From a bacterium (lineage in GTDB: Bacteria > Elusimicrobiota > Elusimicrobia > UBA1565 > UBA9628): a DNA stretch of 64,000 bases. Made by a program: the position numbers and the translations under genes. Positions 1 through 64,000 of the stretch are shown in pieces (positions within the stretch are counted from its first letter, which is position 1; each line of letters starts with the position of its first letter). The DNA is taken from the NCBI GenBank assembly GCA_021822495.1, contig JAKAQO010000007.1, positions 1-64,000 on the forward strand, read 5' to 3'. The notes below the pieces were generated by a model, which saw only the letters and a list, made by a program, of their open reading frames with translations, did not search any database and was not told where the DNA came from.

Positions 1-3000
1 TAAAGCCGGTTTCATTGGATGAGTTGAGATCGTGTCGGTAATGGGGCTTAAAGGCGGGCGGCGGGGAGCCGGGCGGAAAGCCGAAGCTTGTGGGATCGTA
101 GGAGAAAAGGCCGTAAAGGGGATTGGTTCCGCGCTGACCGGAGCACAGAGGCGGAGGTCCCCAACCCGGCCCCGCGACTCCGGGTCCGCACAGGGGCGGC
201 GAGACGCCCGGGGCGATAAAGCCGACGGCCGCGCCAAGGCCCGGAAATCCGCCGCCACCTCCAGCCGCGCCGCCCGAGGATCCAGGTACTCCGGTCGTTC
301 CGCCGCAACCTTGCCCCGCGATAATAGAGGTTCCCGGCCCGCCGCCATTGATCGGCGTACCGTAAGCGCAGGTATAGGAATATTGCGGCGTGACCGAGGC
401 ATTGTGACAGCTGGCATGGAGAAGCGTAATCTTGACGGGGACCATGACGGTTTGACCCGCCTTGAGCTCCGAGATCGTGTCTTGAGCGAGTTCGACAGTG
501 AGGGCGGGGTCGGGATCAGAGGGCGTTAGATTGACATTAAAAGCCGAGACCAGGCCCTTATTAGTCACGGTGAGCTGGGTATAGAGAACCTGTCCCCCCG
601 TCATGTCCAGATTGATCGTCGGCGGGCTGATGACGACCGCCGGGGCCTGAACCTGGGTGAGGAAGGTGAGATTCAGAACGATATTGTACTGGTCCTGGAT
701 TGTGGTCGGGGTCACCGACCAGGTGTAGGTGACGGTCGCGGTCGGCAGAAGAGCCAGAATGTTATTGACGAGCCCGGGTTCGATGACGGCGGTTCCGGTC
801 TGGGGCAGGAATCCCTGGGCCTGGACGGTCCAGGAATAATTGCCGGAGGGAATATTCTGGAACTGGGCCAGGCCGTTGGAATCGGCGGAGGCGTTGAGGA
901 CAAAACCCGCGACGTCAAGGCTGGTCAAGGTGACCTTGGCTCCGGGGACGGGGACGCCTTGACCCTGGGCGTTTTTGGGCTCGTCGGCGTTAATCGCGCT
1001 GACGAGGACATTTCCGGTGAGAGAGGATGTGACGGCGATGGAGGCGGGAAGCGGGATGGGGGCGAAATTGGAGGAGAGAAAATTCAGGAGCGGGGCGAAA
1101 TTATAGGTTTGATTGGGAAGCCCCGCGGGCGGGCTGATGAGGAGAGAAAACGAGATATCGGCGCCGGGAGGGAGATTCCCGAGATTTGAGTTTCCGGCGA
1201 TGGTGATCCAGCTGGGGAGGGCCGAGGAGGATATCTCGACATCGTTCCAGGTCTGATATCCCACGTTTTGAACCGTGACGGCCTGGGTTCTTTGAGTCCC
1301 CCCCAAAAGCCCGATTTGGAAACTTTGCGGGGTCACTTGCGGGAAAATCTGGGCCGGGACGACCTGGATGGAGAGGATCATCGTGCGCGTAAAGCCGTGG
1401 GCCTCGGCGATCTCAAGGGCGATGGTTTCCGGGGCGGCGGTTGAGGCCGAAGGCGGGGCGAAAAGGTTCAAGGCCAGGGTGGTTTGAGCCCCTGCCGCGA
1501 GCGTCGTCGGCAAGGTTGAGGGGTTGAGGCTTAAGGCCACGCCGGAACCCGATAAGGCCGCGCTTGAAAAGAGAAGCCCCGTCACGGCGGTTTCGCCGGT
1601 ATTGGTCAAATTGACGGAGACGGGGAGGGTTTGTCCCTGGGCGATGACGGCGGTAAAGGTGGAATACTGGAGCTGAAGCCCGACGATGGTAAAAGAGGAG
1701 GAGATGGGGGCGGAATTAATCGAGGGCGCGGCGGCCCAGAGGTCATAGATTCCGGCCTCATTGGGCAGGGGATAAAAGAAAGTGGAGTAGGTCCCGGTGG
1801 AATTGGTCGCGGCCGAGAGGTTGCGGGTAAAGCCGTTTGAGACGATGTTGACCGAGACGGGGGCGTTGGGGACGGGAAAGCCCGAGGAGGGGTCGAGGGC
1901 TTGCCCCGAGAGCGGGATGACCGTTCCCTGGTCATAGACGGAGCTTGAGGCGAAAACGGTGACGTTGTAGGGCGGCGGGACGGCGACAGCCAGCGCGCTG
2001 GAGCTGACAAAGACCTCGTTTTGGGCGAGGGTCGTTCCAGGAAGGGAGCCGTCGAGATTGTAATAGGGCGTCGAGAACGAGACCGTCAGGTTCGCGTTTT
2101 GCAAGAGATTGGGAATGGAAAGGGAGATGGGGTCCAGCATGACGCTTTGTCCCGGCGGGACGCGGACAAAGAAGACTTGGGCGCCGCCCAAGATTGTTGA
2201 GACGGCCTGATTGTCGGTTTGCAAAATCCCGTTTTCGGACAGAAGCTCTCCCTGGGGCGCGGCGAGTTGGGCGGAGACGTTGGAGACGGCGGCGAAAGTC
2301 GAGTTGAGGACCTGGGCCGAGAGAATATCCATGGGGGCCGAGCCCCGGTTATGAATTTTGACTCCGACGGGGCTAAGCGAGTTTTCAAGGAGGGTTCCCG
2401 GGAAGGCCGAGACGACGGGAAGGGCCGGGTTTTGAGCGCTCATTGGAAAATCGCCGGCCAAAGTCAGTGAGGCGCCGGGGGTGGTCGGAACTTGGGCGGC
2501 GACATGGAGGTTGGACGCGGCGGCAAAGGAGTTGGGAGTCGCGATGACGCCGAGGAGATTTCCGCTTTGTCCGGCCAAGACGGAGACGGGTGGGGCGGTG
2601 GAGGAAACGACCGCGCCGTTTGCGTCGGTGACGGTGAGGAGGGTCGGGCCGATGTTCAAGGTTTGGGTGGATGAATTTTGAACGCTGGGCGAGAGTTGGT
2701 CGAAAAATCCGCGCGTGAGGGTGATGGGCTGATAACTTAAAGAGACGTTGGGAATTGAGACGCTCGCGGGCGGCCCCTCGACGCCGTTTTGGTCTATGGC
2801 GGTGACTTGATAGAGATGCGGTCCCGAGAGGAAATTGGGGTCGCCGAAAATCGTCGCGGTAAAGAGGGTGGATGAGAGGCGCGTTCCGTCTTTATAGACG
2901 CGGTATCCGGCGATATCGGGTTCCGGACTTTGCCAGGCGAGAGAGACCGCGCCGTTTTCAACCGTCGCCGCGAGATTTAATGGAGAAGCGGGTCCGATCT

Positions 3001-6000
3001 CGAAGGTAAAGGAGAGGGCGGCTGTTGAGATGTTTCCGGCGGCGTCGGTCGCGGTTCCGGAGAGAATATAAAAGCCGTTTCTTGAAATAGGTTCGCCCGA
3101 AGAATAGGGTTGGCTGGTATTTAAGGTCTGATTGATTAAGACAAATTCGGAGGTTCCGGGGTGAAGATCGAAGACGGTGATGGCGATGGAGAGAGGCGAG
3201 GTCGAGCGGACAAAGGCCCCGTTTTGGACTTGCGAAAAACTGATGGTCGGAGAGGTCAGATCGATGGCAAAAGAGGCGGTGGAGCTTGAGAGGTGGCCGG
3301 CCAGGTTTTGGGCCGAGACCGAGAAAACGTAATTTCCCTCGGCGGAAACGGTCGAACCGGCGATAAACGGCGCGCCGTTGAGGAGGGTTTGGACGGAAGA
3401 AGTGTTGAGGGCCAAATCGAAGATGGAGTCGTCGGGATTGACGGGGTGATTATAGACTCCGCCGTTTGAAACGCCGGTCAGCGTAATTTGAGGCGCGCCC
3501 TGGGCGAAGAGAAAGGCGGTCGTGGTCGAGGGCGCGCTTTCATTTCCGGCGGCGTCCAAAGCGGTGACGCCGTAATAATAGAAGGCGTCTTCCGAAGGCG
3601 AATCGACATAAGGCGAGGCGGCGTTTTGGGCCAAGAGATGCCCGGCCAGGGACTGGAGCGGAGAAGTCGAGCGGTAGAGATTGAAGCTCGCGGTATCGGT
3701 CGAGGCCTCAAGCCAGCTGATGACGGGTTGGCCTAGGGAGTTCGAGCTGACGGAGACATTAATGGGCGGGCTTGGCGGAACGGCTTCGGCCGTCGCCTGG
3801 GCCGTGTTGGAAAGGGGACCCTCGTTTCCGGCGGCGTCCACCGCGGCGACCTGATAGGAATGCGTTCCCACCCCCGGCGAGTCGAGGTAATTTCCGGTTC
3901 CGTCCGGCGCGGGAAAGACCTCGGTTGAAATTTCGACCGAGTCCCGATAGACGAGATAAAAATCCGGAACGCCGCTGAGGGGCTTTGACCAGGAAAGAGA
4001 GATTCGGCCCAGGGGTTCGGGATTAGCCCTGAGGCTTAAGGGCGCTTCGGGAGGAACGGCGTCGATGATAAAGGCGGTGGTCCCGCCGGATAAAGTCGAG
4101 CTTAGGTTTCCGAAACGGTCTTGAGCGGAATAGGAGAAAACCGCGAGACCGGAAGGGGTTTGAGTCGTGATGGCGAGAGAAGCCGACCAGTTTTGGCCGT
4201 TTAAAGTCGCGGTTTCGGTCAGGACAATCGGAATGGAGGCGCTGGAGACAAGGATCGCGAGGGCCGGAGTCGAGACGGCGGGCTCGTCCAAGGAAAGGGC
4301 GATTCCCAAGCTTCCGAGTCCAACGGGCGAATTTTTGGAGAGGGTCATCGTTCCGATGGGGCCGATGGTTCTAAGGAGGATGGTTGAAGAGCTCAAGGCC
4401 GTTCCGACATTTCCAGCCAAATCGGTTCCCTGCCAGGCGAAATTAGCCGTTCCCGAATTCATCGAGCTTGTGACGCTCATCGTGGCCTGCCAGAGGGTGT
4501 CGGTTAGCGGGGCGAGACTCAGGGGAACGGTGGGGCCGCCGGAGGGAGTCAGGGTCAGGGTTGGGACCTCGGAGAGGATGTCGTCTACGAGGAGTTCAGG
4601 AAGATAAACGCCGGGGCCAATCGGCTGCGGGGTTGAGAAAATCACCTGGGCCGAGGGCGGAATGCGGTCGGTCAAGGCATAGGCGATGTTTGAGAGAACG
4701 CTTTCCCGTCCCAGGCCGTCGACCGCGGTGACGCCGTAATAATAGAGATCGTCTACGGCGGGAAGGTCCGTATAAGTGAAGGTCGAGAGATTTTCGGCCA
4801 AAAGAAAGGCGGCCGGAGCGGAGGAGGCTTCGATGAGATCGGAAGAATCAGTCGAGCGGTAGAGGCGATAAGAAAGGACTGGATCGAGGGAAGCGGGCTC
4901 CGACCATGCGAGATTGACTCCCCCTCCCGGGGCGGCGCCGGCCGACAAGGTTTCCGGGGCGGCGGGAACGCCGGTGGAGAAGACGCCGCTCACGGGCGAG
5001 GAAGGAGCGGAGAATCCGCGATTGTCGAAAGCCTGGGCGGTCAGGATGAGATTTCCCTCGAAGGGCAGGTCCGCGGGGCTCAACGACCAAAATCCCGAGG
5101 GGCCGACCGCGGCGGTCGAGAGGTCGAGATTATTGACCAGGACCTGGACGGTCGTCCCAAATTCGGCGTCTCCGTAGATGTTGAGGGTGGAAACGGCGGT
5201 GATAAATCCTTGAGGCGGAAAATTGATGACGGGAGGCGGCGGCGGAGCGTAGTTTAAAACGACGGCGACCGATGAGACGGCGGTATTTCCGGCATTATCC
5301 TCGGCTTCCGCCGATAGAACATAATTTCCGTCCGGGAAATCAGGGGTTTCCCAAAAGAAGGAATAGGGAGAAGCCGTTGCTGTCGCGAGGATGACGCCGT
5401 TGACGGAAAAGACGACCTGGGAGATTCCGCTCAAGGGGTCTAAGGCCTGGGCCGTGACGAAGAGCGGACGGGAGATCGAGGCGTTGGGCTGGGGCGTTGA
5501 AATCGAGATCAGCGGCGGGACGGGGTCATAGAGGAGAAGATTCGAGGGTCCCGAGAAATTTCCGGCGGCGTCGGAGGATTCAAGCAGGAAATAGTTTGCC
5601 GCATTGGTTGAGACGGAGACGACGAGGGTTTGGGTGGAACCGGCGGGCAAGGGAAGAAGGCCGGCGGCTAAATTAGGAACGGCATTGAAATTCAAGGAGT
5701 TGATGGGATTTGAGGATTCCTCAAGCTGATAAGCGGCGACGGAAGTGACATCGTCTGAGGGCGCGGTCCAGGCCAGGGTGATTTGGGAGCTTGCGGAATT
5801 GACCGCGTAGACGCGGAGATCCGTTACGGCATTGGGACCGGCGACGTCCAATAAAACCGAGACGATGTTTGAGGGCGGCCCGGCGACGCCGTTGGAATCG
5901 ACTCCCGCGACTTGGTAGTAATAAGTTCCCGATTGAAAGAGAAAGTCCTCATAAGCCGTCGTTGAAGTCGAGGCGACGAGGATAAAATTGGCGCTGGAAG

Positions 6001-9000
6001 AGAAAGCCCGGAAAATGTCGAAGGATGCCGCGGGAGTTCCCGAGGTTGCCGCCTGCCAGGAGAGGGCGATGAATTTTTGAGGTCCGTTGGAAACGGCGGT
6101 GAGATTCAAGGGAGCGTTGGGCGGCGGTAAAAGAGTTCTTATCGCGGCGGCGGGCGACGGGAGGGTCGCGATTTGCGCTCCATTACTCGCCTCGACGCGG
6201 AGGTAATAGGTCGTGTCCGGAAGGAGATTGAACAGGGCGGTCGTATTCTGGGTCAGGCCCGCCGAGAAGGGAATGGGGGTTGAGATGTTTTGGATGAAGT
6301 CGTCGGTTGAAAGATTGATTTGATAAAGGGTTCCATAGGGATTGCCTTGAGTATCCCAGGAGATGGAGAGGGCGACGGATGAGACAGCGATGGGAACGGG
6401 AGATGAGGGCGGAGCGGCCAGGGCGTAGGCGACTGAAGAGCAGCTCTCAAGCCCCGCGCCGAGAGCGTTGACCGCCGAGACGCAAATAAAGCTTGCCGCG
6501 CCGGTTGAAAGATTGACTTGAATAAAGGCGTTGGTTGAGACCGAAGCGAGAAATCCCTGGGTTGAGGAATAGATATTGTAGGAAAGGGCTCCCGTGGAGG
6601 CGTTCCAAGACCAGGCGATGGATGAAATTCCCAGGGCCGCGGAGGTAAAATTAGTCGGAGGCGGCGGCGGAGCGGGAAGGGTTTCGGTCGAGATGACGGC
6701 GGAAAAAGGCGAGGGATTATTATCGCCGTTAAAAGCCTCGACGCTTGCGTAATAGGTCGTGTTGGGCGAGAGAAATGAAAAGGAGGCGAAGGTCTGGGTT
6801 GAGACGGAGCCGGCAAAGAAATATCCCCCCGAGAAATTGTCGGTTGAAAGGGCCGCCTGATAGGTCGTCGAGCTGGGATTTGTGTTCGAGTTCCAGGAGA
6901 GAGTCAGGGTCGTGGAAGTCACGGAGATAAAGGTTGGATTTGAGGGAATGGCGGCGGCGGAGAAAATTGCCGGTCCGCAGCCCTCGGGGCTTTGGCCGAA
7001 CTGGTTTATGGCGATGACGCAGATTTGGCTCGGGGCGTTGGTCGAAAGCCCGACTTGGGTGAAGGAGTTTTGAGCCGTCTGTCCCAAAAGGACGCTCGTT
7101 CCCTCGTAAACGTCGTATCCGGAGGAAAATCCCGAGTTTTGCCAGTTCCAGGCGATGGAGGAAGTTCCGAGGGCGTATCCCTGGATGTTTTGCGGCGTTC
7201 CGGGCGGGACGGCGCCGTTGGGGCCCTGCCAGAAGAAACTCGCCGAACCCGCCAAGACGCTGGAACTGGGCTGGATGAGGCCCGAAAAATCCTCGGCTTG
7301 GGAGAAGATTTGATACTCATGCCCCGTCGTCAAAAAGCCGGAAAATCCTCCGAAATCGCCGTAGGGTTGGGAACTGGGAATGACGCCCTGTGTCCAGGAG
7401 GCGGCGTAGGGCGTGCCGGACAAGGACGCGAAGCCTTGAAAAAGCGGAATTGTCGTCGTGCTGATCCACTGCTGATTTTGGGCGTTCCACCAAAGATTTT
7501 CCGAGAGGTCCTGGGCGGCCAGTTCGACGTCTCCGACGCCGACATCGTCGGAGGCCGTTCCGGCGATGGAAGAGATTTGAGTCAAGGTCGAGCCCGATAT
7601 GAAGGACGCGACGGCGGAAGCGGGCGGGAGGGTATCGGGCGAGAGAGTCAAGTTGATATTGGGGACAGAAGTCGAGGCCGCGAGAAAAACGGGGGTGAAA
7701 TGGTTGTAGTCCCCGACGGGAGTTCCCGTGGACACGGGGCCTTGGCTGATGGTTCCGTCGACGGCGGCGATAAAATAGGTCGCGGGGGCGGCCAGGGTCA
7801 GGGAATAATTAAAACTGGTTCCCGAGGGCGCGGGACTGGTGGATATCCGCGCGGCGGATCCGAAAAAGGGGTTGGTCGAGGCGATGAGGCTCAAGGGCTC
7901 TCCGGCGAGAAATCCCGCCGAATCCGTAATGACGCCCGAAATTTGGCCGTATCCGGTCAAGGCGCAGGCGGCGGGGCCGGAGAAGCCGGCGAGAGGATTT
8001 CCCGGCTCAAAGAGGGTCGGAATATTTCCAAGGAGAACCCAGGGGTTGCCTGATGAGTCCAAGGCCACGCTGTCCGGCTCGAAATTAATTCCGTTGGCGA
8101 AAGCCTCCGGGTATCCCGAGATGAGATTTCCCGAGGGATCGTATTGCCAAAGAAGCGAGGCGGCGGAGGATTGTCCCGTCACCCACAAATCGCCGTAGGA
8201 GTCCAAGGCGATGGCTTCCCCCTCGTCTCCCAGACCGGCGGCGTCATGCCAGAGGTTTTGAGAGGTTTGAACTCCCGAGGCGTTATAGCTTAAGAGGGCC
8301 AGTTCCGGAACGAGACAAGCGGGGAAGGATTTTTGGGTGGCGATCCAGATTTGATTTTGAGCGGGGTTGACGGTCAGGCTGAGGTGGAAGTTATTGACGG
8401 ACTGATAAGCGTCAGTCCAGAAGACGGGAAATCCCGAGGAAAGAGCTCCCGAGGCGGAGTATTTCCAAAGGGCCATGTCGAGTTGGCCAGTGGCGGGATT
8501 CGAGCTGACGCCCGCGGTCCAGATATTTCCGGAAGGGTCGAGGGCGGCTTGAACGCCGCCGTCAAGCCCGCCTCCGCGCGAATAGGAGACGGGATATCCC
8601 GCCGCCAAAACCGCTTGCGGCAGGAATTTAAAGAGGTCCGCGCGGAAGGTGAAATTGGAGGAGGTCTCTTCCGCTGCGGGAACCCAAACGTTTCCGAAGG
8701 AATCCGCCGCGAGTTTTCCGGTAAAAATTTCGCTTCCCAGAGATGAAAAATAGGCGGAAGAAGCGATGGGGACGGAGTTGGAACTAAATTCCCAGATTCC
8801 CAGTCCTGATGCGGTTCCCGATGAAACTCCGCCGGAGACCCAGATGTTTCCCGAAGAGTCGAAGGCGGTTCCGAAGTTCGAGTTTCCCCCCGCGCCGGAA
8901 AGGGGCGACGATGAAATAAAGACGCCGGCGGAATTGTAGCGTTCAAGGCGGAAATTGATGGCATTGCCACTGGTCGTGTAGTCGTTGGCCACGTCCCAGA

Positions 9001-10960
9001 AACTTCCGTCCGGTCCGCGCAGAAGGGATTGCCCTCGAGATGGCCCCGAGACGACGGAGGTGCTCAAAACGACGAATCCGGTCTGAACGGAGTTGGATTT
9101 TCCGACCACGTCTTGAGCCTGGATGAAGACGGAATAGGAATGACCGCTCTCAAAAGCGGACTGGATATTAAATTGAGAGTTCGAGTCCAGGGACCAGCTC
9201 AGGGAGTTGATGGGACCGCTGGTCTGGGCATTGAGACTGTAAAGCGGGACGGTCGTGGTGGATATAAAGGAAGAGCCGTTCCACCAGGAGTTGGACGTCA
9301 AATCCTCAAGGCCGAGAAGGACACGGGAGACTACCGTATCGTCGGAGGCGGTTCCGTAAAGGTTGAAAAGGCTTGGGACGATGCTCGAACCCGCGATGGG
9401 TTGAAAGACGTCGATGACGGGAGCCTGGGTGTCCAAGGCGAGGGTGAAATTGATTGGCGAGGCTTGTCCCCCCGCCGGAACGAAGACGGGTTCGATTTGA
9501 ATCGTCACGCCGCTTGAATTATCCTGGTAAAGCCCCAAGGGATCGGAGGAGGGAACGCCCGAGCCCGAGCCGAATGAATTCGTCAGGTCATAGACGGCGG
9601 CCAGATAATAAGTCGCGGGCGCGTCCAGGCCGGCGAGGTCGTAGCCAAAAGTCGTCCCGGAGGCCGGGGCGGGAAGCGCGATGGGAGACACTTGCCCGAA
9701 ATAGGGGGTCAATGAGGCGATGAAGTCCACGTTATGGGCCGATGAAAATCCGCCGCCGTAGTTGATCGTCCCCGCGATATTTCCGGTATTCAGGGCGTAG
9801 TCCCAAAGACCAAGGACGTTATTATCGGCGATTCCGGCGATGAAGACTTGACCGTCGAAATAGGCGAGACCGCGGCCTTCGTCGACATAGGGGGTTTGCG
9901 TGAAGGAGGCATCGTGATAGGCGGCGGCGAGATTGAGTTGGTTTTGGCCCGAGGGCTCTTCCCATAGCGCGAGATTTTGATTGCCCGAGGCATCGGCGGA
10001 GGCGCCCGCAACCCAAACATTTCCCGCGCCGTCGAGAGACAGGGCATAAGCCGCGTCGCCATAGGCGCCGGTCGAGACCGCCTCGGAAAAGACGCCATTG
10101 GAAAAACTCCAGAGAACGGCTTTATTTCCCGAGGATGTCGCGGCTTGCCCCGCAATCAAGGGAGCGCCGGATGGGGAGAGAAGGAGAGCCGCGGCCGAAC
10201 TCGTAGTTCCGCCTAAACTGTTGGACCATGCGTATTCCGCGATGGTTCCCGTGTTGGGATCATAATTCCAGAGGGTCGCTTCCGGCGAAAGGCCGCTTGT
10301 TCCGATCGCCCAGACCGATCCAGAAGCGGCTTCATCCACGCCGTCGGCCGTCCCCGATCCGGCGAAGCTTCCGAGATCCTCTAATCCGAGAGAAGCGTCG
10401 GCGCTCCATAATTCGGGCGCCGCGGATGAAACGCCGACGATCCAGGCGTCTCCCCCAGCCGCGACTCCAGCGCCAAGGGCGGAAGTTCCGGTCGAGGAAG
10501 CGACGAGGAGAAAGGAAAGGGTTTCGGCGTCCAGGTCGATATTGGCGACGAAGAGAACCGGATTTTGCCCGTTCTGGTCGTATTGCGTTCCGGCGGCCCA
10601 GAGTTGGCGATTGGGGGAATCCAGGGCCAGGGCGTTGATGATGGAGGAGGAGCCGGAAACGCAGTAATTGATTCCGCTGACGTAACAAATCTGTTGGTTA
10701 ATTCCTAAGCCGACCTGTAGCACGTTTTTGACGCGGCCGAAGTTGTCAGAGACCAAGAGGATGCCGCTTTGGGATTGATTGCCGGAGTTAAAGGCCGAGC
10801 CGGCCGTCCAGACGTTGAGCGTCTGGGAATCCACCGCCATAGCGTAACCAAAGGCGGGACCAGACGAGGGACCTTGGAAAGGATTATTCTCAAGGACGGG
10901 AAATCCGGTGGATAAAAGGACGGAGGCTTGAACGGAAGGCGCGAGAACCGCCAAACCCAT
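1..10960 (-). CDS. Giant secreted modular protein (propeller-like, Fn3 and Ig-like domains), 3' end beyond the window
   Basis: A single frame stays open from about 10984 to the left edge, more than 3650 codons with no stop. From the ATG at 10960 the protein begins with a short hydrophobic export segment ending in an A-P-S-V-Q-A type cleavage site. Residues about 15-1240 hold two similar modules of about 600 residues, each with repeated L-D-x-x-G-N-x-W-V-like strands (beta-propeller style) followed by an Ig-like domain with T-A-S-D-D. Next come many fibronectin type III-like units (conserved W, then Y-x-V/I-Y-R-S-T), Big/cadherin-like Ig domains, CARDB-like repeats and, near residues 3300-3400 (about 780-1060), a carboxypeptidase-regulatory-like domain. 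The last visible part is Gly/Pro rich. GC content is clearly higher than in the housekeeping genes. Inferred role: cell-surface or secreted adhesion/structural protein; no catalytic domain is visible. Start uncertain: the strong Shine-Dalgarno serves an ATG at 10985 in another frame. Confidence 0.5.
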   Translation of the reverse strand, partial: MGLAVLAPSVQASVLLSTGFPVLENNPFQGPSSGPAFGYAMAVDSQTLNVWTAGSAFNSGNQSQSGILLVSDNFGRVKNVLQVGLGINQQICYVSGINYCVSGSSSIINALALDSPNRQLWAAGTQYDQNGQNPVLFVANIDLDAETLSFLLVASSTGTSALGAGVAAGGDAWIVGVSSAAPELWSADASLGLEDLGSFAGSGTADGVDEAASGSVWAIGTSGLSPEATLWNYDPNTGTIAEYAWSNSLGGTTSSAAALLLSPSGAPLIAGQAATSSGNKAVLWSFSNGVFSEAVSTGAYGDAAYALSLDGAGNVWVAGASADASGNQNLALWEEPSGQNQLNLAAAYHDASFTQTPYVDEGRGLAYFDGQVFIAGIADNNVLGLWDYALNTGNIAGTINYGGGFSSAHNVDFIASLTPYFGQVSPIALPAPASGTTFGYDLAGLDAPATYYLAAVYDLTNSFGSGSGVPSSDPLGLYQDNSSGVTIQIEPVFVPAGGQASPINFTLALDTQAPVIDVFQPIAGSSIVPSLFNLYGTASDDTVVSRVLLGLEDLTSNSWWNGSSFISTTTVPLYSLNAQTSGPINSLSWSLDSNSQFNIQSAFESGHSYSVFIQAQDVVGKSNSVQTGFVVLSTSVVSGPSRGQSLLRGPDGSFWDVANDYTTSGNAINFRLERYNSAGVFISSSPLSGAGGNSNFGTAFDSSGNIWVSGGVSSGTASGLGIWEFSSNSVPIASSAYFSSLGSEIFTGKLAADSFGNVWVPAAEETSSNFTFRADLFKFLPQAVLAAGYPVSYSRGGGLDGGVQAALDPSGNIWTAGVSSNPATGQLDMALWKYSASGALSSGFPVFWTDAYQSVNNFHLSLTVNPAQNQIWIATQKSFPACLVPELALLSYNASGVQTSQNLWHDAAGLGDEGEAIALDSYGDLWVTGQSSAASLLWQYDPSGNLISGYPEAFANGINFEPDSVALDSSGNPWVLLGNIPTLFEPGNPLAGFSGPAACALTGYGQISGVITDSAGFLAGEPLSLIASTNPFFGSAARISTSPAPSGTSFNYSLTLAAPATYFIAAVDGTISQGPVSTGTPVGDYNHFTPVFLAASTSVPNINLTLSPDTLPPASAVASFISGSTLTQISSIAGTASDDVGVGDVELAAQDLSENLWWNAQNQQWISTTTIPLFQGFASLSGTPYAASWTQGVIPSSQPYGDFGGFSGFLTTGHEYQIFSQAEDFSGLIQPSSSVLAGSASFFWQGPNGAVPPGTPQNIQGYALGTSSIAWNWQNSGFSSGYDVYEGTSVLLGQTAQNSFTQVGLSTNAPSQICVIAINQFGQSPEGCGPAIFSAAAIPSNPTFISVTSTTLTLSWNSNTNPSSTTYQAALSTDNFSGGYFFAGSVSTQTFASFSFLSPNTTYYASVEAFNGDNNPSPFSAVISTETLPAPPPPPTNFTSAALGISSIAWSWNASTGALSYNIYSSTQGFLASVSTNAFIQVNLSTGAASFICVSAVNALGAGLESCSSVAYALAAPPSSPVPIAVSSVALSISWDTQGNPYGTLYQINLSTDDFIQNISTPIPFSAGLTQNTTALFNLLPDTTYYLRVEASNGAQIATLPSPAAAIRTLLPPPNAPLNLTAVSNGPQKFIALSWQAATSGTPAASFDIFRAFSSSANFILVASTSTTAYEDFLFQSGTYYYQVAGVDSNGVAGPPSNIVSVLLDVAGPNAVTDLRVYAVNSASSQITLAWTAPSDDVTSVAAYQLEESSNPINSLNFNAVPNLAAGLLPLPAGSTQTLVVSVSTNAANYFLLESSDAAGNFSGPSNLLLYDPVPPLISISTPQPNASISRPLFVTAQALDPLSGISQVVFSVNGVILATATASPYSFFWETPDFPDGNYVLSAEAEDNAGNTAVSSVAVVLNYAPPPPPVINFPPQGFITAVSTLNIYGDAEFGTTVQVLVNNLDLSTAAVGPSGFWSLSPADLPFEGNLILTAQAFDNRGFSAPSSPVSGVFSTGVPAAPETLSAGAAPGGGVNLAWSEPASLDPVLSYRLYRSTDSSDLIEASSAPAAFLLAENLSTFTYTDLPAVDDLYYYGVTAVDGLGRESVLSNIAYALTDRIPPSAQVIFSTPQPIGPGVYLPELLVDDILSEVPTLTLTPSGGPTVPLSLAPLTDTLWQATMSVTSSMNSGTANFAWQGTDLAGNVGTALSSSTILLRTIGPIGTMTLSKNSPVGLGSLGIALSLDEPAVSTPALAILVSSASIPIVLTETATLNGQNWSASLAITTQTPSGLAVFSYSAQDRFGNLSSTLSGGTTAFIIDAVPPEAPLSLRANPEPLGRISLSWSKPLSGVPDFYLVYRDSVEISTEVFPAPDGTGNYLDSPGVGTHSYQVAAVDAAGNEGPLSNTAQATAEAVPPSPPINVSVSSNSLGQPVISWLEASTDTASFNLYRSTSPLQSLAGHLLAQNAASPYVDSPSEDAFYYYGVTALDAAGNESAPSTTTAFLFAQGAPQITLTGVSNGGVYNHPVNPDDSIFDLALNTSSVQTLLNGAPFIAGSTVSAEGNYVFSVSAQNLAGHLSSSTASFAIDLTSPTISFSQVQNGAFVRSTSPLSIAITVFDLHPGTSEFVLINQTLNTSQPYSSGEPISRNGFYILSGTATDAAGNISTAALSFTFEIGPASPLNLAATVENGAVSLAWQSPEPDIAGYRVYKDGTRLSSTLFTATIFGDPNFLSGPHLYQVTAIDQNGVEGPPASVSIPNVSLSYQPITLTRGFFDQLSPSVQNSSTQTLNIGPTLLTVTDANGAVVSSTAPPVSVLAGQSGNLLGVIATPNSFAAASNLHVAAQVPTTPGASLTLAGDFPMSAQNPALPVVSAFPGTLLENSLSPVGVKIHNRGSAPMDILSAQVLNSTFAAVSNVSAQLAAPQGELLSENGILQTDNQAVSTILGGAQVFFVRVPPGQSVMLDPISLSIPNLLQNANLTVSFSTPYYNLDGSLPGTTLAQNEVFVSSSALAVAVPPPYNVTVFASSSVYDQGTVIPLSGQALDPSSGFPVPNAPVSVNIVSNGFTRNLSAATNSTGTYSTFFYPLPNEAGIYDLWAAAPSINSAPISSSFTIVGLQLQYSTFTAVIAQGQTLPVSVNLTNTGETAVTGLLFSSAALSGSGVALSLNPSTLPTTLAAGAQTTLALNLFAPPSASTAAPETIALEIAEAHGFTRTMILSIQVVPAQIFPQVTPQSFQIGLLGGTQRTQAVTVQNVGYQTWNDVEISSSALPSWITIAGNSNLGNLPPGADISFSLLISPPAGLPNQTYNFAPLLNFLSSNFAPIPLPASIAVTSSLTGNVLVSAINADEPKNAQGQGVPVPGAKVTLTSLDVAGFVLNASADSNGLAQFQNIPSGNYSWTVQAQGFLPQTGTAVIEPGLVNNILALLPTATVTYTWSVTPTTIQDQYNIVLNLTFLTQVQAPAVVISPPTINLDMTGGQVLYTQLTVTNKGLVSAFNVNLTPSDPDPALTVELAQDTISELKAGQTVMVPVKITLLHASCHNASVTPQYSYTCAYGTPINGGGPGTSIIAGQGCGGTTGVPGSSGGAAGGGGGFPGLGAAVGFIAPGVSPPLCGPGVAGPGWGPPPLCSGQRGTNPLYGLFSYDPTSFGFPPGSPPPAFKPHYRHDLNSSNETGF

Positions 10961-10982
10961 CCACAAGACCCCGACCCGAAGC

Positions 10983-10998
10983 ATCAAAGTCCTCCTTT
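10983..10998 (-). promoter_or_regulatory. Strong ribosome binding site and ATG, out of frame with the giant gene
   Basis: On the minus strand AAGGAGGA (10991-10998) sits five bases before an ATG at 10983-10985. That ATG opens only about 32 codons before a stop. The giant frame is reached by removing one T from the ATGCTTTCGG stretch; then M-L-R-V-G-V-L-W-M-G-L-A is read, a textbook signal peptide joined to the long frame. So this is probably the authentic initiation site, with a one-base indel (assembly error, mutation or frameshifting) just after it. Confidence 0.5.
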
Positions 10999-11205
10999 TT
11001 GAGAGACTCGCGCCTACCTTGTCTTTCCCACGATTTCCCGTTTAGGGTAACAGGCAATGCTGACGAAATCCTGACGGTTTGACGGGATTACGGCGAGAAA
11101 AAATATTTTCTCGTCGATAACTAAAAAGAGATCAGGAAGGTCCCAGGAGGCCTCTAGGTCTTGACAAATGCAAGCGGCGCGCAAAAAAATTCAGCGATTA
11201 TTTCT
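10999..11205. other. Intergenic region between response regulator and giant gene
   Basis: No gene is seen. It holds an imperfect inverted repeat at 11091-11116 (CGGCGAGAAAA / TTTTCTCGTCG) without a following U-run, so a weak terminator candidate at best. Three CGTCA copies on the minus strand (11061-11065, 11072-11076, 11080-11084) upstream of the giant gene could be half-sites for a response regulator of the OmpR type, but spacing is irregular (11 and 8). No convincing -10/-35 pair was found. Confidence 0.4.
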
Positions 11206-11919
11206 TTACGGAGCCTTAACGAGCCCTTGCGAGGTCTCGAAATAATAGCCGCAACCATGTTTGGACTTGAGCCTATCCCCCCATTTTTTGCCGAGCTTTT
11301 TGCGCAAGGAAGAGAGATGCCGCTCCAGGATATTTTTGTCCTTGATATCGTATCCCCAGACGACCTCCGACAAATAATCGGTTGAATGGACGACATTGGG
11401 ACGATGAAGAAAAACGGCGAGAATATCGCGTTCCTTTCCCGAAAGTTCGATTCGATCGTTTTTGACGAAGAGAAATCCATTTTTGAGATCCGCCTCCAAA
11501 TCCTCGATGCGGTGCGAACCCTGGGTTTCAATCGAGAGCTCCCGCCGCCGCTTAAGGCTGTGGAGGCGCGCCAAAAACACCTTCATATCGAAGGGTTTTG
11601 TTAGATAATCATCCGCGCCGGCCTCGAGGGCCTCGGTAATTTCTTTTGCGTCGCTTCGCGCCGTCGCCATGATGATCAAGACAAGCCGATCTTTTCGCCG
11701 GACGCGGCTCAAGGTCTCAAGGCCCGAGATTCCAGGAAGCGTCCAGTCTAAGACGATTAAATCGACTCGCTCCTTTTCCAGACGCCGCAGGGCCTCTTCT
11801 CCCGTCGATACGATATCGTAGACGAATTCCTCCCGGCAAGGAGAATGGTCGAGAAAGTCTCGATACAAGTTTTGAGTCGGCTTTTCATCCTCGACGAACA
11901 AAATCTTGCTTCGGATCAT
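11206..11919 (-). CDS. OmpR/PhoB-family DNA-binding response regulator (orphan)
   Basis: About 237 residues. The receiver domain (residues 1-120) shows the acidic pocket in F-V-E-D-E, the phosphoacceptor Asp in L-I-V-L-D-W-T-L-P-G, the conserved Thr in A-T-A-R-S-D and the Lys in Y-L-T-K-P-F-D. The C-terminal half is a winged helix with W-G-Y-D and the K-x-G-x-G-Y-Y-F hairpin typical of Trans_reg_C. I chose ATG 11919 because G-rich sequence lies eight bases upstream; an in-frame ATG pair at 11937 has none. No histidine kinase lies beside it, so it is an orphan in this window. It faces the giant surface-protein gene and may regulate it, which is inference from position only. Confidence 0.9.
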   Translation of the reverse strand: MIRSKILFVEDEKPTQNLYRDFLDHSPCREEFVYDIVSTGEEALRRLEKERVDLIVLDWTLPGISGLETLSRVRRKDRLVLIIMATARSDAKEITEALEAGADDYLTKPFDMKVFLARLHSLKRRRELSIETQGSHRIEDLEADLKNGFLFVKNDRIELSGKERDILAVFLHRPNVVHSTDYLSEVVWGYDIKDKNILERHLSSLRKKLGKKWGDRLKSKHGCGYYFETSQGLVKAP

Positions 11920-11960
11920 GGCGTCGCCCCCCATCATTTAATTTCGGCAAAAGGAAGAAA

Positions 11961-11992
11961 ATTTTAGCAAAATTTTAATCGAGAAATGTCAA
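11961..11992 (-). promoter_or_regulatory. Probable promoter of the response regulator gene
   Basis: A perfect TTGACA (11987-11992, minus strand) is followed by TGCTAAAAT ending at 11961. TAAAAT with a preceding TGC looks like an extended -10; spacing to TTGACA is 20, or 17 if TGCTAA is used as the hexamer. It lies in the AT-rich gap between the RES gene and the regulator. Confidence 0.5.
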
Positions 11993-12002
11993 AAAAAATT
12001 AT

Positions 12003-12632
12003 TCACGGGCTCAAAACCAAGCCAAATTCTCGGCATACATCGAGAAGCTCCGGGACATCCTTCGTCAGTTGGACGACGATTCCATTTGGGGCAAGGCGGG
12101 AGCGGAACTCGAACAAAGCGTAGCAGACCTTTAAATCCAGGTGGGAATGAAATTTGATTCCCGCTTGCCGCTCCTCAAATAACGCCCTGGATACGCGCTG
12201 GGTAATATGGCGGTTTTTTCCGCGAAGGCGCTGAATGTCCAGATGGTTGATGCCTTCAGATTGAAGAAAAGTGGAGAGGCTTTTTTCAAGATTTCTTCTC
12301 TGAACGGGAGATTCAACATCCACGATTTCGCCTTCCGTAATCTCGATCTCGGCTTGCGCCAAGACATGCTTGCGGCGCCACTCCATGCGGACTTTGCCGA
12401 CAGGCTCAAGCTCAGGTCCATTGGCGCCAAAAAATTTTTGGTATTCTGAAAGAGCCTTGGTATTGCGCCGCAGATCAGCCAATACTTCCCGCAAGCACGT
12501 GATTTTCTCATCCGCGCAATAAATGGTTCGGTATTGACGCTGGGAATCGTCGAAGCGATGCGTCCAAGAATAGAGATAATGGGGTGAAAAATCACAGGGC
12601 GCCTTGTGATAGCCGACCCGCCAAACCGGCAC
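12003..12632 (-). CDS. RES-domain toxin of an Xre-RES toxin-antitoxin pair
   Basis: 209 residues. The segment Y-R-T-I-Y-C-A-D-E followed by T-C-L-R-E-V-L-A-D-L matches the RES core, in which conserved Arg, Glu and Ser residues form an NAD-binding pocket. Characterised RES toxins degrade or phosphorolyse cellular NAD+, arresting growth until antitoxin is restored. The gene follows the antitoxin by three bases, as in known Xre-RES operons, supporting translational coupling. It is somewhat longer than many RES toxins (about 150-230). Catalytic activity is inferred from the family; I did not verify all three catalytic positions. Confidence 0.75.
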   Translation of the reverse strand: MPVWRVGYHKAPCDFSPHYLYSWTHRFDDSQRQYRTIYCADEKITCLREVLADLRRNTKALSEYQKFFGANGPELEPVGKVRMEWRRKHVLAQAEIEITEGEIVDVESPVQRRNLEKSLSTFLQSEGINHLDIQRLRGKNRHITQRVSRALFEERQAGIKFHSHLDLKVCYALFEFRSRLAPNGIVVQLTKDVPELLDVCREFGLVLSP

Positions 12633-12635
12633 GAT

Positions 12636-13031
12636 CTACTCAGAGGCGCCGGCGAAAGCCCTTGCGACGGGAACAATATCCCTAAAATCGTCGGGAACTT
12701 GAGCGTGCCGCAAAAGATAGGCAGGCGCCTCATCATTAAGACGAGTGTTGGTCCCGAAAAGCCAGGCTTTGGCGGTGTCATCCCCATAAGATTCGACCAA
12801 CATCCGCACCACGCGATAGGCATAGCGTAGACGCATATCCTTAGGAGTTTGCGGCTTGACCTTCCCCGTCGTCCAAGCTCCAACTTCCTTGGGATCGTTG
12901 AGGCCGCTCATATAAGCCGTGAATTTTTGGCCGACATGATCTCGCAGGAAGACAACGATGTCCGTTAGAGGGGTAATGCTCGCTTCTCTGTCAATCTGTT
13001 CCAGCTTGGTCTCATCTAAAACAGTAGTCAT
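12636..13031 (-). CDS. Xre/MbcA/ParS-type antitoxin partner of the RES toxin
   Basis: About 131 residues. The N-terminal half is a divergent HTH region; the C-terminal half, with R-x-A-Y-R-V-V-R-M-L and A-K-A-W-L-F-G-T-N-T-R-L-N-D, matches the MbcA/ParS toxin-binding (DUF2384) domain, including the N-x-x-L-x-x-x-x-P-x-x-L-L pattern. Start at ATG 13031 rather than the upstream 13055, because GGGGTGA lies five bases before it. The protein should neutralise the RES toxin and repress the operon through the strong promoter directly upstream. Confidence 0.78.
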   Translation of the reverse strand: MTTVLDETKLEQIDREASITPLTDIVVFLRDHVGQKFTAYMSGLNDPKEVGAWTTGKVKPQTPKDMRLRYAYRVVRMLVESYGDDTAKAWLFGTNTRLNDEAPAYLLRHAQVPDDFRDIVPVARAFAGASE

Positions 13032-13055
13032 ATTCACCCCAATCCTTCTATACAT

Positions 13056-13083
13056 ATTCTACCATATATTTCTCATTTGTCAA
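13056..13083 (-). promoter_or_regulatory. Strong sigma-70-like promoter of the Xre-RES operon
   Basis: On the minus strand TTGACA (13078-13083) and TAGAAT (13056-13061) are separated by 16 bases, ending 25 bases before the antitoxin ATG. The surrounding sequence is AT-rich. Autorepression by the antitoxin at this site is expected for the family; no clean operator palindrome was found. Confidence 0.75.
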
Positions 13084-13211
13084 GACCTAAGTTCAGCCAG
13101 CTAAATTCAATCATTTTCGCCTGTCCAGTTATTTCCAGGGCACAACACCAGCTATTGACAATCTCGCGCAGAGGGCGCATACTATCAGAAAAATTCGCGC
13201 ATGGAGGCGTC

Positions 13212-13742
13212 ATGAAATGGTCCCGCGTCCTTTTTTGGGCCGCGCTGATTTACGGAGCGTATCAGGCTAGGGGTTATTTTTTTCCGCGACACGTTCCCGC
13301 TCTTTCTTATACCGACGTTCAGGGCAGGGTTCACGATTTTTCTCGTCTTGATAAACCTGCCGTTATTGGGTTTTGGATTGACGAATGCGGATATTCCCAG
13401 CGGGTGATGTCAGTTCTTGACGAAATACGCGAAGAATATCCCGCTGACAAATTGGACGTCGTGGGATTTTATCTCAATCCCCGCATGGACGCCGAGATTG
13501 CCGCCGTGGGCGCGCGGGAAGGCTATAACGTGACGCTGGCGGGGGCCCAGGAAAGTCCGGGGCTCATCGAAAATTTACAGAAGAGTTTTGATATTCGCGG
13601 TCCTGGGCGGGACATTTACGTCATTGATAAGACCGGAATCATCCATACGATTAAGGCCGTGGGCGGTGGCGGAAATCCCGTTTCTCCGGGCGAGCTGGAA
13701 TCCGAGGTCAGCGCCCGGGTCAAAAGCGCTCTCGGGGCTTAG
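13212..13742 (+). CDS. Membrane-anchored thioredoxin-fold protein with a single active-site cysteine
   Basis: About 176 residues; start at ATG 13212 with GGAGG four bases upstream (an earlier in-frame start at 13077 has none). One N-terminal hydrophobic helix (residues 4-20) suggests an inner-membrane anchor with the domain outside. The fold resembles TlpA/ResA/AhpC-type redoxins: V-I-G-F-W strand, then the active-site helix, a V-V-G-F-Y strand and the G-P-G-R-D-I-Y-V-I-D segment with a likely cis-Pro. Instead of C-x-x-C the helix carries C-G-Y-S, so the resolving cysteine is lost and classical dithiol reduction is unlikely. Possible monothiol or peroxidase-like role. A strong terminator follows immediately. 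Confidence 0.65.
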   Translation: MKWSRVLFWAALIYGAYQARGYFFPRHVPALSYTDVQGRVHDFSRLDKPAVIGFWIDECGYSQRVMSVLDEIREEYPADKLDVVGFYLNPRMDAEIAAVGAREGYNVTLAGAQESPGLIENLQKSFDIRGPGRDIYVIDKTGIIHTIKAVGGGGNPVSPGELESEVSARVKSALGA

Positions 13743-13759
13743 GTTCCATCCCATGGATC

Positions 13760-13793
13760 GCGGCGGCCCCGAAAAGGGGCCGCCGCCGTTTTT
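13760..13793 (+). terminator. Rho-independent terminator
   Basis: A perfect 11-bp GC-rich stem (GCGGCGGCCCC / GGGGCCGCCGC, loop GAAAA) at 13760-13786 is followed by CG and TTTTT to 13793. It ends transcription from the thioredoxin-fold gene and abuts the 3' end of the convergent DUF6573 gene. Confidence 0.9.
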
Positions 13794-14185
13794 CAGTCCT
13801 CCCCTTGGATCATAATCGTAATGACGGGTTCGGCCTCATCTCCCGGTCCGCAGACAGCCCAAAGATTGACGGGCTCGGGGCTTTTCCTGGGATTCATTAG
13901 AAAAAGCGGGGCGAATGAAGCGCGGTCTTGAGCGGAGCTTCTTCTTAAAGACCAGCGCAGGACGCTCAGCATATCCCAGGCCCGGCCGGTAAAGCTCTGA
14001 CCAGAGGCCCTTAACTCCTCCGTCGGTTCCAGAATTTCATATACGCTTCGGCTGACGGCCACGGGGTATTTAAACCCCGCCTCTTTCGCCAGGCCCGAGA
14101 GGTCGATAAGCTCCCCGTCCTCTAGGGCCTCTTTCCTGGTATAGGCGAAGATGATTTCCGGCTTTTCCTCGTTGATTTCGTTCAT
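13793..14185 (-). CDS. DUF6573-family protein
   Basis: 130 residues. The start region I-I-F-A-Y-T-R-K-E-A-L-E-D-G followed by I-D-L-S and E-A-G-F-K-Y-P-V-A-V-S-R matches the DUF6573 family as I recall it, a protein common on plasmids and integrative elements with no assigned biochemical role. Compact, acidic, no signal peptide or membrane segment. It lies 13 bases downstream of an ECF-type sigma gene and is probably co-transcribed with it. Its usual plasmid setting supports the view that this stretch was horizontally acquired. Confidence 0.65.
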   Translation of the reverse strand: MNEINEEKPEIIFAYTRKEALEDGELIDLSGLAKEAGFKYPVAVSRSVYEILEPTEELRASGQSFTGRAWDMLSVLRWSLRRSSAQDRASFAPLFLMNPRKSPEPVNLWAVCGPGDEAEPVITIMIQGED

Positions 14186-14198
14186 GCGTTTGTTCTCC

Positions 14199-14774
14199 TT
14201 AGTTGTTTACTTTTTTCAAAAGGGCTTTTTTCGCGCGGTTCATCCTTGATTTAACCGTTCCGATGGAAACCCCCGTTTTTTTCGCGGCCATGGCGTAATC
14301 CTGCCCCTCGATGACGCAGAGAGTCAAGATTTTTTGATATCGCCTCGGAATTTCCAGGAAAGCCCGCATGATTTCGCGGGAAATTTCCGCATCCTCCATG
14401 CGCTTTTCCTGATTTGGCTCGTGGTCGGCCAGGGAATCCTCAAGGCTTAATTTCCCCTCTCCCACGGTAAACCCGCTTAAAGACAGGGTCCTTGCCTCCG
14501 CCCTCTTTCTTTGTCCGTCCAAAAAGAGGTTTTTAATGACGGTCAAATACCAGCTTGTAAACGAGCGCAAGGGGTCGTATTTTTTCCCATGCCGCAGGAC
14601 CTTCAGGCTTGCCTCTTGAACGAGGTCTTGGGCCAGGTCCTGATTTCTGATGAGCCGATAAGCGAAACACAGCGCCCTTTCTCGGTTTTCTTCGAGCAGT
14701 CTTGCCATCATTTCTTCCCGGCCCGCCGTCAGTTCGTTTTTCGCGTCTCTTTTGAAGTTCTTGTCGTTTTTCAT
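14199..14774 (-). CDS. ECF-type RNA polymerase sigma factor
   Basis: About 191 residues. Region 2 is visible in A-Y-R-L-I-R-N-Q-D-L-A-Q-D-L-V-Q-E and S-F-T-S-W-Y-L-T-V-I-K-N; region 4 in P-R-R-Y-Q-K-I-L-T-L and the recognition helix G-V-S-I-G-T-V-K-S-R-M-N-R-A. Length and the missing regions 1 and 3 mark it as extracytoplasmic-function type. ATG 14774 is preferred (GGAGG seven bases upstream) over a TTG 15 bases earlier. No anti-sigma factor is adjacent; DUF6573 follows in the same direction. Target promoters unknown. Confidence 0.88.
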   Translation of the reverse strand: MKNDKNFKRDAKNELTAGREEMMARLLEENRERALCFAYRLIRNQDLAQDLVQEASLKVLRHGKKYDPLRSFTSWYLTVIKNLFLDGQRKRAEARTLSLSGFTVGEGKLSLEDSLADHEPNQEKRMEDAEISREIMRAFLEIPRRYQKILTLCVIEGQDYAMAAKKTGVSIGTVKSRMNRAKKALLKKVNN

Positions 14775-14970
14775 GTCGCGCCTCCGCAAGACCCGAAGGG
14801 CGAAAGTCTCCGAGAAAGAGCGGCAAGCGAGGAATAAATGGCTGGGTCCCCACCAGGTCCCCGCCCCCGGAACCCGGGCTGGCGGCCTCGCGAAGGGAGT
14901 TGTCCGAAAAATTTGGGGCTACGGCGGGGGTTGGGCCGAATTTTTGGAGGGCCGGAGGGGGTGACCGTTT

Positions 14971-15291
14971 ATGCCGCAGCGCGGCGGTCTTTACTCCTGG
15001 GGACTTTCGTTGAGGCGCGACTGCAAAAACAAAGAGAACGAAAAAAGAGACGCGAAGAAAGCGGAAAAGGATCGGAACCGCCGCCGGGCGGTGGAGAGAG
15101 TGGACATCGCGGACCTCGGCGCTGATTTCGCGAAAGAAGCGGCGCAGGTGGAACGTCGGCGGAACGCCCCGCCGCCCCAGAAACCGGCAACCTCGGCGGC
15201 CTCAAGAAGCGGCTTTGCCGCCGGGGCCGAATTCAATCTGGGGGCGATGTCCCAACGCGTTGTGGGAAGGGTGGAGAACTCGCGCAAATGA
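14971..15291 (+). CDS. Small charged hypothetical protein
   Basis: 106 residues, rich in Arg, Lys, Glu and Ala, with a likely helical middle (V-E-R-V-D-I-A-D-L-G-A-D-F-A-K-E-A-A) and a low-complexity end. AGGGGGTGA six bases before the ATG is a good ribosome binding site, the main reason for calling it. A comparably long frame exists on the opposite strand (14991-15287), so coding status is not certain. No family recognised. It sits divergently from the sigma factor gene in the accessory stretch. Confidence 0.4.
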   Translation: MPQRGGLYSWGLSLRRDCKNKENEKRDAKKAEKDRNRRRAVERVDIADLGADFAKEAAQVERRRNAPPPQKPATSAASRSGFAAGAEFNLGAMSQRVVGRVENSRK

Positions 15292-15309
15292 AAATTTGAG
15301 TTATCCCAG

Positions 15310-15335
15310 CCTTAGAAATCCAATGATTTCTAAGG
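15310..15335. repeat. Perfect 11-bp inverted repeat
   Basis: CCTTAGAAATC, loop CAAT, GATTTCTAAGG. It lies 19 bases after the end of the 14971-15291 frame with no U-run after it, so it is either a non-canonical terminator or a protein-binding palindrome. Just downstream GGCGCTTTCCAC and GGCGCTATCCAC recur 18 bases apart (15337 and 15355). Confidence 0.5.
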
Positions 15336-15428
15336 CGGCGCTTTCCACAACCGTGGCGCTATCCACCGCCAAAGACGTGTTATAAAGGAATTCTATTTTC
15401 AACTCGCGCCAATCGAAGCGGCGCGCGG

Positions 15429-15563
15429 TTAAAATCCAAACTTCTCGCGCTTGACGGCGACCTCTCCCGGTTCGAGATTGATTAGCGTCGAGGGTTTTAT
15501 TTCCACTGCCTTAGCATACGAACGGATCGCGAAAAGGTTCCCTTCGTTCTCGGCGCGAGTCAA
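15429..15563 (-). pseudogene. Remnant of an unidentified gene, 44 codons
   Basis: A reading frame ending in TAA at 15429 gives a coding-looking peptide with A-I-R-S-Y-A-K-A-V-E-I-K-P-S-T, which resembles the second helix of a TPR repeat (and, less well, an Xre-type HTH). An in-frame TAG lies three codons upstream of its only possible start, a TTG at 15563 with no ribosome binding site. Best read as the 3' tail of a gene whose 5' part was lost, perhaps when the neighbouring RhuM-family gene arrived. The rest of 15336-15668 has nothing else recognisable. Confidence 0.3.
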
Positions 15564-15617
15564 TGGATTTGTGGGCTAAGGTTCTTCTATGGAAAAGCTT
15601 GAGGTAGAAAGTTATAC

Positions 15618-15631
15618 ACTATGTCCATAGT
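15618..15631. promoter_or_regulatory. Palindrome upstream of or overlapping the RhuM-family gene start
   Basis: ACTATG-TC-CATAGT, six-base arms with two central bases. It covers an in-frame ATG at 15621 and lies 38 bases before the preferred ATG at 15669, so it could be an operator if the downstream start is the real one. Confidence 0.3.
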
Positions 15632-15668
15632 CGTCCACGGAAAGAAAAAGAAGCAAAAAAGAAAAGCG

Positions 15669-16724
15669 ATGAACTCTCCCCAAGACAACCCAGGCGGCAA
15701 GTCCGAGATTCTGATCTACCAATCTGAGGACGGCAAGAGCCGTATTCAGGTCCGACTTGAGAACAATACTGTCTGGCTAACCCAGGCCCTGATGGCCGAT
15801 CTATTCCAGACGAGCATCCCAAATATCAGTATGCATATCCGGAACGTCTTCCAGGAGCACGAACTGGACTCTGAATCAGTTGTTAAGAATTACTTAACAA
15901 CTGCCGCAGATGGAAAAAAATACGCTACCTCATTCTATAATCTCGACGTCATCCTATCGGTCGGCTATCGGGTGCGCTCGCATCGCGGTACTCAGTTCCG
16001 CAAATGGGCGACCGAGCGGCTGCGGGAGTATCTCGTCAAGGGCTTCACGATGGATGACGAGCGTCTCAAGGAAGGCCGAACTCTCGGAACTGACTATTTC
16101 GACGAACTCCTTGAGCGCATACGGGAGATTCGAACTTCCGAGAAACGCTTCTATCAGAAGATTCGCGATATTTACAAGTTGGCTATCGACTACGATCCAG
16201 CCGCTGCGGCGACTCAAGAATTTTTTCAGATCGTCCAGAACAAGCTCCACTGGGCGGTCACGGGCCATACCGCCGCTGAGATCATCTCGCAACGTGCGGA
16301 TGTCGAGAAACCGAATATGGGGTTGACAAGCTGGAAGGGCGCGAAGGTTCGTCGGCAGGATGTCGTCATCGCCAAGAACTACCTCAATGAGAAGGAAATT
16401 CGAGACTTGAATCGCATTATTACTATGTACCTCGATTATGCCGAAGCGCAAGCCGAGCGCCGACAGCCGCTCTACATGAAAGATTGGAGGGAAAAACTCG
16501 ACGCCTTCCTGAAATTCAATGAACGTCAGATATTGGAGCGCCCGGGCAGGGTTTCCATGGAGGTTGCCCAAAAGCTCGCATTGGAGAGGTATGAGCAGTT
16601 CGAAAAGAAGCGTCTAGCCCAGGAAGCCGTTCTGCCGGACGAAGACTTCGAGCAGGTTGCCAAACAGCTGGAAAGCAAGCCCGCAAAGGGGCTCAAGCGC
16701 AAGAAAAAGAGTGGAGCGCAATGA
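15669..16724 (+). CDS. rhuM: RhuM-family protein (virulence RhuM / Fic-like cofactor family)
   Basis: About 351 residues. The N-terminal domain (I-L-I-Y-Q-S-E-D-G-K, V-W-L-T-Q-A-L-M-A-D-L-F-Q-T, V-I-L-S-V-G-Y-R-V-R-S) and the mid-region R-K-W-A-T-E-R-L-R-E-Y-L-V-K-G-F match the RhuM family, first named from a Salmonella pathogenicity island and frequent on genomic islands and next to defence genes. Biochemical function is not established; the first domain is probably a nucleic-acid-binding HTH. Start at 15669 fits family length; an in-frame ATG exists at 15621. Isolated here, with no Fic, restriction or toxin partner. Its position in a gene-poor stretch near a tRNA supports island origin. Confidence 0.8.
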   Translation: MNSPQDNPGGKSEILIYQSEDGKSRIQVRLENNTVWLTQALMADLFQTSIPNISMHIRNVFQEHELDSESVVKNYLTTAADGKKYATSFYNLDVILSVGYRVRSHRGTQFRKWATERLREYLVKGFTMDDERLKEGRTLGTDYFDELLERIREIRTSEKRFYQKIRDIYKLAIDYDPAAAATQEFFQIVQNKLHWAVTGHTAAEIISQRADVEKPNMGLTSWKGAKVRRQDVVIAKNYLNEKEIRDLNRIITMYLDYAEAQAERRQPLYMKDWREKLDAFLKFNERQILERPGRVSMEVAQKLALERYEQFEKKRLAQEAVLPDEDFEQVAKQLESKPAKGLKRKKKSGAQ

Positions 16725-17053
16725 GCCTCCGAAAACATCGCCCTGCGCTTACAGGATGGAGCTGGAGCTCGCTCAGGTCGTGTTGGAGAGGTTATCCCTT
16801 TCCTCAATAACCATAAGGTAAAAACTGGATAGGGAGACGTCTTCGGCCTTGGCTTCAAGCCGAGCCTCAAGGAACAATTTCCTCCGATTCTCCCGAACTT
16901 GCCGCTTTCGCTCGTTTATTCATATTTTTTTATCTGTCAATTTTTTGCCTCTGGGTACTGTCGAGATTTTGTCGACTTTTTGGCAAAAACAAGCAAAAAA
17001 CGACAAAAACAAACAAATGACAAATCATTGAAAAACGATTATTTTTTAAGGAT
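16725..17053. other. Gene-poor region between RhuM gene and tRNA-Gly
   Basis: No supported gene. Just after the RhuM stop the same frame continues for 34 codons of coding-like sequence before a stop, perhaps an eroded end or fragment. From about 16920 the sequence becomes AT-rich. Long frames overlapping the tRNA are spurious. Confidence 0.4.
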
Positions 17054-17066
17054 AAAGAGTGGAGCG
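17054..17066. repeat. 13-bp direct repeat covering the tRNA-Gly 3' end, second copy at 16706-16718
   Basis: AAAGAGTGGAGCG occurs at 17054-17066, covering the CCA and last acceptor bases of the tRNA gene, and again at 16706-16718 at the very end of the RhuM-family gene. Such duplications of a tRNA 3' end can mark integration sites; at 13 bases it could also be chance. Confidence 0.35.
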
Positions 17067-17133
17067 GGCGATGGGAATCGAACCCACGTCCGAAGCTTGG
17101 GAAGCTTCTATTCTACCATTGAACTACGCCCGC
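17060..17133 (-). tRNA. tRNA-Gly (anticodon CCC)
   Basis: A full cloverleaf is visible on the minus strand: acceptor stem GCGGGCG (17127-17133) pairing with CGCCCGC (17064-17070), D arm with GGTA, anticodon stem GAAGC/GCTTC with loop TTCCCAA giving CCC, T arm GTGGG-TTCGATT-CCCAT, discriminator T and an encoded CCA. It reads GGG glycine codons. Confidence 0.95.
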
Positions 17134-17151
17134 GTATCAGACAACTTCATT

Positions 17152-18078
17152 CTATCTCTTTATCGGCGCAGGATGCAAAAATGATTCTCTTTTTAAATTA
17201 AAACAGGCGTTGAGGGCGGAGCTGATTTGAACGCCCCCCAGCGGATTTTTGTGCGCGATAAGCCAAGTGTCCGCATAAAGGCCCAGGGGTTTGGGATGAA
17301 GTTTGGTCAAGCGTCCTTGTTGGAGATCTTCTTGAATATTTAAGGGATTGATGGCGACGATGCCGTCTCCTCCAAGGGCCAGGGCGCGAATCAGTTCCGG
17401 ATCCTCGACTTCGACTTTGATCTTGGGCGTAATCCGCATTTTTTTGAGCCACTTTTCCAGCTGAAGGCGGATGGGGTTTCCCGGCGCGCGCAATAGGAAA
17501 GGAGCTTCTCTGAGAGCTTTAGGGAAAGGAGAAATCTTGGCTTTTAGAGAATGGGAAGAGACAAGATAGACCGGAGAACTCGAAAGAAGCGCGCTCCTAT
17601 GCAAGGAAAGAGGTTCCGGCTGGAGGTTTGAGTCGCAGATAGCCAGATCAATTTGCCTGCGTTCCAATTTTTGCCTTAATTCTTCCCAAGAGTGAGAGGA
17701 AATTCTCAGAAAGATATCGGGGATTTTCTCTTCAAGAATGCGTTTGATTTTAAGAATTTCATAAGGGGCGACCGAGAACGAGGTTCCTATCCTTAAAACC
17801 GTCTGAACTGATTTCTTTTCAATAATGGGAGAAAGAACGTCTTCCATGCGGGAAAACGTCTCTTGGCAGGATTCAAAAATTTTGAGTCCTTCCGGAGTGA
17901 GGCTCATGCCGCTTCTTTTGCGGTCAAAAAGTTTGGCGTTTAGTTTTTGTTCCAGAGATTTTATCTTGACGCTTAAAGTCGGTTGGGTGAGCCCGCATTC
18001 CTTGGCTGCGGCTGTTAAGCTTCCCGCCTGAGCGGTTTTAAAGAAATAATAGAGAAGATTGTATTGGTCTACGCTCAT
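17152..18078 (-). CDS. LysR-family transcriptional regulator, NhaR-like
   Basis: 308 residues. The N-terminal winged HTH (Y-N-L-L-Y-Y-F-F-K-T-A, then A-A-A-K-E-C-G-L-T-Q-P-T-L-S and L-F-D-R) has the Y-Y-F arrangement seen in NhaR-like LysR proteins. The effector domain (residues 90-290) shows R-I-G-T-S and D-L-A-I-C-D, as in periplasmic-binding-like LysR cores. It is divergent from the TolC-RND operon with about 85 bases between start codons and a palindrome in that gap, so it most likely controls the efflux genes and its own expression. Effector unknown. Confidence 0.88.
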   Translation of the reverse strand: MSVDQYNLLYYFFKTAQAGSLTAAAKECGLTQPTLSVKIKSLEQKLNAKLFDRKRSGMSLTPEGLKIFESCQETFSRMEDVLSPIIEKKSVQTVLRIGTSFSVAPYEILKIKRILEEKIPDIFLRISSHSWEELRQKLERRQIDLAICDSNLQPEPLSLHRSALLSSSPVYLVSSHSLKAKISPFPKALREAPFLLRAPGNPIRLQLEKWLKKMRITPKIKVEVEDPELIRALALGGDGIVAINPLNIQEDLQQGRLTKLHPKPLGLYADTWLIAHKNPLGGVQISSALNACFNLKRESFLHPAPIKR

Positions 18079-18082
18079 ATTT

Positions 18083-18110
18083 ATATTCTAATACTATTAT
18101 AGAAAAATAT
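18083..18110. promoter_or_regulatory. Candidate LysR operator between divergent genes
   Basis: The AT-rich gap contains TTCTA (18086-18090), nine bases, TAGAA (18100-18104), with flanks extending the dyad to ATATTCTA / TAGAAAAATAT. Dyad spacing fits the T-N11-A style of LysR boxes. It also contains TATAAT-like hexamers, so binding here would influence both directions. Confidence 0.5.
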
Positions 18111-18162
18111 TATATTTACAATGTTTTGGTTTTATGATGAAATCAAGTTGATAGGAGGCTTT

Positions 18163-19491
18163 GTGATTTGCGGTATAAATAGAAAATGCTCGTTCCTTAT
18201 CGTTTTTGGACTTCTTTTGCCTTCGAAGTCGTTTGCCGCGACTTTCGCGGCGCCGCTGAACGTAAAGGATGTTTTAATTTTAGCCGAGGACTACAGCCCG
18301 GATTTAAGGGCGGCTCGTCAGCGCGAAATCGAAGCCGAAAAGAATATCCATATTCAAGAGGCTTATCTCTATCCCACCTTGGATGCGGGCGGAGTCGCGA
18401 CGACAGGGTTTCCCGGGTTTAATAATCAAATGTCGATCTCGGGGCCCGGTTATAATAACGATTTGGGCGCGCAGGGAATGTATGCTTCCCCCTATACCGA
18501 GACGCCTGCCGGTGGGCTCACTTCGCAGTTGGATGTGGTTGATTTAAAAATTCCTTACCGCATTAAGCAGGCCAAGGCCCTTTATCAGGCTGAAAAAGCC
18601 CGGACCGAGATTATTCGCTATAAAGTGGATTGGGATGCGCTTAAATTTTATTTCCATTCGGTACGAGATATCGGCCTTCAAAAAGTTTGGGATGAAATTC
18701 TCAAGGTTAAAACCGATCCGGTTTATCATAAAGTCGTTTATTTCGTTAATCGCGGTCAGCATAATATGGCCGATGAGCTCTTAATCCATGACATGGTCGA
18801 AGAAGCGCAGCTCAATAAAGAAGCTTACCAGGCGCTTTACGGCCAAGCCATTGAGAAATTGGGTATTTATATAGGAAAAGATTCGGAGGATTTGGCGGCG
18901 CTTGATCCATCCGCCTTGAGTCAGGATGTCTTGACCGTTTTAACCTCAACTTCGGTGAGCGCCTATATTTCACAAGCTGAATTTCATTCCACCAGCGCTC
19001 ATGAGTTCTTGTCCTCAAGGAAAGCCGAGAATTATCCGCGCGTGACCGCGAAAGCAAGCGTGGGTGGGGCCACGGGGAGTCGCTTGGTGGGTTCGGAAGA
19101 TTACGCGGCGGGCGTTGGGGTCAGCGTTCCTATCTTTGAAGGTTTTGGAATTGAGAGCCGCATTGAGCAGGCCAGGGCTCGGGCCAAAGAAAAAGACGAG
19201 GCCGTTGATTCTCTCAAACTTTTTGTCGCGGTCGCCAATAAAACCTATGATGAACGGATTGCCTACGACAGCGCGCAGTTAAAATATCTTGATGAGGAGC
19301 TTAAGACCGATAAGGATGCTTACCAGGTTTCTCTTCATCGCTACGTGACCTACGTCGGTTCCTTGGTGGACGTTCGCGAAGCAATTCGAGACCTTGAGCG
19401 GGTGGAAACCCAGATTATTGATGACAAGACGGATTTGCTTCTCGCTTTGACCTCCAAAGCGATTCTTAATGGCAGTGCGGTGCGGAGATAA
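18163..19491 (+). CDS. TolC-family outer-membrane efflux protein (module 1)
   Basis: About 442 residues. GTG 18163 is chosen because AGGAGG lies four bases upstream; it yields a signal peptide ending at S-F-A-A. The mature protein has the OEP pattern: A-E-D-Y-S-P-D-L-R-A-A followed by long helices, A-G-V-G-V-S-V-P-I-F-E-G-F in the second repeat, and Y-V-T-Y-V-G-S-L-V-D-V-R. It should form the outer-membrane channel of a tripartite pump or type I-like system. One base separates its stop from the RND gene. It is clearly paralogous to the TolC at 26452-27789. Confidence 0.88.
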   Translation: MICGINRKCSFLIVFGLLLPSKSFAATFAAPLNVKDVLILAEDYSPDLRAARQREIEAEKNIHIQEAYLYPTLDAGGVATTGFPGFNNQMSISGPGYNNDLGAQGMYASPYTETPAGGLTSQLDVVDLKIPYRIKQAKALYQAEKARTEIIRYKVDWDALKFYFHSVRDIGLQKVWDEILKVKTDPVYHKVVYFVNRGQHNMADELLIHDMVEEAQLNKEAYQALYGQAIEKLGIYIGKDSEDLAALDPSALSQDVLTVLTSTSVSAYISQAEFHSTSAHEFLSSRKAENYPRVTAKASVGGATGSRLVGSEDYAAGVGVSVPIFEGFGIESRIEQARARAKEKDEAVDSLKLFVAVANKTYDERIAYDSAQLKYLDEELKTDKDAYQVSLHRYVTYVGSLVDVREAIRDLERVETQIIDDKTDLLLALTSKAILNGSAVRR

Positions 19492-19492
19492 T

Positions 19493-22400
19493 ATGGGTAT
19501 CGTTGACCTCTCTTTAAGACGTCCTGTGACGATCGTCATTATTGTTTTGTCGGTTCTTTTAGCCTCGGCCGGAGTGATCAGGAATATGCGCCGGGACATT
19601 CTCCCGGATTTGGGGCTTAACACCATCTATGTCGCGGAACCCTTCGGCGGCATGACGCCGGCCCAGATGGAAGGATATCTCACCTACCGCTACGAGCAGT
19701 TTTTCCTTTATCTCACGGGACTTAAGAGCATGGAGTCTCATTCAGCGCAAGGAATTGCCGTGGTCAAGCTTACCTTCGCCGAGGGAACCGATATGGAACA
19801 GGCGATGGGCGAAGTGATTGCGTATGCTTCCAGAGCGCGCGCTTTCATGCCGTCGGGAACATTTCCTCCCTTCATTTTGCGTTTTGACGCCAGCGATCTT
19901 CCGGTCGGAGATTTAGTGTTTGAATCGAAAAATGAACCGTTGAGCCGCTTGGTCGATCTGGCTTTTAACCGCGTTCGACCGATGTTCGGCGATTTGCCGG
20001 GAGTCATGGCGCCGGCGCCTTTTGGAGCGAGCCCGCGCACGATTGTCATTGAAATGAATGAGAAAAAAATGCGGGAATTGGACGTTTCCCCTGAAGACGT
20101 CGCGCGCGCGGTGACAAGCGGAAACGTCATCGTTCCCTCTGGAAATATGGACATGGGAACTAAATATCCTCTAATTCCGCTGAACTCTCCAGTCGCCGAT
20201 ATTCAGACCTTGGGAAATATTCCCGTTCGTTTAGGAACCTACCCAACCGTTTTTGTTAAAGATGTCGCTAAAATTAGAGACACGACCGATATCCCAACCG
20301 GTTTTGCGTTGGTTAATGGCGCTCGCTCGGTTTATATTCCGATTGCCAAGCATTCGGACGCCTCGACGCTTAAAGTTGTTGCCGAAATTAAGGCTAATCT
20401 ATGGCGCTTTCGCGAGGTTTTGCCGAAAGATATTAAACTCAGCTACGCTTTTGACCAGTCCGGATATGTCAAACGCGCGATCGGGTCCTTGGCCTTTGAA
20501 GGTGGATTGGGCGCTCTTTTGACCAGTCTCATGGTTCTTTTATTTCTTCAAGATTGGCGCTCGGCCTTGATTGTGGCGGTGATCATTCCCATTTCTCTTG
20601 CGTTTGCGATGATCCTTCTTTATTTAATGAAGCAGACGGTCAATATCATGACCCTTGGGGGACTCGCCTTGGCGGTTGGAATTTTAGTTGATGAATGCAC
20701 GGTAACCATTGAGAATATCCACTCTCATTTGGACAAGGGTCAACCCATCGCGCGCGCAAGTTTGGATGGAACGACGGAAGTCCTTTTTCCCAACTTCCTG
20801 GCGGTTTTGTGCGTCCTGGCCGTTTTCATTCCGTCTTTCGTCATGAAAGGCGTGGCGGGACATCTCTTTTTACCGCTATCAGTCGCTGTTGGATCAGGAA
20901 TGATCGGATCTTATATTTTCTCATCCACTCTTGCCCCCATTCTGTCCACTTGGCTTATTAAATCACAGGGGCATGGGGAGTCTAAAGAAGCTTCAAAAGG
21001 CTTTAGTTTCGACGTCATTCGCAAGGGATACCGCAAACTTCTTGAGAATATTCTCATGCCTTGGCGGGGACTAGTCTTGATGCTCTATTTTGCCGCAGCG
21101 GGATTGTTTTTGTTTTTTGGGTTTAAGCATTTGGGTCTTGAGATTTTTCCCCAAGTTGATACCGGAGAGTTTAGAATGGTCGTTCGCTGCCCCACGGGTT
21201 CGAGCATCGAATACACGGAAGCCATAACGAAGAAAGCGATGGACATCATTAAAAAAGATGTCGGGGAAAAGAATGTCAAGATATGGATTGGTCTTGTTGG
21301 AATGCAGACGCCTGATTACGCGCTGAACAATATCTATCAGTATTCCCCGGGTCCCGAGATGGCTTATATTGATATTGCCCTGCGAGAACATTCCGGAGTC
21401 AAGGTTTTTGATCTGGAACAAAAGTTAAGAAAACAATTTAAAGAACTCATTCCCGACACGCGGTTTTCCTTTGAACCGAATGATATTCTGGATGTGGCCA
21501 TGAGTTTGGGAGAACCTAAGCCCGTTGGCGTTTCCGTTTCGGGTCCCTTCTTTAATCGCGATATTAGTTACGCCAAGAAAATCAAGGTCGCGATGGAGAA
21601 GATTCCTTATTTAAGGGACTTGGAAACGGTTGAGAGCTTTGATTACCCCACCATTGCGGTCAATATGGACAGGCGTAAGGCCGGCATTTTGGGCGTGACG
21701 GCCAAAGACATCGGACAATCGCTGGGAGACGCGGCGGCCTCATCCCGTTATACCATTCCTTCTTTCTGGGCCGATCCAAAAACAGGAATCAGTTACGAGG
21801 TTCAAGTCGAAGTTCCGCAAGATAAAATCAAAACTCTTGCGGATGTCAAAAAATTTCCGGTTCCGGTGAGGCGAGTCGAAGATTCTCATGGTTGGATTTC
21901 GGTTTCGGATATGGCTCAAGTTGTTTCCACAGAGACCGTCGGTTCCTACGATCGCTTGAATATGCAAAGAAGCGTCAATATCGCGGCTAATATTGTCGGG
22001 GCGGATTTGGGAAAAGTGGGGAGGTCGGTGCGCCAGGCGCTTGAGTCTGTTGCTTCCGAAAGGCCCAAGGGAGTGACCGTTCATTTGCGCGGGCAGATTT
22101 TGCCGCTTGAAGAAATTTTAAACGGGTTTTCATTCGGCCTGGCTTTGTCGGTCGTGGTCATTTTCCTTTTGCTCTCGGCGAATTTCCAGTCAATTACGCT
22201 AACCCTCGCGATTTTGTCGACGGTTCCGGCGGTCTTGTCCGGCGTGGTCGCGGCGCTTCTTTTAACGCATACGACGATTAACATCGAATCATTCATGGGA
22301 GCGATTATGTCGGTGGGCGTGGCCATTGCCAATGCCGTTTTACTGGCGGATTTTGCCGACCGGTACCGAAGGCAAGGGATGGGCGCGGTGGGCGGTTCCC

Positions 22401-22705
22401 TAGAAGGCGCGACGACAAGATTTCGCCCGATTTTAATGACGGCTTTGGCGATGATTGCGGGAATGATTCCCATGGCCTCGGGGCTCAGCGAAGGCGGAAA
22501 ACAGACCGCGCCCTTGGGACTTGCCGTTATCGGAGGCATGGGTTTGGCGACGGTCGCGACCTTACTCATTTTGCCGCTCGCGATTGCGGCTCTCCAAAGA
22601 TCGGCGTCTCCTCATCCGCCATCTTTACATCCGGATGACTCGCACAGCCCGCACTATCATCCAGAAGGGATGGATGAACGAGGGCTCAAAACATCTTCCG
22701 TTTAG
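19493..22705 (+). CDS. RND-family (HAE1-like) efflux permease, module 1
   Basis: 1070 residues; ATG 19493, one base after the TolC stop, with GGAGAT before it. Typical RND architecture: TM1 with R-R-P-V-T, two large periplasmic loops, TM2-6 and TM8-12 blocks, F-D-Q-S-G-Y-V-K-R-A-I in the docking segment. In TM4 the proton-relay pair reads L-V-D-E rather than AcrB's D-D, and the TM10 Lys equivalent (G-x-x-x-K-N-A) is Ala; the TM11 Arg (R-P-I-L-M-T-A-L) is present. The C-terminal tail is His-rich. Expected role: proton-driven export, substrate unknown. No membrane-fusion protein gene is adjacent. Confidence 0.92.
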   Translation: MGIVDLSLRRPVTIVIIVLSVLLASAGVIRNMRRDILPDLGLNTIYVAEPFGGMTPAQMEGYLTYRYEQFFLYLTGLKSMESHSAQGIAVVKLTFAEGTDMEQAMGEVIAYASRARAFMPSGTFPPFILRFDASDLPVGDLVFESKNEPLSRLVDLAFNRVRPMFGDLPGVMAPAPFGASPRTIVIEMNEKKMRELDVSPEDVARAVTSGNVIVPSGNMDMGTKYPLIPLNSPVADIQTLGNIPVRLGTYPTVFVKDVAKIRDTTDIPTGFALVNGARSVYIPIAKHSDASTLKVVAEIKANLWRFREVLPKDIKLSYAFDQSGYVKRAIGSLAFEGGLGALLTSLMVLLFLQDWRSALIVAVIIPISLAFAMILLYLMKQTVNIMTLGGLALAVGILVDECTVTIENIHSHLDKGQPIARASLDGTTEVLFPNFLAVLCVLAVFIPSFVMKGVAGHLFLPLSVAVGSGMIGSYIFSSTLAPILSTWLIKSQGHGESKEASKGFSFDVIRKGYRKLLENILMPWRGLVLMLYFAAAGLFLFFGFKHLGLEIFPQVDTGEFRMVVRCPTGSSIEYTEAITKKAMDIIKKDVGEKNVKIWIGLVGMQTPDYALNNIYQYSPGPEMAYIDIALREHSGVKVFDLEQKLRKQFKELIPDTRFSFEPNDILDVAMSLGEPKPVGVSVSGPFFNRDISYAKKIKVAMEKIPYLRDLETVESFDYPTIAVNMDRRKAGILGVTAKDIGQSLGDAAASSRYTIPSFWADPKTGISYEVQVEVPQDKIKTLADVKKFPVPVRRVEDSHGWISVSDMAQVVSTETVGSYDRLNMQRSVNIAANIVGADLGKVGRSVRQALESVASERPKGVTVHLRGQILPLEEILNGFSFGLALSVVVIFLLLSANFQSITLTLAILSTVPAVLSGVVAALLLTHTTINIESFMGAIMSVGVAIANAVLLADFADRYRRQGMGAVGGSLEGATTRFRPILMTALAMIAGMIPMASGLSEGGKQTAPLGLAVIGGMGLATVATLLILPLAIAALQRSASPHPPSLHPDDSHSPHYHPEGMDERGLKTSSV

Positions 22706-23222
22706 ACTCATGATTTCTTATCCATCCCTTCATTTCCGCCGAAGTATTTGACTTTAAAATAATTATTTTTGTCTAATGACTGAGTATGACATGGGTCATA
22801 AAAAGATCAGCGGCGCTTGAAAGGCTTTTCTCTTTTGCCTTGGCTTTGCAATTTTTTGTGAGCCCGGTTATTTTTAGCAGCCGAGGTTTTGATTTACCGC
22901 GTCTTAAAGGCTCTTCTCCAATCATGACGACTTCTTCTTCCCAGGATTTGGGCCTGATCTATTCCGTTTTTGCCGCTCATCATAAACGCGCCGGCAGCCG
23001 TCACCAAACTCACAGGAGGTCTTGCACCCTTTTGTCAGAAACTTCTGCTTGCGCGTTGGGCCAAGCTTCTTTTGAATCTACACCGTTCCGAAAGGCGTTG
23101 TCGGCTCTCCCTGATCCGTTTTATCCCCCTCCCGCTTCAGTCCTTATTTAACGAGAGAAATCTCGCGCGTAGTTTTGTTTGTAGAATGTTATGTTTGAAA
23201 TTAAATAGAGTCAGAGGAAAAA
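22706..23222. other. 517-bp spacer between the two efflux modules
   Basis: A frame at 22786-23151 (121 codons) has a hydrophobic start but no ribosome binding site and no recognisable family, so I do not call it. The spacer begins with a promoter candidate (22748-22777), and a small hairpin CGAGA-GAAA-TCTCG lies at 23152-23165. It probably provides independent expression of the second module or is debris of a lost gene, possibly the missing adaptor; neither is shown. Confidence 0.4.
22748..22777 (+). promoter_or_regulatory. Candidate promoter upstream of RND module 2
   Basis: TTGACT (22748-22753), 18 bases, TCTAAT (22772-22777), in an AT-rich stretch right after RND1. It is 446 bases from the RND2 start codon, so a long leader or another promoter closer to the gene is implied. 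Confidence 0.35.
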
Positions 23223-26200
23223 ATGAAAGGTCCTAAAATTGAAATAGTTCCCGCTGTTCGCGGCGCGATGCGCCGTCCGATTACGGTCGTCGTTTTAGTT
23301 TTGGCGCTGATTCTTGGCGCGTTTTGGGCGATCAAACAAATGCCTCGCGACATTTTGCCCAATCTTAATTTGCCTGTTATTTATGTCGCCCAGCCTTACG
23401 GCGGCATGACTCCGGCACAGATGGAAGGTTATTTGACCTATTACTACGAATATCACTTCCTTTATACTACGGGAATCAAATCCATCGAATCAAAAAATAT
23501 TCAAGGAACGGCTTTAATTAAGCTGACTTTCCATAATGGAACCAATATGGCCGGAGCTATGGCTGAAGTGGTTGACTATGCCGACCGGGCGAGAGCCTTC
23601 ATGCCACCGGGGACTGTGCCGCCCTTCATTTTGCGCTTTGACGCGGGAAGCCTTCCGATTGGAGATCTTGTTTTCTCAAGTAAAACGCGCCCCTTGGGGG
23701 TCATTGCGGACTTGGCCCTTAACCGGGTGAGACCCTTGTTTGCCACCTTGCCGGGAGTTTCTTCTCCCCCGCCTTTTGGCGCTTCTCAGAGAACTATTGT
23801 CATTAGAATGAATGAGCAGGCGATGAGGAAATACAACGTTTCTCCTGGGGATGTCGCCAAGGCCGTGACCCAAGGAAACGTGGTCATTCCCGCGGGGAAC
23901 ATTTATCTAGGAAACAATTACCCAATTGTTCCATTAAACTCGGTGGTCAATAATATTCAGCAGCTCGGTGATATTCCAATTCGACTGGGAACCTATCCAA
24001 CCGTTTTCGTTAGGGATGTGGCTAAAATTGAGGATGGAACAGACATCACGGTTGGATATGCCTTGATTAACGGCCGCCGTTCGATTTATATTCCGGTCAC
24101 CAAACGCCCGGATGCCTCGACACTCGCAGTCGCTGCTTTGGTCAAGAAAAACCTTCCAAACTTCCAAGATGTTTTGCCTAATGACGTGAAAGTCAGCTAT
24201 GCTTTTGACCAAACGGGCTATGTTAAGCGCGCGATTGGGTCGCTGGTCTTTGAAGGCGCGATGGGAGCTTTACTCACGAGCTTAATGGTTCTTCTCTTTC
24301 TTCGCGACTTAAAGAGCGCTTTTATCGTGACTTTAAATATTCCCCTGGCCTTGGCTTTTGCTGTGGTCGTTTTGTGGTTGACCAAGCAAACGGTCAACAT
24401 TATGACTCTTGGGGGACTGGCCTTGGCTGTTGGAGTCTTAGTAGATGAAACGACGGTCACCATTGAAAACATTCATACGCACATGGGAGACGGAAAAAGC
24501 GTCGCCCGCGCCGCCCTTGAGGGAACGAGTGAAATCATTATCCCTAAATTCATGGCCATGATCAGCATCTTGGCCGTGTTCATTCCTTCCTTTTTAATGA
24601 AAGGCGTTGCGGGAGGCCTCTTCATTCCTCTCTCCATCGCGGTCGGATTTTCGATGATGGGATCTTATTTATTATCTAATACCTTCGTTCCTATTCTATC
24701 GAGTTGGATCCTAACACACAAACATCACGAATTTGGAAGCGAAGGCCTGACGGGGTTTGCCTGGTTTAGGGAGAAATACCGGCATATACTCAAACATTTA
24801 ATGCCGTTTAGAATTCCTATTTTAATCGGTTATTTTGCTGTCGCCGGGCTTATTTTACTTTACGCCGGAATGCACTTGGGGCTTGAAATTTTCCCGCAAG
24901 TTGATAACGGAGAATTTACGATGATTCTGCGCGCTCCCACGGGAACGACTTTCCAAAAAACCGAGGAATACGCCAATCAGGCCTTGAACGCGATTAAGCA
25001 GGAGGTGGGGCCCAAAAATCTCGCTATCTCGGTTGGAATTGTCGGCATGCAGTCTCCCGATTACGCGATTAATAATATTTACTTGTGGTCTTCAGGTCCC
25101 CAATACGCGATATTGGATATCGGGCTTCGGCATGGTTGCAATATTCCAGTTGTTCCTCTTGAAGAAAAATTGCGCAAGAAATTCGCGAAACTTTTCCCGA
25201 ATATTCTGTTTTCCTTTGAGCCTAACGACATCATCAGTAAAGTCATGAGTCAAGGAGCTACAAAACCCATTGAAGTCGCGGCTGCCGGGCCTTATTTCAC
25301 CTCGGATCAAAAATACGGTCAAGAGATTAAGCAGGTTCTGTCCAAAATTCCATATCTTAGGGATCTTGAAATCGAACAGCAGTTCAATTACCCGACTGTT
25401 TCCGTGGATATGAGTCGCGAACAGGCGGGAATTAGGGGCCTGACCGTTAACCAGGTTGGGCAGACCTTGGCGGATGCGGCAGCTTCTTCCCGCTACACCA
25501 TTCCGGCTTTCTGGGCGGATTTAAAAAGTGGAATCGCCTATCAAGTGCAAGTCGAGGTTCCGCAAAGGCATATCACCTCGGTTAAAGACATCCAGAAACT
25601 TCCGATTCCGGTCAAATACAGTTCCAGCTATGCCGGAGTCATCCCTCTTAATAAATTTGCCACAGTGACCTCGACGGTCTCCGTCGGGGAATATGATCGC
25701 TATGATATGTTGCGCATGGTGAGCGTGGCGGCCAATATTTACGGCGCGGATTTGGGCAAGGTTTCAAGGGAAGTCAAGCGCGCGATGGCGACGATAGCCA
25801 AGGATCGCCCCAAAGGCGTGACTGTTTTCTTAAGAGGTCAAATAACCCCCTTGCAAGAAATGATGGACGGTTTTGCGTTTGGACTGGCCTTGTCCTTGAT
25901 CGTTATTTTCTTGGTCCTTTCAGCCAACTTCCAATCCATCAAATTGGCGGTTACGGTTTTGTCTACCGTGCCAGCAGTTTTGTCTGGAGTGGCCATTGCT
26001 CTTCTACTGACTCATACGACGATTAATATCGAATCGTTCATGGGTTCGATTATGTCCATTGGAGTCGCGGTCGCCAATGCTATTTTGTTGGTTGACTTCG
26101 CGGAACGCTTCCGTATGGAGGGAATGGGAGCCGTTCACGGAGCGGTGGACGGCGCGGCGAGCCGCTTGCGTCCTATTTTGATGACGGCTTTGGCGATGTT

Positions 26201-26468
26201 GGCCGGAATGGTCCCCATGGCCTTGGGCCTTAGCGAAGGCGGTTCTCAGACCGCTCCTTTAGGAAGGGCTGTGATCGGGGGCCTCAGCGTCGCGACCATT
26301 GCGACCTTGTTTTTGCTTCCCATGGCTTTTGCGGTCATTCAAGGGAAAGCCGCTCTTAAATCGCCCTCCTTGGATCCCGATGATCCGAAGAGCGCTCAGT
26401 ATGATTTAGGAAAAGTAAATTCCGCGCATCCCGCGGGAGAGGAGCTCAGTCATGCGCATCACGAATAA
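23223..26468 (+). CDS. RND-family (HAE1-like) efflux permease, module 2
   Basis: 1081 residues, start ATG 23223 with AGAGG upstream. It is a close paralogue of the permease at 19493-22705 along its whole length, including A-Q-P-Y-G-G-M-T-P-A-Q-M-E-G-Y, F-D-Q-T-G-Y-V-K-R-A-I and the TM4 L-V-D-E and TM10 Lys-to-Ala substitutions. The cytoplasmic C-terminus has the same S-L-D-P-D-D motif and ends in H-A-H-H-E. Its 3' end overlaps the second TolC gene by 17 bases. Probably arose by local duplication; whether the two permeases form one heteromeric pump or two pumps cannot be told from sequence. Confidence 0.92.
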   Translation: MKGPKIEIVPAVRGAMRRPITVVVLVLALILGAFWAIKQMPRDILPNLNLPVIYVAQPYGGMTPAQMEGYLTYYYEYHFLYTTGIKSIESKNIQGTALIKLTFHNGTNMAGAMAEVVDYADRARAFMPPGTVPPFILRFDAGSLPIGDLVFSSKTRPLGVIADLALNRVRPLFATLPGVSSPPPFGASQRTIVIRMNEQAMRKYNVSPGDVAKAVTQGNVVIPAGNIYLGNNYPIVPLNSVVNNIQQLGDIPIRLGTYPTVFVRDVAKIEDGTDITVGYALINGRRSIYIPVTKRPDASTLAVAALVKKNLPNFQDVLPNDVKVSYAFDQTGYVKRAIGSLVFEGAMGALLTSLMVLLFLRDLKSAFIVTLNIPLALAFAVVVLWLTKQTVNIMTLGGLALAVGVLVDETTVTIENIHTHMGDGKSVARAALEGTSEIIIPKFMAMISILAVFIPSFLMKGVAGGLFIPLSIAVGFSMMGSYLLSNTFVPILSSWILTHKHHEFGSEGLTGFAWFREKYRHILKHLMPFRIPILIGYFAVAGLILLYAGMHLGLEIFPQVDNGEFTMILRAPTGTTFQKTEEYANQALNAIKQEVGPKNLAISVGIVGMQSPDYAINNIYLWSSGPQYAILDIGLRHGCNIPVVPLEEKLRKKFAKLFPNILFSFEPNDIISKVMSQGATKPIEVAAAGPYFTSDQKYGQEIKQVLSKIPYLRDLEIEQQFNYPTVSVDMSREQAGIRGLTVNQVGQTLADAAASSRYTIPAFWADLKSGIAYQVQVEVPQRHITSVKDIQKLPIPVKYSSSYAGVIPLNKFATVTSTVSVGEYDRYDMLRMVSVAANIYGADLGKVSREVKRAMATIAKDRPKGVTVFLRGQITPLQEMMDGFAFGLALSLIVIFLVLSANFQSIKLAVTVLSTVPAVLSGVAIALLLTHTTINIESFMGSIMSIGVAVANAILLVDFAERFRMEGMGAVHGAVDGAASRLRPILMTALAMLAGMVPMALGLSEGGSQTAPLGRAVIGGLSVATIATLFLLPMAFAVIQGKAALKSPSLDPDDPKSAQYDLGKVNSAHPAGEELSHAHHE

Positions 26469-27789
26469 GTTGAAAATTTTTTCCTTGGTTTTGGGAATTG
26501 AGGCGGTTTTATTTGTTTCAGTTCCCGTCTACGCGGCTTCTCCTGCTTCGTCTTTTGGCGGTAATGCGGGCTCATCGGTCTTAACCTTGCCGGATGTGTT
26601 GCGCTTGTCCGAGGATTACAACCCGGATCTCAAAGCCGCCAAGGCGCAAGAGATTCAAGCTCAACAAGAGGTGACCATCCAACAATCCTTTTACTACCCA
26701 ACGTTAAATTTGGAAGGACAGAGCTCTGCGGGTTTTCCTGGTTCCAATCAGCACGGGATTCTTAATACCGGCGGTTTGGTCAATTCTCCGTTTGCTGATA
26801 CTCCTTCGGGAGGCTTAGTTTCTCAACTTAATATCCTGGATTTGACGATTCCTTTTAAAGTCAGTTCCGCCCGTTATTATCTGGAAGCGACCAAGCAGCA
26901 TACTGAGATTATCCGCTATGAAGTGGACTGGAAAGCCCTTGGCTATTATTTTGATTCCATTCGCTATTTGAGCGATTATCTCATTTGGAAAGATATTTAT
27001 CATCGCGCGAGCGTTCTCCAACATCTGGTCGAGCGGTTGGTTAAGACCGGACAACACAACCTTGCGGATCAATACTTAATCGAGGTTCAAGCGGGACTTG
27101 CTTTGGCGGAACAAAAAGCTTATCATGCGCGTTATGTGGCTTCCCTTAAAAATCTCGCTCTTTTTTTAGGGAAAAAGCCGGAGGATGTTTTGGTTCCTTC
27201 ATTTCGAACTTTCGATGCGAAATCACTTAAAAAAATTGCGCCAGGGGCGGCCAGCGCCTTCATTCTTAAAGCGGTCGCGGATGCGGAAAGCGCGCATTCA
27301 CTAGTGAATGCCAATAAAGCTCAAAATTATCCGACGATTGTCGGTTTGGGTTCGATTGGTTCAATGAACGCGACCAAGGGTGGAATACCTTTGAATGACA
27401 CATCCGTGGGTGTTGGCCTGAACCTGCCGGTTTTTGAAGGGTTTAAAATTCAAAGCGGAGTCAAAAAGGCGCAAGGCTTTGAAACCGAAAGGCAAGAACA
27501 GATTAAAGGACTTAAACTCTATGTGGATGAGGACAATGCCCGTTACGATGAGTCCATCGCTTATGATCAAGCGCGCATCAACACATTAAAGCCGTTGGCC
27601 AAGACCACTGAAAGCGCTTTTTCCGAAGCAAGGAAGCGTTATCTCAACTATATCGGTCCGCTTGTTGATTTACGCGATGCCATTCAATACTTGGCGCAAG
27701 TCCAGGGTGAGCTGAACGATTCCCAGACAAGTTTATGGTTTAATGCCGCTTCCAAGGCGGTCTTAAACGGCGGAAAGATCGCTCGTTAA
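26452..27789 (+). CDS. TolC-family outer-membrane efflux protein (module 2)
   Basis: 445 residues with a signal peptide ending near V-Y-A-A. Paralogue of the first TolC: L-S-E-D-Y-N-P-D-L-K-A-A, V-G-V-G-L-N-L-P-V-F-E-G-F and Y-L-N-Y-I-G-P-L-V-D-L-R-D-A mirror it. The ATG lies inside the RND2 coding end with GAGGAG about eight bases before it, so translation is coupled. It meets the minus-strand membrane protein gene tail to tail with a four-base overlap. Confidence 0.88.
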   Translation: MRITNKLKIFSLVLGIEAVLFVSVPVYAASPASSFGGNAGSSVLTLPDVLRLSEDYNPDLKAAKAQEIQAQQEVTIQQSFYYPTLNLEGQSSAGFPGSNQHGILNTGGLVNSPFADTPSGGLVSQLNILDLTIPFKVSSARYYLEATKQHTEIIRYEVDWKALGYYFDSIRYLSDYLIWKDIYHRASVLQHLVERLVKTGQHNLADQYLIEVQAGLALAEQKAYHARYVASLKNLALFLGKKPEDVLVPSFRTFDAKSLKKIAPGAASAFILKAVADAESAHSLVNANKAQNYPTIVGLGSIGSMNATKGGIPLNDTSVGVGLNLPVFEGFKIQSGVKKAQGFETERQEQIKGLKLYVDEDNARYDESIAYDQARINTLKPLAKTTESAFSEARKRYLNYIGPLVDLRDAIQYLAQVQGELNDSQTSLWFNAASKAVLNGGKIAR

Positions 27790-29414
27790 TCTAAGAGATG
27801 GGGACTGTCCCTATCTCTCTTAATCGCGAGGTTGATTTGGAGAATTTGATCTTTCCAGGGGATGAGTAATATTCTGTCCGGGTCGTCTGTCGTTCCGCGA
27901 CGACTGGCCCACGACGAGATTTCTCGCGCGAACTTCTTATCTGAAGGAATCGGCGGATATTTTTTCTGCAAGTCCGGCCGGTATAAGTAAATAGTCGAGA
28001 TGAGCTTCCAAATCAGCCAATCGGTTGGACGCTTTTGAAACAAGCGTTTTAATGATTCTGGCGCGGGCAAAAGCGTATGGGCTTTCCAGTTTGAAAACAC
28101 ATTTAAGCGGTATTTTTCAAGGATGAACGCCCTAGCTGGGATTTTCTGAGGATAGGGATAGAGATACGTCGCAATCAATGCGGGAGAGACGACCCGATAA
28201 TTCATGAGAACTTCCTGGCCTATGGTATCGCGGCTTAAATAATTTTTTCCGGTGGACAATCCCCAATCGAGGGAGGCGATAATTTGAATGAGGCAGATGA
28301 ATAAGAAGGCTCGGAATGGAAGGGCGAATTTCTTTTCATCTACCTTCATCATTTCCAACAGCGTCAAATAAATGGAAATAAGAAAAAAAAGCCCGCAGAT
28401 GGCGTAGCGCGGGGAAAGGGCTTGCCCAGGGCCGAACCCCGCGCGCCCAATGGAGGCGGCAAGACAGAAAAGAAGAGCGAATATTCCGATTGCCGCCGGC
28501 GCGAGAAAAGCCTTGTCTTTTTTAGAACGCGTCAGCGCCTGAAACAGGCTTGGAACCCCAGCGATTAACAAGGATAGCCCGACAAAATCCCTGGCGGCAA
28601 AAAAGTTCTTTCCATTATGCTTGAGCGGAAAAACGAGTATTCCCCCTAAAAATGTCAGAAGATATTCCAGAAAATTCAGCGGGTGGCTTAATCCGTAAAG
28701 GATTGTTGGTCCTCCGGTTGAGTGAAAATTAAAGCCCGTGAAGTAGATGATTCCGCAAATGAGGGCGGTCAATATCCAAATTTTTTTTTGTCGTGGACTG
28801 AAATCATTAAACAAAAGATAGATAAATCCTGCGGGCCAAATAAAAAGCCCCTGAAGGGAAGAAAAAGACGCGAGGATGGCCAAAAGGATGGCGGCAGCAA
28901 AAGCCATTTGATTCTTTCCGGATTCCTCAAGGCAGGCGATCGCCCCTAAAAAACAAAAGAAAACCAATTGCCAGGCCATTTGAAATCCCCAAAGGATGTT
29001 CTCGGTGTCGCTCAGATTAAACAACAAATAGGCGAGGGGAATGAGAGGCCAGATTCGCGGGCCATGTCTTCTGATAAAAATAATGGATAGGGAGAAAAAC
29101 GAGAGAGTCACAAGTATCCCGCTAGACATCATAGCGGCCTTGACGTTAAAAGCCGTTAGACGGTAAAGGGCGATGAAAATAAGATTAGGGATCAACATTC
29201 GGTTTTCATTGTGTTGGGCCCAAAGGTGCGCAAATTTTAGATTTCCGGCGTAGAAATGTCCCATCAGGGAAACGATTTCCCAATCGTCGAAAAACGGAGT
29301 TTTGAGTCCATAGGCGCTTATGAAGTAAAAATAAAACGCGATTGGGAAGAAAATCAGGATGAGGGCTAGGACAAAGGGTAATTGAGGGAAAAAAGAGAAT
29401 GTTCTTTGTCGCAT
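27786..29414 (-). CDS. Polytopic membrane protein, GT-C glycosyltransferase-like
   Basis: 542 residues with about 11 predicted membrane segments and a soluble C-terminal part. After TM1 the first outside loop carries F-F-D-D-W-E-I-V and then H-N-E-N-R-M; an acidic pair in this loop is characteristic of GT-C fold enzymes that use polyprenyl-phosphate sugars. No closer family recognised, so substrate and product are unknown. Its last codons are built from a palindromic repeat-like sequence. Single gene, no partner on its strand. Confidence 0.6.
   Translation of the reverse strand: MRQRTFSFFPQLPFVLALILIFFPIAFYFYFISAYGLKTPFFDDWEIVSLMGHFYAGNLKFAHLWAQHNENRMLIPNLIFIALYRLTAFNVKAAMMSSGILVTLSFFSLSIIFIRRHGPRIWPLIPLAYLLFNLSDTENILWGFQMAWQLVFFCFLGAIACLEESGKNQMAFAAAILLAILASFSSLQGLFIWPAGFIYLLFNDFSPRQKKIWILTALICGIIYFTGFNFHSTGGPTILYGLSHPLNFLEYLLTFLGGILVFPLKHNGKNFFAARDFVGLSLLIAGVPSLFQALTRSKKDKAFLAPAAIGIFALLFCLAASIGRAGFGPGQALSPRYAICGLFFLISIYLTLLEMMKVDEKKFALPFRAFLFICLIQIIASLDWGLSTGKNYLSRDTIGQEVLMNYRVVSPALIATYLYPYPQKIPARAFILEKYRLNVFSNWKAHTLLPAPESLKRLFQKRPTDWLIWKLISTIYLYRPDLQKKYPPIPSDKKFAREISSWASRRGTTDDPDRILLIPWKDQILQINLAIKRDRDSPHLLD
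27794..27818. repeat. Palindrome with GGGGACTGTCCC core at the convergent gene ends
   Basis: AGAGATGGGGAC and GTCCCTATCTCT form a 12-bp hairpin with one G-U pair. It lies in the last codons of the 27786-29414 gene and just after TolC2. The GGGGAC-T-GTCCC core resembles REP-type palindromes associated with RAYT transposases in many bacteria; it may also act as a bidirectional terminator, though no U-run follows on either strand. Confidence 0.5.
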
Positions 29415-29462
29415 TTTATTAGAATAAGTTTACAATTTTTTGAATTTCCTGCGTGTCGTGTT

Positions 29463-29471
29463 TGATATAAT
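29463..29471 (+). promoter_or_regulatory. Extended -10 promoter of gmk, leaderless start likely
   Basis: TGATATAAT (TG-n-TATAAT) lies eight bases before the gmk GTG at 29480. Transcription would begin within one to three bases of the start codon, and no Shine-Dalgarno exists in the short gap. Confidence 0.6.
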
Positions 29472-29479
29472 AAACCTCT

Positions 29480-30079
29480 GTGAAGCCTTTTTTGGTCATA
29501 TTGTCCGCGCCGTCGGGGACGGGGAAATCCACGGTTTTTCATCGTTTGATGGAAAGGCGAAAAGATGTTTTTCAGTCTATTTCCTCGACCACGCGAGCGC
29601 CGCGCCCAGGAGAAAAACCGGGGAAAGATTATTATTTTTTAAGCGTGGATGAGTTTAAGGCAAAGATTCATGCTCAAGAATTTCTGGAATGGGCGACTGT
29701 GCATGGCCAATATTATGGAACTTCTCGTCTTATGATCGAGGATTTGCTTGGGAAGGGGCTTTATCCCCTCTTGGCTATTGACGTTCAAGGGGCGGCTGCG
29801 ATTAAAAATAAAATGCCGGATTCGGTTTTGATTTTTTTAGCTCCCCCCTCGATGGAATCCTTGAAAGTTCGGCTTGAGAAAAGAAAAGAGGCCAAGGAGG
29901 ATATGGCGAAACGTTTGGCTGATTCTCGGGATGAAATTTTAGCGGCGGGAAATTACGACTATATCGTGGTCAATGACGATTTGGATAAAGCCGTTTCACA
30001 GATAGATATGATTATCTCAGCTGAGAAACTCAAGGTTTCGCGGCAAGAACTTTCGAAAATTTTACCGGCTTACACTTAA
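29480..30079 (+). CDS. gmk: Guanylate kinase
   Basis: 199 residues; converts GMP to GDP with ATP. P-loop S-A-P-S-G-T-G-K-S-T at residues 9-18, the guanylate-binding R-A-P-R-P-G-E and D-Y-Y-F, and the T-V-H-G-Q-Y-Y-G-T motif are all present. Start GTG 29480 is fixed by the four residues that normally precede the first strand. It opens an operon with rpoZ and the coenzyme A genes, an arrangement common in many bacteria. Confidence 0.95.
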   Translation: MKPFLVILSAPSGTGKSTVFHRLMERRKDVFQSISSTTRAPRPGEKPGKDYYFLSVDEFKAKIHAQEFLEWATVHGQYYGTSRLMIEDLLGKGLYPLLAIDVQGAAAIKNKMPDSVLIFLAPPSMESLKVRLEKRKEAKEDMAKRLADSRDEILAAGNYDYIVVNDDLDKAVSQIDMIISAEKLKVSRQELSKILPAYT

Positions 30080-30100
30080 ATAAGAGGAGGCGTGTATTAA

Positions 30101-30406
30101 ATGGAAAAAGAAAAGGTGAGCGCTCAATCCGAAAAGGGAGAAACAAGCGCTGATAAATCCATTGAGTCTTTGATCTTGGATTTCCCAAAGAGCAAATACG
30201 AGGCCATTCCCTTGGCGGCGGAATGGGGGCAGATTCTTCGGCGCAAAGAAGAAAATCGGCACATGACCCCCAATGAAATCCTTGAGATGGCCATGCGCGA
30301 TGTCTTGAGTGGAAAAATTACATGGAAAGACGTTCGCAAGGCGAGCGCCCAAATTCCGGAAGAGTCGCCTGATGCGCTCCTTAACAGCGCGGAAAAGTCC
30401 AAATAA
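30101..30406 (+). CDS. rpoZ: RNA polymerase omega subunit-like protein
   Basis: 101 residues. The core K-Y-E-A-I-P-L-A-A-E-W followed by T-P-N-E-I-L-E-M-A-M-R-D-V-L-S-G-K-I resembles divergent omega subunits, which help assemble beta-prime. The position between gmk and coaBC is the classical rpoZ slot and is the stronger part of the evidence. AGAGGAGG lies upstream of the ATG. Confidence 0.75.
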   Translation: MEKEKVSAQSEKGETSADKSIESLILDFPKSKYEAIPLAAEWGQILRRKEENRHMTPNEILEMAMRDVLSGKITWKDVRKASAQIPEESPDALLNSAEKSK

Positions 30407-30482
30407 GTCCGAGGGTCAACCTTTTCCGCCGAGTCTGCGTTCCGTTCGAGAGGAGCGAGAGCGTGCGCGGGCGGCTCTAGGG

Positions 30483-31058
30483 ATGGCGTTTCGCCCGCGT
30501 CGAATTGTCTTGGGGGTGACGGGTTCGATTGCGGCTTATAAAGCCCCGGAAATTATTCGCGGTTTTGTTAAGGCGGGTTTTGAAACGCGTTGCATTTTAA
30601 CTTCGAGGGCTAAAGATTTTGTTGCGCCCTTGACCTTGGCGACCCTTTCTCATTATCCGCCGATTGAAAACGAAAATGATTCTCAGCTTTGGGAGATGGC
30701 CCATTTATCCCTGGCGGAGTGGGCGCCGGTTTTGCTTATTGCTCCCGCGACTGCGGATTTTATTGCCAAGCTGGCTGCGGGGCTTGGAGATAATGCGCTT
30801 TCGCTTCTTTCTCTTGCCTTTAAGGGTCAAGTGATTGTTTGTCCGGCGATGGATGGCGGCATGTGGGAACATCCGGCCACAAAAAGAAATGTCGAGACGC
30901 TTCGCCATTTCGGTTATGAGATATGGGGTCCCGAATTGGGAGAGTTGGCCAGCGGAAAAATAGGAATTGGGCGAATGGTTGAGCCTCAAGCGATTATCGA
31001 ACGAGTGAAGAGTTTTTGGCCATCTGAAAAAGAGCGGATAAGGAAATCCCGCAGATGA
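30483..31058 (+). CDS. coaC: Phosphopantothenoylcysteine decarboxylase (CoaC half of split CoaBC)
   Basis: About 191 residues, an FMN-binding flavoprotein: G-V-T-G-S-I-A-A-Y-K-A at the N-terminus, the catalytic-type H in M-A-H-L-S-L-A, I-A-P-A-T-A-D-F-I and G-D-N. The substrate motif normally P-x-M-N-x-x-M-W reads P-A-M-D-G-G-M-W, Asn replaced by Asp. It decarboxylates phosphopantothenoylcysteine to phosphopantetheine. ATG 30483 chosen; a longer frame begins inside rpoZ but shows nothing family-like. The stop overlaps the next start as ATGA, so the usual bifunctional protein is split. Confidence 0.85.
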   Translation: MAFRPRRIVLGVTGSIAAYKAPEIIRGFVKAGFETRCILTSRAKDFVAPLTLATLSHYPPIENENDSQLWEMAHLSLAEWAPVLLIAPATADFIAKLAAGLGDNALSLLSLAFKGQVIVCPAMDGGMWEHPATKRNVETLRHFGYEIWGPELGELASGKIGIGRMVEPQAIIERVKSFWPSEKERIRKSRR

Positions 31059-31717
31059 GTTTTTCTTGGAAAGGCTTGCGAGTTCTCATTACTTCGGGGC
31101 CAACGAAGGAATTTCTCGATCCGGTGCGGTTTATCACGAACGCTTCAAGCGGAAAAATGGGATGGGCTTTGGCTGCGGAAGCTTGGCGCTTAGGCGCAAA
31201 AGTGACGGTGGTCAGTGGACCGGTCTCAACTCCCCCGCCGGGAAAAATTTTGGTTCAATGGGTTGAAACGGCTATTGAGATGAGAAACCAGGTTTTAAAG
31301 CTTGCCAAAAAGGCAGATCTTATCGTTTCGGCGGCGGCAGTAACGGATTGGCGTCCTAAGAAGTTTTCCCCCAATAAAATCAAAAGAAGGGAAGGCGAGG
31401 TTCATTTGGCGCTTGTACCCAATCCGGATATTATCGGCGAAATTGGAAAAATAAAAAAAAAGAGCGGAGCAAAGGAGCGGAAATTTCCTGTTTTGGTCGG
31501 GTTTGCGCTGGAAACTCATGATCTTGAGCGCGCGGCTTTAAAAAAAATGCGGGAGAAAAATCTGGACATGATTGTGGCTAATTCTCCGGCTTCCTTGTCC
31601 TCCGAAAGAATTCGCGCGACTTTGTTTCTCAAAACCGGCGTCAAGAAAAAACTGTCTCTGACGACTAAAAGGCTTTGCGCTCGGTCAATTTTTAATGAGA
31701 TAGAGGATTTTTTGTGA
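31055..31717 (+). CDS. coaB: Phosphopantothenate-cysteine ligase (CoaB half of split CoaBC)
   Basis: 220 residues: L-I-T-S-G-P-T-K-E, then P-V-R-F-I-T-N-A-S-S-G-K-M-G, A-A-A-V-T-D-W-R-P and the K-I-K-R loop are hallmarks of the CoaB nucleotide-binding domain, which joins cysteine to phosphopantothenate. Length equals the C-terminal domain of fused CoaBC. It overlaps coaC by four bases and the UDG gene by four, so translation is coupled. Confidence 0.9.
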   Translation: MSFSWKGLRVLITSGPTKEFLDPVRFITNASSGKMGWALAAEAWRLGAKVTVVSGPVSTPPPGKILVQWVETAIEMRNQVLKLAKKADLIVSAAAVTDWRPKKFSPNKIKRREGEVHLALVPNPDIIGEIGKIKKKSGAKERKFPVLVGFALETHDLERAALKKMREKNLDMIVANSPASLSSERIRATLFLKTGVKKKLSLTTKRLCARSIFNEIEDFL

Positions 31718-32412
31718 CAGACGCTCGAACTGAATTTACTTCACTCGCGAAGGAACTCAAACGCCGGGTCGCTTTATCGGATGAATCGGACTGGAATATG
31801 AAAGAAAATCGCCAAGGGACGCTCGAAGAACTAAAACTCGAAGTTGAATCCTGTCGGAAGTGTCCGTTGGGATTAAGCCGCATTAAAGCGGTTTTCGGAG
31901 TAGGAAATCCAAAGGCAAAGGTCATGTTTGTTGGGGAAGGCCCGGGTTATTCGGAGGACAGAAAAGGCGAACCTTTCGTCGGACGGGCGGGGCAGTTGTT
32001 GGATAAGATTCTTGAGTCCATCGGCCTTTCCCGCCAGACGGTTTATATCGCTAACACGGTTAAATGTCATCCGATGAAAAATCCGGCGACCCCCGACGCA
32101 CGGTCCAATGATCGTCCGCCGGATGAAACGGAAATAAACGCTTGCCGGCCCTACTTAGACCAGCAGATTGATTTGATTTCTCCCGCTTTTATCGTGACCT
32201 TGGGAAGCGTCGCGACTAAAGCGATGCTTCATAATGAAGAGCCGATTTCAAAAGTGCGCGGTATTTGGCGCGAATACGCGACCGCTTCGGGGCGCGTGGT
32301 GAGACTGCTTCCCACCTTCCACCCGGCGGCGCTTTTACGCAATCCTGATCTTAAGAAACTCGTATGGATGGATATGAAAAATCTTAGATCTGAACTTGAA
32401 AAAGGAGCTTGA
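31714..32412 (+). CDS. Family 4 uracil-DNA glycosylase, Fe-S type
   Basis: 232 residues from GTG 31714. The motif V-G-E-G-P-G-Y-S-E-D and G-E-P-F-V-G-R-A-G-Q-L-L, four cluster cysteines (E-S-C-R-K-C, T-V-K-C-H-P, N-A-C-R-P-Y) and H-P-A-A-L-L-R define UDG family 4. It removes uracil from DNA as the first step of base excision repair. About 35 extra N-terminal residues precede the core. Confidence 0.9.
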   Translation: MTDARTEFTSLAKELKRRVALSDESDWNMKENRQGTLEELKLEVESCRKCPLGLSRIKAVFGVGNPKAKVMFVGEGPGYSEDRKGEPFVGRAGQLLDKILESIGLSRQTVYIANTVKCHPMKNPATPDARSNDRPPDETEINACRPYLDQQIDLISPAFIVTLGSVATKAMLHNEEPISKVRGIWREYATASGRVVRLLPTFHPAALLRNPDLKKLVWMDMKNLRSELEKGA

Positions 32413-32420
32413 GTATTCTT

Positions 32421-33029
32421 ATGGATAGAAAACAATCGGCGAAGACGAAAACGGGGTTGGCGACTGGAATAAAAAACAGCTTGGCTTACATCAAGACTTT
32501 CGTGGATGATAAAGGCGTCGCGGCTGTCATGCCAAGCAGCCGCTATTTAGTTGGAAGAACGCTTCGGGCGATGAACTTTAAACACGCTCACAGAATCATC
32601 GAATACGGAGCGGCGGCGGGGGTGATGACGCGGAAAATCTTGGAAGAGATGCCCAAAAGCGCAAAACTCCTTTCCATTGAACTTAATTCTGATTTTTACG
32701 AAAAGCTAAAGTCCATCGAATCTGATTCTAGGATGAGCCTTTATCATGGAGATGTTCGCTGCATTGATTTAATTGCCAAGGAACACGGCTTTTCCATGGG
32801 AGAAGTTGACGTGATTGTGTCGGGAATTCCCTTTGCCTTTTTAAGCCGCGAAGAGAGAACGGAACTTCTGACGAAAACTTCCGCGCTTCTTAAACCCGGC
32901 GGCCGGTTTGTGGCGTATCAAGTCACCACGCACTTAATTCCCATTCTTAAAAATCATTTCCGGGAAGTGAAGACCCAATTGGAAATTAGGAATATTCCAC
33001 CTCATTTTGTCTTTACCGCTATTAAATAA
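32421..33029 (+). CDS. Class I SAM methyltransferase, phospholipid N-methyltransferase-like
   Basis: About 202 residues. M-P-S-S-R-Y-L-V and the SAM-binding I-I-E-Y-G-A-A-A-G-V-M-T resemble PmtA-type and rRNA adenine dimethylase-type enzymes; I-V-S-G-I-P-F-A-F-L corresponds to the N-L/I-P-F motif region. Phosphatidylethanolamine N-methylation is the likeliest activity but only inferred. ATG 32421 used; AAAGGAG lies 13 bases upstream, and an alternative TTG at 32409 is too close to it. Confidence 0.65.
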   Translation: MDRKQSAKTKTGLATGIKNSLAYIKTFVDDKGVAAVMPSSRYLVGRTLRAMNFKHAHRIIEYGAAAGVMTRKILEEMPKSAKLLSIELNSDFYEKLKSIESDSRMSLYHGDVRCIDLIAKEHGFSMGEVDVIVSGIPFAFLSREERTELLTKTSALLKPGGRFVAYQVTTHLIPILKNHFREVKTQLEIRNIPPHFVFTAIK

Positions 33030-33067
33030 ATAGAAGATTAAAAAGAGGCTTTGCCGTTTTATTTTAG

Positions 33068-35062
33068 ATGGCCATGCGCATCGCTGAAATCGCTTTTCCT
33101 ATTCCGCTGGACCGCACCTTCCATTACTTGGCCGGTGATTTCTCCTTGAAGCCCGGAATGCGGATTAAGGCTTCCTTTGGGCCTCGAAAGCTCGCGGGCT
33201 TTGTGGTTTCGGTCTTTGAGGGAGAGCCGGTTCGTCCGCTCAAACCCATTGAAGAAATTTTGGACCCCGAGTCGCTCCTTGAAATAGAGGGATTTAATTG
33301 CGCCTTATGGATGTCTAAACGCTACGGGGCGCCTTTGGGAGAATGCCTCAGGGCTTTTTTGCCAAGCTTTATTAAAGATTTGTCTTTAAACTCGCGCCGG
33401 AAAAAGAAAATTTCCGAACCCAAGAAAAAAATTTCGGAGAGCCGTCCGAAATTTGTTTTAACCCCGGATCAAGAGGCGGCTTTTTCAAAACTTTCCGAAA
33501 GACTGAAGCTCAATCAATTCCACTCCGCTCTTCTCTACGGCGTTCCCGCTTCCGGAAAGACCGAGGTTTATCGCCGATTGATTCTCGAAACTTTAAACTC
33601 CGGGGCTCAGGCTTTGTTTTTGGTTCCTGAAATATCTTTAGCGGGGCCCTTTTTTAAAGAATTTTCAAGCTTGTTTGATTTTCCCGTTGACTTGTGGCAC
33701 AGCCAGGTTTCTCAGGCCCAACGCCGGGGGGCGTGGATGGCGTTAAGAAAGGGCGAGCCGCGGCTCATTGTCGGCGCGCGTTCGGCGGTTCTTTTGCCGT
33801 TTAAAAATTTAAAACTCATCGTCATGGATGAAGAACAGGATGAGTCTTTTAAGCAGGAAGGGCAGATTCCCTATTACCATGCCCGTGACGTGGCGTTTTT
33901 GAGAGCGAAATCCCATGGGGCTCTTCTGGTTTTGGGTTCGGCGACGCCATCGCTAGAGTCTTGGAGTAAAACTGAGAAAGGAGAATCGGAACTCATCGAG
34001 ATGTCTCGGCGAGTTTCTTGGGTTTCGCGTCCTGCGGTCGTGACCGTGAGCCCCCCCGCTCAAGGAAGGACTCTTTCTAACATTCTTATTTCCAAGATTC
34101 AGGAACGTTTGTTCAAAAAAGAGCAAATTATTTTACTGGTCAATCGGAGGGGATTTGCGACGCTGGTTTTGTGCGCCAAATGCGGCTGGGCCGCCCGGTG
34201 CGCTTCCTGCGGGGTCGCTAAAATCGCCCATGAAAATTCAAATGGTGCGATGATTCTTCAGTGCCATCATTGCGACGCCAAAAGCCCTTTGCCGGAGCGT
34301 TGCGGGAAATGCGGACATGCCGTTTTGCGTTCCCTGGGCGCGGGGACCCAGAAAATTGTCAGCGAGCTTCAAATGGTTTTACCAGCGGCTAAGGTTTTGC
34401 GCCTGGACCGGGATTCTTTAAGCGAAGACGCGAAAGAAGAAAAAAAAATATACGAAAGGTTTTTAGACCAAGAGGCGGATATTTTAGTTGGAACTAAGCT
34501 CATCGCCAAAAGTTTTCATTTTCCCCAGGTGACCCTTGTAGGAGTGGTGGATTCGGATTTGATGTTGTCCATGCCGGATTTTAGAGCTTCGGAAAGGGCC
34601 ATGCAGCTTTTAGCCCAGGTGGCCGGACGTTCCGGCCGCGCGGATAAGCCGGGTGAAGTTATTTTACAAACCCTTTCTCCTTCTCACCCGGCGGTATCCG
34701 AAACGATTTCCGGAGACTACACGCGCTTTGCCAAGGAAGAACTCAAAACGCGCAGGGATTTGCGTTATCCCCCTTATTGCGATCTGACAAGACTTGTTTG
34801 GGAATCAGGCGAAAAAAATGGCGCCCGGCAGACCGCCCTAGAGGCTGTTGAAATATTAAAGGAAACGCTTAAGACTTCGGGGCATGAATGCGTCGGCCCG
34901 TCTCCATGCGTCTTGTCGACTCTTCGAGGCCTTTACCGCGAACACCTTTTAATTAAATCTCCTTCCGGTCAATGGGAAGAGGCTTTGACTGCGGCGAGGA
35001 ATTTAAAAGTTCCCAAGGGTGTTTCTCTTAAGATTAACAGTGATCCCTACGATCTTTTTTAA
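33068..35062 (+). CDS. priA: Primosomal replication restart helicase PriA
   Basis: 664 residues. N-terminal 3'-DNA binding domain, Walker A in G-V-P-A-S-G-K-T-E, Walker B-type M-D-E-E-Q-D (usual DEEHD with His to Gln), and the zinc-binding block with C-A-K-C, C-A-S-C, C-H-H-C and C-G-K-C. Later motifs G-T-Q-K-I and Q-V-A-G-R-S-G-R complete the superfamily 2 helicase. It reloads the replisome at stalled forks. Confidence 0.95.
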   Translation: MAMRIAEIAFPIPLDRTFHYLAGDFSLKPGMRIKASFGPRKLAGFVVSVFEGEPVRPLKPIEEILDPESLLEIEGFNCALWMSKRYGAPLGECLRAFLPSFIKDLSLNSRRKKKISEPKKKISESRPKFVLTPDQEAAFSKLSERLKLNQFHSALLYGVPASGKTEVYRRLILETLNSGAQALFLVPEISLAGPFFKEFSSLFDFPVDLWHSQVSQAQRRGAWMALRKGEPRLIVGARSAVLLPFKNLKLIVMDEEQDESFKQEGQIPYYHARDVAFLRAKSHGALLVLGSATPSLESWSKTEKGESELIEMSRRVSWVSRPAVVTVSPPAQGRTLSNILISKIQERLFKKEQIILLVNRRGFATLVLCAKCGWAARCASCGVAKIAHENSNGAMILQCHHCDAKSPLPERCGKCGHAVLRSLGAGTQKIVSELQMVLPAAKVLRLDRDSLSEDAKEEKKIYERFLDQEADILVGTKLIAKSFHFPQVTLVGVVDSDLMLSMPDFRASERAMQLLAQVAGRSGRADKPGEVILQTLSPSHPAVSETISGDYTRFAKEELKTRRDLRYPPYCDLTRLVWESGEKNGARQTALEAVEILKETLKTSGHECVGPSPCVLSTLRGLYREHLLIKSPSGQWEEALTAARNLKVPKGVSLKINSDPYDLF

Positions 35063-35069
35063 TGCTAAA

Positions 35070-36329
35070 ATGAGCGAGATGGAATTCTTCAAAAAGTCTT
35101 CAACAGATAGTTCTATGTCTAAGAATTCCCAAGGGCATGAGCAATCTATAAAAGCAGGGGAACCTCTTGAGAAACTAACGCGGGGTTGCGTCTCTTTAGT
35201 TGACGCCCAGGAGCTTGAGGCTCTGCTTAAATTGGATAGGCCCTTGCGGATTAAGCTGGGCGTGGACCCGACTTCGCCGGACCTGCATTTAGGTCACAGC
35301 GTGGCCTTATCCAAATTGCGGGCTTTTCAAGATTTAGGACACATGGCTGTTTTAATTATCGGAGACTTTACGGCTTTAATTGGAGACCCTTCCGGGCGCG
35401 ATTCGACGAGGCCATCCTTGGGCGTTGATGAAATTAAAAGAAACGCCGAGACTTATAAAGCCCAGGCTTTTAAAATTTTAGATCGGAATAAAACGGAAAT
35501 TCATTACAATTCCGAGTGGCTAAAATTCTTTATGAGCGAAGGCCTTCTTTCTGCGCTTAAATCAATCACGGTCCAGCAGGTGTTGGCGAGAGAAGATTTT
35601 AAGCAGCGGTTGAAGGACAATTCTCCATTGACGATGCTGGAAACCCTCTATCCCGTTTTTCAGGGTCAGGATTCGGTCGCGGTTAAATCGGACATCGAAC
35701 TGGGCGGAAATGATCAGCTGACTAATCTCTTAATGGGACGAAAAATGCAGGAGTTGGCGGGACAAAAGCCCCAGGTCATTATGACTGTTCCCCTTCTCGT
35801 CGGTCTTGACGGGGTCAAAAAAATGTCAAAATCTTATGGGAACGCGATTGGGCTGACCGAAAGCCCTCGGGACATTTTTGGGAAGACCATGTCTTTGTCG
35901 GATGATCTCATGATGAATTATTACGAACTTCTGACTGCTTTGAATTTGGATGAAGTTCGAGCTCTCCATCCCATGGAGGCAAAGAAAAATTTGGCCCAAC
36001 TTTTAACCGCGCGCTTTCACGGAGAAGAATCCGCCTCTAGCGAGCGGGCTTTTTTTGAGGAGACGTTTTCAAAAAAAAATATCCCTCAAGACATTCCCAC
36101 TGCCACTTTTTCCCCTTCGGTGAGCCTCGTTGAGATGATTCTGAAATCCGGGGCGGCCAAATCCAAAAACGAGGCGAGACGGCTTTTGGACCAAGGAGCC
36201 GTCAAAATAGATGGAACTAAGGTGATGGAAGATAGGCCTTCGCATCTTCCGCAAAAATTTACCTTACAGGCGGGGAAACGTCATTTTTTGTCGGTCGAAA
36301 TTATATCGGAAAAAGAGGAGATTAAATGA
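35070..36329 (+). CDS. tyrS: Tyrosyl-tRNA synthetase
   Basis: About 419 residues. Class Ic signature H-L-G-H-S (HIGH), G-G-N-D-Q in the tyrosine pocket, K-M-S-K-S-Y-G-N, and a C-terminal S4 RNA-binding domain with E-A-R-R-L-L-D-Q-G-A-V-K. ATG 35070 lies just after the priA stop; another ATG at 35079 is possible, and neither has a strong ribosome binding site. A polar, Ser/Lys-rich N-terminal stretch precedes the core. Its stop overlaps the FecR gene. Confidence 0.93.
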   Translation: MSEMEFFKKSSTDSSMSKNSQGHEQSIKAGEPLEKLTRGCVSLVDAQELEALLKLDRPLRIKLGVDPTSPDLHLGHSVALSKLRAFQDLGHMAVLIIGDFTALIGDPSGRDSTRPSLGVDEIKRNAETYKAQAFKILDRNKTEIHYNSEWLKFFMSEGLLSALKSITVQQVLAREDFKQRLKDNSPLTMLETLYPVFQGQDSVAVKSDIELGGNDQLTNLLMGRKMQELAGQKPQVIMTVPLLVGLDGVKKMSKSYGNAIGLTESPRDIFGKTMSLSDDLMMNYYELLTALNLDEVRALHPMEAKKNLAQLLTARFHGEESASSERAFFEETFSKKNIPQDIPTATFSPSVSLVEMILKSGAAKSKNEARRLLDQGAVKIDGTKVMEDRPSHLPQKFTLQAGKRHFLSVEIISEKEEIK

Positions 36330-37102
36330 AAATGAAAAGAGTCGTGCATCTAGTTGTTGCCGCGGTGATGGGTCTTTCGTTTCTTTCGGTAAAGGCAAAC
36401 GCTCAGGGTCAGCCAAGTTCATGGGATGCGAGAATTACTTCTCTTCAAGGGAATGTTAATTTCTATCCGGCGAGTTCTCCCAAGCAGGGCTATGTCGCGG
36501 TTTCTGGCCTTCCGCTCAAATCTGGCGATCGAATCGTGACGAATGCCGGTTCTCAAGCCCAAATCGCCTTTAACGGGAGCGGCGTGGTCACTTTAACGCC
36601 TAATTCCAGTTTCACGGTTAAAGCGCTCAGCCAATCCAAAACTTCTCTTTTTCTAGGGATGGGAAACATCATCGCGAAGTTTGATCACCTCTTGTCCGGT
36701 CAGAATCTCCAGGTTCAGACTCCGATGGCGGTTGCCGCTATTCGCGGGACGGAATTTGGCGTAGGCTTTTCCAAAGCCTCTGGCGCCAAGGTTGGGGTTT
36801 TCGACGAGGGAAAAGTCGAAGTGACCAATCATTCCGGCCATGAGTTTTTAAAACCGCATCAGGAGTTGGCGGTGAAATCAAAAAATGGAAAATTGTCTCA
36901 TCCAAGGCCTCTTCACTATTTCTTGAGATATAACAAGCAGATGGCGGCCATTCGCAAATCCTTGGCGGCGGTACGTTTAACTTGGAAACAAACCCATAAA
37001 GATGTTTTTAGACAGCAAGGCCCGGATCGCCAAAAAGTCCGAAAGCAGCTGATGCAAAAAATGAAAAAATTGGCGCAATCTAGACATCACCATCACTCAT
37101 AA
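36326..37102 (+). CDS. Secreted FecR-domain protein
   Basis: 258 residues with a signal peptide (A-N-A-Q-G site near residue 27). The FecR core is visible: G-N-V-N-F-Y-P then L-K-S-G-D-R-I-V-T, L-T-P-N-S-S-F-T-V and the I-R-G-T-E-F-G-V motif, V-F-D-E-G-K-V-E-V. No kinase, sigma or TonB gene adjoins it, so this is a stand-alone periplasmic or surface domain, not a classical iron regulator. The C-terminus is basic and ends in four His. Start overlaps the tyrS stop (ATGA). Confidence 0.8.
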   Translation: MKMKRVVHLVVAAVMGLSFLSVKANAQGQPSSWDARITSLQGNVNFYPASSPKQGYVAVSGLPLKSGDRIVTNAGSQAQIAFNGSGVVTLTPNSSFTVKALSQSKTSLFLGMGNIIAKFDHLLSGQNLQVQTPMAVAAIRGTEFGVGFSKASGAKVGVFDEGKVEVTNHSGHEFLKPHQELAVKSKNGKLSHPRPLHYFLRYNKQMAAIRKSLAAVRLTWKQTHKDVFRQQGPDRQKVRKQLMQKMKKLAQSRHHHHS

Positions 37103-37111
37103 TTAAGAGTC

Positions 37112-38722
37112 ATGCCTGTTTTGGAAAAAGCAGAGGAAAAAGAAGCCTTTACCCCTTCGACCTTGTCGGGAATTCCGGCCCGTTTAGTTTACGGGCCGGA
37201 AGATATCTCTCGGGTTGATTTCGAGACGGCGATTGGCCGTCCTGGGCGATATCCCTACACTCGGGGACTTAAGAGCGGGGGGTATCGCACGGGACACTGG
37301 ACAATGCGGCAGTTCGCTGGACACAAGACCGCGAAAGATACCAATGAGCGTTTTAAGTATTTGCTTTCGCACGGCGAAACCGGCCTTTCCACCGCCTTTG
37401 ATCTGCCGACATTAATGGGGCTTGATTCCGATGATCCTCGTTCCTTGGGAGAAGTCGGCCGGGAAGGCGTGGCAGTGGATAGTTTGGCCGACATGGAAGT
37501 TTTGTTTTCCGGCATCGACATCGCGAAAGTTTCGACCTCCATGACGATTAATTTGCCGGCGCCAATTCTTCTCTGCATGTATTTGGCGGTGGCTAAAAAA
37601 CAAGGCGTTCCCTTTAAGCGCGTTCGCGGGACTTGTCAGACCGATATTCTCAAGGAATACATCGCTCAAAATGAGTATCTTTTTCCCCCTGAAGCGTCCT
37701 TGCGGATTGTTTTAGACACGATTGAATTTTGCGTGCGGGAAGTTCCCCGCTTTTATCCTATTTCTATTTCCGGCTATCATATCCGGGAAGCCGGCGCCGA
37801 TGCGGTTCAGGAATTGGCTTTCACCTTGGCCGATGGGCGGGAATACGTCGAGCGTTTAATCAAAAGAGGGCTTAAGGTAGATGATTTCGCTTCCCATCTT
37901 TCGTTTTTCTTTGATGTTCACAATTACTTTTTTGAGGAAATCGGAAAATTGCGGGCGGCGCGGAGAATCTGGGCGACGATGATGAAAGAAGAATTTGGGG
38001 CTCAGAAAGAAATTTCCTGGATGCTTCCCATGCACTGCCAAACCGCCGGCGTGAGTTTGACGGCGCAGCAGCCCTTGACCAACATTGTGCGCGTGGCTTA
38101 TCAGGCTTTGGCCGCAGTTTTAGGCGGAACGCAGAGCTTGCACACTAATTCCTATGACGAGGCTTTGTCTTTGCCAACCGATCAGGCGGTGCGCTTGGCC
38201 TTAAGAACCCAGCAAATTCTGGCCTTTGAAAGCGGGGTGACCGATACCCCGGATCCTTTTGGGGGTTCTTATTACTTGGAGTCTTTAACGGATGAAATTT
38301 TCTCCCGCGCCTCCGCTTTAATGCGAAAAATCAAGGAATTGGGAGGCGTGGTTCCCGCCATTGAAAAAGGGTTTTTTCACCGTGAAATTGCCGAAACCGC
38401 TTATCGTTTCGAAGTTGATATCTCTGAAAAAAGAAGAAAAATCGTGGGCGTTAATGTTTTCGCGTCGGATTCCCAAAGACCGAAGATTCTGGAAATTAAA
38501 AACTCAGTCGAGTCTCGCCAGGTACGGTCTTTAAAAAAATTGCGCAAGTCGCGGGATAATGCGTTGGTTGAAAAAAACCTTCTCCGCGTAAGAGACGCGG
38601 CCAAGGGAACAGAGAACATTCTTCCTTCCATTATGGAAGCAGTCGAGGCCTATGCGACCGTCGGCGAAATCGTTTCCGCCCTTAAAGATTCTTTTGGAGA
38701 ATGTCCTGTCTTTGGAAACTAG
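37112..38722 (+). CDS. icmA: B12-dependent acyl-CoA mutase large subunit, isobutyryl-CoA mutase-like
   Basis: 536 residues, only the substrate-binding TIM-barrel half of the methylmalonyl-CoA mutase family; the cobalamin domain is absent and must come from a separate small subunit not seen here. Two specificity positions point away from methylmalonyl-CoA: T-M-R-Q-F-A-G has Phe where MCM has Tyr, and K-E-Y-I-A-Q-N-E-Y has Gln where MCM has Arg, the pair reported for isobutyryl-CoA mutase. Other family motifs (T-S-M-T-I-N, Y-H-I-R-E-A-G-A, Q-T-A-G-V-S-L-T-A-Q-Q) are intact. Interconverts isobutyryl- and butyryl-CoA if the assignment holds. Confidence 0.75.
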   Translation: MPVLEKAEEKEAFTPSTLSGIPARLVYGPEDISRVDFETAIGRPGRYPYTRGLKSGGYRTGHWTMRQFAGHKTAKDTNERFKYLLSHGETGLSTAFDLPTLMGLDSDDPRSLGEVGREGVAVDSLADMEVLFSGIDIAKVSTSMTINLPAPILLCMYLAVAKKQGVPFKRVRGTCQTDILKEYIAQNEYLFPPEASLRIVLDTIEFCVREVPRFYPISISGYHIREAGADAVQELAFTLADGREYVERLIKRGLKVDDFASHLSFFFDVHNYFFEEIGKLRAARRIWATMMKEEFGAQKEISWMLPMHCQTAGVSLTAQQPLTNIVRVAYQALAAVLGGTQSLHTNSYDEALSLPTDQAVRLALRTQQILAFESGVTDTPDPFGGSYYLESLTDEIFSRASALMRKIKELGGVVPAIEKGFFHREIAETAYRFEVDISEKRRKIVGVNVFASDSQRPKILEIKNSVESRQVRSLKKLRKSRDNALVEKNLLRVRDAAKGTENILPSIMEAVEAYATVGEIVSALKDSFGECPVFGN

Positions 38723-38734
38723 TGTCGTGAGTCA

Positions 38735-38770
38735 GGGTTAAGGCGGGGACAAATCCGTCTTTATGATTAG
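38735..38770. repeat. Dispersed repeat copy D, at the mltG start
   Basis: Carries TTAAGGCGGGGACAAA followed by TCCGTC, similar to the core shared by copies at 40540, 61474 and 62577. The mltG ATG (38763) is inside it. Orientation relative to transcription is opposite to the other three copies. Confidence 0.5.
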
Positions 38771-39755
38771 TTGGAGAGAGTATAAAAAAATTCTTGTCGG
38801 CCTTGCCGTTGTCCTGGTTTTAATATCCCTCCTCCTTTTTGCTTCTCGTCAACCAAAAGAACAAGTGTTGGTTAATCTTCCGCAAGGGGTTTCCGCCGCT
38901 CAAGCCGCGAATATCCTTAAAGAGAATGGAGTGATTACCTCTAAGTTGGTTTTTCGCGCGGCGGCGAAATTAACAGGGGTAGACCGCCACATCGAGGCCG
39001 GGGTCTATCAATTAGAAAGACATATGTGGCTCTTTTCTCTTTTGAGAATTTTAGATGAAGGTTCGACTCGGGGCATTAAGGTCGTTATTCCGGAGGGGTT
39101 CTCCGCTCGTCAGATCGCTGAAAGATTAGAAGCCTTGGGCATTTGTCCGGCGATTGACTTTGAAAACTACGTGGCGACTAGAAATCTGGAAGGTTCTTTA
39201 TTTCCTTCCGTTTATTATTTTGATCCCAACACCCCCCCCGCTAAAATCGCCCAGAAAATGGAAGACGAATTTTTTCGCGTGATTGGGGCGGCCTATCAGA
39301 AAGCGAACCCGAAACCCTATCTCAATTTCCGGCAAGCCGTGATTTTGGCGTCCATTATTCAGAGAGAAGCGGTCTTAGACAAAGAAAGGCCGATGATTTC
39401 GGCGGTTTACCTTAATCGCCTGAAATTGCGTATGAAGCTCGAGGCGGATCCGACTGTCCAGTACGCGCTGGGAAAGTGGAAAAAAGAACTCACAAAAAGA
39501 GATTTGAAAATCGATTCACCCTATAACACCTATCTTTACTACGGTCTTCCTCCGGGGCCAATCTGTAGTTTTGGACTTAGTTCTTTTCTCGCGGCTTTAA
39601 ATCCAGCCCAAACGGACGCTCTTTATTTTGTCTCAGACGGGGAAGGCGGTCACCGCTTTGCCGCGACGAATGAAGAGCATATGCGCAATAAAGAACTGTT
39701 TAAGGAAACCGTGCGGAGAAATAAAGAAAAACAAGCCGCCGGTTTTTCTCATTGA
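38763..39755 (+). CDS. mltG: Endolytic murein transglycosylase MltG
   Basis: 330 residues. One N-terminal membrane helix (residues 9-27), a LysM-like region, then the YceG domain with the catalytic Glu in A-S-I-I-Q-R-E-A, L-E-A-D-P-T-V-Q-Y-A, D-S-P-Y-N-T-Y and G-L-P-P-G-P-I-C. It cleaves nascent glycan strands and sets their length. No ribosome binding site is evident before ATG 38763, which lies in a repeat element. The stop codon overlaps the -35 box of the next gene. Confidence 0.92.
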   Translation: MISWREYKKILVGLAVVLVLISLLLFASRQPKEQVLVNLPQGVSAAQAANILKENGVITSKLVFRAAAKLTGVDRHIEAGVYQLERHMWLFSLLRILDEGSTRGIKVVIPEGFSARQIAERLEALGICPAIDFENYVATRNLEGSLFPSVYYFDPNTPPAKIAQKMEDEFFRVIGAAYQKANPKPYLNFRQAVILASIIQREAVLDKERPMISAVYLNRLKLRMKLEADPTVQYALGKWKKELTKRDLKIDSPYNTYLYYGLPPGPICSFGLSSFLAALNPAQTDALYFVSDGEGGHRFAATNEEHMRNKELFKETVRRNKEKQAAGFSH

Positions 39756-39780
39756 CAAAGATGCGGAATTGATATAAAAT
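39752..39780 (+). promoter_or_regulatory. Strong promoter of the barrel protein gene
   Basis: TTGACA (39752-39757), 17 bases, TAAAAT (39775-39780). The TGA inside TTGACA is the mltG stop codon. The leader of about 28 bases contains AAGGAG before the ATG, consistent with high expression of an envelope protein. Confidence 0.8.
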
Positions 39781-39814
39781 TCTAGGGATATAAATTTTTA
39801 AACAAGGAGATAAA

Positions 39815-40474
39815 ATGAAACAATGCAAGAGTCGTTGGTTTGCCGTCGCCGTGTTGGGGGCGTTTTGCCTTTGTTTGGGCGTTTCTCAAGCCCATGCGGC
39901 CAAACATAAGAAAAAGCACAAAGCTCAAGTCGAGCAGTCTTCTGATTCCGCAGCCTCTCAAAGCCAAAGCTCTGGAAATACCTACGTCAATGTTGGAAAA
40001 GTTGGATTTGGTCCTTCCTTGGACTCCGCCTTGGTTCCGCTGACAACGGAAAGCGGTGAATCCGAGCAATGGGGAACTCTTGACGGGAGGTATTGGGTCA
40101 ACAGCAGATTCGGATTCGATGGGGGTTATGGTTTGGGTTTCCCTCAGATCAGCCCTAAGAGCGCGACCTTGATTTCCTTTCGGGCGGAAGGGATGATGGC
40201 GATTAAGGAAACCCACCAGAATATTTTCTATGCCGACGCGGAAATCCTTCCGATGTTCACCACCGGAACTGGAAGCAGCACCTCTTTCTGGGGAATTCAA
40301 GGGGGAGTCGGCCTTGAACATGCGGTCAAAGATATGCCCGTTAGTTTTTACACGGAATGGGAGCCCTTATCCATTGATATTTTCTCCGCTGGCGGTGGCG
40401 CTTCCTCAAATACCAGTTTGGGTATTTTAGGTGGAATTATGAATTTCACCATTGGACTCCGTTACTACTTCTAA
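39815..40474 (+). CDS. Outer-membrane beta-barrel-like protein
   Basis: 219 residues: signal peptide ending A-H-A-A, a Lys/His-rich then Ser/Gln-rich linker (residues 30-55), and alternating aromatic/small-residue strands ending in G-L-R-Y-Y-F, a C-terminal Phe expected for Bam-inserted barrels. Monocistronic with its own strong promoter and terminator, so probably abundant. No specific family recognised. Confidence 0.6.
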   Translation: MKQCKSRWFAVAVLGAFCLCLGVSQAHAAKHKKKHKAQVEQSSDSAASQSQSSGNTYVNVGKVGFGPSLDSALVPLTTESGESEQWGTLDGRYWVNSRFGFDGGYGLGFPQISPKSATLISFRAEGMMAIKETHQNIFYADAEILPMFTTGTGSSTSFWGIQGGVGLEHAVKDMPVSFYTEWEPLSIDIFSAGGGASSNTSLGILGGIMNFTIGLRYYF

Positions 40475-40487
40475 GTTAAGAAAAGAC

Positions 40488-40527
40488 AACCCGGGTGGGC
40501 GTCGTGTCCGCCCGGGTTTCTTTTTTT
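40488..40527 (+). terminator. Rho-independent terminator after the barrel protein gene
   Basis: AACCCGGGTGG (40488-40498) pairs with CCGCCCGGGTT (40508-40518) with one wobble, followed by TC and seven T residues to 40527. Confidence 0.88.
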
Positions 40528-40539
40528 GTTAAACTATTC

Positions 40540-40597
40540 CTATGCCTTTTCCAATTAGGCTTTAAGGGCGGGTCATTGTCTCGACCTTAAGGATATA
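40540..40597. repeat. Dispersed repeat copy C, upstream of secA
   Basis: Read on the minus strand it contains CCTTAAGGTCGAGACAATG, then CCCGCCCTTAAAG and a GGAAAAGGCATAG tail; the core and tail match copies at 61474 and 62577. The CTTAAGG arms can form a hairpin. It ends 25 bases before the secA ATG and includes TATAAA, so it may contribute to the secA leader or promoter. Confidence 0.6.
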
Positions 40598-40621
40598 AAA
40601 GAAAGAGGCTATCTTCCTTCT

Positions 40622-43345
40622 ATGATTCAGAGTTTAATCTATTCTATTATTGGAACGCCGAGCGAGCGGACGCTTAAAAAATATCGTCCGTTGCTCGATG
40701 CGGTGAACGCTCTTGAAAAAGAGGTAACGGCGCTTTCAGATGAAGCATTCCCCCAAAAAACGCTCGAACTCAAAGAGAAAGTCAGGCTTGCGGTCGAAGA
40801 AAAGATGCCGCGAGAATTGCCGGAAGATGAGGAATCAAAAGATAAGATCGTCAAGGCCGTTTGGCAGGAAGTTTTAGACGGGTTTTTGCCCGAGGCTTTC
40901 GCGCTCACCCGAGAAGCTTCTCGCCGATCAATCGGTCTTCGCCACTTTGATGTTCAAATTTTGGGCGGTATCGTTTTGCATCATGGGGCTATCGCCGAAA
41001 TGAGAACCGGCGAAGGAAAAACCTTGGTTGCGACGGCTCCGGCCTATCTCAATTGCTTGCTGGGACGTGGAACTCATATCGTGACGGTCAACGACTATCT
41101 GGCCAAGCGCGATTGTGAATGGATGGGACAGGTTTTTCGCTTTTTAGGACTCACGGTTGGGTATGTCCAGCATGATATGCCCAATGAAGAGCGCCGGGCG
41201 GCCTATGCCTCGGACGTGACCTACGTCACCAATAACGAGGTGGGTTTTGATTACTTGCGCGATAATATGGTCGTCAGAAAAGATGAGCGCGTTCTTCGCC
41301 CCCTTCATTATGCGATTATCGACGAAGTTGACTCAATTCTTATTGACGAGGCGCGAACGCCTTTGATTATTTCTGGGGCCGCTGAGAAATCAACGGATCG
41401 CTACGCCATCATCAACCGCATCATTCCCGCCCTTAAGATCCGAAAAATTACCGAGGAGGAAGAGATCCAGTCCAAATACACCGGGGAGGATTTAAGCAAG
41501 GGCTACGACGCGATTGTGGATGAGAAAAATCATACCGCGGTTTTGACTGAAGACGGCATACAAAAATCCGAAAAGCTCCTTGGAATTGAAAATCTCTACG
41601 ATGATTTGGAGGGCGAGTGGGTTCATCACATCACTCAAGCCTTGCGCGCGCATCATCTTTATTCGCGGGACGTCGATTATGTCGTCAAAGACGGCGAAGT
41701 CATCATCGTGGATGAATTTACCGGACGCTTGATGCCGGGACGCCGCTGGTCGGACGGGCTTCACCAGGCGGTCGAGACCAAGGAACATCTGCCGCCGAAA
41801 GAAGAAAATCAAACCTTGGCGACGATTACTTTTCAGAATTTTTTTAAGATTTATAAAAAAATGGCCGGCATGACCGGAACGGCGATGACCGAAGAAGACG
41901 AGTTTTTGGAGATTTACGGCGTTTCAGTTTACGAGATACCGACTCACCAGCAAATGATTCGGCAGGATTTTCCGGATTTAATTTACCGGACTGAAAGGGA
42001 AAAATATCGCGCAATTGCTGATGAAATAAAAGAACTGTGGAAAATAGGCCGTCCGGTTTTGGTCGGCACGCGTTCGATTGAAAAATCAGAAAAAATTTCG
42101 GCGATGCTGAGAAACGAGGGCATTCCGCATCAGGTTTTAAACGCCAAATATCACGAGCAGGAAGCCCATATTATCGCTCAAGCCGGCAGAAAAGGCGCGG
42201 TGACGATTGCGACCAACATGGCGGGCCGCGGAACGGATATTCTCTTGGGTGGAAACCCCCAGGATAAAGAAGAGTATGAGTTGGTTAAAGAGCTCGGCGG
42301 CCTCCACGTTTTAGGAACCGAGAGGCACGAAGCCCGAAGAATTGATAATCAGCTTCGCGGACGTTGCGGAAGACAAGGAGACCCCGGTTCTTCCCGTTTT
42401 TATTTGGCTTTGGATGATGAGCTGATGCGGCTCTTTGGTTCGGATCGCCTTTCCATGATCATGGAAAAGTTGGGCATGAAGGAAGGGGAAGTCATTGAAT
42501 CGCGTCTTGTGTCCCGTCAAATTGAAAGTGCGCAGAGACGCGTTGAAACGCATCACTTTGACGTTCGCAAACAGCTTTTAGATTACGACAACGTCATGAA
42601 TAAGCAGCGGGAAGTGATCTACCGGCTGCGCAACGACGTTTTGGACAATGAAACAATTACCCCTCAAATCCATTTGATGATGGAAGAAGATTTGCGGGAT
42701 AAGATTGAAGAGATTGCCCCTGGAGATTCCCATGCCGAAACCTGGGATATTCCGACCTTTAAAGCCTATCTTGAGCGGGTGTTTGGAGTCAATTGGAGCG
42801 TGAGTCAAGATGAAATTCTCAAATATGACAAAGCCGCTCTTTTAGAGGAGACGCTTAAGGCTGTCAAGGCTCTTTATTTGGAACGGGAAAAAGAATTTGC
42901 CGGTTTTGATTTTAGAGAAATTGAGCGCATGATTTTACTTCAGATGATTGACCGCTCCTGGAAAGGGCATCTCTACGATCTCGATCACCTCAAAAAATCT
43001 ATCGGCCTTCGCGCTTACGGACAGAAAGATCCGAAAATCGAATACCAACGGGAATCCTTCGTTCTTTTTGAAGCGATGCTGGCTAAAATTCGCGAACAAG
43101 TCATCGAATACCTCTTTAAAGTTGAGGCTCCTAAAATTCCCCCCCCGCGCCCCGAAGATAAAATGACCTTCAACCACCAGGAGGGAGTTTCCTCTAAGGA
43201 GGCGAAAAACGGGCGCGTATCGTCCAGAAACGCCCTTGAACAAGAATCTGTCGATGCTTCTTTGCCTGAAGTCGCGAAAATAGGCCGTAATGATCCCTGT
43301 TATTGCGGCTCCGGGAAAAAGTATAAAAAGTGCCACGGCGCTTAA
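40622..43345 (+). CDS. secA: Preprotein translocase ATPase SecA
   Basis: 907 residues. Walker A M-R-T-G-E-G-K-T (about residue 123), D-E-V-D-S-I-L-I-D-E-A-R-T-P-L, N-M-A-G-R-G-T-D-I and G-R-C-G-R-Q-G-D-P-G define the motor. The C-terminus C-Y-C-G-S-G-K-K-Y-K-K-C-H is the zinc-binding tail that contacts SecB or the ribosome. It drives export through SecYEG. The 3' end overlaps lnt by 16 bases. Confidence 0.97.
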   Translation: MIQSLIYSIIGTPSERTLKKYRPLLDAVNALEKEVTALSDEAFPQKTLELKEKVRLAVEEKMPRELPEDEESKDKIVKAVWQEVLDGFLPEAFALTREASRRSIGLRHFDVQILGGIVLHHGAIAEMRTGEGKTLVATAPAYLNCLLGRGTHIVTVNDYLAKRDCEWMGQVFRFLGLTVGYVQHDMPNEERRAAYASDVTYVTNNEVGFDYLRDNMVVRKDERVLRPLHYAIIDEVDSILIDEARTPLIISGAAEKSTDRYAIINRIIPALKIRKITEEEEIQSKYTGEDLSKGYDAIVDEKNHTAVLTEDGIQKSEKLLGIENLYDDLEGEWVHHITQALRAHHLYSRDVDYVVKDGEVIIVDEFTGRLMPGRRWSDGLHQAVETKEHLPPKEENQTLATITFQNFFKIYKKMAGMTGTAMTEEDEFLEIYGVSVYEIPTHQQMIRQDFPDLIYRTEREKYRAIADEIKELWKIGRPVLVGTRSIEKSEKISAMLRNEGIPHQVLNAKYHEQEAHIIAQAGRKGAVTIATNMAGRGTDILLGGNPQDKEEYELVKELGGLHVLGTERHEARRIDNQLRGRCGRQGDPGSSRFYLALDDELMRLFGSDRLSMIMEKLGMKEGEVIESRLVSRQIESAQRRVETHHFDVRKQLLDYDNVMNKQREVIYRLRNDVLDNETITPQIHLMMEEDLRDKIEEIAPGDSHAETWDIPTFKAYLERVFGVNWSVSQDEILKYDKAALLEETLKAVKALYLEREKEFAGFDFREIERMILLQMIDRSWKGHLYDLDHLKKSIGLRAYGQKDPKIEYQRESFVLFEAMLAKIREQVIEYLFKVEAPKIPPPRPEDKMTFNHQEGVSSKEAKNGRVSSRNALEQESVDASLPEVAKIGRNDPCYCGSGKKYKKCHGA

Positions 43346-44853
43346 AAGAATTTCTTCTCGCTCTCTCCAGCGGGGTTTTAACCGCGCTTTGCCTGCCTCG
43401 TCCGGGACTGTGTTTTCTGGGCTGGGTTTCTCTCATTCCACTTTGCTCGGTCTGCCGCCCGGGCTCTTCGGTTAAGAAATCTTTTGGGCTTGGCTGGATA
43501 GCGGGCTTTTCCTTTCACGCCGTTTCCCTTTTTTGGATTTACCAGACCTGCCGTTTTGCCGGAATCAATGTTTTTCTCGCGCTTTTGTCATGGGTTTTGC
43601 TCGCGGCATTTTTAGGAATCCATTGGGGTTTTGTTTCCGCCTTGACCTCCTGGGCCGCTTTGAGACCTCTGGACGCTTTCATTCCCTGGATTTGGGGAAT
43701 CGTCTGGTCGGCTCTGGAATTTTTGTGGCTTAAAACACCGCGGCTTTGTATGGATATTTTAAGCTACACGCAATATAGATACCTGCCTCTCGTTCAAATT
43801 GATTCCGTCCTAGGGCCTTTGGGGCTGGGGTTTTTCGTTCTTTTTTTTAACGCCGCTTTCGCTTATTTTTTATATTGTGAAAAATCAAAGCGGCGTTGGG
43901 CTTTGACCTGGGTCGCGATGAGTCTCATCTTTGTTTTGGGGATTTGGGGATATGGAAGCTTAAGCCTTTCCAAAACGCCTCATCAAACTCCTGATATTCC
44001 GGTCGCGATTTTGCAGCCCAATATCGACCAGTATCAAAAATGGAGTCCCAATTCCGTCTCCGAAATTACCTCTAATTTAGAAAATCTTTTGTCAGGGCCT
44101 TGGAAAAAAAATCCCCGGTTAATTCTGTGGCCGGAAGCGGCTTTACCGAGACTTTTAGGTCAAGAAAAGACAATCGCGGAGGCTTCTCCCGCGAGCCTTA
44201 GGTGGAAAAGCTATCAGGTCATTGGCGCGGTTGTTCAAAATTCCACTCATCTCTACAACGCCGCTTATTATCTTAATCCCCTGGGCGAAACCCAGGGTTT
44301 TTACGCCAAGAGAGAACTAGTTCCTTTCGGCGAATATGTTCCCTGGGATTTTCTGCGGAAATTTATCGGATACCTTGATGAATTGGGAAACATGACTCCC
44401 GGGCCTTCTTCTCCGCATTTACTTCAAACTAATTTTGGAAAAATTGGATGCACCATTTGTTATGAAGCGGTGTTTCCGTTTTTATCTCGGAGTGAAGCCG
44501 TAAAAGGGGCGCGCGCCCTCGTCAATATCACTAACGACGGATGGTATAAAGAAACCTGGGGCCCCTATCAACATTTTTATATCAATCGTTTTCGCGCTGT
44601 TGAAAACCGCCTTTATGTTCTTCGGGCGGCCAATACCGGCATTTCCGCCGAAATAGACCCCTGGGGCCGTATCCTTGGTCGTTTGCCTTTAAATTTTCGC
44701 GGGCGGCTTGAGGTTTCGCTTCCCTTGTCTGATCCTTTTCCGCAACGTTCTCTTTATACCCGTTTTGGGGATTGGTTTGGAGTTCTTTGCCTGGGGCTTG
44801 GACTTTTGTTGATTCTTTTCCGGCTTAAAAGCGCTATCTTCTCCCTTGAATAA
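43330..44853 (+). CDS. lnt: Apolipoprotein N-acyltransferase
   Basis: 507 residues from a GTG inside the secA end. About eight membrane segments flank a nitrilase domain with the Glu-Lys-Cys triad in W-P-E-A-A, A-K-R-E-L-V-P-F-G-E-Y and C-Y-E-A-V-F-P. It adds the third acyl chain to lipoproteins in the inner membrane, which implies an outer membrane that receives triacylated lipoproteins. Confidence 0.92.
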   Translation: MPRRLKEFLLALSSGVLTALCLPRPGLCFLGWVSLIPLCSVCRPGSSVKKSFGLGWIAGFSFHAVSLFWIYQTCRFAGINVFLALLSWVLLAAFLGIHWGFVSALTSWAALRPLDAFIPWIWGIVWSALEFLWLKTPRLCMDILSYTQYRYLPLVQIDSVLGPLGLGFFVLFFNAAFAYFLYCEKSKRRWALTWVAMSLIFVLGIWGYGSLSLSKTPHQTPDIPVAILQPNIDQYQKWSPNSVSEITSNLENLLSGPWKKNPRLILWPEAALPRLLGQEKTIAEASPASLRWKSYQVIGAVVQNSTHLYNAAYYLNPLGETQGFYAKRELVPFGEYVPWDFLRKFIGYLDELGNMTPGPSSPHLLQTNFGKIGCTICYEAVFPFLSRSEAVKGARALVNITNDGWYKETWGPYQHFYINRFRAVENRLYVLRAANTGISAEIDPWGRILGRLPLNFRGRLEVSLPLSDPFPQRSLYTRFGDWFGVLCLGLGLLLILFRLKSAIFSLE

Positions 44854-44854
44854 T

Positions 44855-45724
44855 ATGCGTTTTATTTATTCTCCGCGTTACGTGGTGGACTTGGGCGGAC
44901 ATGTGTTTCCCACGAAAAAATTTGCTGAGACTGCGGAGAAACTCAATAAAATTCTGCCCTTTATGGAACCGGAAATGCCTCCACGCGAAGATTTGCTTTT
45001 GGCCCATACGGCAGATTGGGTGGATAAAGTGATGTCTATCCGGATGAGCCTTCAAGATGAGACGCTGATGGAACTTCCCCTTACGCCGGAAGTTTCCGTA
45101 GCGCATCAATTGGCGGTTTCAGGCACGATTTTAGCTTGCCGCGACGCCTTGGCCTTTGGAACAGGGCTTCATATTGGAGGCGGCTCTCACCACGCATTTT
45201 CCAATCACGGGGAAGGTTTTTGCGTTTTAAATGATATTGCTTGCGGAATTTTAAAAATGATGAACGAATCCAAAATCCGACGGGCGGCGGTGATTGATTT
45301 AGATGTCCATCAGGGAAACGGAACGGCGCAAATTTTCTCTAAAACCCCGGAGGTCTTTACTTTTTCCATCCACCAAGAAGACATTTACCCGGAGATTAAA
45401 GAGAAAAGTTTCTTGGATATTGCCGTTCCTCGCGGGACGGGAGACAAGGAATATCTCGATTTGTTGGAAAAAAACTTGCCGCTTGTTTTTAAACACCAAC
45501 CGGAAATGATCGTCTATCAGGCGGGCGTTGATTGCTATCAAAAAGATATTTTGGGTTCCCTCAATCTTTCTCAAGAAGGCCTTTTAAAGCGGGACTCAAT
45601 GGTGCGCGATTTTTGCCGGAAATCTAAGATTCCCGTGGCCGTGACCTTGGGCGGCGGATATTCCAGGGAAATTCAAGAGACGGTTTTTCTTCATGTCCAG
45701 ACCCTTTTATGTTTTGTAAAATGA
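44855..45724 (+). CDS. Histone deacetylase-like amidohydrolase, class IV-like
   Basis: About 289 residues. The paired His in G-G-S-H-H-A-F, the zinc ligands of V-I-D-L-D-V-H-Q-G-N-G and the later Asp in Y-Q-A-G-V-D, and the Tyr of L-G-G-G-Y-S are all present, so the zinc deacetylase site is complete. Bacterial relatives act on acetyl-lysine, acetylpolyamines or unknown amides. Start ATG 44855; the lnt stop overlaps an in-frame TTG at 44846. Transcribed with lnt and probably prfB. Confidence 0.82.
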   Translation: MRFIYSPRYVVDLGGHVFPTKKFAETAEKLNKILPFMEPEMPPREDLLLAHTADWVDKVMSIRMSLQDETLMELPLTPEVSVAHQLAVSGTILACRDALAFGTGLHIGGGSHHAFSNHGEGFCVLNDIACGILKMMNESKIRRAAVIDLDVHQGNGTAQIFSKTPEVFTFSIHQEDIYPEIKEKSFLDIAVPRGTGDKEYLDLLEKNLPLVFKHQPEMIVYQAGVDCYQKDILGSLNLSQEGLLKRDSMVRDFCRKSKIPVAVTLGGGYSREIQETVFLHVQTLLCFVK

Positions 45725-45745
45725 TCCTACTCACGAAATAACACG

Positions 45746-46879
45746 ATGTTTCAAGAAACGAAAGGACAAGTGGAGAAGCTTAAAGTATGGCTTTTCAATC
45801 TTGAAAAATTAGTCGAACCGCAGAAATTAAAATCCGAAATTTCCCAGCGGGAAGCGGAGGCCTCCCAACCCGCCTTTTGGTCAAACTCTACGCTTGCTAA
45901 GAAAAAATCCAAAGAGCTTAATGAGCTCAAGAAAAAACTCGAGGAATTTTTGTCTCTTAAGCGCGGAATAGAAGACCTTGAGGCCCACTTGGATTTAGCT
46001 CATGAAGCGGATGACTCCTCCGAACTTAAAGAAATTAAAGATAACTTAAAAAAGTTAGAGGGGCGATTTCATCTTCTGGACGCGACTCTCAAACTCTCCG
46101 AAGAACACGATTCTTCTGATGCGATTATCAGTTTTCACGCCGGCGCTGGCGGAACTGAAGCCTGTGATTGGAATGAAATGCTCATCCGGATGTACACCCG
46201 CTGGGCGCAAAACCGCGGCTTTACCATGCAGGTTACGGATTCGCTTAAAGGTGAAGGCGCGGGAATGAAAAGTCTCACTGCTTTTATTCGCGGAACAAAT
46301 GCCTACGGGCTTTTAAAAGGAGAGATTGGGGTTCATCGTCTCGTGCGCATTTCCCCTTTTGACGCCAATAAGCGCCGCCATACTTCTTTTGCTTCAGTGG
46401 ATGTCTTAGCCGACATTGAAGACGATATTGAAATTGAGGTTTCCGATTCCGATGTGAGGCTTGAAACTTTTCGTGCCGGCGGTCATGGCGGTCAAAATGT
46501 GAATAAAGTTGAAACGGCGGTTAGGCTCATTCATCTCGCTACCGGTATTGTCGTCGGTTGTCAGACGGAACGAAGTCAAATGCAAAACCGGCTCAATGCG
46601 ATGAGAATGCTCAAAGCCAAGCTTTACGAAATCGAGCTTGACAAAAAACGCTCCAGCGCTGAAAAACGCTATGACGAAATGGGGTCTATCGCCTGGGGGC
46701 ATCAAATTCGCAGTTATGTATTCATGCCGTATCAGTTGGTCAAGGACTTAAGAACGGGGTATCAGACTTCTCAAATTCAAGCGGTCATGGACGGGGATAT
46801 TGATTCATTTATCGAGGCCTATCTTTCCTGGCTGGCGGCCGGACGCCCGCCAAGAAAGGCGGAAATGGAAGAGCCCTAA
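45746..46879 (+). CDS. prfB: Peptide chain release factor 2
   Basis: 377 residues. [10 protein letters not shown] (GGQ) hydrolysis motif and I-S-P-F-D-A (SPF, reads UGA/UAA) identify RF2. The frame is continuous: the programmed +1 frameshift used by many bacteria near codon 25 is absent. It meets ccsA tail to tail with a four-base overlap. Confidence 0.95.
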
Positions 46880-48681
46880 AGTTTGCTTTTCCAATAAGGC
46901 AAGGGAAGGCCGCCTAAAGCCGCGATGGCGAGTTGGCTGAGAATGAAAATGGAGAGCCAAAAAAACGCTTTGTCCATCCAACCGTAAGAGTGAAGTCCGA
47001 TTCCGAGCATATTGACCCCAAACCAAGAGAGACTGGTGATGATGTTTCCTAAAACCGCCATGACCATAAATCCGCGTTCCCTGACAAATCCCCCCCATCT
47101 CGCGTGAAGGATGATGGCGTTCCAGAGAACGATTAAGAGAGCCCCGTTTTCCTTGGGGTCCCATCCCCAGAATCTTCCCCAGGATTGATCCGCCCAAATT
47201 CCGCCTAAAACAGTTCCGACAAAACTAAAAAGAAGGCTAAAACAAATAATTCCATAAGTCATTTGGACCAAGGCCTTGGCCGCTTCTTTATCCAAAGAAG
47301 GCGTCAGGACGCCTTTGAGAATATAGAGAATTCCCAATGTTCCAGCCACAAACGTCGAGGCGTAGCCAATGGTGATGGATGAGACGTGGGTTGAGAGCCA
47401 GAAGTTTGAATTGAGCACCGCGCGCATCATTTCCATGGTGTCTCCGGTCATGGCCAAATGATGCGCGATAATGAGAGTCGTAAAACCGATGATGGAGGCG
47501 GTCATTGCGGCAAAGCCCTTGGGAAATTTTCTTTCGAGTATCCAGCAAAGTAAAACCGCGACCCAACCAATAAACACGGCTGAAGAATAAAGATTGGTGA
47601 CGGGTGGACGCCCCTGGATGACGATGCGGCAAAGGATTCCAAAGGAATGAACGCTCCAGGCGACAAGCAAAAGACGCATCGCGAATTGGGTCAAGCGTTC
47701 GGGCCAAATAACCCAAGACGTCGCCAAAGACAAGAATACGAGGAAATAAAGAACAATTCCTTTCCAGAAGGGAGAGACGGCGTTAAAGAATTCCTCATAA
47801 CGGCTCCAGCGGTATTGAGAAGGCAGATTTTTTTGTAGCCATTTATGATAGGAGTTGGCGGCGGCGTTAAACGTGGACGGATCGCTGTTTTTTCGGGCGT
47901 CTTCCATCTGATGATAAAAGAGAAGCGGTTGAGAAAGAGTTCCTTGAGTTAAGAGTTGGCTGATGGCTTTGCCGGAACTAATCCAGGAATAGGAGGTTTC
48001 CGAAGAAATGGGAATCGCCCAAAAATAGGCCGATTGGTCGATGAAATTTGAACGCGCCAAAATATCCGAGAGTTCTTTTTGAAGGCGCTTATTTTGGGCG
48101 ATGGCCCGCGGATTTTTAAGAAGAAGATTCGGCAAGGAATCGGGAAGTTCCGGAATCTCAAGGCTGAATTTCAGGCGTTGATAGACCACCATTTGTTCCT
48201 CGACTTCCAATAGAGCCGATTCAAAAGAGGAGCGGGATTTGGCCGGAATTTTTTCTATCGCATCCGCTTTTTTCTCCAATCGATCCCAAGAAGGGCCGAT
48301 TTGGTTGAACGAAAAATAACGCTGGGCGGTTTGGGGTAAATTGAGAAAGCCAAGCACGTCTAAATTATCGATGCAAAAAACTTTTTCCAAATCCGCTATT
48401 TCGGGGCGGCTGACTAAATCCAACAGCCACTGAGACGCGGGCAGTTCTTGTCCCTGGGTTGAGACTTTTTCCTTATGGCTGAGAATTAGAAGAGAACTGC
48501 GCGCGACTGTGTCCAAGGGTTTTAGGCGGCCTTCTTGTAAAACCGGGAAGCGGGAAAACGAGGTTAAATCAGTGCCGGAATGAGAATGTGGGAAAAATGG
48601 AAAGAAGGCCCAGATGAGAGATCCTAATACCAGGAGATTAAAAAAAACAGAACTTTTTAGCGGCTGAGGTTCTTTCTTCAT
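46876..48681 (-). CDS. ccsA: Cytochrome c biogenesis protein CcsA/ResC-like
   Basis: 601 residues: one N-terminal helix, a large soluble region (about 60-310), then about eight membrane segments. The heme-handling WWD motif is visible in [17 protein letters not shown]. With ResB it moves heme and ligates it to apocytochrome c (system II), implying c-type cytochromes and respiration. The extended extracytoplasmic part is longer than in plain CcsA. Its ATG overlaps the resB stop. Confidence 0.88.
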
Positions 48682-49838
48682 GACAAAAATTTTGCCTGTT
48701 TAAGACGCATGAGGAAATGGAAAATGAGCCCTAGGGCAACCAGGAAAGAAGAAATATAGGGAATCGTCCAGCTGGGATTTCGGACGACTTGAAGAATGGA
48801 CACCGTATTATTTTGAGCATAGGAGGCTTGGTAAAAAGTGAGACCTTGAAAGCGAAGCGGATGGTTCATCGAGATTAAAGTGTTCCGGTTTTCAGCGGGG
48901 GCGGCTGGATCGTTGATGTGGATAAGGCTTGAAAAGCGGCTGGGAATGGTGGTGTCGGGGTAAATTTTATGGGTAAATTTTTTGAGAAAAAGAGAAAATG
49001 GAAAATAATAGCGCTTGGGGCGGAGGATGATATAGAGGTTTTTTCCCTTAACCGGAATTCCTTGTGGAAGCGGAATTATCTCGGACATTTGCCAATTCCC
49101 TAAAACTTTTCCATGGTCTGAGACCTGAACCAATGTCGCTGGCATATTGGGTTGATTGTCATCATGGCTTAAAGGCATGTCGATAATTTCAAGATTCTTC
49201 CCCGGCCCTTGGATTAAGGAATAATCTGGAAACGCGGCGTCATTATTCTTGCGAATGTCAACAGCTGCGTTGAGCGCGTAGTGTTTGATCTTAAGGGTAA
49301 TTTGGTTTGGGAGAGAAATAACCTGGCCCGGTTTTAAAAGTTTTTGGGGGATGGAATAAACAGTATCTGTCTTAGGGTTGGTCGCGTCAATGAGGTCAAG
49401 TTCGGAATGCCGGGGGTCCTCGCTATAATTTTTAGAAGAGTTTTCTTTGATCGTCATCTGGCTTTCGCGCGAGAAGCTTCCGGAAAGAAATTGGCCCACG
49501 AAAAGAATAATGAGTCCAAAATGGGTGAGCCAAAGCCCTATTTTTTTATAAGACAAAGTGAAGCGTTTAAAATGGGCAAAAAGAAGATTGAGGATGAGAA
49601 CAATTCCTACGAGTTTTCCGGCCGGAAAAAGTGGAATGTGGTATCCCCCAAGGATAGGCCGCGAATAGAGAAACCAGCTATTGAAGTGAATCTTAACGGA
49701 ATCATAAACGCCCAGTTGAACTTCTCCTAAAGTGCATAAAAAGACCAGTAAGGCCAGCGCGCTTAAGGCCGCCAAGGTGAGTTCCAAGGAGGAGAAAAAT
49801 TTAAAAATTTCTTTTCCCACGAATTTAATTTTGGCCAT
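48678..49838 (-). CDS. resB: Cytochrome c biogenesis protein ResB-like
   Basis: About 386 residues from ATG 49838 (a longer frame to 49928 overlaps the preceding small gene and adds nothing family-like). S-S-L-E-L-T-L near TM1, three N-terminal helices, a large extracytoplasmic domain and a last helix follow the ResB plan, with L-R-F-Q-G-L-T-F-Y-Q-A-S-Y in the conserved end. Partner of CcsA in system II. Its start lies inside the end of the lipoprotein gene. Confidence 0.85.
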   Translation of the reverse strand: MAKIKFVGKEIFKFFSSLELTLAALSALALLVFLCTLGEVQLGVYDSVKIHFNSWFLYSRPILGGYHIPLFPAGKLVGIVLILNLLFAHFKRFTLSYKKIGLWLTHFGLIILFVGQFLSGSFSRESQMTIKENSSKNYSEDPRHSELDLIDATNPKTDTVYSIPQKLLKPGQVISLPNQITLKIKHYALNAAVDIRKNNDAAFPDYSLIQGPGKNLEIIDMPLSHDDNQPNMPATLVQVSDHGKVLGNWQMSEIIPLPQGIPVKGKNLYIILRPKRYYFPFSLFLKKFTHKIYPDTTIPSRFSSLIHINDPAAPAENRNTLISMNHPLRFQGLTFYQASYAQNNTVSILQVVRNPSWTIPYISSFLVALGLIFHFLMRLKQAKFLS

Positions 49839-50004
49839 GGAGTCTTTTTTCTTTGAGCATGGCCGCCATGCGCTCAAACTTGGCGGCTTGTATTTGGGTA
49901 TTTCCCTTGGGAATTTTATGGATGGCAACGGAAGGCGGTTTTCCTTTGCAGGCGAAAGAGGAAAAAATCAAACAAATAAATCCTAGCGGGCGGAACAGCT
50001 TCAT
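49825..50004 (-). CDS. Small lipoprotein preceding resB
   Basis: 59 residues, found by eye. It starts M-K-L-F-R-P-L-G-F-I-C-L-I-F-S and has a lipobox-like S-F-A-C at residues 16-19, giving a mature lipoprotein of 41 residues ending in a basic helix (F-E-R-M-A-A-M-L-K-E-K-R). The stop overlaps the resB start by 14 bases, so the two are coupled. GAGAG directly precedes the ATG and a TATAAT lies eight bases upstream. No family recognised; the position suggests a role in heme or cytochrome c maturation. Confidence 0.65.
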   Translation of the reverse strand: MKLFRPLGFICLIFSSFACKGKPPSVAIHKIPKGNTQIQAAKFERMAAMLKEKRLHGQN

Positions 50005-50012
50005 CTCTCTTT

Positions 50013-50018
50013 ATTATA
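50013..50018 (-). promoter_or_regulatory. -10 box of the lipoprotein-resB-ccsA operon
   Basis: A perfect TATAAT on the minus strand, eight bases before the lipoprotein ATG, preceded by a T-rich stretch but no good -35. The mRNA would start within a few bases of the start codon. Confidence 0.55.
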
Positions 50019-50077
50019 CAAAAAGAGACGAAATCTGATTATTTTTGTCCCAATTTTCTTGAAATAAAAATATTCGG

Positions 50078-51850
50078 TTAAGCGACAGCTTTCTGGAGAG
50101 CCGGAATATCCAAACGAATATGGGCTTCCTTGAGTTTTTTAGGGTTGATTGGGGACGGCGATTCGCTTAAAGGGCAAGTTCCCTTTTGAGTTTTTGGGAA
50201 AGCGATCACTTCGCGAATGGAATCCTCGCCCGCAAGCAAAGCCGTCAAGCGATCAAGACCCAAGGCGATGCCGCCATGGGGTGGGGCGCCAAATTCAAGG
50301 GCGCGTAAAAGCATTCCAAATTGTTCTTCCTGCTCTTGAGTCGTAAACCCCATTAAGGAAAAAATCCGGCGCTGAATTTCCGCGCGGTGATTGCGAATGG
50401 AACCCGAAGCAAGTTCGACTCCGTTAAAAACAAGATCATACTGATGGGAGCGCATCTTCCCGGGATTTGTGTCCAATAGGGAGAGTTCTTCTTCCAAGGG
50501 AGAAGTAAAGGGATTGTGGGCGAAAGTCCAGCGCTTTTCATCTGGTTCCCATTCTAAAAGCGGAAAATGCAAAGCCCAATGAAAGCTCCAGGGAGTTGAG
50601 GGTTGGGGCTTAAGAATGGAAATGAGTTCTTTTCTAATGGCCCCAAGAATTTTCGCGGCATTTTCTTCTTTATCTGCGGCAAAGAAGGTGACATCCCCAG
50701 GCGTCACTTCAAGAGAAGATTTGAGACTTGAGATTTCTTCGGCGCTCAAAAATTTGATGATGGGCGAATTAGGGCCTGAGCTTTCCCATTTAATCCAGGC
50801 TAAGCCCTTGGCTCCCAGGGATTTGGCGAGTTCCGTCAATTTGTCAATCTGCGCGCGTGAAAAATCAAATTTTCCGCTGATGGCGCGAACAACGCCTCCG
50901 CTTAAGGCGGGTTCGGAAAACACTTTAAAAGAGCTTCCTTTTAATATAGAGGTGACGTCCTTGATTTGAAAACCGTAGCGTAAATCGGGTTTGTCCGATC
51001 CGTAAAGGCGCATCAAATCGGTGTGCTCGATTTCCGGGAAAGGCGTTTTTATGTCAATTCCCAAAACTTCTTTAAAGATGATTTTTAGAAAATTTTCAAC
51101 GACGGCATGAATATCTCTCTCCGTCACAAAAGACATCTCAAGATCAATTTGGGTGTGTTCCGGCTGTCTGTCGCTTCTTAGATCCTCGTCTCTAAAAGCC
51201 CGCGCCAACTGGAAATAACGTTCGATTCCGGAAACCATGAGAATTTGTTTAAAGACTTGGGGCGATTGCGGCAAGGCGTAAAACTGGCCTGGAGACAAGC
51301 GGGACGGGACGAGAAAATCTCTCGCTCCTTCAGGAGTTGCCTTGGTCAAAATAGGGGTTTCAATTTCAAGAAAACCCATTCGGTCCAGTTCTCTTCTAAC
51401 GGTCGTGGTAATGCGATGGCGCAAGGTCATGTTTTTAAGCATGCGTGGACGCCTCAGATCAAGAAAGCGGTATTTAAGACGAGTTTCTTCCGAAACCTCT
51501 TGATTGTCATCGACCTCAAAAGGGAGAGTTTTAGAGGTATTGAGAATTTTAATTTCAGAAGCCGTGATTTCGATTTCGCCGGTTGGAATTTTTGAGTTTT
51601 GCGTTCCTTCCGGGCGTTTTTGAACGAGGCCGGTCACTTGAACGACGTATTCGGAGCCTAATTCTTCCGCCTTTTTAAAAACTTCCTTCTGTTGGGGACT
51701 GGCGACGATTTGAACGCGTCCGGAGCGGTCTCTTAAATCGAAAAAATAGACGCCGCCGTGATTGCGTCTGGAGTCAACCCAGCCGCAAAGAGTGACGGTT
51801 TCTTTTTCGTTTGCGATTTTTAGTTCCCCGCAAGAGTGCGTTTTCAGCAT
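50078..51850 (-). CDS. aspS: Aspartyl-tRNA synthetase, bacterial type
   Basis: 590 residues. N-terminal OB-fold anticodon domain, class II motif 2 (F-R-D-E-D-L-R-S-D-R-Q-P-E), the bacterial GAD insertion (about 290-420) and motif 3 G-I-A-L-G-L-D-R-L. Whether it is discriminating or also makes Asp-tRNA-Asn cannot be told. It begins 13 bases after murG and so may be the last gene of the dcw transcript; a TAAAAT hexamer seven bases before its ATG could also allow separate expression. Confidence 0.95.
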   Translation of the reverse strand: MLKTHSCGELKIANEKETVTLCGWVDSRRNHGGVYFFDLRDRSGRVQIVASPQQKEVFKKAEELGSEYVVQVTGLVQKRPEGTQNSKIPTGEIEITASEIKILNTSKTLPFEVDDNQEVSEETRLKYRFLDLRRPRMLKNMTLRHRITTTVRRELDRMGFLEIETPILTKATPEGARDFLVPSRLSPGQFYALPQSPQVFKQILMVSGIERYFQLARAFRDEDLRSDRQPEHTQIDLEMSFVTERDIHAVVENFLKIIFKEVLGIDIKTPFPEIEHTDLMRLYGSDKPDLRYGFQIKDVTSILKGSSFKVFSEPALSGGVVRAISGKFDFSRAQIDKLTELAKSLGAKGLAWIKWESSGPNSPIIKFLSAEEISSLKSSLEVTPGDVTFFAADKEENAAKILGAIRKELISILKPQPSTPWSFHWALHFPLLEWEPDEKRWTFAHNPFTSPLEEELSLLDTNPGKMRSHQYDLVFNGVELASGSIRNHRAEIQRRIFSLMGFTTQEQEEQFGMLLRALEFGAPPHGGIALGLDRLTALLAGEDSIREVIAFPKTQKGTCPLSESPSPINPKKLKEAHIRLDIPALQKAVA

Positions 51851-51863
51851 AGGCCTTATTTTA

Positions 51864-52952
51864 TCATTTTGACTGATATGAATTTTTAATCGCGGAAATC
51901 AGTCTCTCTATTGTTTGTGAGGGAGATGGCATATTTAAATGGCGATAATTTTCTCTCATGAGGGATAATCGTTCTTGGCTTTTTTCTTGTAGCAGGAGCT
52001 TTTCGAGGATACTGGGAATCTCTTCTTTAATTTTATTTTCTGGGATGAGAAGAGCGCATCCCGCTTTTTCAAAAACCCTGGCATTTTCCGTTTGATGATC
52101 ATGAGTCGCGCTGGGGTAAGGAATGAGAAGGGCCGGTTTTTTTTGCGCGTAGATCTCCGAAAGGGTGCTTCCTCCCGCTCGGCATAAAACCAAATCGGCC
52201 GCTGCGTAGAGTTCCTCCATTTTCTCAAAATAGGAAAAAACCTTGGCTTTGAGGGGTTGATTTCCGTATCTTTCCTCGACGGCCCTTGAATCTTGGCCGC
52301 AAATATGAAGGATCTGAAGGCGATGAGGATAGCGGTTGGACAGGTCTTGGAGAATGGGTGGAACTTGGAGATTGATTCCTCTCGCGCCTTGGCTGCCGCC
52401 AAAAATAAGAAGAACCGGATTTTGCGGGTCAAAACCTAAGTTTTTTTTTGGCGCGCTCAGCTCGTGCGGGTTCCATAAGGATTGGCGAATGGGCGTTCCG
52501 ATGAGTTCTCCTCCAGCCCCCGGAAGGCCTCTCAGAAGCTTTGCTCCTAAAAGCTGGCAAAGCCGGTTCGATAGTCCGAGGATGACATTGGACTCGTGAA
52601 TGAAGCGCGGCCTTCTTTTTATAAAAGCGGCGAGAACCGCGGGCGTCGAGAGATATCCCCCCATTCCGACGACTACCTCCGGTTTAAAATCGGAGACGAT
52701 ATTGAGGCAGAGCTTAAATGAAGAAATGAGACGGGCTAAAAACGAAAACCATCCCTGAAGATTTCGAGGCATTCCGCGCATGGGAATCTCTACGTAAGGA
52801 AAGTCTTCCTCGTCTAGAACCTTGCGGGCCGCGTCTTGTTGGCGGACGATAAAAAGAACGCGCCAATTTTCCGCTCTTAAAGCCTGGGCCGTCGCTAGCC
52901 CCGGATAGAGATGTCCTCCAGTTCCGCCCGCGGCGATTAATATTTTTTTCAT
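51864..52952 (-). CDS. murG: UDP-GlcNAc:lipid I N-acetylglucosaminyltransferase
   Basis: 362 residues. N-terminal G-G-T-G-G-H-L-Y-P-G, the conserved H-E-S-N, G-G-S-Q-G-A-R-G-I-N and the donor-site C-R-A-G-G-S-T-L-S-E define MurG, which makes lipid II at the inner face of the membrane. Start overlaps ftsW by four bases. Confidence 0.95.
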   Translation of the reverse strand: MKKILIAAGGTGGHLYPGLATAQALRAENWRVLFIVRQQDAARKVLDEEDFPYVEIPMRGMPRNLQGWFSFLARLISSFKLCLNIVSDFKPEVVVGMGGYLSTPAVLAAFIKRRPRFIHESNVILGLSNRLCQLLGAKLLRGLPGAGGELIGTPIRQSLWNPHELSAPKKNLGFDPQNPVLLIFGGSQGARGINLQVPPILQDLSNRYPHRLQILHICGQDSRAVEERYGNQPLKAKVFSYFEKMEELYAAADLVLCRAGGSTLSEIYAQKKPALLIPYPSATHDHQTENARVFEKAGCALLIPENKIKEEIPSILEKLLLQEKSQERLSLMRENYRHLNMPSPSQTIERLISAIKNSYQSK

Positions 52953-54046
52953 GACGTTTTAGTCTGCCTGGAGATATTAAGAAGAATTCCAACTCCGATG
53001 AGGCTGGCAAGCAAGGAGGAGCCTCCAAAAGAGACAAAAGGAATGGGAATTCCCTTGGTGGGTAAAAGTCCAATGGACATGGCCATGTTGAAAAAAGCTT
53101 GGAGCGATATCAGCCAGGTAATTCCGGCGGCAAGAAGACTTCCAAACAGATTGGGAGCGTTTTTCGCGATTTGAGTTCCCTTGATGGCGAAAAAAACGAA
53201 GAGGCCTATAAGCCCAACGGCTCCGAGAAGACCTAATTCCTCGCAGAGAATCGGAAAAATAAAATCCGTATGTGGGGTCGGCAAATACATGAGCTTAATA
53301 TTGGAGGCGCCAAGGCCTTGCCCAAAAACTCCTCCTCGTCCGACCGCAATCAAGGATTGAGCGAGTTGGTATCCCGTATTTTTCGCATCATGAAACGGAG
53401 AGAGAAAATTTAAAATCCTGGCTCTTCGGTAAGGAAAACGAATCAACTCATAGGCGATGACGGGAATAGACAAAGAAAGAAGGGCGAGAATATGCCTGAG
53501 TTTGACCCCGGCGGCAAAAAGGAGGCCCAAGGCGACGGTGAAAATAAGAACGGGGGTCCCCAAATCCGGCTCTTTTGAAATAAGAAAAATAATCGGCGAA
53601 AGAAGAATGGCGGGTATGAGAAGGCCCGCGATGGGCGAGCGCAGACGGCTTCTTTTTTTGTCGAGGTAATAAGAAAGAATAACAATGCAGCTTATTTTCG
53701 CGAATTCCGAGGGCTCAATTCCCAATGGCCCGATTTTAATCCATCTTCGCGCTCCCCCCACCTTGTGCCCGAGAAGCGCCCATAGAAGGCCGATGACCGT
53801 GACCGACAGAATCGGCAGGATTTTTTCGCGATAGCGATTATAATCAATTCGGCTGATGAGCCCCATGGCCGTGACGCCAAATATCGCCCAAAATAATTGC
53901 CGCTTCAAAAAATAGAAAGATTGTCCAAGGCGCTGAGCGGCCCAGATTGCGCTGGCGGAATAAATCATGATAAGGCCGAAAAATATCAAAATGAGAACAA
54001 TAGAGAGAAGAGAAAAATCAAATGGAGAATTTTTTTCGGGAGCCAT
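52949..54046 (-). CDS. ftsW: Septal peptidoglycan glycosyltransferase FtsW
   Basis: 365 residues, about ten membrane helices of the SEDS family. The conserved Asp-containing P-T-P-H-T-D-F-I-F-P and the G-I-P-I-P-F-V-S-F-G-G-S-S motif are intact, and the dcw location favours FtsW over RodA. It polymerises lipid II at the septum with FtsI. Start shares one base with the murD stop. Confidence 0.93.
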   Translation of the reverse strand: MAPEKNSPFDFSLLSIVLILIFFGLIMIYSASAIWAAQRLGQSFYFLKRQLFWAIFGVTAMGLISRIDYNRYREKILPILSVTVIGLLWALLGHKVGGARRWIKIGPLGIEPSEFAKISCIVILSYYLDKKRSRLRSPIAGLLIPAILLSPIIFLISKEPDLGTPVLIFTVALGLLFAAGVKLRHILALLSLSIPVIAYELIRFPYRRARILNFLSPFHDAKNTGYQLAQSLIAVGRGGVFGQGLGASNIKLMYLPTPHTDFIFPILCEELGLLGAVGLIGLFVFFAIKGTQIAKNAPNLFGSLLAAGITWLISLQAFFNMAMSIGLLPTKGIPIPFVSFGGSSLLASLIGVGILLNISRQTKTS

Positions 54047-55428
54047 TAATTTTGATAACGCTTAAGAATCTTTTTAAATTTTTCCCCGCGATCTTCAAAA
54101 TTCTTGAACTGGTCGAAAGACGCGCAGGCGGGCGAGAGAAGCAAAATATCTCCCGCTTCTCCGATTTCAAAAGCTCTTTCGACGGCCTTGTCCAGGTTTT
54201 CGCAAGGGGAAATAGGAACAATTCCATCCAGTTCTTTTTCAATTTTGGAGGCGGCGCTGCCGATAGTCAGAACAGTCTTAACTGTTTGAGAAATAAGGGG
54301 TTTGAGCGGGGCATACGGGCTGCCTTTGTCGAGACCGCCGAGAATTAAAATGAGTTTTTTGTTAAATCCAGAAAAGGCCTTAAGAGCGACGAGGGTTGAA
54401 TCGACATTGGTCGCTTTTGAATCATTCACGCAACGGATTTGACGATAGGTCCCCGCTTCTTCCAAACGATGTTCGACGCCTTTAAATTGCGCGAGGGCTT
54501 TTTGAATGGAGCCTTCGGAAATCCCCGAGGCCAGGCCTATGAGAATGGCGGCCATGGCGTTTTCCAGGTTGTGGCGGCCGGGAAGACGGGGCGGCGTAAA
54601 TAAATAGGGAGAATCATTGAGGCTTAAGCGCGCGTAGATTTTTCCTTCTTCAACCCAGGCGTGGCTTGATTTTGGGTCGTCCCCAAAAAAAAGTCTTTGA
54701 GCCGGACATTTTCGGGCGAGCTTAACCGTCTCAAGATCAAGCGCGTTAAAGACGCAAAAATCCGATGCGTTCTGATCGCGAAAAATTCTGGCTTTGGCCC
54801 GAATGTAGTTTGCGAAACTTCCGTGATGATCGAGATGATCCGGCTGGATGTTAAGGATGGCCGAAACCTTGGGATGAAAGAAACGGCTGTCTTCCAGCTG
54901 ATAGCTGGAAGATTCAATGACCAGAACGTCCTTTGGATTTGCGCTCAAAACGCAAGCTGAAGCGGGAGTTCCGATATTGCCGCAGACATGGACGTTTTGC
55001 CCATACGGCAGGCCTTGCCTGAAAATGTCTCCGGTGAGAGATGTGGTCGTGGTCTTTCCGTTGGTCCCCGTAATAGCGATGATGCGGTCGGTTTTTGAAA
55101 AAGACAAGGCGACTTCCATCTCGCTGAAAATGGGAATTCCCGCTTCTTGAATTTTTTTAACGATGGGAGACGCCCAGGAAAGCCCGGGGCTTTTAACCGC
55201 AAAGCCGCAATGCAACGCTTTTTCGCTGGGGCCGCTCGCTTCCCAGACAGCTGGCGCGGGAACGTCCTTGATTAAATCGGAAACTTCTTTTAACGCGCGG
55301 CTGTCGGTCATGAGAACGTCAAACCCCTGTTCGGCGAGGAGCCTCGCGGCGGCGGAGCCGGAATGGCCGAGGCCGATGACGCAGGCTTTTTGCCCTTGAA
55401 AATGAGACGCGGAAAATGGATGTTCCAT
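54046..55428 (-). CDS. murD: UDP-MurNAc-L-alanine:D-glutamate ligase
   Basis: 460 residues. Rossmann-like N-terminus G-L-G-H-S-G-S-A-A-A, ATP loop I-T-G-T-N-G-K-T-T-T, N-I-Q-P-D-H-L-D and the C-terminal H-R-L-E and N-D-S-K-A-T-N mark MurD. Adds D-Glu during cytoplasmic peptidoglycan precursor synthesis. Confidence 0.95.
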   Translation of the reverse strand: MEHPFSASHFQGQKACVIGLGHSGSAAARLLAEQGFDVLMTDSRALKEVSDLIKDVPAPAVWEASGPSEKALHCGFAVKSPGLSWASPIVKKIQEAGIPIFSEMEVALSFSKTDRIIAITGTNGKTTTTSLTGDIFRQGLPYGQNVHVCGNIGTPASACVLSANPKDVLVIESSSYQLEDSRFFHPKVSAILNIQPDHLDHHGSFANYIRAKARIFRDQNASDFCVFNALDLETVKLARKCPAQRLFFGDDPKSSHAWVEEGKIYARLSLNDSPYLFTPPRLPGRHNLENAMAAILIGLASGISEGSIQKALAQFKGVEHRLEEAGTYRQIRCVNDSKATNVDSTLVALKAFSGFNKKLILILGGLDKGSPYAPLKPLISQTVKTVLTIGSAASKIEKELDGIVPISPCENLDKAVERAFEIGEAGDILLLSPACASFDQFKNFEDRGEKFKKILKRYQN

Positions 55429-55435
55429 GGCGAAA

Positions 55436-56521
55436 TTATCTCATCTTAAGGGACGAGAGAGCGATGAGCATGAGAACGATGCCGATAATCCAAAACCGAA
55501 CGGTCACCTTGGGTTCTGGAACGCCTTGAAGCTCAAAATGGTGATGAATGGGGGCCATTTTAAAAACGCGCTTTCCTTTTCTAAGCTTGTAGGATCCCAT
55601 TTGAAGAATCACCGAGAGGGTTTCAAGGACGAAAATCCCGCCGGCGATAGGAAGTAGAAGTTCTTGTTTTACGCAGAGAGACGCCAAAGCGATCATGCCG
55701 CCTAAAAAAAGAGAGCCCGTGTCTCCCATGAAAATTTCCGCGGGATAGGCGTTAAACCACAAAAATCCAAGACTTCCCCCCGCGATGGCCGATAAATAAA
55801 CGGCAATTTCTCCCGCTCCTTCAACGTGGATGATTCGAAGATAAGACGCGAATTTAAGGTTTCCGGCTACATAGGCAATGATGGCATAAGTCGCGGCAAA
55901 GAGAATGACCGAACCAGTGGCCAGCCCGTCTTGCCCATCAGTGAGATTTACGGCATTAGAGGAGGCGACAATCATGAGCGTGGCAAGCACAAAATAAAAC
56001 CGGCCTAAATTAATGAAAATTTCCTTACTGTAGGGGACGCTGAGGATGGTCGCGTATTCCGGACTGGGAGGGAAAATAGCCAGATAAAAGACAATCAGAA
56101 GAGCGCTGCTTGATTGAATGAGAAATTTCGACCGGGAGCTGATTCCCGCGGGGTTTTTTGCCGAAAATTTCACATAATCATCCCAGAATCCCAGGGCGGC
56201 CAAGATGGTTGAGGCAATCAGCATCAGAGGCGTAAAACGATCGTCCGGGCGCATCCATAAAATCGCTGAAACGGAAACGACAAAAAAAATTAAAACTCCT
56301 CCCATGGTCGGGGTTCCCTGTTTGGGGAGATGGGTTTGAGGTCCGTCTTTTCTTTGGACTTGGCCCAGTTTTTTCTTTTTGAGAAAAGCGATAAAGCGCG
56401 GGCCGAACAAAAGAGACAGAATAAATGAGGTGACCGCGGCCCCGGCGGCCCTAAAGGTAATGTATTCGAAGATGTTAAAAATGCCGGAAGTTTTTTTGAG
56501 CGCGACAAGAAGATAAAGCAT
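55436..56521 (-). CDS. mraY: Phospho-MurNAc-pentapeptide translocase
   Basis: 361 residues, about ten membrane helices. G-T-P-T-M-G-G, the acidic F-W-D-D-Y-V-K, N-A-V-N-L-T-D-G-Q-D-G-L and F-M-G-D-T-G-S-L-F-L-G motifs, and H-H-H-F-E at the end are all canonical. It transfers the precursor to undecaprenyl phosphate forming lipid I. Start is adjacent to the murF stop. Confidence 0.96.
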   Translation of the reverse strand: MLYLLVALKKTSGIFNIFEYITFRAAGAAVTSFILSLLFGPRFIAFLKKKKLGQVQRKDGPQTHLPKQGTPTMGGVLIFFVVSVSAILWMRPDDRFTPLMLIASTILAALGFWDDYVKFSAKNPAGISSRSKFLIQSSSALLIVFYLAIFPPSPEYATILSVPYSKEIFINLGRFYFVLATLMIVASSNAVNLTDGQDGLATGSVILFAATYAIIAYVAGNLKFASYLRIIHVEGAGEIAVYLSAIAGGSLGFLWFNAYPAEIFMGDTGSLFLGGMIALASLCVKQELLLPIAGGIFVLETLSVILQMGSYKLRKGKRVFKMAPIHHHFELQGVPEPKVTVRFWIIGIVLMLIALSSLKMR

Positions 56522-57886
56522 TTATTTCACATCTTTAACAGCGGCGTGGACGTTCTCGAACTTCATCGCGCGAGAGGCCTTAAAAAGGCAGGCGGAGTTC
56601 TTATTGATCGATTTTTTAAGTTCGTTAATCCAATCTGCCGGGTTTTCTTTGTAGTTCAAGGCGAAAGGCGGTTTTCTTTTGGCGATGGCCTCGGCGGCCG
56701 CTTTCATTTCGGGGCCGGCCAAATAAATTTTATCCACGGGTAAGGTTGACAACCAGTCTCCCAACTCCGCATGGAAACTGACGGATTGTTCTCCAAGCTC
56801 TTTCATGTCGCCAAGAACGAGAATTTTCTTTTTATTGGGAAATTCCTCCATAAATGATTCGATGGAGGCTTTCATGGACGCGGGGTTGGCGTTATAAGCG
56901 TCTAAAATAATCTCGCACCCGGAGGGATGTGAAACTCTCTCCATTCTCATGGCGAAAGGCGCGTATTTTTCAAGGCCCAAGCGGATGGCTTCCGGGGCGA
57001 CTCCCAAAGCCCAAGCGGCTGCTGCTGCTGCCGCCGCGTTATACTTGCTTAGTTTTCCCAGGGCCTTGAGATGAACGATAATTTTATGACGGTCGATGAC
57101 GATTTCTTCTCCGGAAAAACGGACGCGGCATAGAGGCGCTTCGCCGAAAGTCACCGCTCGCCCCCCCAGGCGCCCTTCGAGGCTGGAGAGCCAAGGGTCA
57201 TCGCTGTTAATGACTACGGGCGCGTCTTGAGAGACGTAGTCCAAAAGTTCGAGCTTGGTTTTGAAGTTGGCTTCCATGTTTCCGTAAAACTCAATATGAT
57301 CGGGGCCGATGTTGGTGAAAACGGCTAGAGTGGGTTGCGCGATCTGAGAGACTTCCTTGATATCTCCGGGATGAGAATCCGCCAGTTCAAAAACCGCCCA
57401 ACGGTGAGTGGAATCAAGATGGAGAACCGAAAGCGGAACTCCGATTTGGTTGTTCCAGTTCCCGGGGCTTGAGCAGACGGGGCCCAATTCGCTTAAAATG
57501 GACTTGAGCATTTCTTTCGTCGTCGTTTTTCCATTGGAGCCGGTAATGCCGATGACGGGAATATCGAATTTCTTTCGGTGATGGGCGGCGAGAGCTTGGA
57601 GAGCCCGAAGAGAATGAGAAACGGCGATGAGACGGGGAGGAAAAGGCGGCTTGAGGTTTGGGAGTTTTGATTCTTCGACAATCCACCCGGAAGCCTTCTT
57701 GGCTAATTCCGCATTTAGAAAAGAATGCGCGTCATATTTTTCGCCTTTAAGCGCCCAAAAAACTTCGCCGTCTTGGATGGTTCTTGTATCGGTGGAAATA
57801 GAATTAAAGGCGTCATCGGCGGAACCCGAGACCAGGCGTCCCCCGGAAAATCTCGCGGCGTCGCCCCATTTCATGTCCAGTTTCAT
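56522..57886 (-). CDS. murF: UDP-MurNAc-tripeptide:D-alanyl-D-alanine ligase
   Basis: 454 residues. I-T-G-S-N-G-K-T-T-T-K-E ATP loop, N-W-N-N-Q-I-G-V-P, N-I-G-P-D-H-I-E and D-A-Y-N-A-N-P-A-S-M are MurF signatures. A run of eight Ala near residue 280 is unusual but lies in a helical region. The ATG overlaps murE by four bases. Confidence 0.95.
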   Translation of the reverse strand: MKLDMKWGDAARFSGGRLVSGSADDAFNSISTDTRTIQDGEVFWALKGEKYDAHSFLNAELAKKASGWIVEESKLPNLKPPFPPRLIAVSHSLRALQALAAHHRKKFDIPVIGITGSNGKTTTKEMLKSILSELGPVCSSPGNWNNQIGVPLSVLHLDSTHRWAVFELADSHPGDIKEVSQIAQPTLAVFTNIGPDHIEFYGNMEANFKTKLELLDYVSQDAPVVINSDDPWLSSLEGRLGGRAVTFGEAPLCRVRFSGEEIVIDRHKIIVHLKALGKLSKYNAAAAAAAAWALGVAPEAIRLGLEKYAPFAMRMERVSHPSGCEIILDAYNANPASMKASIESFMEEFPNKKKILVLGDMKELGEQSVSFHAELGDWLSTLPVDKIYLAGPEMKAAAEAIAKRKPPFALNYKENPADWINELKKSINKNSACLFKASRAMKFENVHAAVKDVK

Positions 57887-59376
57887 AATTTTCTTAATGC
57901 GGCTTTCGCGACATCTTTGTCGTTAAACGGAATCGTTTGGTCATTGAGGATTTGATACGTTTCGTGCCCTTTTCCCGCGATTAGAACAATGTCTCGCGCT
58001 TGGGCTAAAGACACGGCTTCTTGAATAGCTTTTGCGCGATCCGGAATCATTTTATAATTTTTCTGCCCCGCCGTCTTGATTCCCGCTTCGATATCGGAGA
58101 GAATTTGAAGCGGGTCCTCGCGTCTTGGGTTGTCGTTGGTGAGAATGACCCAGTCGCTCAGTTTTGCCGCGATTTCGCCCATAGGCCTTCTCTTGGTTTT
58201 ATCGCGTTCCCCCCCGCAGCCAAAAACCGTAATCAGGCGCCCCTGGCAGAAGAGACGAAGTTGTTTGAGCACGGCTTCAAGGGCGCTGTCGGTATGGGCA
58301 AAATCAATGAAGACTTTAAAAGGTTTGCGAACAGGCAATTCCTCAAGGCGACCGGGCACGCATCTGAGTTTTTTAAGTCCTGAGAGGATAAATTTTTCCG
58401 ATATTCCTAAAGCGTGCGCCGCTCCGGCGGCGGCCAGGGCGTTTGAGATATTGTGTTTTCCCAAAAGCTTGATAAAAGCTGGAAATTTCTTTTTCCCTAT
58501 TTTGAGCGTAAAGCGGGTCCCGTCAAGGCGGGAGTTTATGTTTTCCGCCGTTATATCTCGATTTTGGTTAAGGCCATAGGACAAAACCTTGCAATTTTGG
58601 ACTAAAGGCCTGAGCTTTTTTGCGCGCGGATCGTCGGCATTGATGATGGCAGTCTTGGAAGTTTTCCTTGAGCTGGACAAAAGTTCGAAGAGATGAGCCT
58701 TGGCTTTAAAATAGGCGCTAATGGTTTTGTGAAAATCGAGGTGATCGCGCTTGAGATTAGTGAAAATGGCGGCGTCAAAAGAAATTTCTTCCACTCTTCC
58801 CAAAGCGAGGGCATGGGAGGAAACTTCCATGGCCGCGTGGGTTGCGCCCGCGTCTCTAAGTTTGGCCAGCATTTCAAGAAGTTCCAAGGATGAAGGCGTC
58901 GTGTTGACGGCTTTTCGAGAAGAGAGTCCGGGGCCGCGATAAGAAATTGTCCCGATGATGCCCGTCTTTTTTTTCGCTTCCTTAAGGATGGACTCTAAAA
59001 AATAAGTGACCGTCGTTTTTCCGTTGGTTCCTGTGACCCCGATTATTTTCATATCCGCGGAAGGGTTCTTGAAAAAAACATTCGCTATCATTCCCATGGC
59101 GGAGACGGGATCGGAGGTTTGTATCCAAGAGGTTTTGATGCTCGAGGGCTTTGGCTTTTCGCTTAAGACGGCGACGGCGCCTTTTTTAACGGCTTCACGC
59201 GCGTGCAAAAAACCGTCGGTTCGGCTTCCGGGCAAGGCAAAGAAAAGACTTCCTTGAACCGCTTTTCTTGAGTCGTGAGTTAAACCTTGAATGCGAATAT
59301 TGGGGTTCTCAATTTCTCCGATAACGGGCACGGATTTGAGGAGCGTTCCAAGAGAGATGGAGTATCGTTTTTTCAT
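57883..59376 (-). CDS. murE: UDP-MurNAc-L-Ala-D-Glu:meso-diaminopimelate ligase
   Basis: About 497 residues from ATG 59376, one base after the ftsI stop; a longer frame to 59484 lies within ftsI. V-T-G-T-N-G-K-T-T-V ATP loop, H-D-S-R-K, F-T-N-L-K-R-D-H-L-D, and D-N-P-R-R-E-D-P, the DNPR motif that selects meso-diaminopimelate over lysine. This predicts a DAP-type peptidoglycan. Confidence 0.95.
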   Translation of the reverse strand: MKKRYSISLGTLLKSVPVIGEIENPNIRIQGLTHDSRKAVQGSLFFALPGSRTDGFLHAREAVKKGAVAVLSEKPKPSSIKTSWIQTSDPVSAMGMIANVFFKNPSADMKIIGVTGTNGKTTVTYFLESILKEAKKKTGIIGTISYRGPGLSSRKAVNTTPSSLELLEMLAKLRDAGATHAAMEVSSHALALGRVEEISFDAAIFTNLKRDHLDFHKTISAYFKAKAHLFELLSSSRKTSKTAIINADDPRAKKLRPLVQNCKVLSYGLNQNRDITAENINSRLDGTRFTLKIGKKKFPAFIKLLGKHNISNALAAAGAAHALGISEKFILSGLKKLRCVPGRLEELPVRKPFKVFIDFAHTDSALEAVLKQLRLFCQGRLITVFGCGGERDKTKRRPMGEIAAKLSDWVILTNDNPRREDPLQILSDIEAGIKTAGQKNYKMIPDRAKAIQEAVSLAQARDIVLIAGKGHETYQILNDQTIPFNDKDVAKAALRKL

Positions 59377-59377
59377 C

Positions 59378-61075
59378 TTAGCGGAAAGAAGCCGATGGGG
59401 CGATATTTTTCGATAGCTTGACGTCTTCAATTGTGGGGCTGGGTTCTGGAGGCAAGCCTTTAAGGGCGATGAGGCGTCTGGCAATCTCGGAAAAAACGGG
59501 GGCGGAGGCTTGGCCGCCGTAATAGGTTCCTTTGGGAGCGTTGAGGACGACTAAAATAGTCCATAAGGGATGGCCTGCGGGTAAAAACCCGACAAAAGAG
59601 GCGTTATATTTCGTGCGCGAATATTTTTTGGTTTTGGGATCGATCTCATGCGATGTTCCCGTTTTTCCCGCGACTGAGTAGCCTGGAATTTGGGCGAGAG
59701 CCCCGGTCCCTCTGTTTACGACGTTTTCCAAAAATTGGGTGAGGGTTTCAAACGTCGAGGAGGACGCGACTTTTCTAATTTCCTCGGGAGATTCCTCCAT
59801 TGAAATCAAGGGTTGTCTTAAAATGCCCTTGGTGGCGACGGTATTGTAGGCCGCGAGAACCTGAAGCGGCGTGACGGCGACCCCGTAACCGTAAGAAGCG
59901 GAGGTCAGCGAAATTTCTCCGCGTTTGTTAAAAGTTTTCCAGTCCCCCGCGGCTTCTCCAGGGAGTTGAATGCCAGTTTTATTGAGAAATCCGTAGGCGC
60001 GGAGGAACCGGTAAAAAGCGGGTTTCCCAACGCGCAAGACCACTTTTGAAATTCCAATATTAGAAGAACGTTCCAGTATTCCGGAAAGTGTGAGATATTG
60101 AGAGGGTTCGTCATCGTGAATGGTCACTCTCGGAGTAATGGCAAAACTCCCGTTTTCGCAAAAAATCTGTTCGGCGATGGAAACGACTTTATTTTCAAGA
60201 GCCGCGGTAGCCGTTACAATTTTCATGACGGATCCCGGCTCATAGGTGTCTTGAATCGCCGGATTTTTGAGCGGGGTTCGCGGGTAGGAAGCCATGGCCA
60301 GCATTTCTCCCGTTTGAGGGTCCTCGATAAGGACGGTTCCACTTTTAATGGAAAGGGTTTTCGCGGCGGAATCGAGAGCTTCTTCGGCGATATACTGCAT
60401 ATCGCGGTCGATGGTCAAGGGCAAGGGTTTTGGAGTAAACCCGGAATTATCGGCGTTAAGATAAATCATTTTTCCCGAACCATCTCGAATCACTCTCAAT
60501 TTCTTGGGTTCTCCCGTTAAGCGAGCGTTCCAGGATAGTTCCACTCCCGAGAGGCCTTGTCCATCGGAGGCTTTTCCTAAAACATTGCTGGCCAAAGAGC
60601 CGTTGGGATAGAATCGCCGTTCTCTCAAGGTAAGGCCGAGTCCCGCTATTTTTAATTTTTCGATAGCCTCGGCTTCGTCGTAGGAAAGGGAATCGGCCAA
60701 AACGGGAAAACGTTTGCGGGACTGATAGCGCCGCGATATTTCAGAGGGAGGCTCTTTTAATATCCGCGCGAGTTTTTGGGCGACAAAGGCCGGATTTTGA
60801 ATCATTCTCTTGTCCGCAAAAAGGCGCCAAACCGGAAGGGACTGCGCCAAGATATTGCCGTTTCTGTCGGTGATATCCGCTCTGGGAGAAATTTCCCACA
60901 AGGTTCGGGAAAATTCTTTATTGGCTTTAATGCTGAGGTTTGCGTGATCGCGGACTTGAAGGTCTAATAAGCGGAAAGTGAGCGGAAGAATGGGCAAGAG
61001 AAAGAAAAGGGAGACAAGAGAAATTCTTTTTTTGGTCGGCATCGGAGGTTTTGAGGTTAAGTCGAACGCCGCCAA
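59378..61075 (-). CDS. ftsI: Class B penicillin-binding protein (FtsI/PBP3)
   Basis: 565 residues. One N-terminal membrane helix, the dimerisation domain starting R-A-D-I-T-D-R-N-G, then the transpeptidase with S-V-M-K (active Ser), S-S-N and K-T-G-T-S. It cross-links septal peptidoglycan with FtsW. A Met at residue 12 is an alternative start. It overlaps the upstream ftsL-like gene by 19 bases. No C-terminal PASTA repeats. Confidence 0.94.
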   Translation of the reverse strand: MAAFDLTSKPPMPTKKRISLVSLFFLLPILPLTFRLLDLQVRDHANLSIKANKEFSRTLWEISPRADITDRNGNILAQSLPVWRLFADKRMIQNPAFVAQKLARILKEPPSEISRRYQSRKRFPVLADSLSYDEAEAIEKLKIAGLGLTLRERRFYPNGSLASNVLGKASDGQGLSGVELSWNARLTGEPKKLRVIRDGSGKMIYLNADNSGFTPKPLPLTIDRDMQYIAEEALDSAAKTLSIKSGTVLIEDPQTGEMLAMASYPRTPLKNPAIQDTYEPGSVMKIVTATAALENKVVSIAEQIFCENGSFAITPRVTIHDDEPSQYLTLSGILERSSNIGISKVVLRVGKPAFYRFLRAYGFLNKTGIQLPGEAAGDWKTFNKRGEISLTSASYGYGVAVTPLQVLAAYNTVATKGILRQPLISMEESPEEIRKVASSSTFETLTQFLENVVNRGTGALAQIPGYSVAGKTGTSHEIDPKTKKYSRTKYNASFVGFLPAGHPLWTILVVLNAPKGTYYGGQASAPVFSEIARRLIALKGLPPEPSPTIEDVKLSKNIAPSASFR

Positions 61076-61413
61076 AACTTAAGCTTTCTCCAGAAGCGAC
61101 TGGGAAAGTTTTGGGATGAGGCAATTTCTTGGGCGGGAGGCGAATCCATGAACTTAATGGATTTTAAAGGCGCTGGAATCATTTGGAGTTTTTCGTCTGC
61201 AAGCCGCGCAAGCATCGCCGGAGAAGACGCGATTTCAAGATTTCTTTCCATGACCGAGGCTTGAGCTTGCAGGGCTTCCAGGGATTTTCTTCCTTCTTCT
61301 ACCCGGTATCCTAATTCTGTCGCCTCGATTCTTTCCCAGGCAATCAAAAGAATTCCCACGGCCGCCAAGAGTAGTAATTTCCCCGAAATAAATTTTTTGT
61401 TCATCGCTCCCAT
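61057..61413 (-). CDS. ftsL: FtsL-like cell division protein
   Basis: 118 residues: short cytoplasmic start, one membrane helix (about 12-27), then a coiled-coil stretch (R-V-E-E-G-R-K-S-L-E-A-L-Q-A-Q) and the A-R-L-A-D-E-K-L segment. Sequence is poorly conserved in this family, so size, topology and position between rsmH and ftsI carry the assignment. ATG 61404 is an alternative start. A basic, aromatic-rich C-terminal tail (F-W-R-K-L-K-F-W-R) is atypical. Confidence 0.75.
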   Translation of the reverse strand: MGAMNKKFISGKLLLLAAVGILLIAWERIEATELGYRVEEGRKSLEALQAQASVMERNLEIASSPAMLARLADEKLQMIPAPLKSIKFMDSPPAQEIASSQNFPSRFWRKLKFWRRST

Positions 61414-61473
61414 CTCTCCCCATTTTCGCCCCTCGTTTTTATAGGGCGGAAACGCTTATTTTCTATTGTAGAT

Positions 61474-61549
61474 TATTAGTCCCGTTCCTCAGTAATAATC
61501 TTAAGGACGGGACAATGCCGCCCTTAAGGTTATGAAGAAAAGGTATTAG
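61474..61549. repeat. Dispersed repeat copy A, between the 53-aa gene and ftsL
   Basis: Contains TTAGTCCC, then ATAATCTTAAGGACGG (61495-61510) pairing with CCGCCCTTAAGGTTAT (61518-61533), 14 of 16 positions complementary, and a GAAAAGGTATTAG tail. Homologous to copies B (62577) and C (40540). Confidence 0.65.
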
Positions 61550-61707
61550 TGGATTTTCTCTACCCCCTTGAGAAATATCCGCTTCCAAACGTAGGCGCTG
61601 TGCCCCGCGCTTTCCCAGTGAATGAGGCTGATAATGGGGCGCGCTTTGTATTGCCAATAGAAGTGCGGTATCAGACAAGACTCAGACAGCGAATTCTCAT
61701 TTTTCAT
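61546..61707 (-). CDS. 53-residue protein inside the dcw cluster
   Basis: Found by eye. ATG 61707 lies within the end of rsmH (11-base overlap) and is preceded by GGAGA at seven bases, a good ribosome binding site. The product is rich in aromatic and basic residues (I-P-H-F-Y-W-Q-Y-K-A-R-P, then I-H-W-E-S-A-G-H-S-A-Y-V-W-K-R) with no clear membrane helix. No family recognised. The overlap, ribosome site and fixed position between rsmH and ftsL argue it is translated; a cell-division link is inference. Confidence 0.5.
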   Translation of the reverse strand: MKNENSLSESCLIPHFYWQYKARPIISLIHWESAGHSAYVWKRIFLKGVEKIH

Positions 61708-62656
61708 TAATTTTCTCCATGACGCGGAGCTTGGCGCTTCTAGCTCGCGGGTTATTTTGGATTTCCTCTTCGTTTGGCGGTACTTGCTTTGGGCCTACAA
61801 ATCGGGTTTTGCCTTCTGAAGAAAAAGATTGAAATAGATTTTTGACGAGGCGGTCTTCCAGGGAATGGAATGTGATCGCCGCGATGCGCCCGCCTATTTT
61901 AAGATGGGACAAAGCTCCCCTGATTCCAGGCTCTATGTTGTCAAGTTCCCCGTTGACCGCAATCCGAAGGGCCATAAAAGAGCGGGTCGCTGGATGAGTC
62001 TTTCCATGAAAGCCGACGCGAGAGATAAGGGAGGCAAGAGCGCTGGTCGTTTCAATGGGGTTTTTTTTCCGTTCTTGAACTATTTGTCTCGCGATTTTTT
62101 GGGCCCGCGGCTCTTCCCCATATTCAATGAGGATTCGAGATATCTGATCTTCCGGCCAGCGGTTGACGATGATGGCGGCGGTCAAGGGGTTTTCCCGGGA
62201 AAAGCGCATATCCAGGGGACCGTCTTCTCTGAAACTAAAACCTTTGAGCGGATTGTCCAGTTGCAGGGAGCTGACTCCGAGATCGAAAAGCGCCCCGGTT
62301 AAAGGAAAAAAGTTTCTTGTTTTTAAAATGGCCCCCGTCTCCTTGAAGTTGGCTTGGATAAGGGAAAATTTTTCTTTAAAAGGCGCGAGTTTTTTTTCCG
62401 CGTAAGACAAGGCGTCGGAATCTTGATCAAGGCCTAGAAGTTTTCCGTTTTTAAGAAAGCTAAGAATTCGGCTTGAATGTCCACCGAGTCCTACTGTCGC
62501 GTCAAGATAGAGCCCATCTGGATCGGTAAGAAGAAATTGGGAAATTTCTTCCTCCATGACCGGCTTGTGAGAATAGATTTTAGTCCCTTTCCCCATAATC
62601 TTAAGGTCGGGACAATTCTGTCCATAAGCATCATGAGGAAGAGGCATAGATTCCAT
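61697..62656 (-). CDS. rsmH: 16S rRNA (cytosine-1402 N4) methyltransferase
   Basis: 319 residues from ATG 62656, directly after the mraZ stop (TAAATG). The core begins at about residue 28 with H-K-P-V-M-E-E-E; D-A-T-V-G-L-G-G-H-S is the SAM site, and D-L-G-V-S-S-L-Q-L-D, G-P-L-D-M-R-F and I-T-F-H-S-L-E-D-R follow the family. The first 20 or so codons are formed by a repeat element, so the true start may be ATG 62596, which has no ribosome site. It methylates C1402 in the ribosomal P site. Confidence 0.94.
   Translation of the reverse strand: MESMPLPHDAYGQNCPDLKIMGKGTKIYSHKPVMEEEISQFLLTDPDGLYLDATVGLGGHSSRILSFLKNGKLLGLDQDSDALSYAEKKLAPFKEKFSLIQANFKETGAILKTRNFFPLTGALFDLGVSSLQLDNPLKGFSFREDGPLDMRFSRENPLTAAIIVNRWPEDQISRILIEYGEEPRAQKIARQIVQERKKNPIETTSALASLISRVGFHGKTHPATRSFMALRIAVNGELDNIEPGIRGALSHLKIGGRIAAITFHSLEDRLVKNLFQSFSSEGKTRFVGPKQVPPNEEEIQNNPRARSAKLRVMEKINEK
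62577..62649. repeat. Dispersed repeat copy B, within the rsmH 5' end
   Basis: TTAGTCCC, TAATCTTAAGGTCGGGACAA and a GAGGAAGAGGCATAG tail match copy A in order and spacing, but the second CTTAAGG arm has diverged. It lies over the first codons of rsmH and includes its internal ATG at 62596. Confidence 0.6.
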
Positions 62657-63106
62657 TTAGATTCTGAGGCTCTTGGTCGCGAGCCGGTAAGCGGGCGCGG
62701 CTTTTTTATCGTTGTAATTTTTCCAGCTCGAAAGACTCCATATTTCGGCGCGTGTGCCGGCTCCCTGGACCAAGACCGGGCCGTTGAGGTTCGCGTGTTC
62801 CTTTAAATATTGAGGGATGAGAATTCTGCCGACCCCGTCTAGTTCAACCTCGACCGCCTCCGAGAAAAATTTTCTTTTAAAGGCGCGTTCCTCTTCCGTT
62901 TTCGCCAGGGAAAGCGCTTGAAGATCGTTTTCCAAAAGCCGGTTCCATTGAGACGGTAAAAAAAGATAAAGGCATCCCTCAAGCCCGCTGGTGACGTAGA
63001 AGTGATTTCCTTTCTCGGCGTTGAGGGCTTCCCTGAATTTAGGCGGAATCCCAAGCCGGTTTTTGGGGTCGAGAGTATATTCGTAGCGGCCGATGAGTAA
63101 AATCAT
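62657..63106 (-). CDS. mraZ: MraZ, transcriptional regulator of the dcw cluster
   Basis: 149 residues. Two SpoVT/AbrB-like repeats: G-R-Y-E-Y-T-L-D-P-K-N-R-L-G-I-P and V-E-L-D-G-V-G-R-I-L-I-P, the D-x-x-G-R/N-R-L/I-x-I-P motif. MraZ binds tandem repeats before its own gene and controls cell-wall and division genes. ATG 63106 has no ribosome binding site and follows a -10-like TAAAAT by ten bases. Confidence 0.95.
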   Translation of the reverse strand: MILLIGRYEYTLDPKNRLGIPPKFREALNAEKGNHFYVTSGLEGCLYLFLPSQWNRLLENDLQALSLAKTEEERAFKRKFFSEAVEVELDGVGRILIPQYLKEHANLNGPVLVQGAGTRAEIWSLSSWKNYNDKKAAPAYRLATKSLRI

Positions 63107-63115
63107 TGAATGAGC

Positions 63116-63165
63116 TATTTTACACTATTTACCACTTTATTTATTTTTTTAACATTATTTCCCAC
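63116..63165 (-). promoter_or_regulatory. Five-unit 10-bp tandem array, probable MraZ operator with -10 box
   Basis: On the minus strand five 10-mers follow without gaps: GTGGGAAATA, ATGTTAAAAA, AATAAATAAA, GTGGTAAATA, GTGTAAAATA. Three keep the GTG(G)-A-rich box reported for MraZ operators and the others look degenerate. The last unit contains TAAAAT (63117-63122), so MraZ bound here would block initiation. Confidence 0.7.
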
Positions 63166-63228
63166 AGCGGAATCAGTATAGAGGACAAACTTGTTTTTGT
63201 CAAGGCCCAATTTTGCGCCAGACTATTG

Positions 63229-64000
63229 TTAATCAGCCGCGGAGAGAGAAGGAATTTTACCGGTGAGACTTGCGCGCCAGGCGTATTCGAGAGACTGGAT
63301 TTTGTTAAACGGCATGCCGTAAGCCTGGTAAAGGCTTAAACGAACGGGATAGCCGTCTCGGATGTATTTGGAAAATCGGTAGAACATGCTGGGATAGTGT
63401 TCGCGAAATAAATAATGAACGAGGCTGTAGGACTCGGCGTACCACAGTTGAATTTCGGAGGTAGGAGCGTTTCCCATAGTGGTGACGGCCATCAAATCTT
63501 TCAAGGCGTATCCTCCTCCGGCTCCGATGATTTTGAGATTGTCTCTCAGCCACTGGGGCCTGGCAAAGCCTCTTTCGACTTGAATCATGGTGGCCATTCC
63601 CTCGCTCAACCACATCGGATCGGGATGGCCCCCGATATAGAAGCCGTCATAATAAATGTGGCAAAGCTCATGCGCCAAAATTCCCGTGAGCTCCTGGCTT
63701 TTATAGACATACACTTTCCTTTCGGAAACTTCGCTCGCCCCCCCCGACCATTCCGGGCGTCCGGTGACTAAGTGATAACTTTTGGCGTCTTGAAATAGAA
63801 AAATGCTGACGCGCCCTTCTTCCGCCCAAGGAGAAAACGAGGCCAAGTCCAGCATGAGGTTTTTGTGAAGGTCCTCGGCCATGGAGATAAAATTTTGGCT
63901 GGGCGGACGGCCTTCGGAATAGATATTGAAATGCTTGCTTTCAATAAGGAAAAACCCATTAGGAGCGGCAGGCTCGATGGCGGAAAGAGAAGCAGACTCG
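63229..64000 (-). CDS. Zinc peptidase, MA-like (gluzincin) domain, 5' end beyond the window
   Basis: 257 codons visible, frame open to the right edge; the internal Met at 63882 is not the start because coding-like sequence (S-K-H-F-N-I-Y-S-E-G) continues upstream as in the N-terminus of Peptidase_MA-like domains. The H-E-L-C-H zinc motif lies in I-L-A-H-E-L-C-H-I-Y-Y-D-G, and W-L-S-E-G-M-A supplies the third ligand Glu. S-L-V-H-Y-L-F follows as in the family. Location is probably extracytoplasmic; substrate unknown. Confidence 0.8.
   Translation of the reverse strand, partial: ESASLSAIEPAAPNGFFLIESKHFNIYSEGRPPSQNFISMAEDLHKNLMLDLASFSPWAEEGRVSIFLFQDAKSYHLVTGRPEWSGGASEVSERKVYVYKSQELTGILAHELCHIYYDGFYIGGHPDPMWLSEGMATMIQVERGFARPQWLRDNLKIIGAGGGYALKDLMAVTTMGNAPTSEIQLWYAESYSLVHYLFREHYPSMFYRFSKYIRDGYPVRLSLYQAYGMPFNKIQSLEYAWRASLTGKIPSLSAAD

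Follow-up and report, generated by a model that had tools for sequence, protein, structure and literature searches.

Paired RND permease and outer-membrane channel genes without a linked adaptor in Elusimicrobiota: possible adaptor-free efflux pumps

RND pumps of the HAE1 kind are described as three-part machines. An Elusimicrobiota locus in the stretch of DNA analysed here (the window, 64 kb) encodes two RND permeases and two TolC-family outer-membrane channels (OEPs) with no adaptor gene, and adaptor-less loci of this type occur in several genera of the phylum. At a probability of roughly 0.4, these genes encode two efflux units, each with a dedicated RND and OEP, from a clade in which a cognate periplasmic adaptor is lacking, with the OEP docking directly on the RND. 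More tentatively, such units may constitute a two-component family of adaptor-free RND-TolC pumps, the adaptor having been given up by an ancestor of several genera of Elusimicrobiota or never having been present in their branch. An adaptor-free pump is slightly favoured over one that borrows the adaptor of another pump. A dedicated RND-OEP pair that is found across genera without a cognate adaptor is a natural system for testing direct pump-channel contact, and if the adaptor-free reading proved false, an unusually wide adaptor-sharing arrangement would be revealed. Phrase matching in the open papers of PubMed Central gave, among the matches listed, no publication that deals with this locus or with RND-OEP loci free of an adaptor.

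The locus is intact, with the order LysR / OEP1-RND1-gap-RND2-OEP2, and its four pump genes lie on the same strand and overlap inside each pair (Table 1). Gene calls and Pfam agree with the order TolC, RND, RND, TolC beside a divergent regulator that was given in an initial annotation of the sequence; the term "mirror-image" used there suits the gene order but not a true mirror, the locus being two units of opposite internal order on one strand. A GTG at 18163 behind an AGGAGG is a likelier start of OEP1 than the annotated one. RND1 and RND2 are 61% identical, OEP1 and OEP2 38%, and both permeases stand far above the ACR_tran cut-off of 28 bits. In the comparison of the window with locus L018, RND2 is the most conserved gene (94% identity, dN/dS 0.03). 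The dN/dS of the RND and OEP genes (0.03-0.07 where dS is finite; dS > 1) shows that they are under purifying selection, and together with intact genes in several species it rules out a decaying locus. An adaptor fused to an RND or OEP was likewise rejected, lengths and Pfam giving no extra domain.

Table 1. Features of the locus, with positions in the window
Feature	Position	Strand	Remarks
LysR-family regulator	17152..18078	-	divergent from OEP1; Pfam LysR_substrate and HTH_1
OEP1, TolC-family outer-membrane channel	18121..19491	+	Pfam OEP 87 bits; AF2 model with TolC/OprM/OprN fold
RND1, HAE1-type permease	19469..22705	+	overlaps OEP1; Pfam ACR_tran 602 bits
Gap separating the two units	22706..23222		517 bp; without adaptor ORF
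RND2, HAE1-type permease	23223..26468	+	Pfam ACR_tran 626 bits
OEP2, TolC-family outer-membrane channel	26452..27789	+	overlaps RND2; Pfam OEP 87 bits

The absence of a HlyD/AcrA-type adaptor from the locus, as initially annotated, holds for the whole window: in 4,033 ORFs (stop-to-stop, at least 40 aa) from 20 adaptor-less loci, some overlapping and the window included, two HlyD-family profiles gave no match better than E = 0.17. An adaptor hidden in the gap between the units was rejected, the longest ORF there (121 aa) being matched by neither profile. Among 340 Elusimicrobiota genomes, with two candidates scored per genome, 22 matching RND places were found. Seventeen of them, in 11 genomes and 4 genera, have no adaptor in the available flank, and the other five (30-34% identical) do have adaptors. 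At 8 of the 17 places the locus is flanked by 2 kb or more in both directions; the flank is below 2 kb on one or both sides in G001 (two), G002 (two), G003, G022, G012:C94, G018:C8 and G215:C1, the last with 0.9 kb downstream; the completeness of the 11 genomes is 62-97%. TIGR01730 has matches in G012, G015, G018, G215 and G222, none of which falls on these loci.

Outside the phylum the same RND subfamily (45-51% identity) is found in loci L024-L096, RND-MFP-OEP loci mostly of Verrucomicrobiota and Acidobacteriota, which belong to a sample of 79 loci (the best 79 of 286 confirmed). Their TM4 and TM10 motifs are like those of the window RNDs, whereas their OEPs are only 15-21% identical to OEP1 and differ in tip residues, and, unlike in the window, an adaptor adjoins the RND in 70 of 73; the other three (L032, L084, L091) meet contig edges. 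Close relatives inside the phylum thus show no consistently linked adaptor while the distant ones do, which makes the absence lineage-specific. The tree, with its long outgroup branch, is compatible with loss of the adaptor in the clade as well as with its never having been present.

The source genome has eight adaptor-like genes. With a cognate profile made from 19 linked adaptors, the best score there was 122.6 bits, for an adaptor that has its own RND pair; the same profile gave a median of 443 and a minimum of 122 on the ORFs above 100 bits of 53 held-out relatives, and 225-237 bits on the linked adaptors of L138-L140. When the adaptors of seven locus-carrying genomes were grouped (38 of 39 regions contained an adaptor ORF with E < 1e-5, the exception being L188; G004 may be incomplete among the matches listed, and G000 genes in overlapping loci recur as single groups), no orphan group was common to them. 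The shared groups adjoin other transporters, two members lying beside an OEP only. With no cognate adaptor found in the genome and the shared groups beside other transporters, a dedicated distant adaptor for these pumps is unlikely on present sequence comparisons, and as a candidate it was rejected. The shared distant adaptor proposed in the initial annotation therefore survives only as borrowing from a pump that owns one.

Such borrowing is a serious contender, though itself short of probable: the two units would be ordinary tripartite pumps using the adaptor of another transporter, as an excerpt of one paper describes for AcrD, an RND without an adaptor gene of its own that uses AcrA or AcrE (PMC8446912). 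RND1 and RND2 are like AcrD in lacking an adaptor gene, but each has its own overlapping OEP gene. Besides the number of adaptor-like genes in the genome, the distribution of potential lenders speaks for borrowing, with the RND-linked groups 2 and 4 present in six of the seven genomes and, in all seven, group 0 (ABC-linked) and group 1 (linked to MFS wherever it had a visible transporter). Against this, most adaptors of the shared groups have a transporter of their own next to them, in many cases together with an OEP, and the window RNDs are only 23-25% identical to the genome's six further RNDs. A separate OEP-RND-RND-adaptor locus lies at C4:237-246 kb. The window recalls MdtABC-type pumps in having two paralogous RNDs side by side, but those have one linked MdtA adaptor, whereas here none is linked and single-RND loci occur; the MdtA-like adaptor is present in four of the seven genomes.

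The channels bear on borrowing in both directions. The AF2 model of OEP1 (pLDDT 81.9) has a coiled-coil barrel fold, with Foldseek matches to TolC, OprN, CusC, VceC and OprM. The OEPs form a discrete subfamily at 17 places in 11 of the 340 genomes (five candidates scored per genome), the same genomes that carry the RND type. A periplasmic-tip signature, RY-x4-G-x-LVD-x-R-[DE]-A, occurs in 33 of 166 OEP ORFs, each of the 33 coming from an adaptor-less locus, although it was derived from the very sequences matched and overlapping loci repeat some ORFs. By eye, the tips resemble none of five other OEPs aligned from the same genome, which argues against a borrowed adaptor. Acidic and Tyr residues, however, are kept at positions matching what we take, in TolC numbering, to be the gate, which counts against the adaptor-free reading; that tips and gate-like residues remain constrained favours borrowing. 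A longer barrel in place of the adaptor was rejected, the OEP segments of 78-79, 93, 85 and 44 residues not exceeding the adaptor-linked OEPs (medians 78, 103, 84 and 45).

The AF2 model of RND2 (pLDDT 81.2) aligns with AdeB over 996 residues (Z 54.9), and the folds of the RND2 and OEP1 models are common to the tripartite HAE1 pumps AcrAB-TolC, MexAB-OprM and AdeABC; in those an adaptor is present, whereas the window has no adaptor gene and no cognate one was found in the genome. Both RNDs have the TM4 motif LVDE with its Asp and the TM11 Arg (RFRPILMT in RND1, RLRPILMT in RND2), residues that presumably act in the proton relay. The TM10 Lys of HAE1 pumps, presumably the proton-relay residue K940 of AcrB, is absent: in the alignment both have Ala at the MdtB Lys position, within a VANA motif that is common to them and the adaptor-linked relatives shown. 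The periplasmic sub-domains differ in length by at most four residues in the window's genus, which counts against the adaptor-free reading; their borders are the AcrB borders as we assume them, shifted by 10 residues, an offset consistent with the AdeB structural alignment. In five adaptor-less RND pairs, which are not independent, PC2a was less conserved in 5/5, PN1 less in 4/5 and DN more in 4/5 than in adaptor-linked pairs of like overall identity; four L113 pairs and one L143 pair (29-47% overall), with hardly any identity-matched adaptor-linked pairs, were left out. As neither OEP nor RND segments are lengthened, nothing was extended to replace the adaptor. Neither these lengths nor the unchanged fold and gate-like residues speak for direct docking of the channel on the RND, which was already raised in the initial annotation and is possible and slightly favoured here.

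Improbable, by comparison, is an unlinked bridge, either a non-HlyD protein or a hairpin-less adaptor-like one, joining RND and OEP. The L017 protein (G000 C6:90203-91297) is of the lipoyl type and, on visual inspection, has little or no hairpin; its 3.1-kb locus showed no transporter beside it. According to PMC4446572, BesA of Borrelia is such a hairpin-less adaptor and is associated with an RND transporter, while the gate of its partner BesC is disrupted. BesABC thus departs from the usual adaptor requirement, as the window locus does, but it still has BesA, and the window OEPs keep the gate-like positions. L017 was rejected as a specific partner, since 37 of 38 genomes, with or without the locus, have a match to an L017-like protein at E <= 1e-5, and 32 of the 38 still have one at E <= 1e-19, some of the weakest matches being MacA-like genes. 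Loci of other genera, moreover, share no neighbours with the window ORFs except LysR (L021/L137, L115) and weak regulator-domain matches.

Across genera the RND and OEP genes adjoin and mostly overlap, in either order, which points to joint function. Relatives have single OEP-RND or RND-OEP units, with one RND and one OEP in L113, L115 (OEP on the minus strand), L136, L137/L021 and L143. A contig end interrupts the second RND of L112 and L114, and L162 and L163, RND-end and OEP pieces on other contigs of the same genomes, are presumed to be its continuation. The single-RND loci exclude obligate co-assembly of RND1 and RND2, so that the joint assembly of two permeases suggested initially is not required. 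It is very unlikely that the RND pumps into the periplasm only and the OEP acts separately, or that the pair serves a task other than tripartite efflux: no adaptor was found and no substrate is known, but the adjoining genes argue for joint function.

In the adaptor-free reading, each RND trimer would be a proton-driven exporter that hands its substrate to its own OEP trimer, with no HlyD/AcrA-type protein in the transfer and the OEP tip in direct contact with the docking funnel of the RND. In favour of this reading stand the missing adaptors inside the phylum set against the linked ones outside it, the discrete OEP subfamily, the low score of the cognate profile in the genome, the lack of a shared orphan adaptor group, the low dN/dS and the conservation differences in the five RND pairs. 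Such contact would resemble old deep-docking models; RND-channel contact is disputed between deep-interpenetration and tip-to-tip models, as part of one article sets out (PMC4446572). The mirror order would simply reflect an OEP-RND unit adjoining an RND-OEP unit, with no need for permease co-assembly.

The divergent LysR protein may control the first unit, and a separate promoter for the second may lie in the gap, where no inverted repeat was reported. A promoter scan gave 10 matches, as many as shuffles did (10.1). The regulator, annotated initially as NhaR-like, is of the LysR family but not NhaR-specific: it scores 78 bits against the NCBIfam NhaR model (cut-off 219), which ranks sixth among the LysR-type models. 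The position of its gene is kept in L018, L019 and L021.

The locus comprises a divergent LysR gene followed on the forward strand by two pairs of a TolC-family outer-membrane channel (OEP) and a HAE1-type permease (RND). All five genes are intact and arranged as in the initial annotation, and adaptor profiles and an ORF scan likewise found no HlyD/AcrA-type adaptor in the gap between the pairs or at the OEP and RND genes. The genes of each pair (OEP1/RND1 and RND2/OEP2) overlap, RND1 and RND2 are 61% identical, and OEP1 and OEP2 are 38% identical. Directly upstream lies a RhuM-family gene (15621-16724, +), for which the ORF list of L018, a related locus in a genome of the same genus (G004), holds no matching ORF. 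A gene convergent with OEP2 (27786-29414, -) has no Pfam or NCBIfam match and is retained at that place in L018, L022, L023, and L117.

Locus genes, adaptor-less loci of other genera, and adaptor-like genes of the source genome (L, locus; C, contig; g, genus)
Feature	Position	Description
LysR	17152-18078 (-)	divergent regulator
OEP1	18121-19491 (+)	channel
RND1	19469-22705 (+)	permease
Gap between pairs	22706-23222	517 bases, without adaptor ORF
RND2	23223-26468 (+)	permease
OEP2	26452-27789 (+)	channel
Adaptor-less, g9	L112, L114	RND-RND tandem cut at contig end
Adaptor-less, g9	L113, L115	RND-OEP
Adaptor-less, g8	L136	RND-OEP
Adaptor-less, g8	L137 (same contig as L021)	LysR / OEP-RND
Adaptor-less, g12	L143	OEP-RND
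RND-linked adaptors		adjoin RNDs at C4:51927, C4:490657, C4:239-245 kb
MFS-linked adaptor	C4:543671
ABC-linked adaptors	C7:30411, C6:62445, C4:672036
Adaptor-like protein L017	C6:91001	apparently hairpin-less; alone in its 3.1-kb locus

Among the best 79 of 286 confirmed relatives, 73 loci come from outside the phylum, their titles naming mainly Verrucomicrobiota and Acidobacteriota; an adaptor adjoins the RND in 70 of them, and the other three (L032, L084, L091) run into a contig edge. The six Elusimicrobiota loci among these 79 (L018-L023) have none, and L018 shows the complete LysR / OEP-RND-RND-OEP layout again, together with the same flanking genes on the OEP2 side. A survey of 340 Elusimicrobiota genomes, in which two candidates were scored for each, gave 22 RND places in 13 genomes at a threshold of E <= 1e-150. 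Seventeen of these, in 11 genomes and four genera including that of the window, show no linked adaptor, the flank being at least 2 kb on both sides in eight and less in nine. The remaining five (L138-L142) have adaptors and 30-34% identity, and the L143 RND is adaptor-less yet also only 30% identical. A profile of this OEP type (five candidates scored per genome) matched, at E <= 1e-45, 17 places, all of them in these 11 genomes. Across 20 adaptor-less loci, some overlapping (4,033 stop-to-stop ORFs, 320,501 bases), two adaptor profiles gave no hit better than E = 0.17, and TIGR01730 matches in G012, G015, G018, G215, and G222 all lie away from such loci. The absence of a cognate adaptor at these loci, common to several genera, is well supported.

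A cognate encoded elsewhere was sought in the source genome, a 2.2-Mb draft (94.7% complete) with eight full RND genes. Adaptor-like genes do exist there, eight in all, but the genome-wide search suggested at the outset yielded no cognate. On 53 held-out ORFs of relatives that exceeded 100 bits, a profile built from 19 adaptors linked to relatives had a median score of 443 bits and a minimum of 122; for the L138-L140 linked adaptors it gave 225-237 bits. In the source genome its best match, at 122.6 bits, is an adaptor that has an RND pair of its own. When the listed adaptors from 7 of the 11 locus-bearing genomes were grouped by reciprocal best hits, most members of each group common to at least two genomes adjoined an ABC, MFS or RND gene. 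Groups 0 (ABC) and 1 (MFS) occur in all seven genomes, groups 2 and 4 (RND) in six, and an MdtA-like group in four; beside the EmrA-like members from genomes G215 and G222, and likewise beside the G012 adaptor L172, only an OEP is seen. The orphan L017 protein (L017:700-1797, C6:90203-91297), with little or no hairpin and beside what is presumably thyX, has matches in 37 of 38 genomes, its own included (32 at E <= 1e-19; the weakest matches include MacA-like genes), and therefore L017-like proteins do not track the locus. Because the shared groups are mostly transporter-linked, no cognate match was found, and L017 does not track, a dedicated unlinked HlyD-family adaptor is unlikely.

We slightly favor, at a probability of about 0.4, an adaptor-free RND-OEP pump. 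It is almost as likely that the RND-OEP units instead borrow the adaptor of another transporter. Another bridge joining RND and OEP is unlikely; the only neighbors that the window's ORFs share with other-genus loci are LysR, at some loci, and weak regulator-domain matches, the others, where scanned, being unrelated families. That RND and OEP function uncoupled is slightly less likely still. The interest of the locus lies mainly in making direct docking testable.

RND2 is predicted to be a normal HAE1 permease (pLDDT 81; Z 54.9 to AdeB), with TM4 and TM10 motifs like those of adaptor-linked relatives, and OEP1 a normal TolC-fold protein (pLDDT 82). Adaptor-less OEP segments (78-79, 93, 85, and 44 residues) are equal to or shorter than the adaptor-linked medians (78, 103, 84, and 45; n=67). 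RND periplasmic sub-domain lengths in the window's genus differ by at most 4 residues, and PN2a of L113 and L115 is 10 residues longer. The periplasmic tips of adaptor-less OEPs read GQHN..D..L and RY-x4-G-[PS]-LVD-[VL]-R-[ED]-A, versus typically AG..FKGD..R and R[KR]....G.VLE..QAE in adaptor-linked ones, and are 53% identical against 26-35% in the rest of the protein; for adaptor-linked pairs whose remaining sequence is 25-35% identical, tip identity averages 25-41%. The second-tip signature, derived from the same sequences that carry it, occurs in 33 of 166 OEP ORFs (overlapping loci repeat some), all at adaptor-less loci. RYQGGLATYLD of VceC, an outer-membrane factor of solved structure, lines up with this tip. 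Since the invariant D218, Y408, and D417 and acidic residue 420 coincide with gate positions as numbered in TolC, gating and not docking may be what keeps the tips conserved.

Five adaptor-less RND pairs were compared with adaptor-linked pairs of like overall identity, L113 and L143 pairs being uncounted because hardly any adaptor-linked pairs were of comparable identity. Conservation was lower in PC2a in all five and in PN1 in four (RND2-L136 equal), and higher in DN in four (L112-L136 lower); one adaptor-linked Elusimicrobiota pair, L141-L142, resembled the adaptor-linked set (PN1 86, DN 67, PC2a 62%). Non-independent pairs and approximate sub-domain borders make this shift suggestive only. 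Genus-specific RND residues number 30 in the window's genus versus 18 in a control split of Acidobacteriota against the rest. Judged by dN/dS, values that are rough because dS exceeds 1, the locus is under purifying selection (0.03-0.07 for RND and OEP genes where dS is finite, 0.15-0.19 for LysR).

In the RND tree, the clades of RND1 and RND2 are sister groups, with L021 on the RND1 side, so the duplication predates the divergence of RND1 in the window's genus from that in L021. As OEP-RND and RND-OEP units each exist singly, the best reading of the mirror order is that two units were set side by side. Rooted with distant RNDs, adaptor-less sequences form a grade around the adaptor-linked clade; because long branches meet at the root, both adaptor loss and primitive absence fit the tree. 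Of the two partners the channel is more constant, since at L143:5979-10483 this OEP subfamily goes with an RND that has only about 30% identity to RND2. An OEP of the same type in one draft genome (L163:977-2352) is split across two frames, by sequencing error or gene decay. Elsewhere in the source genome, a one-strand OEP-RND-OEP-EmrA-like-EmrB-like-Fic-OEP-RND cluster (C4:535.8-550.3 kb; L118 5829-19900 and L119 1-432) holds two more RNDs, with no RND-type adaptor seen adjoining either.
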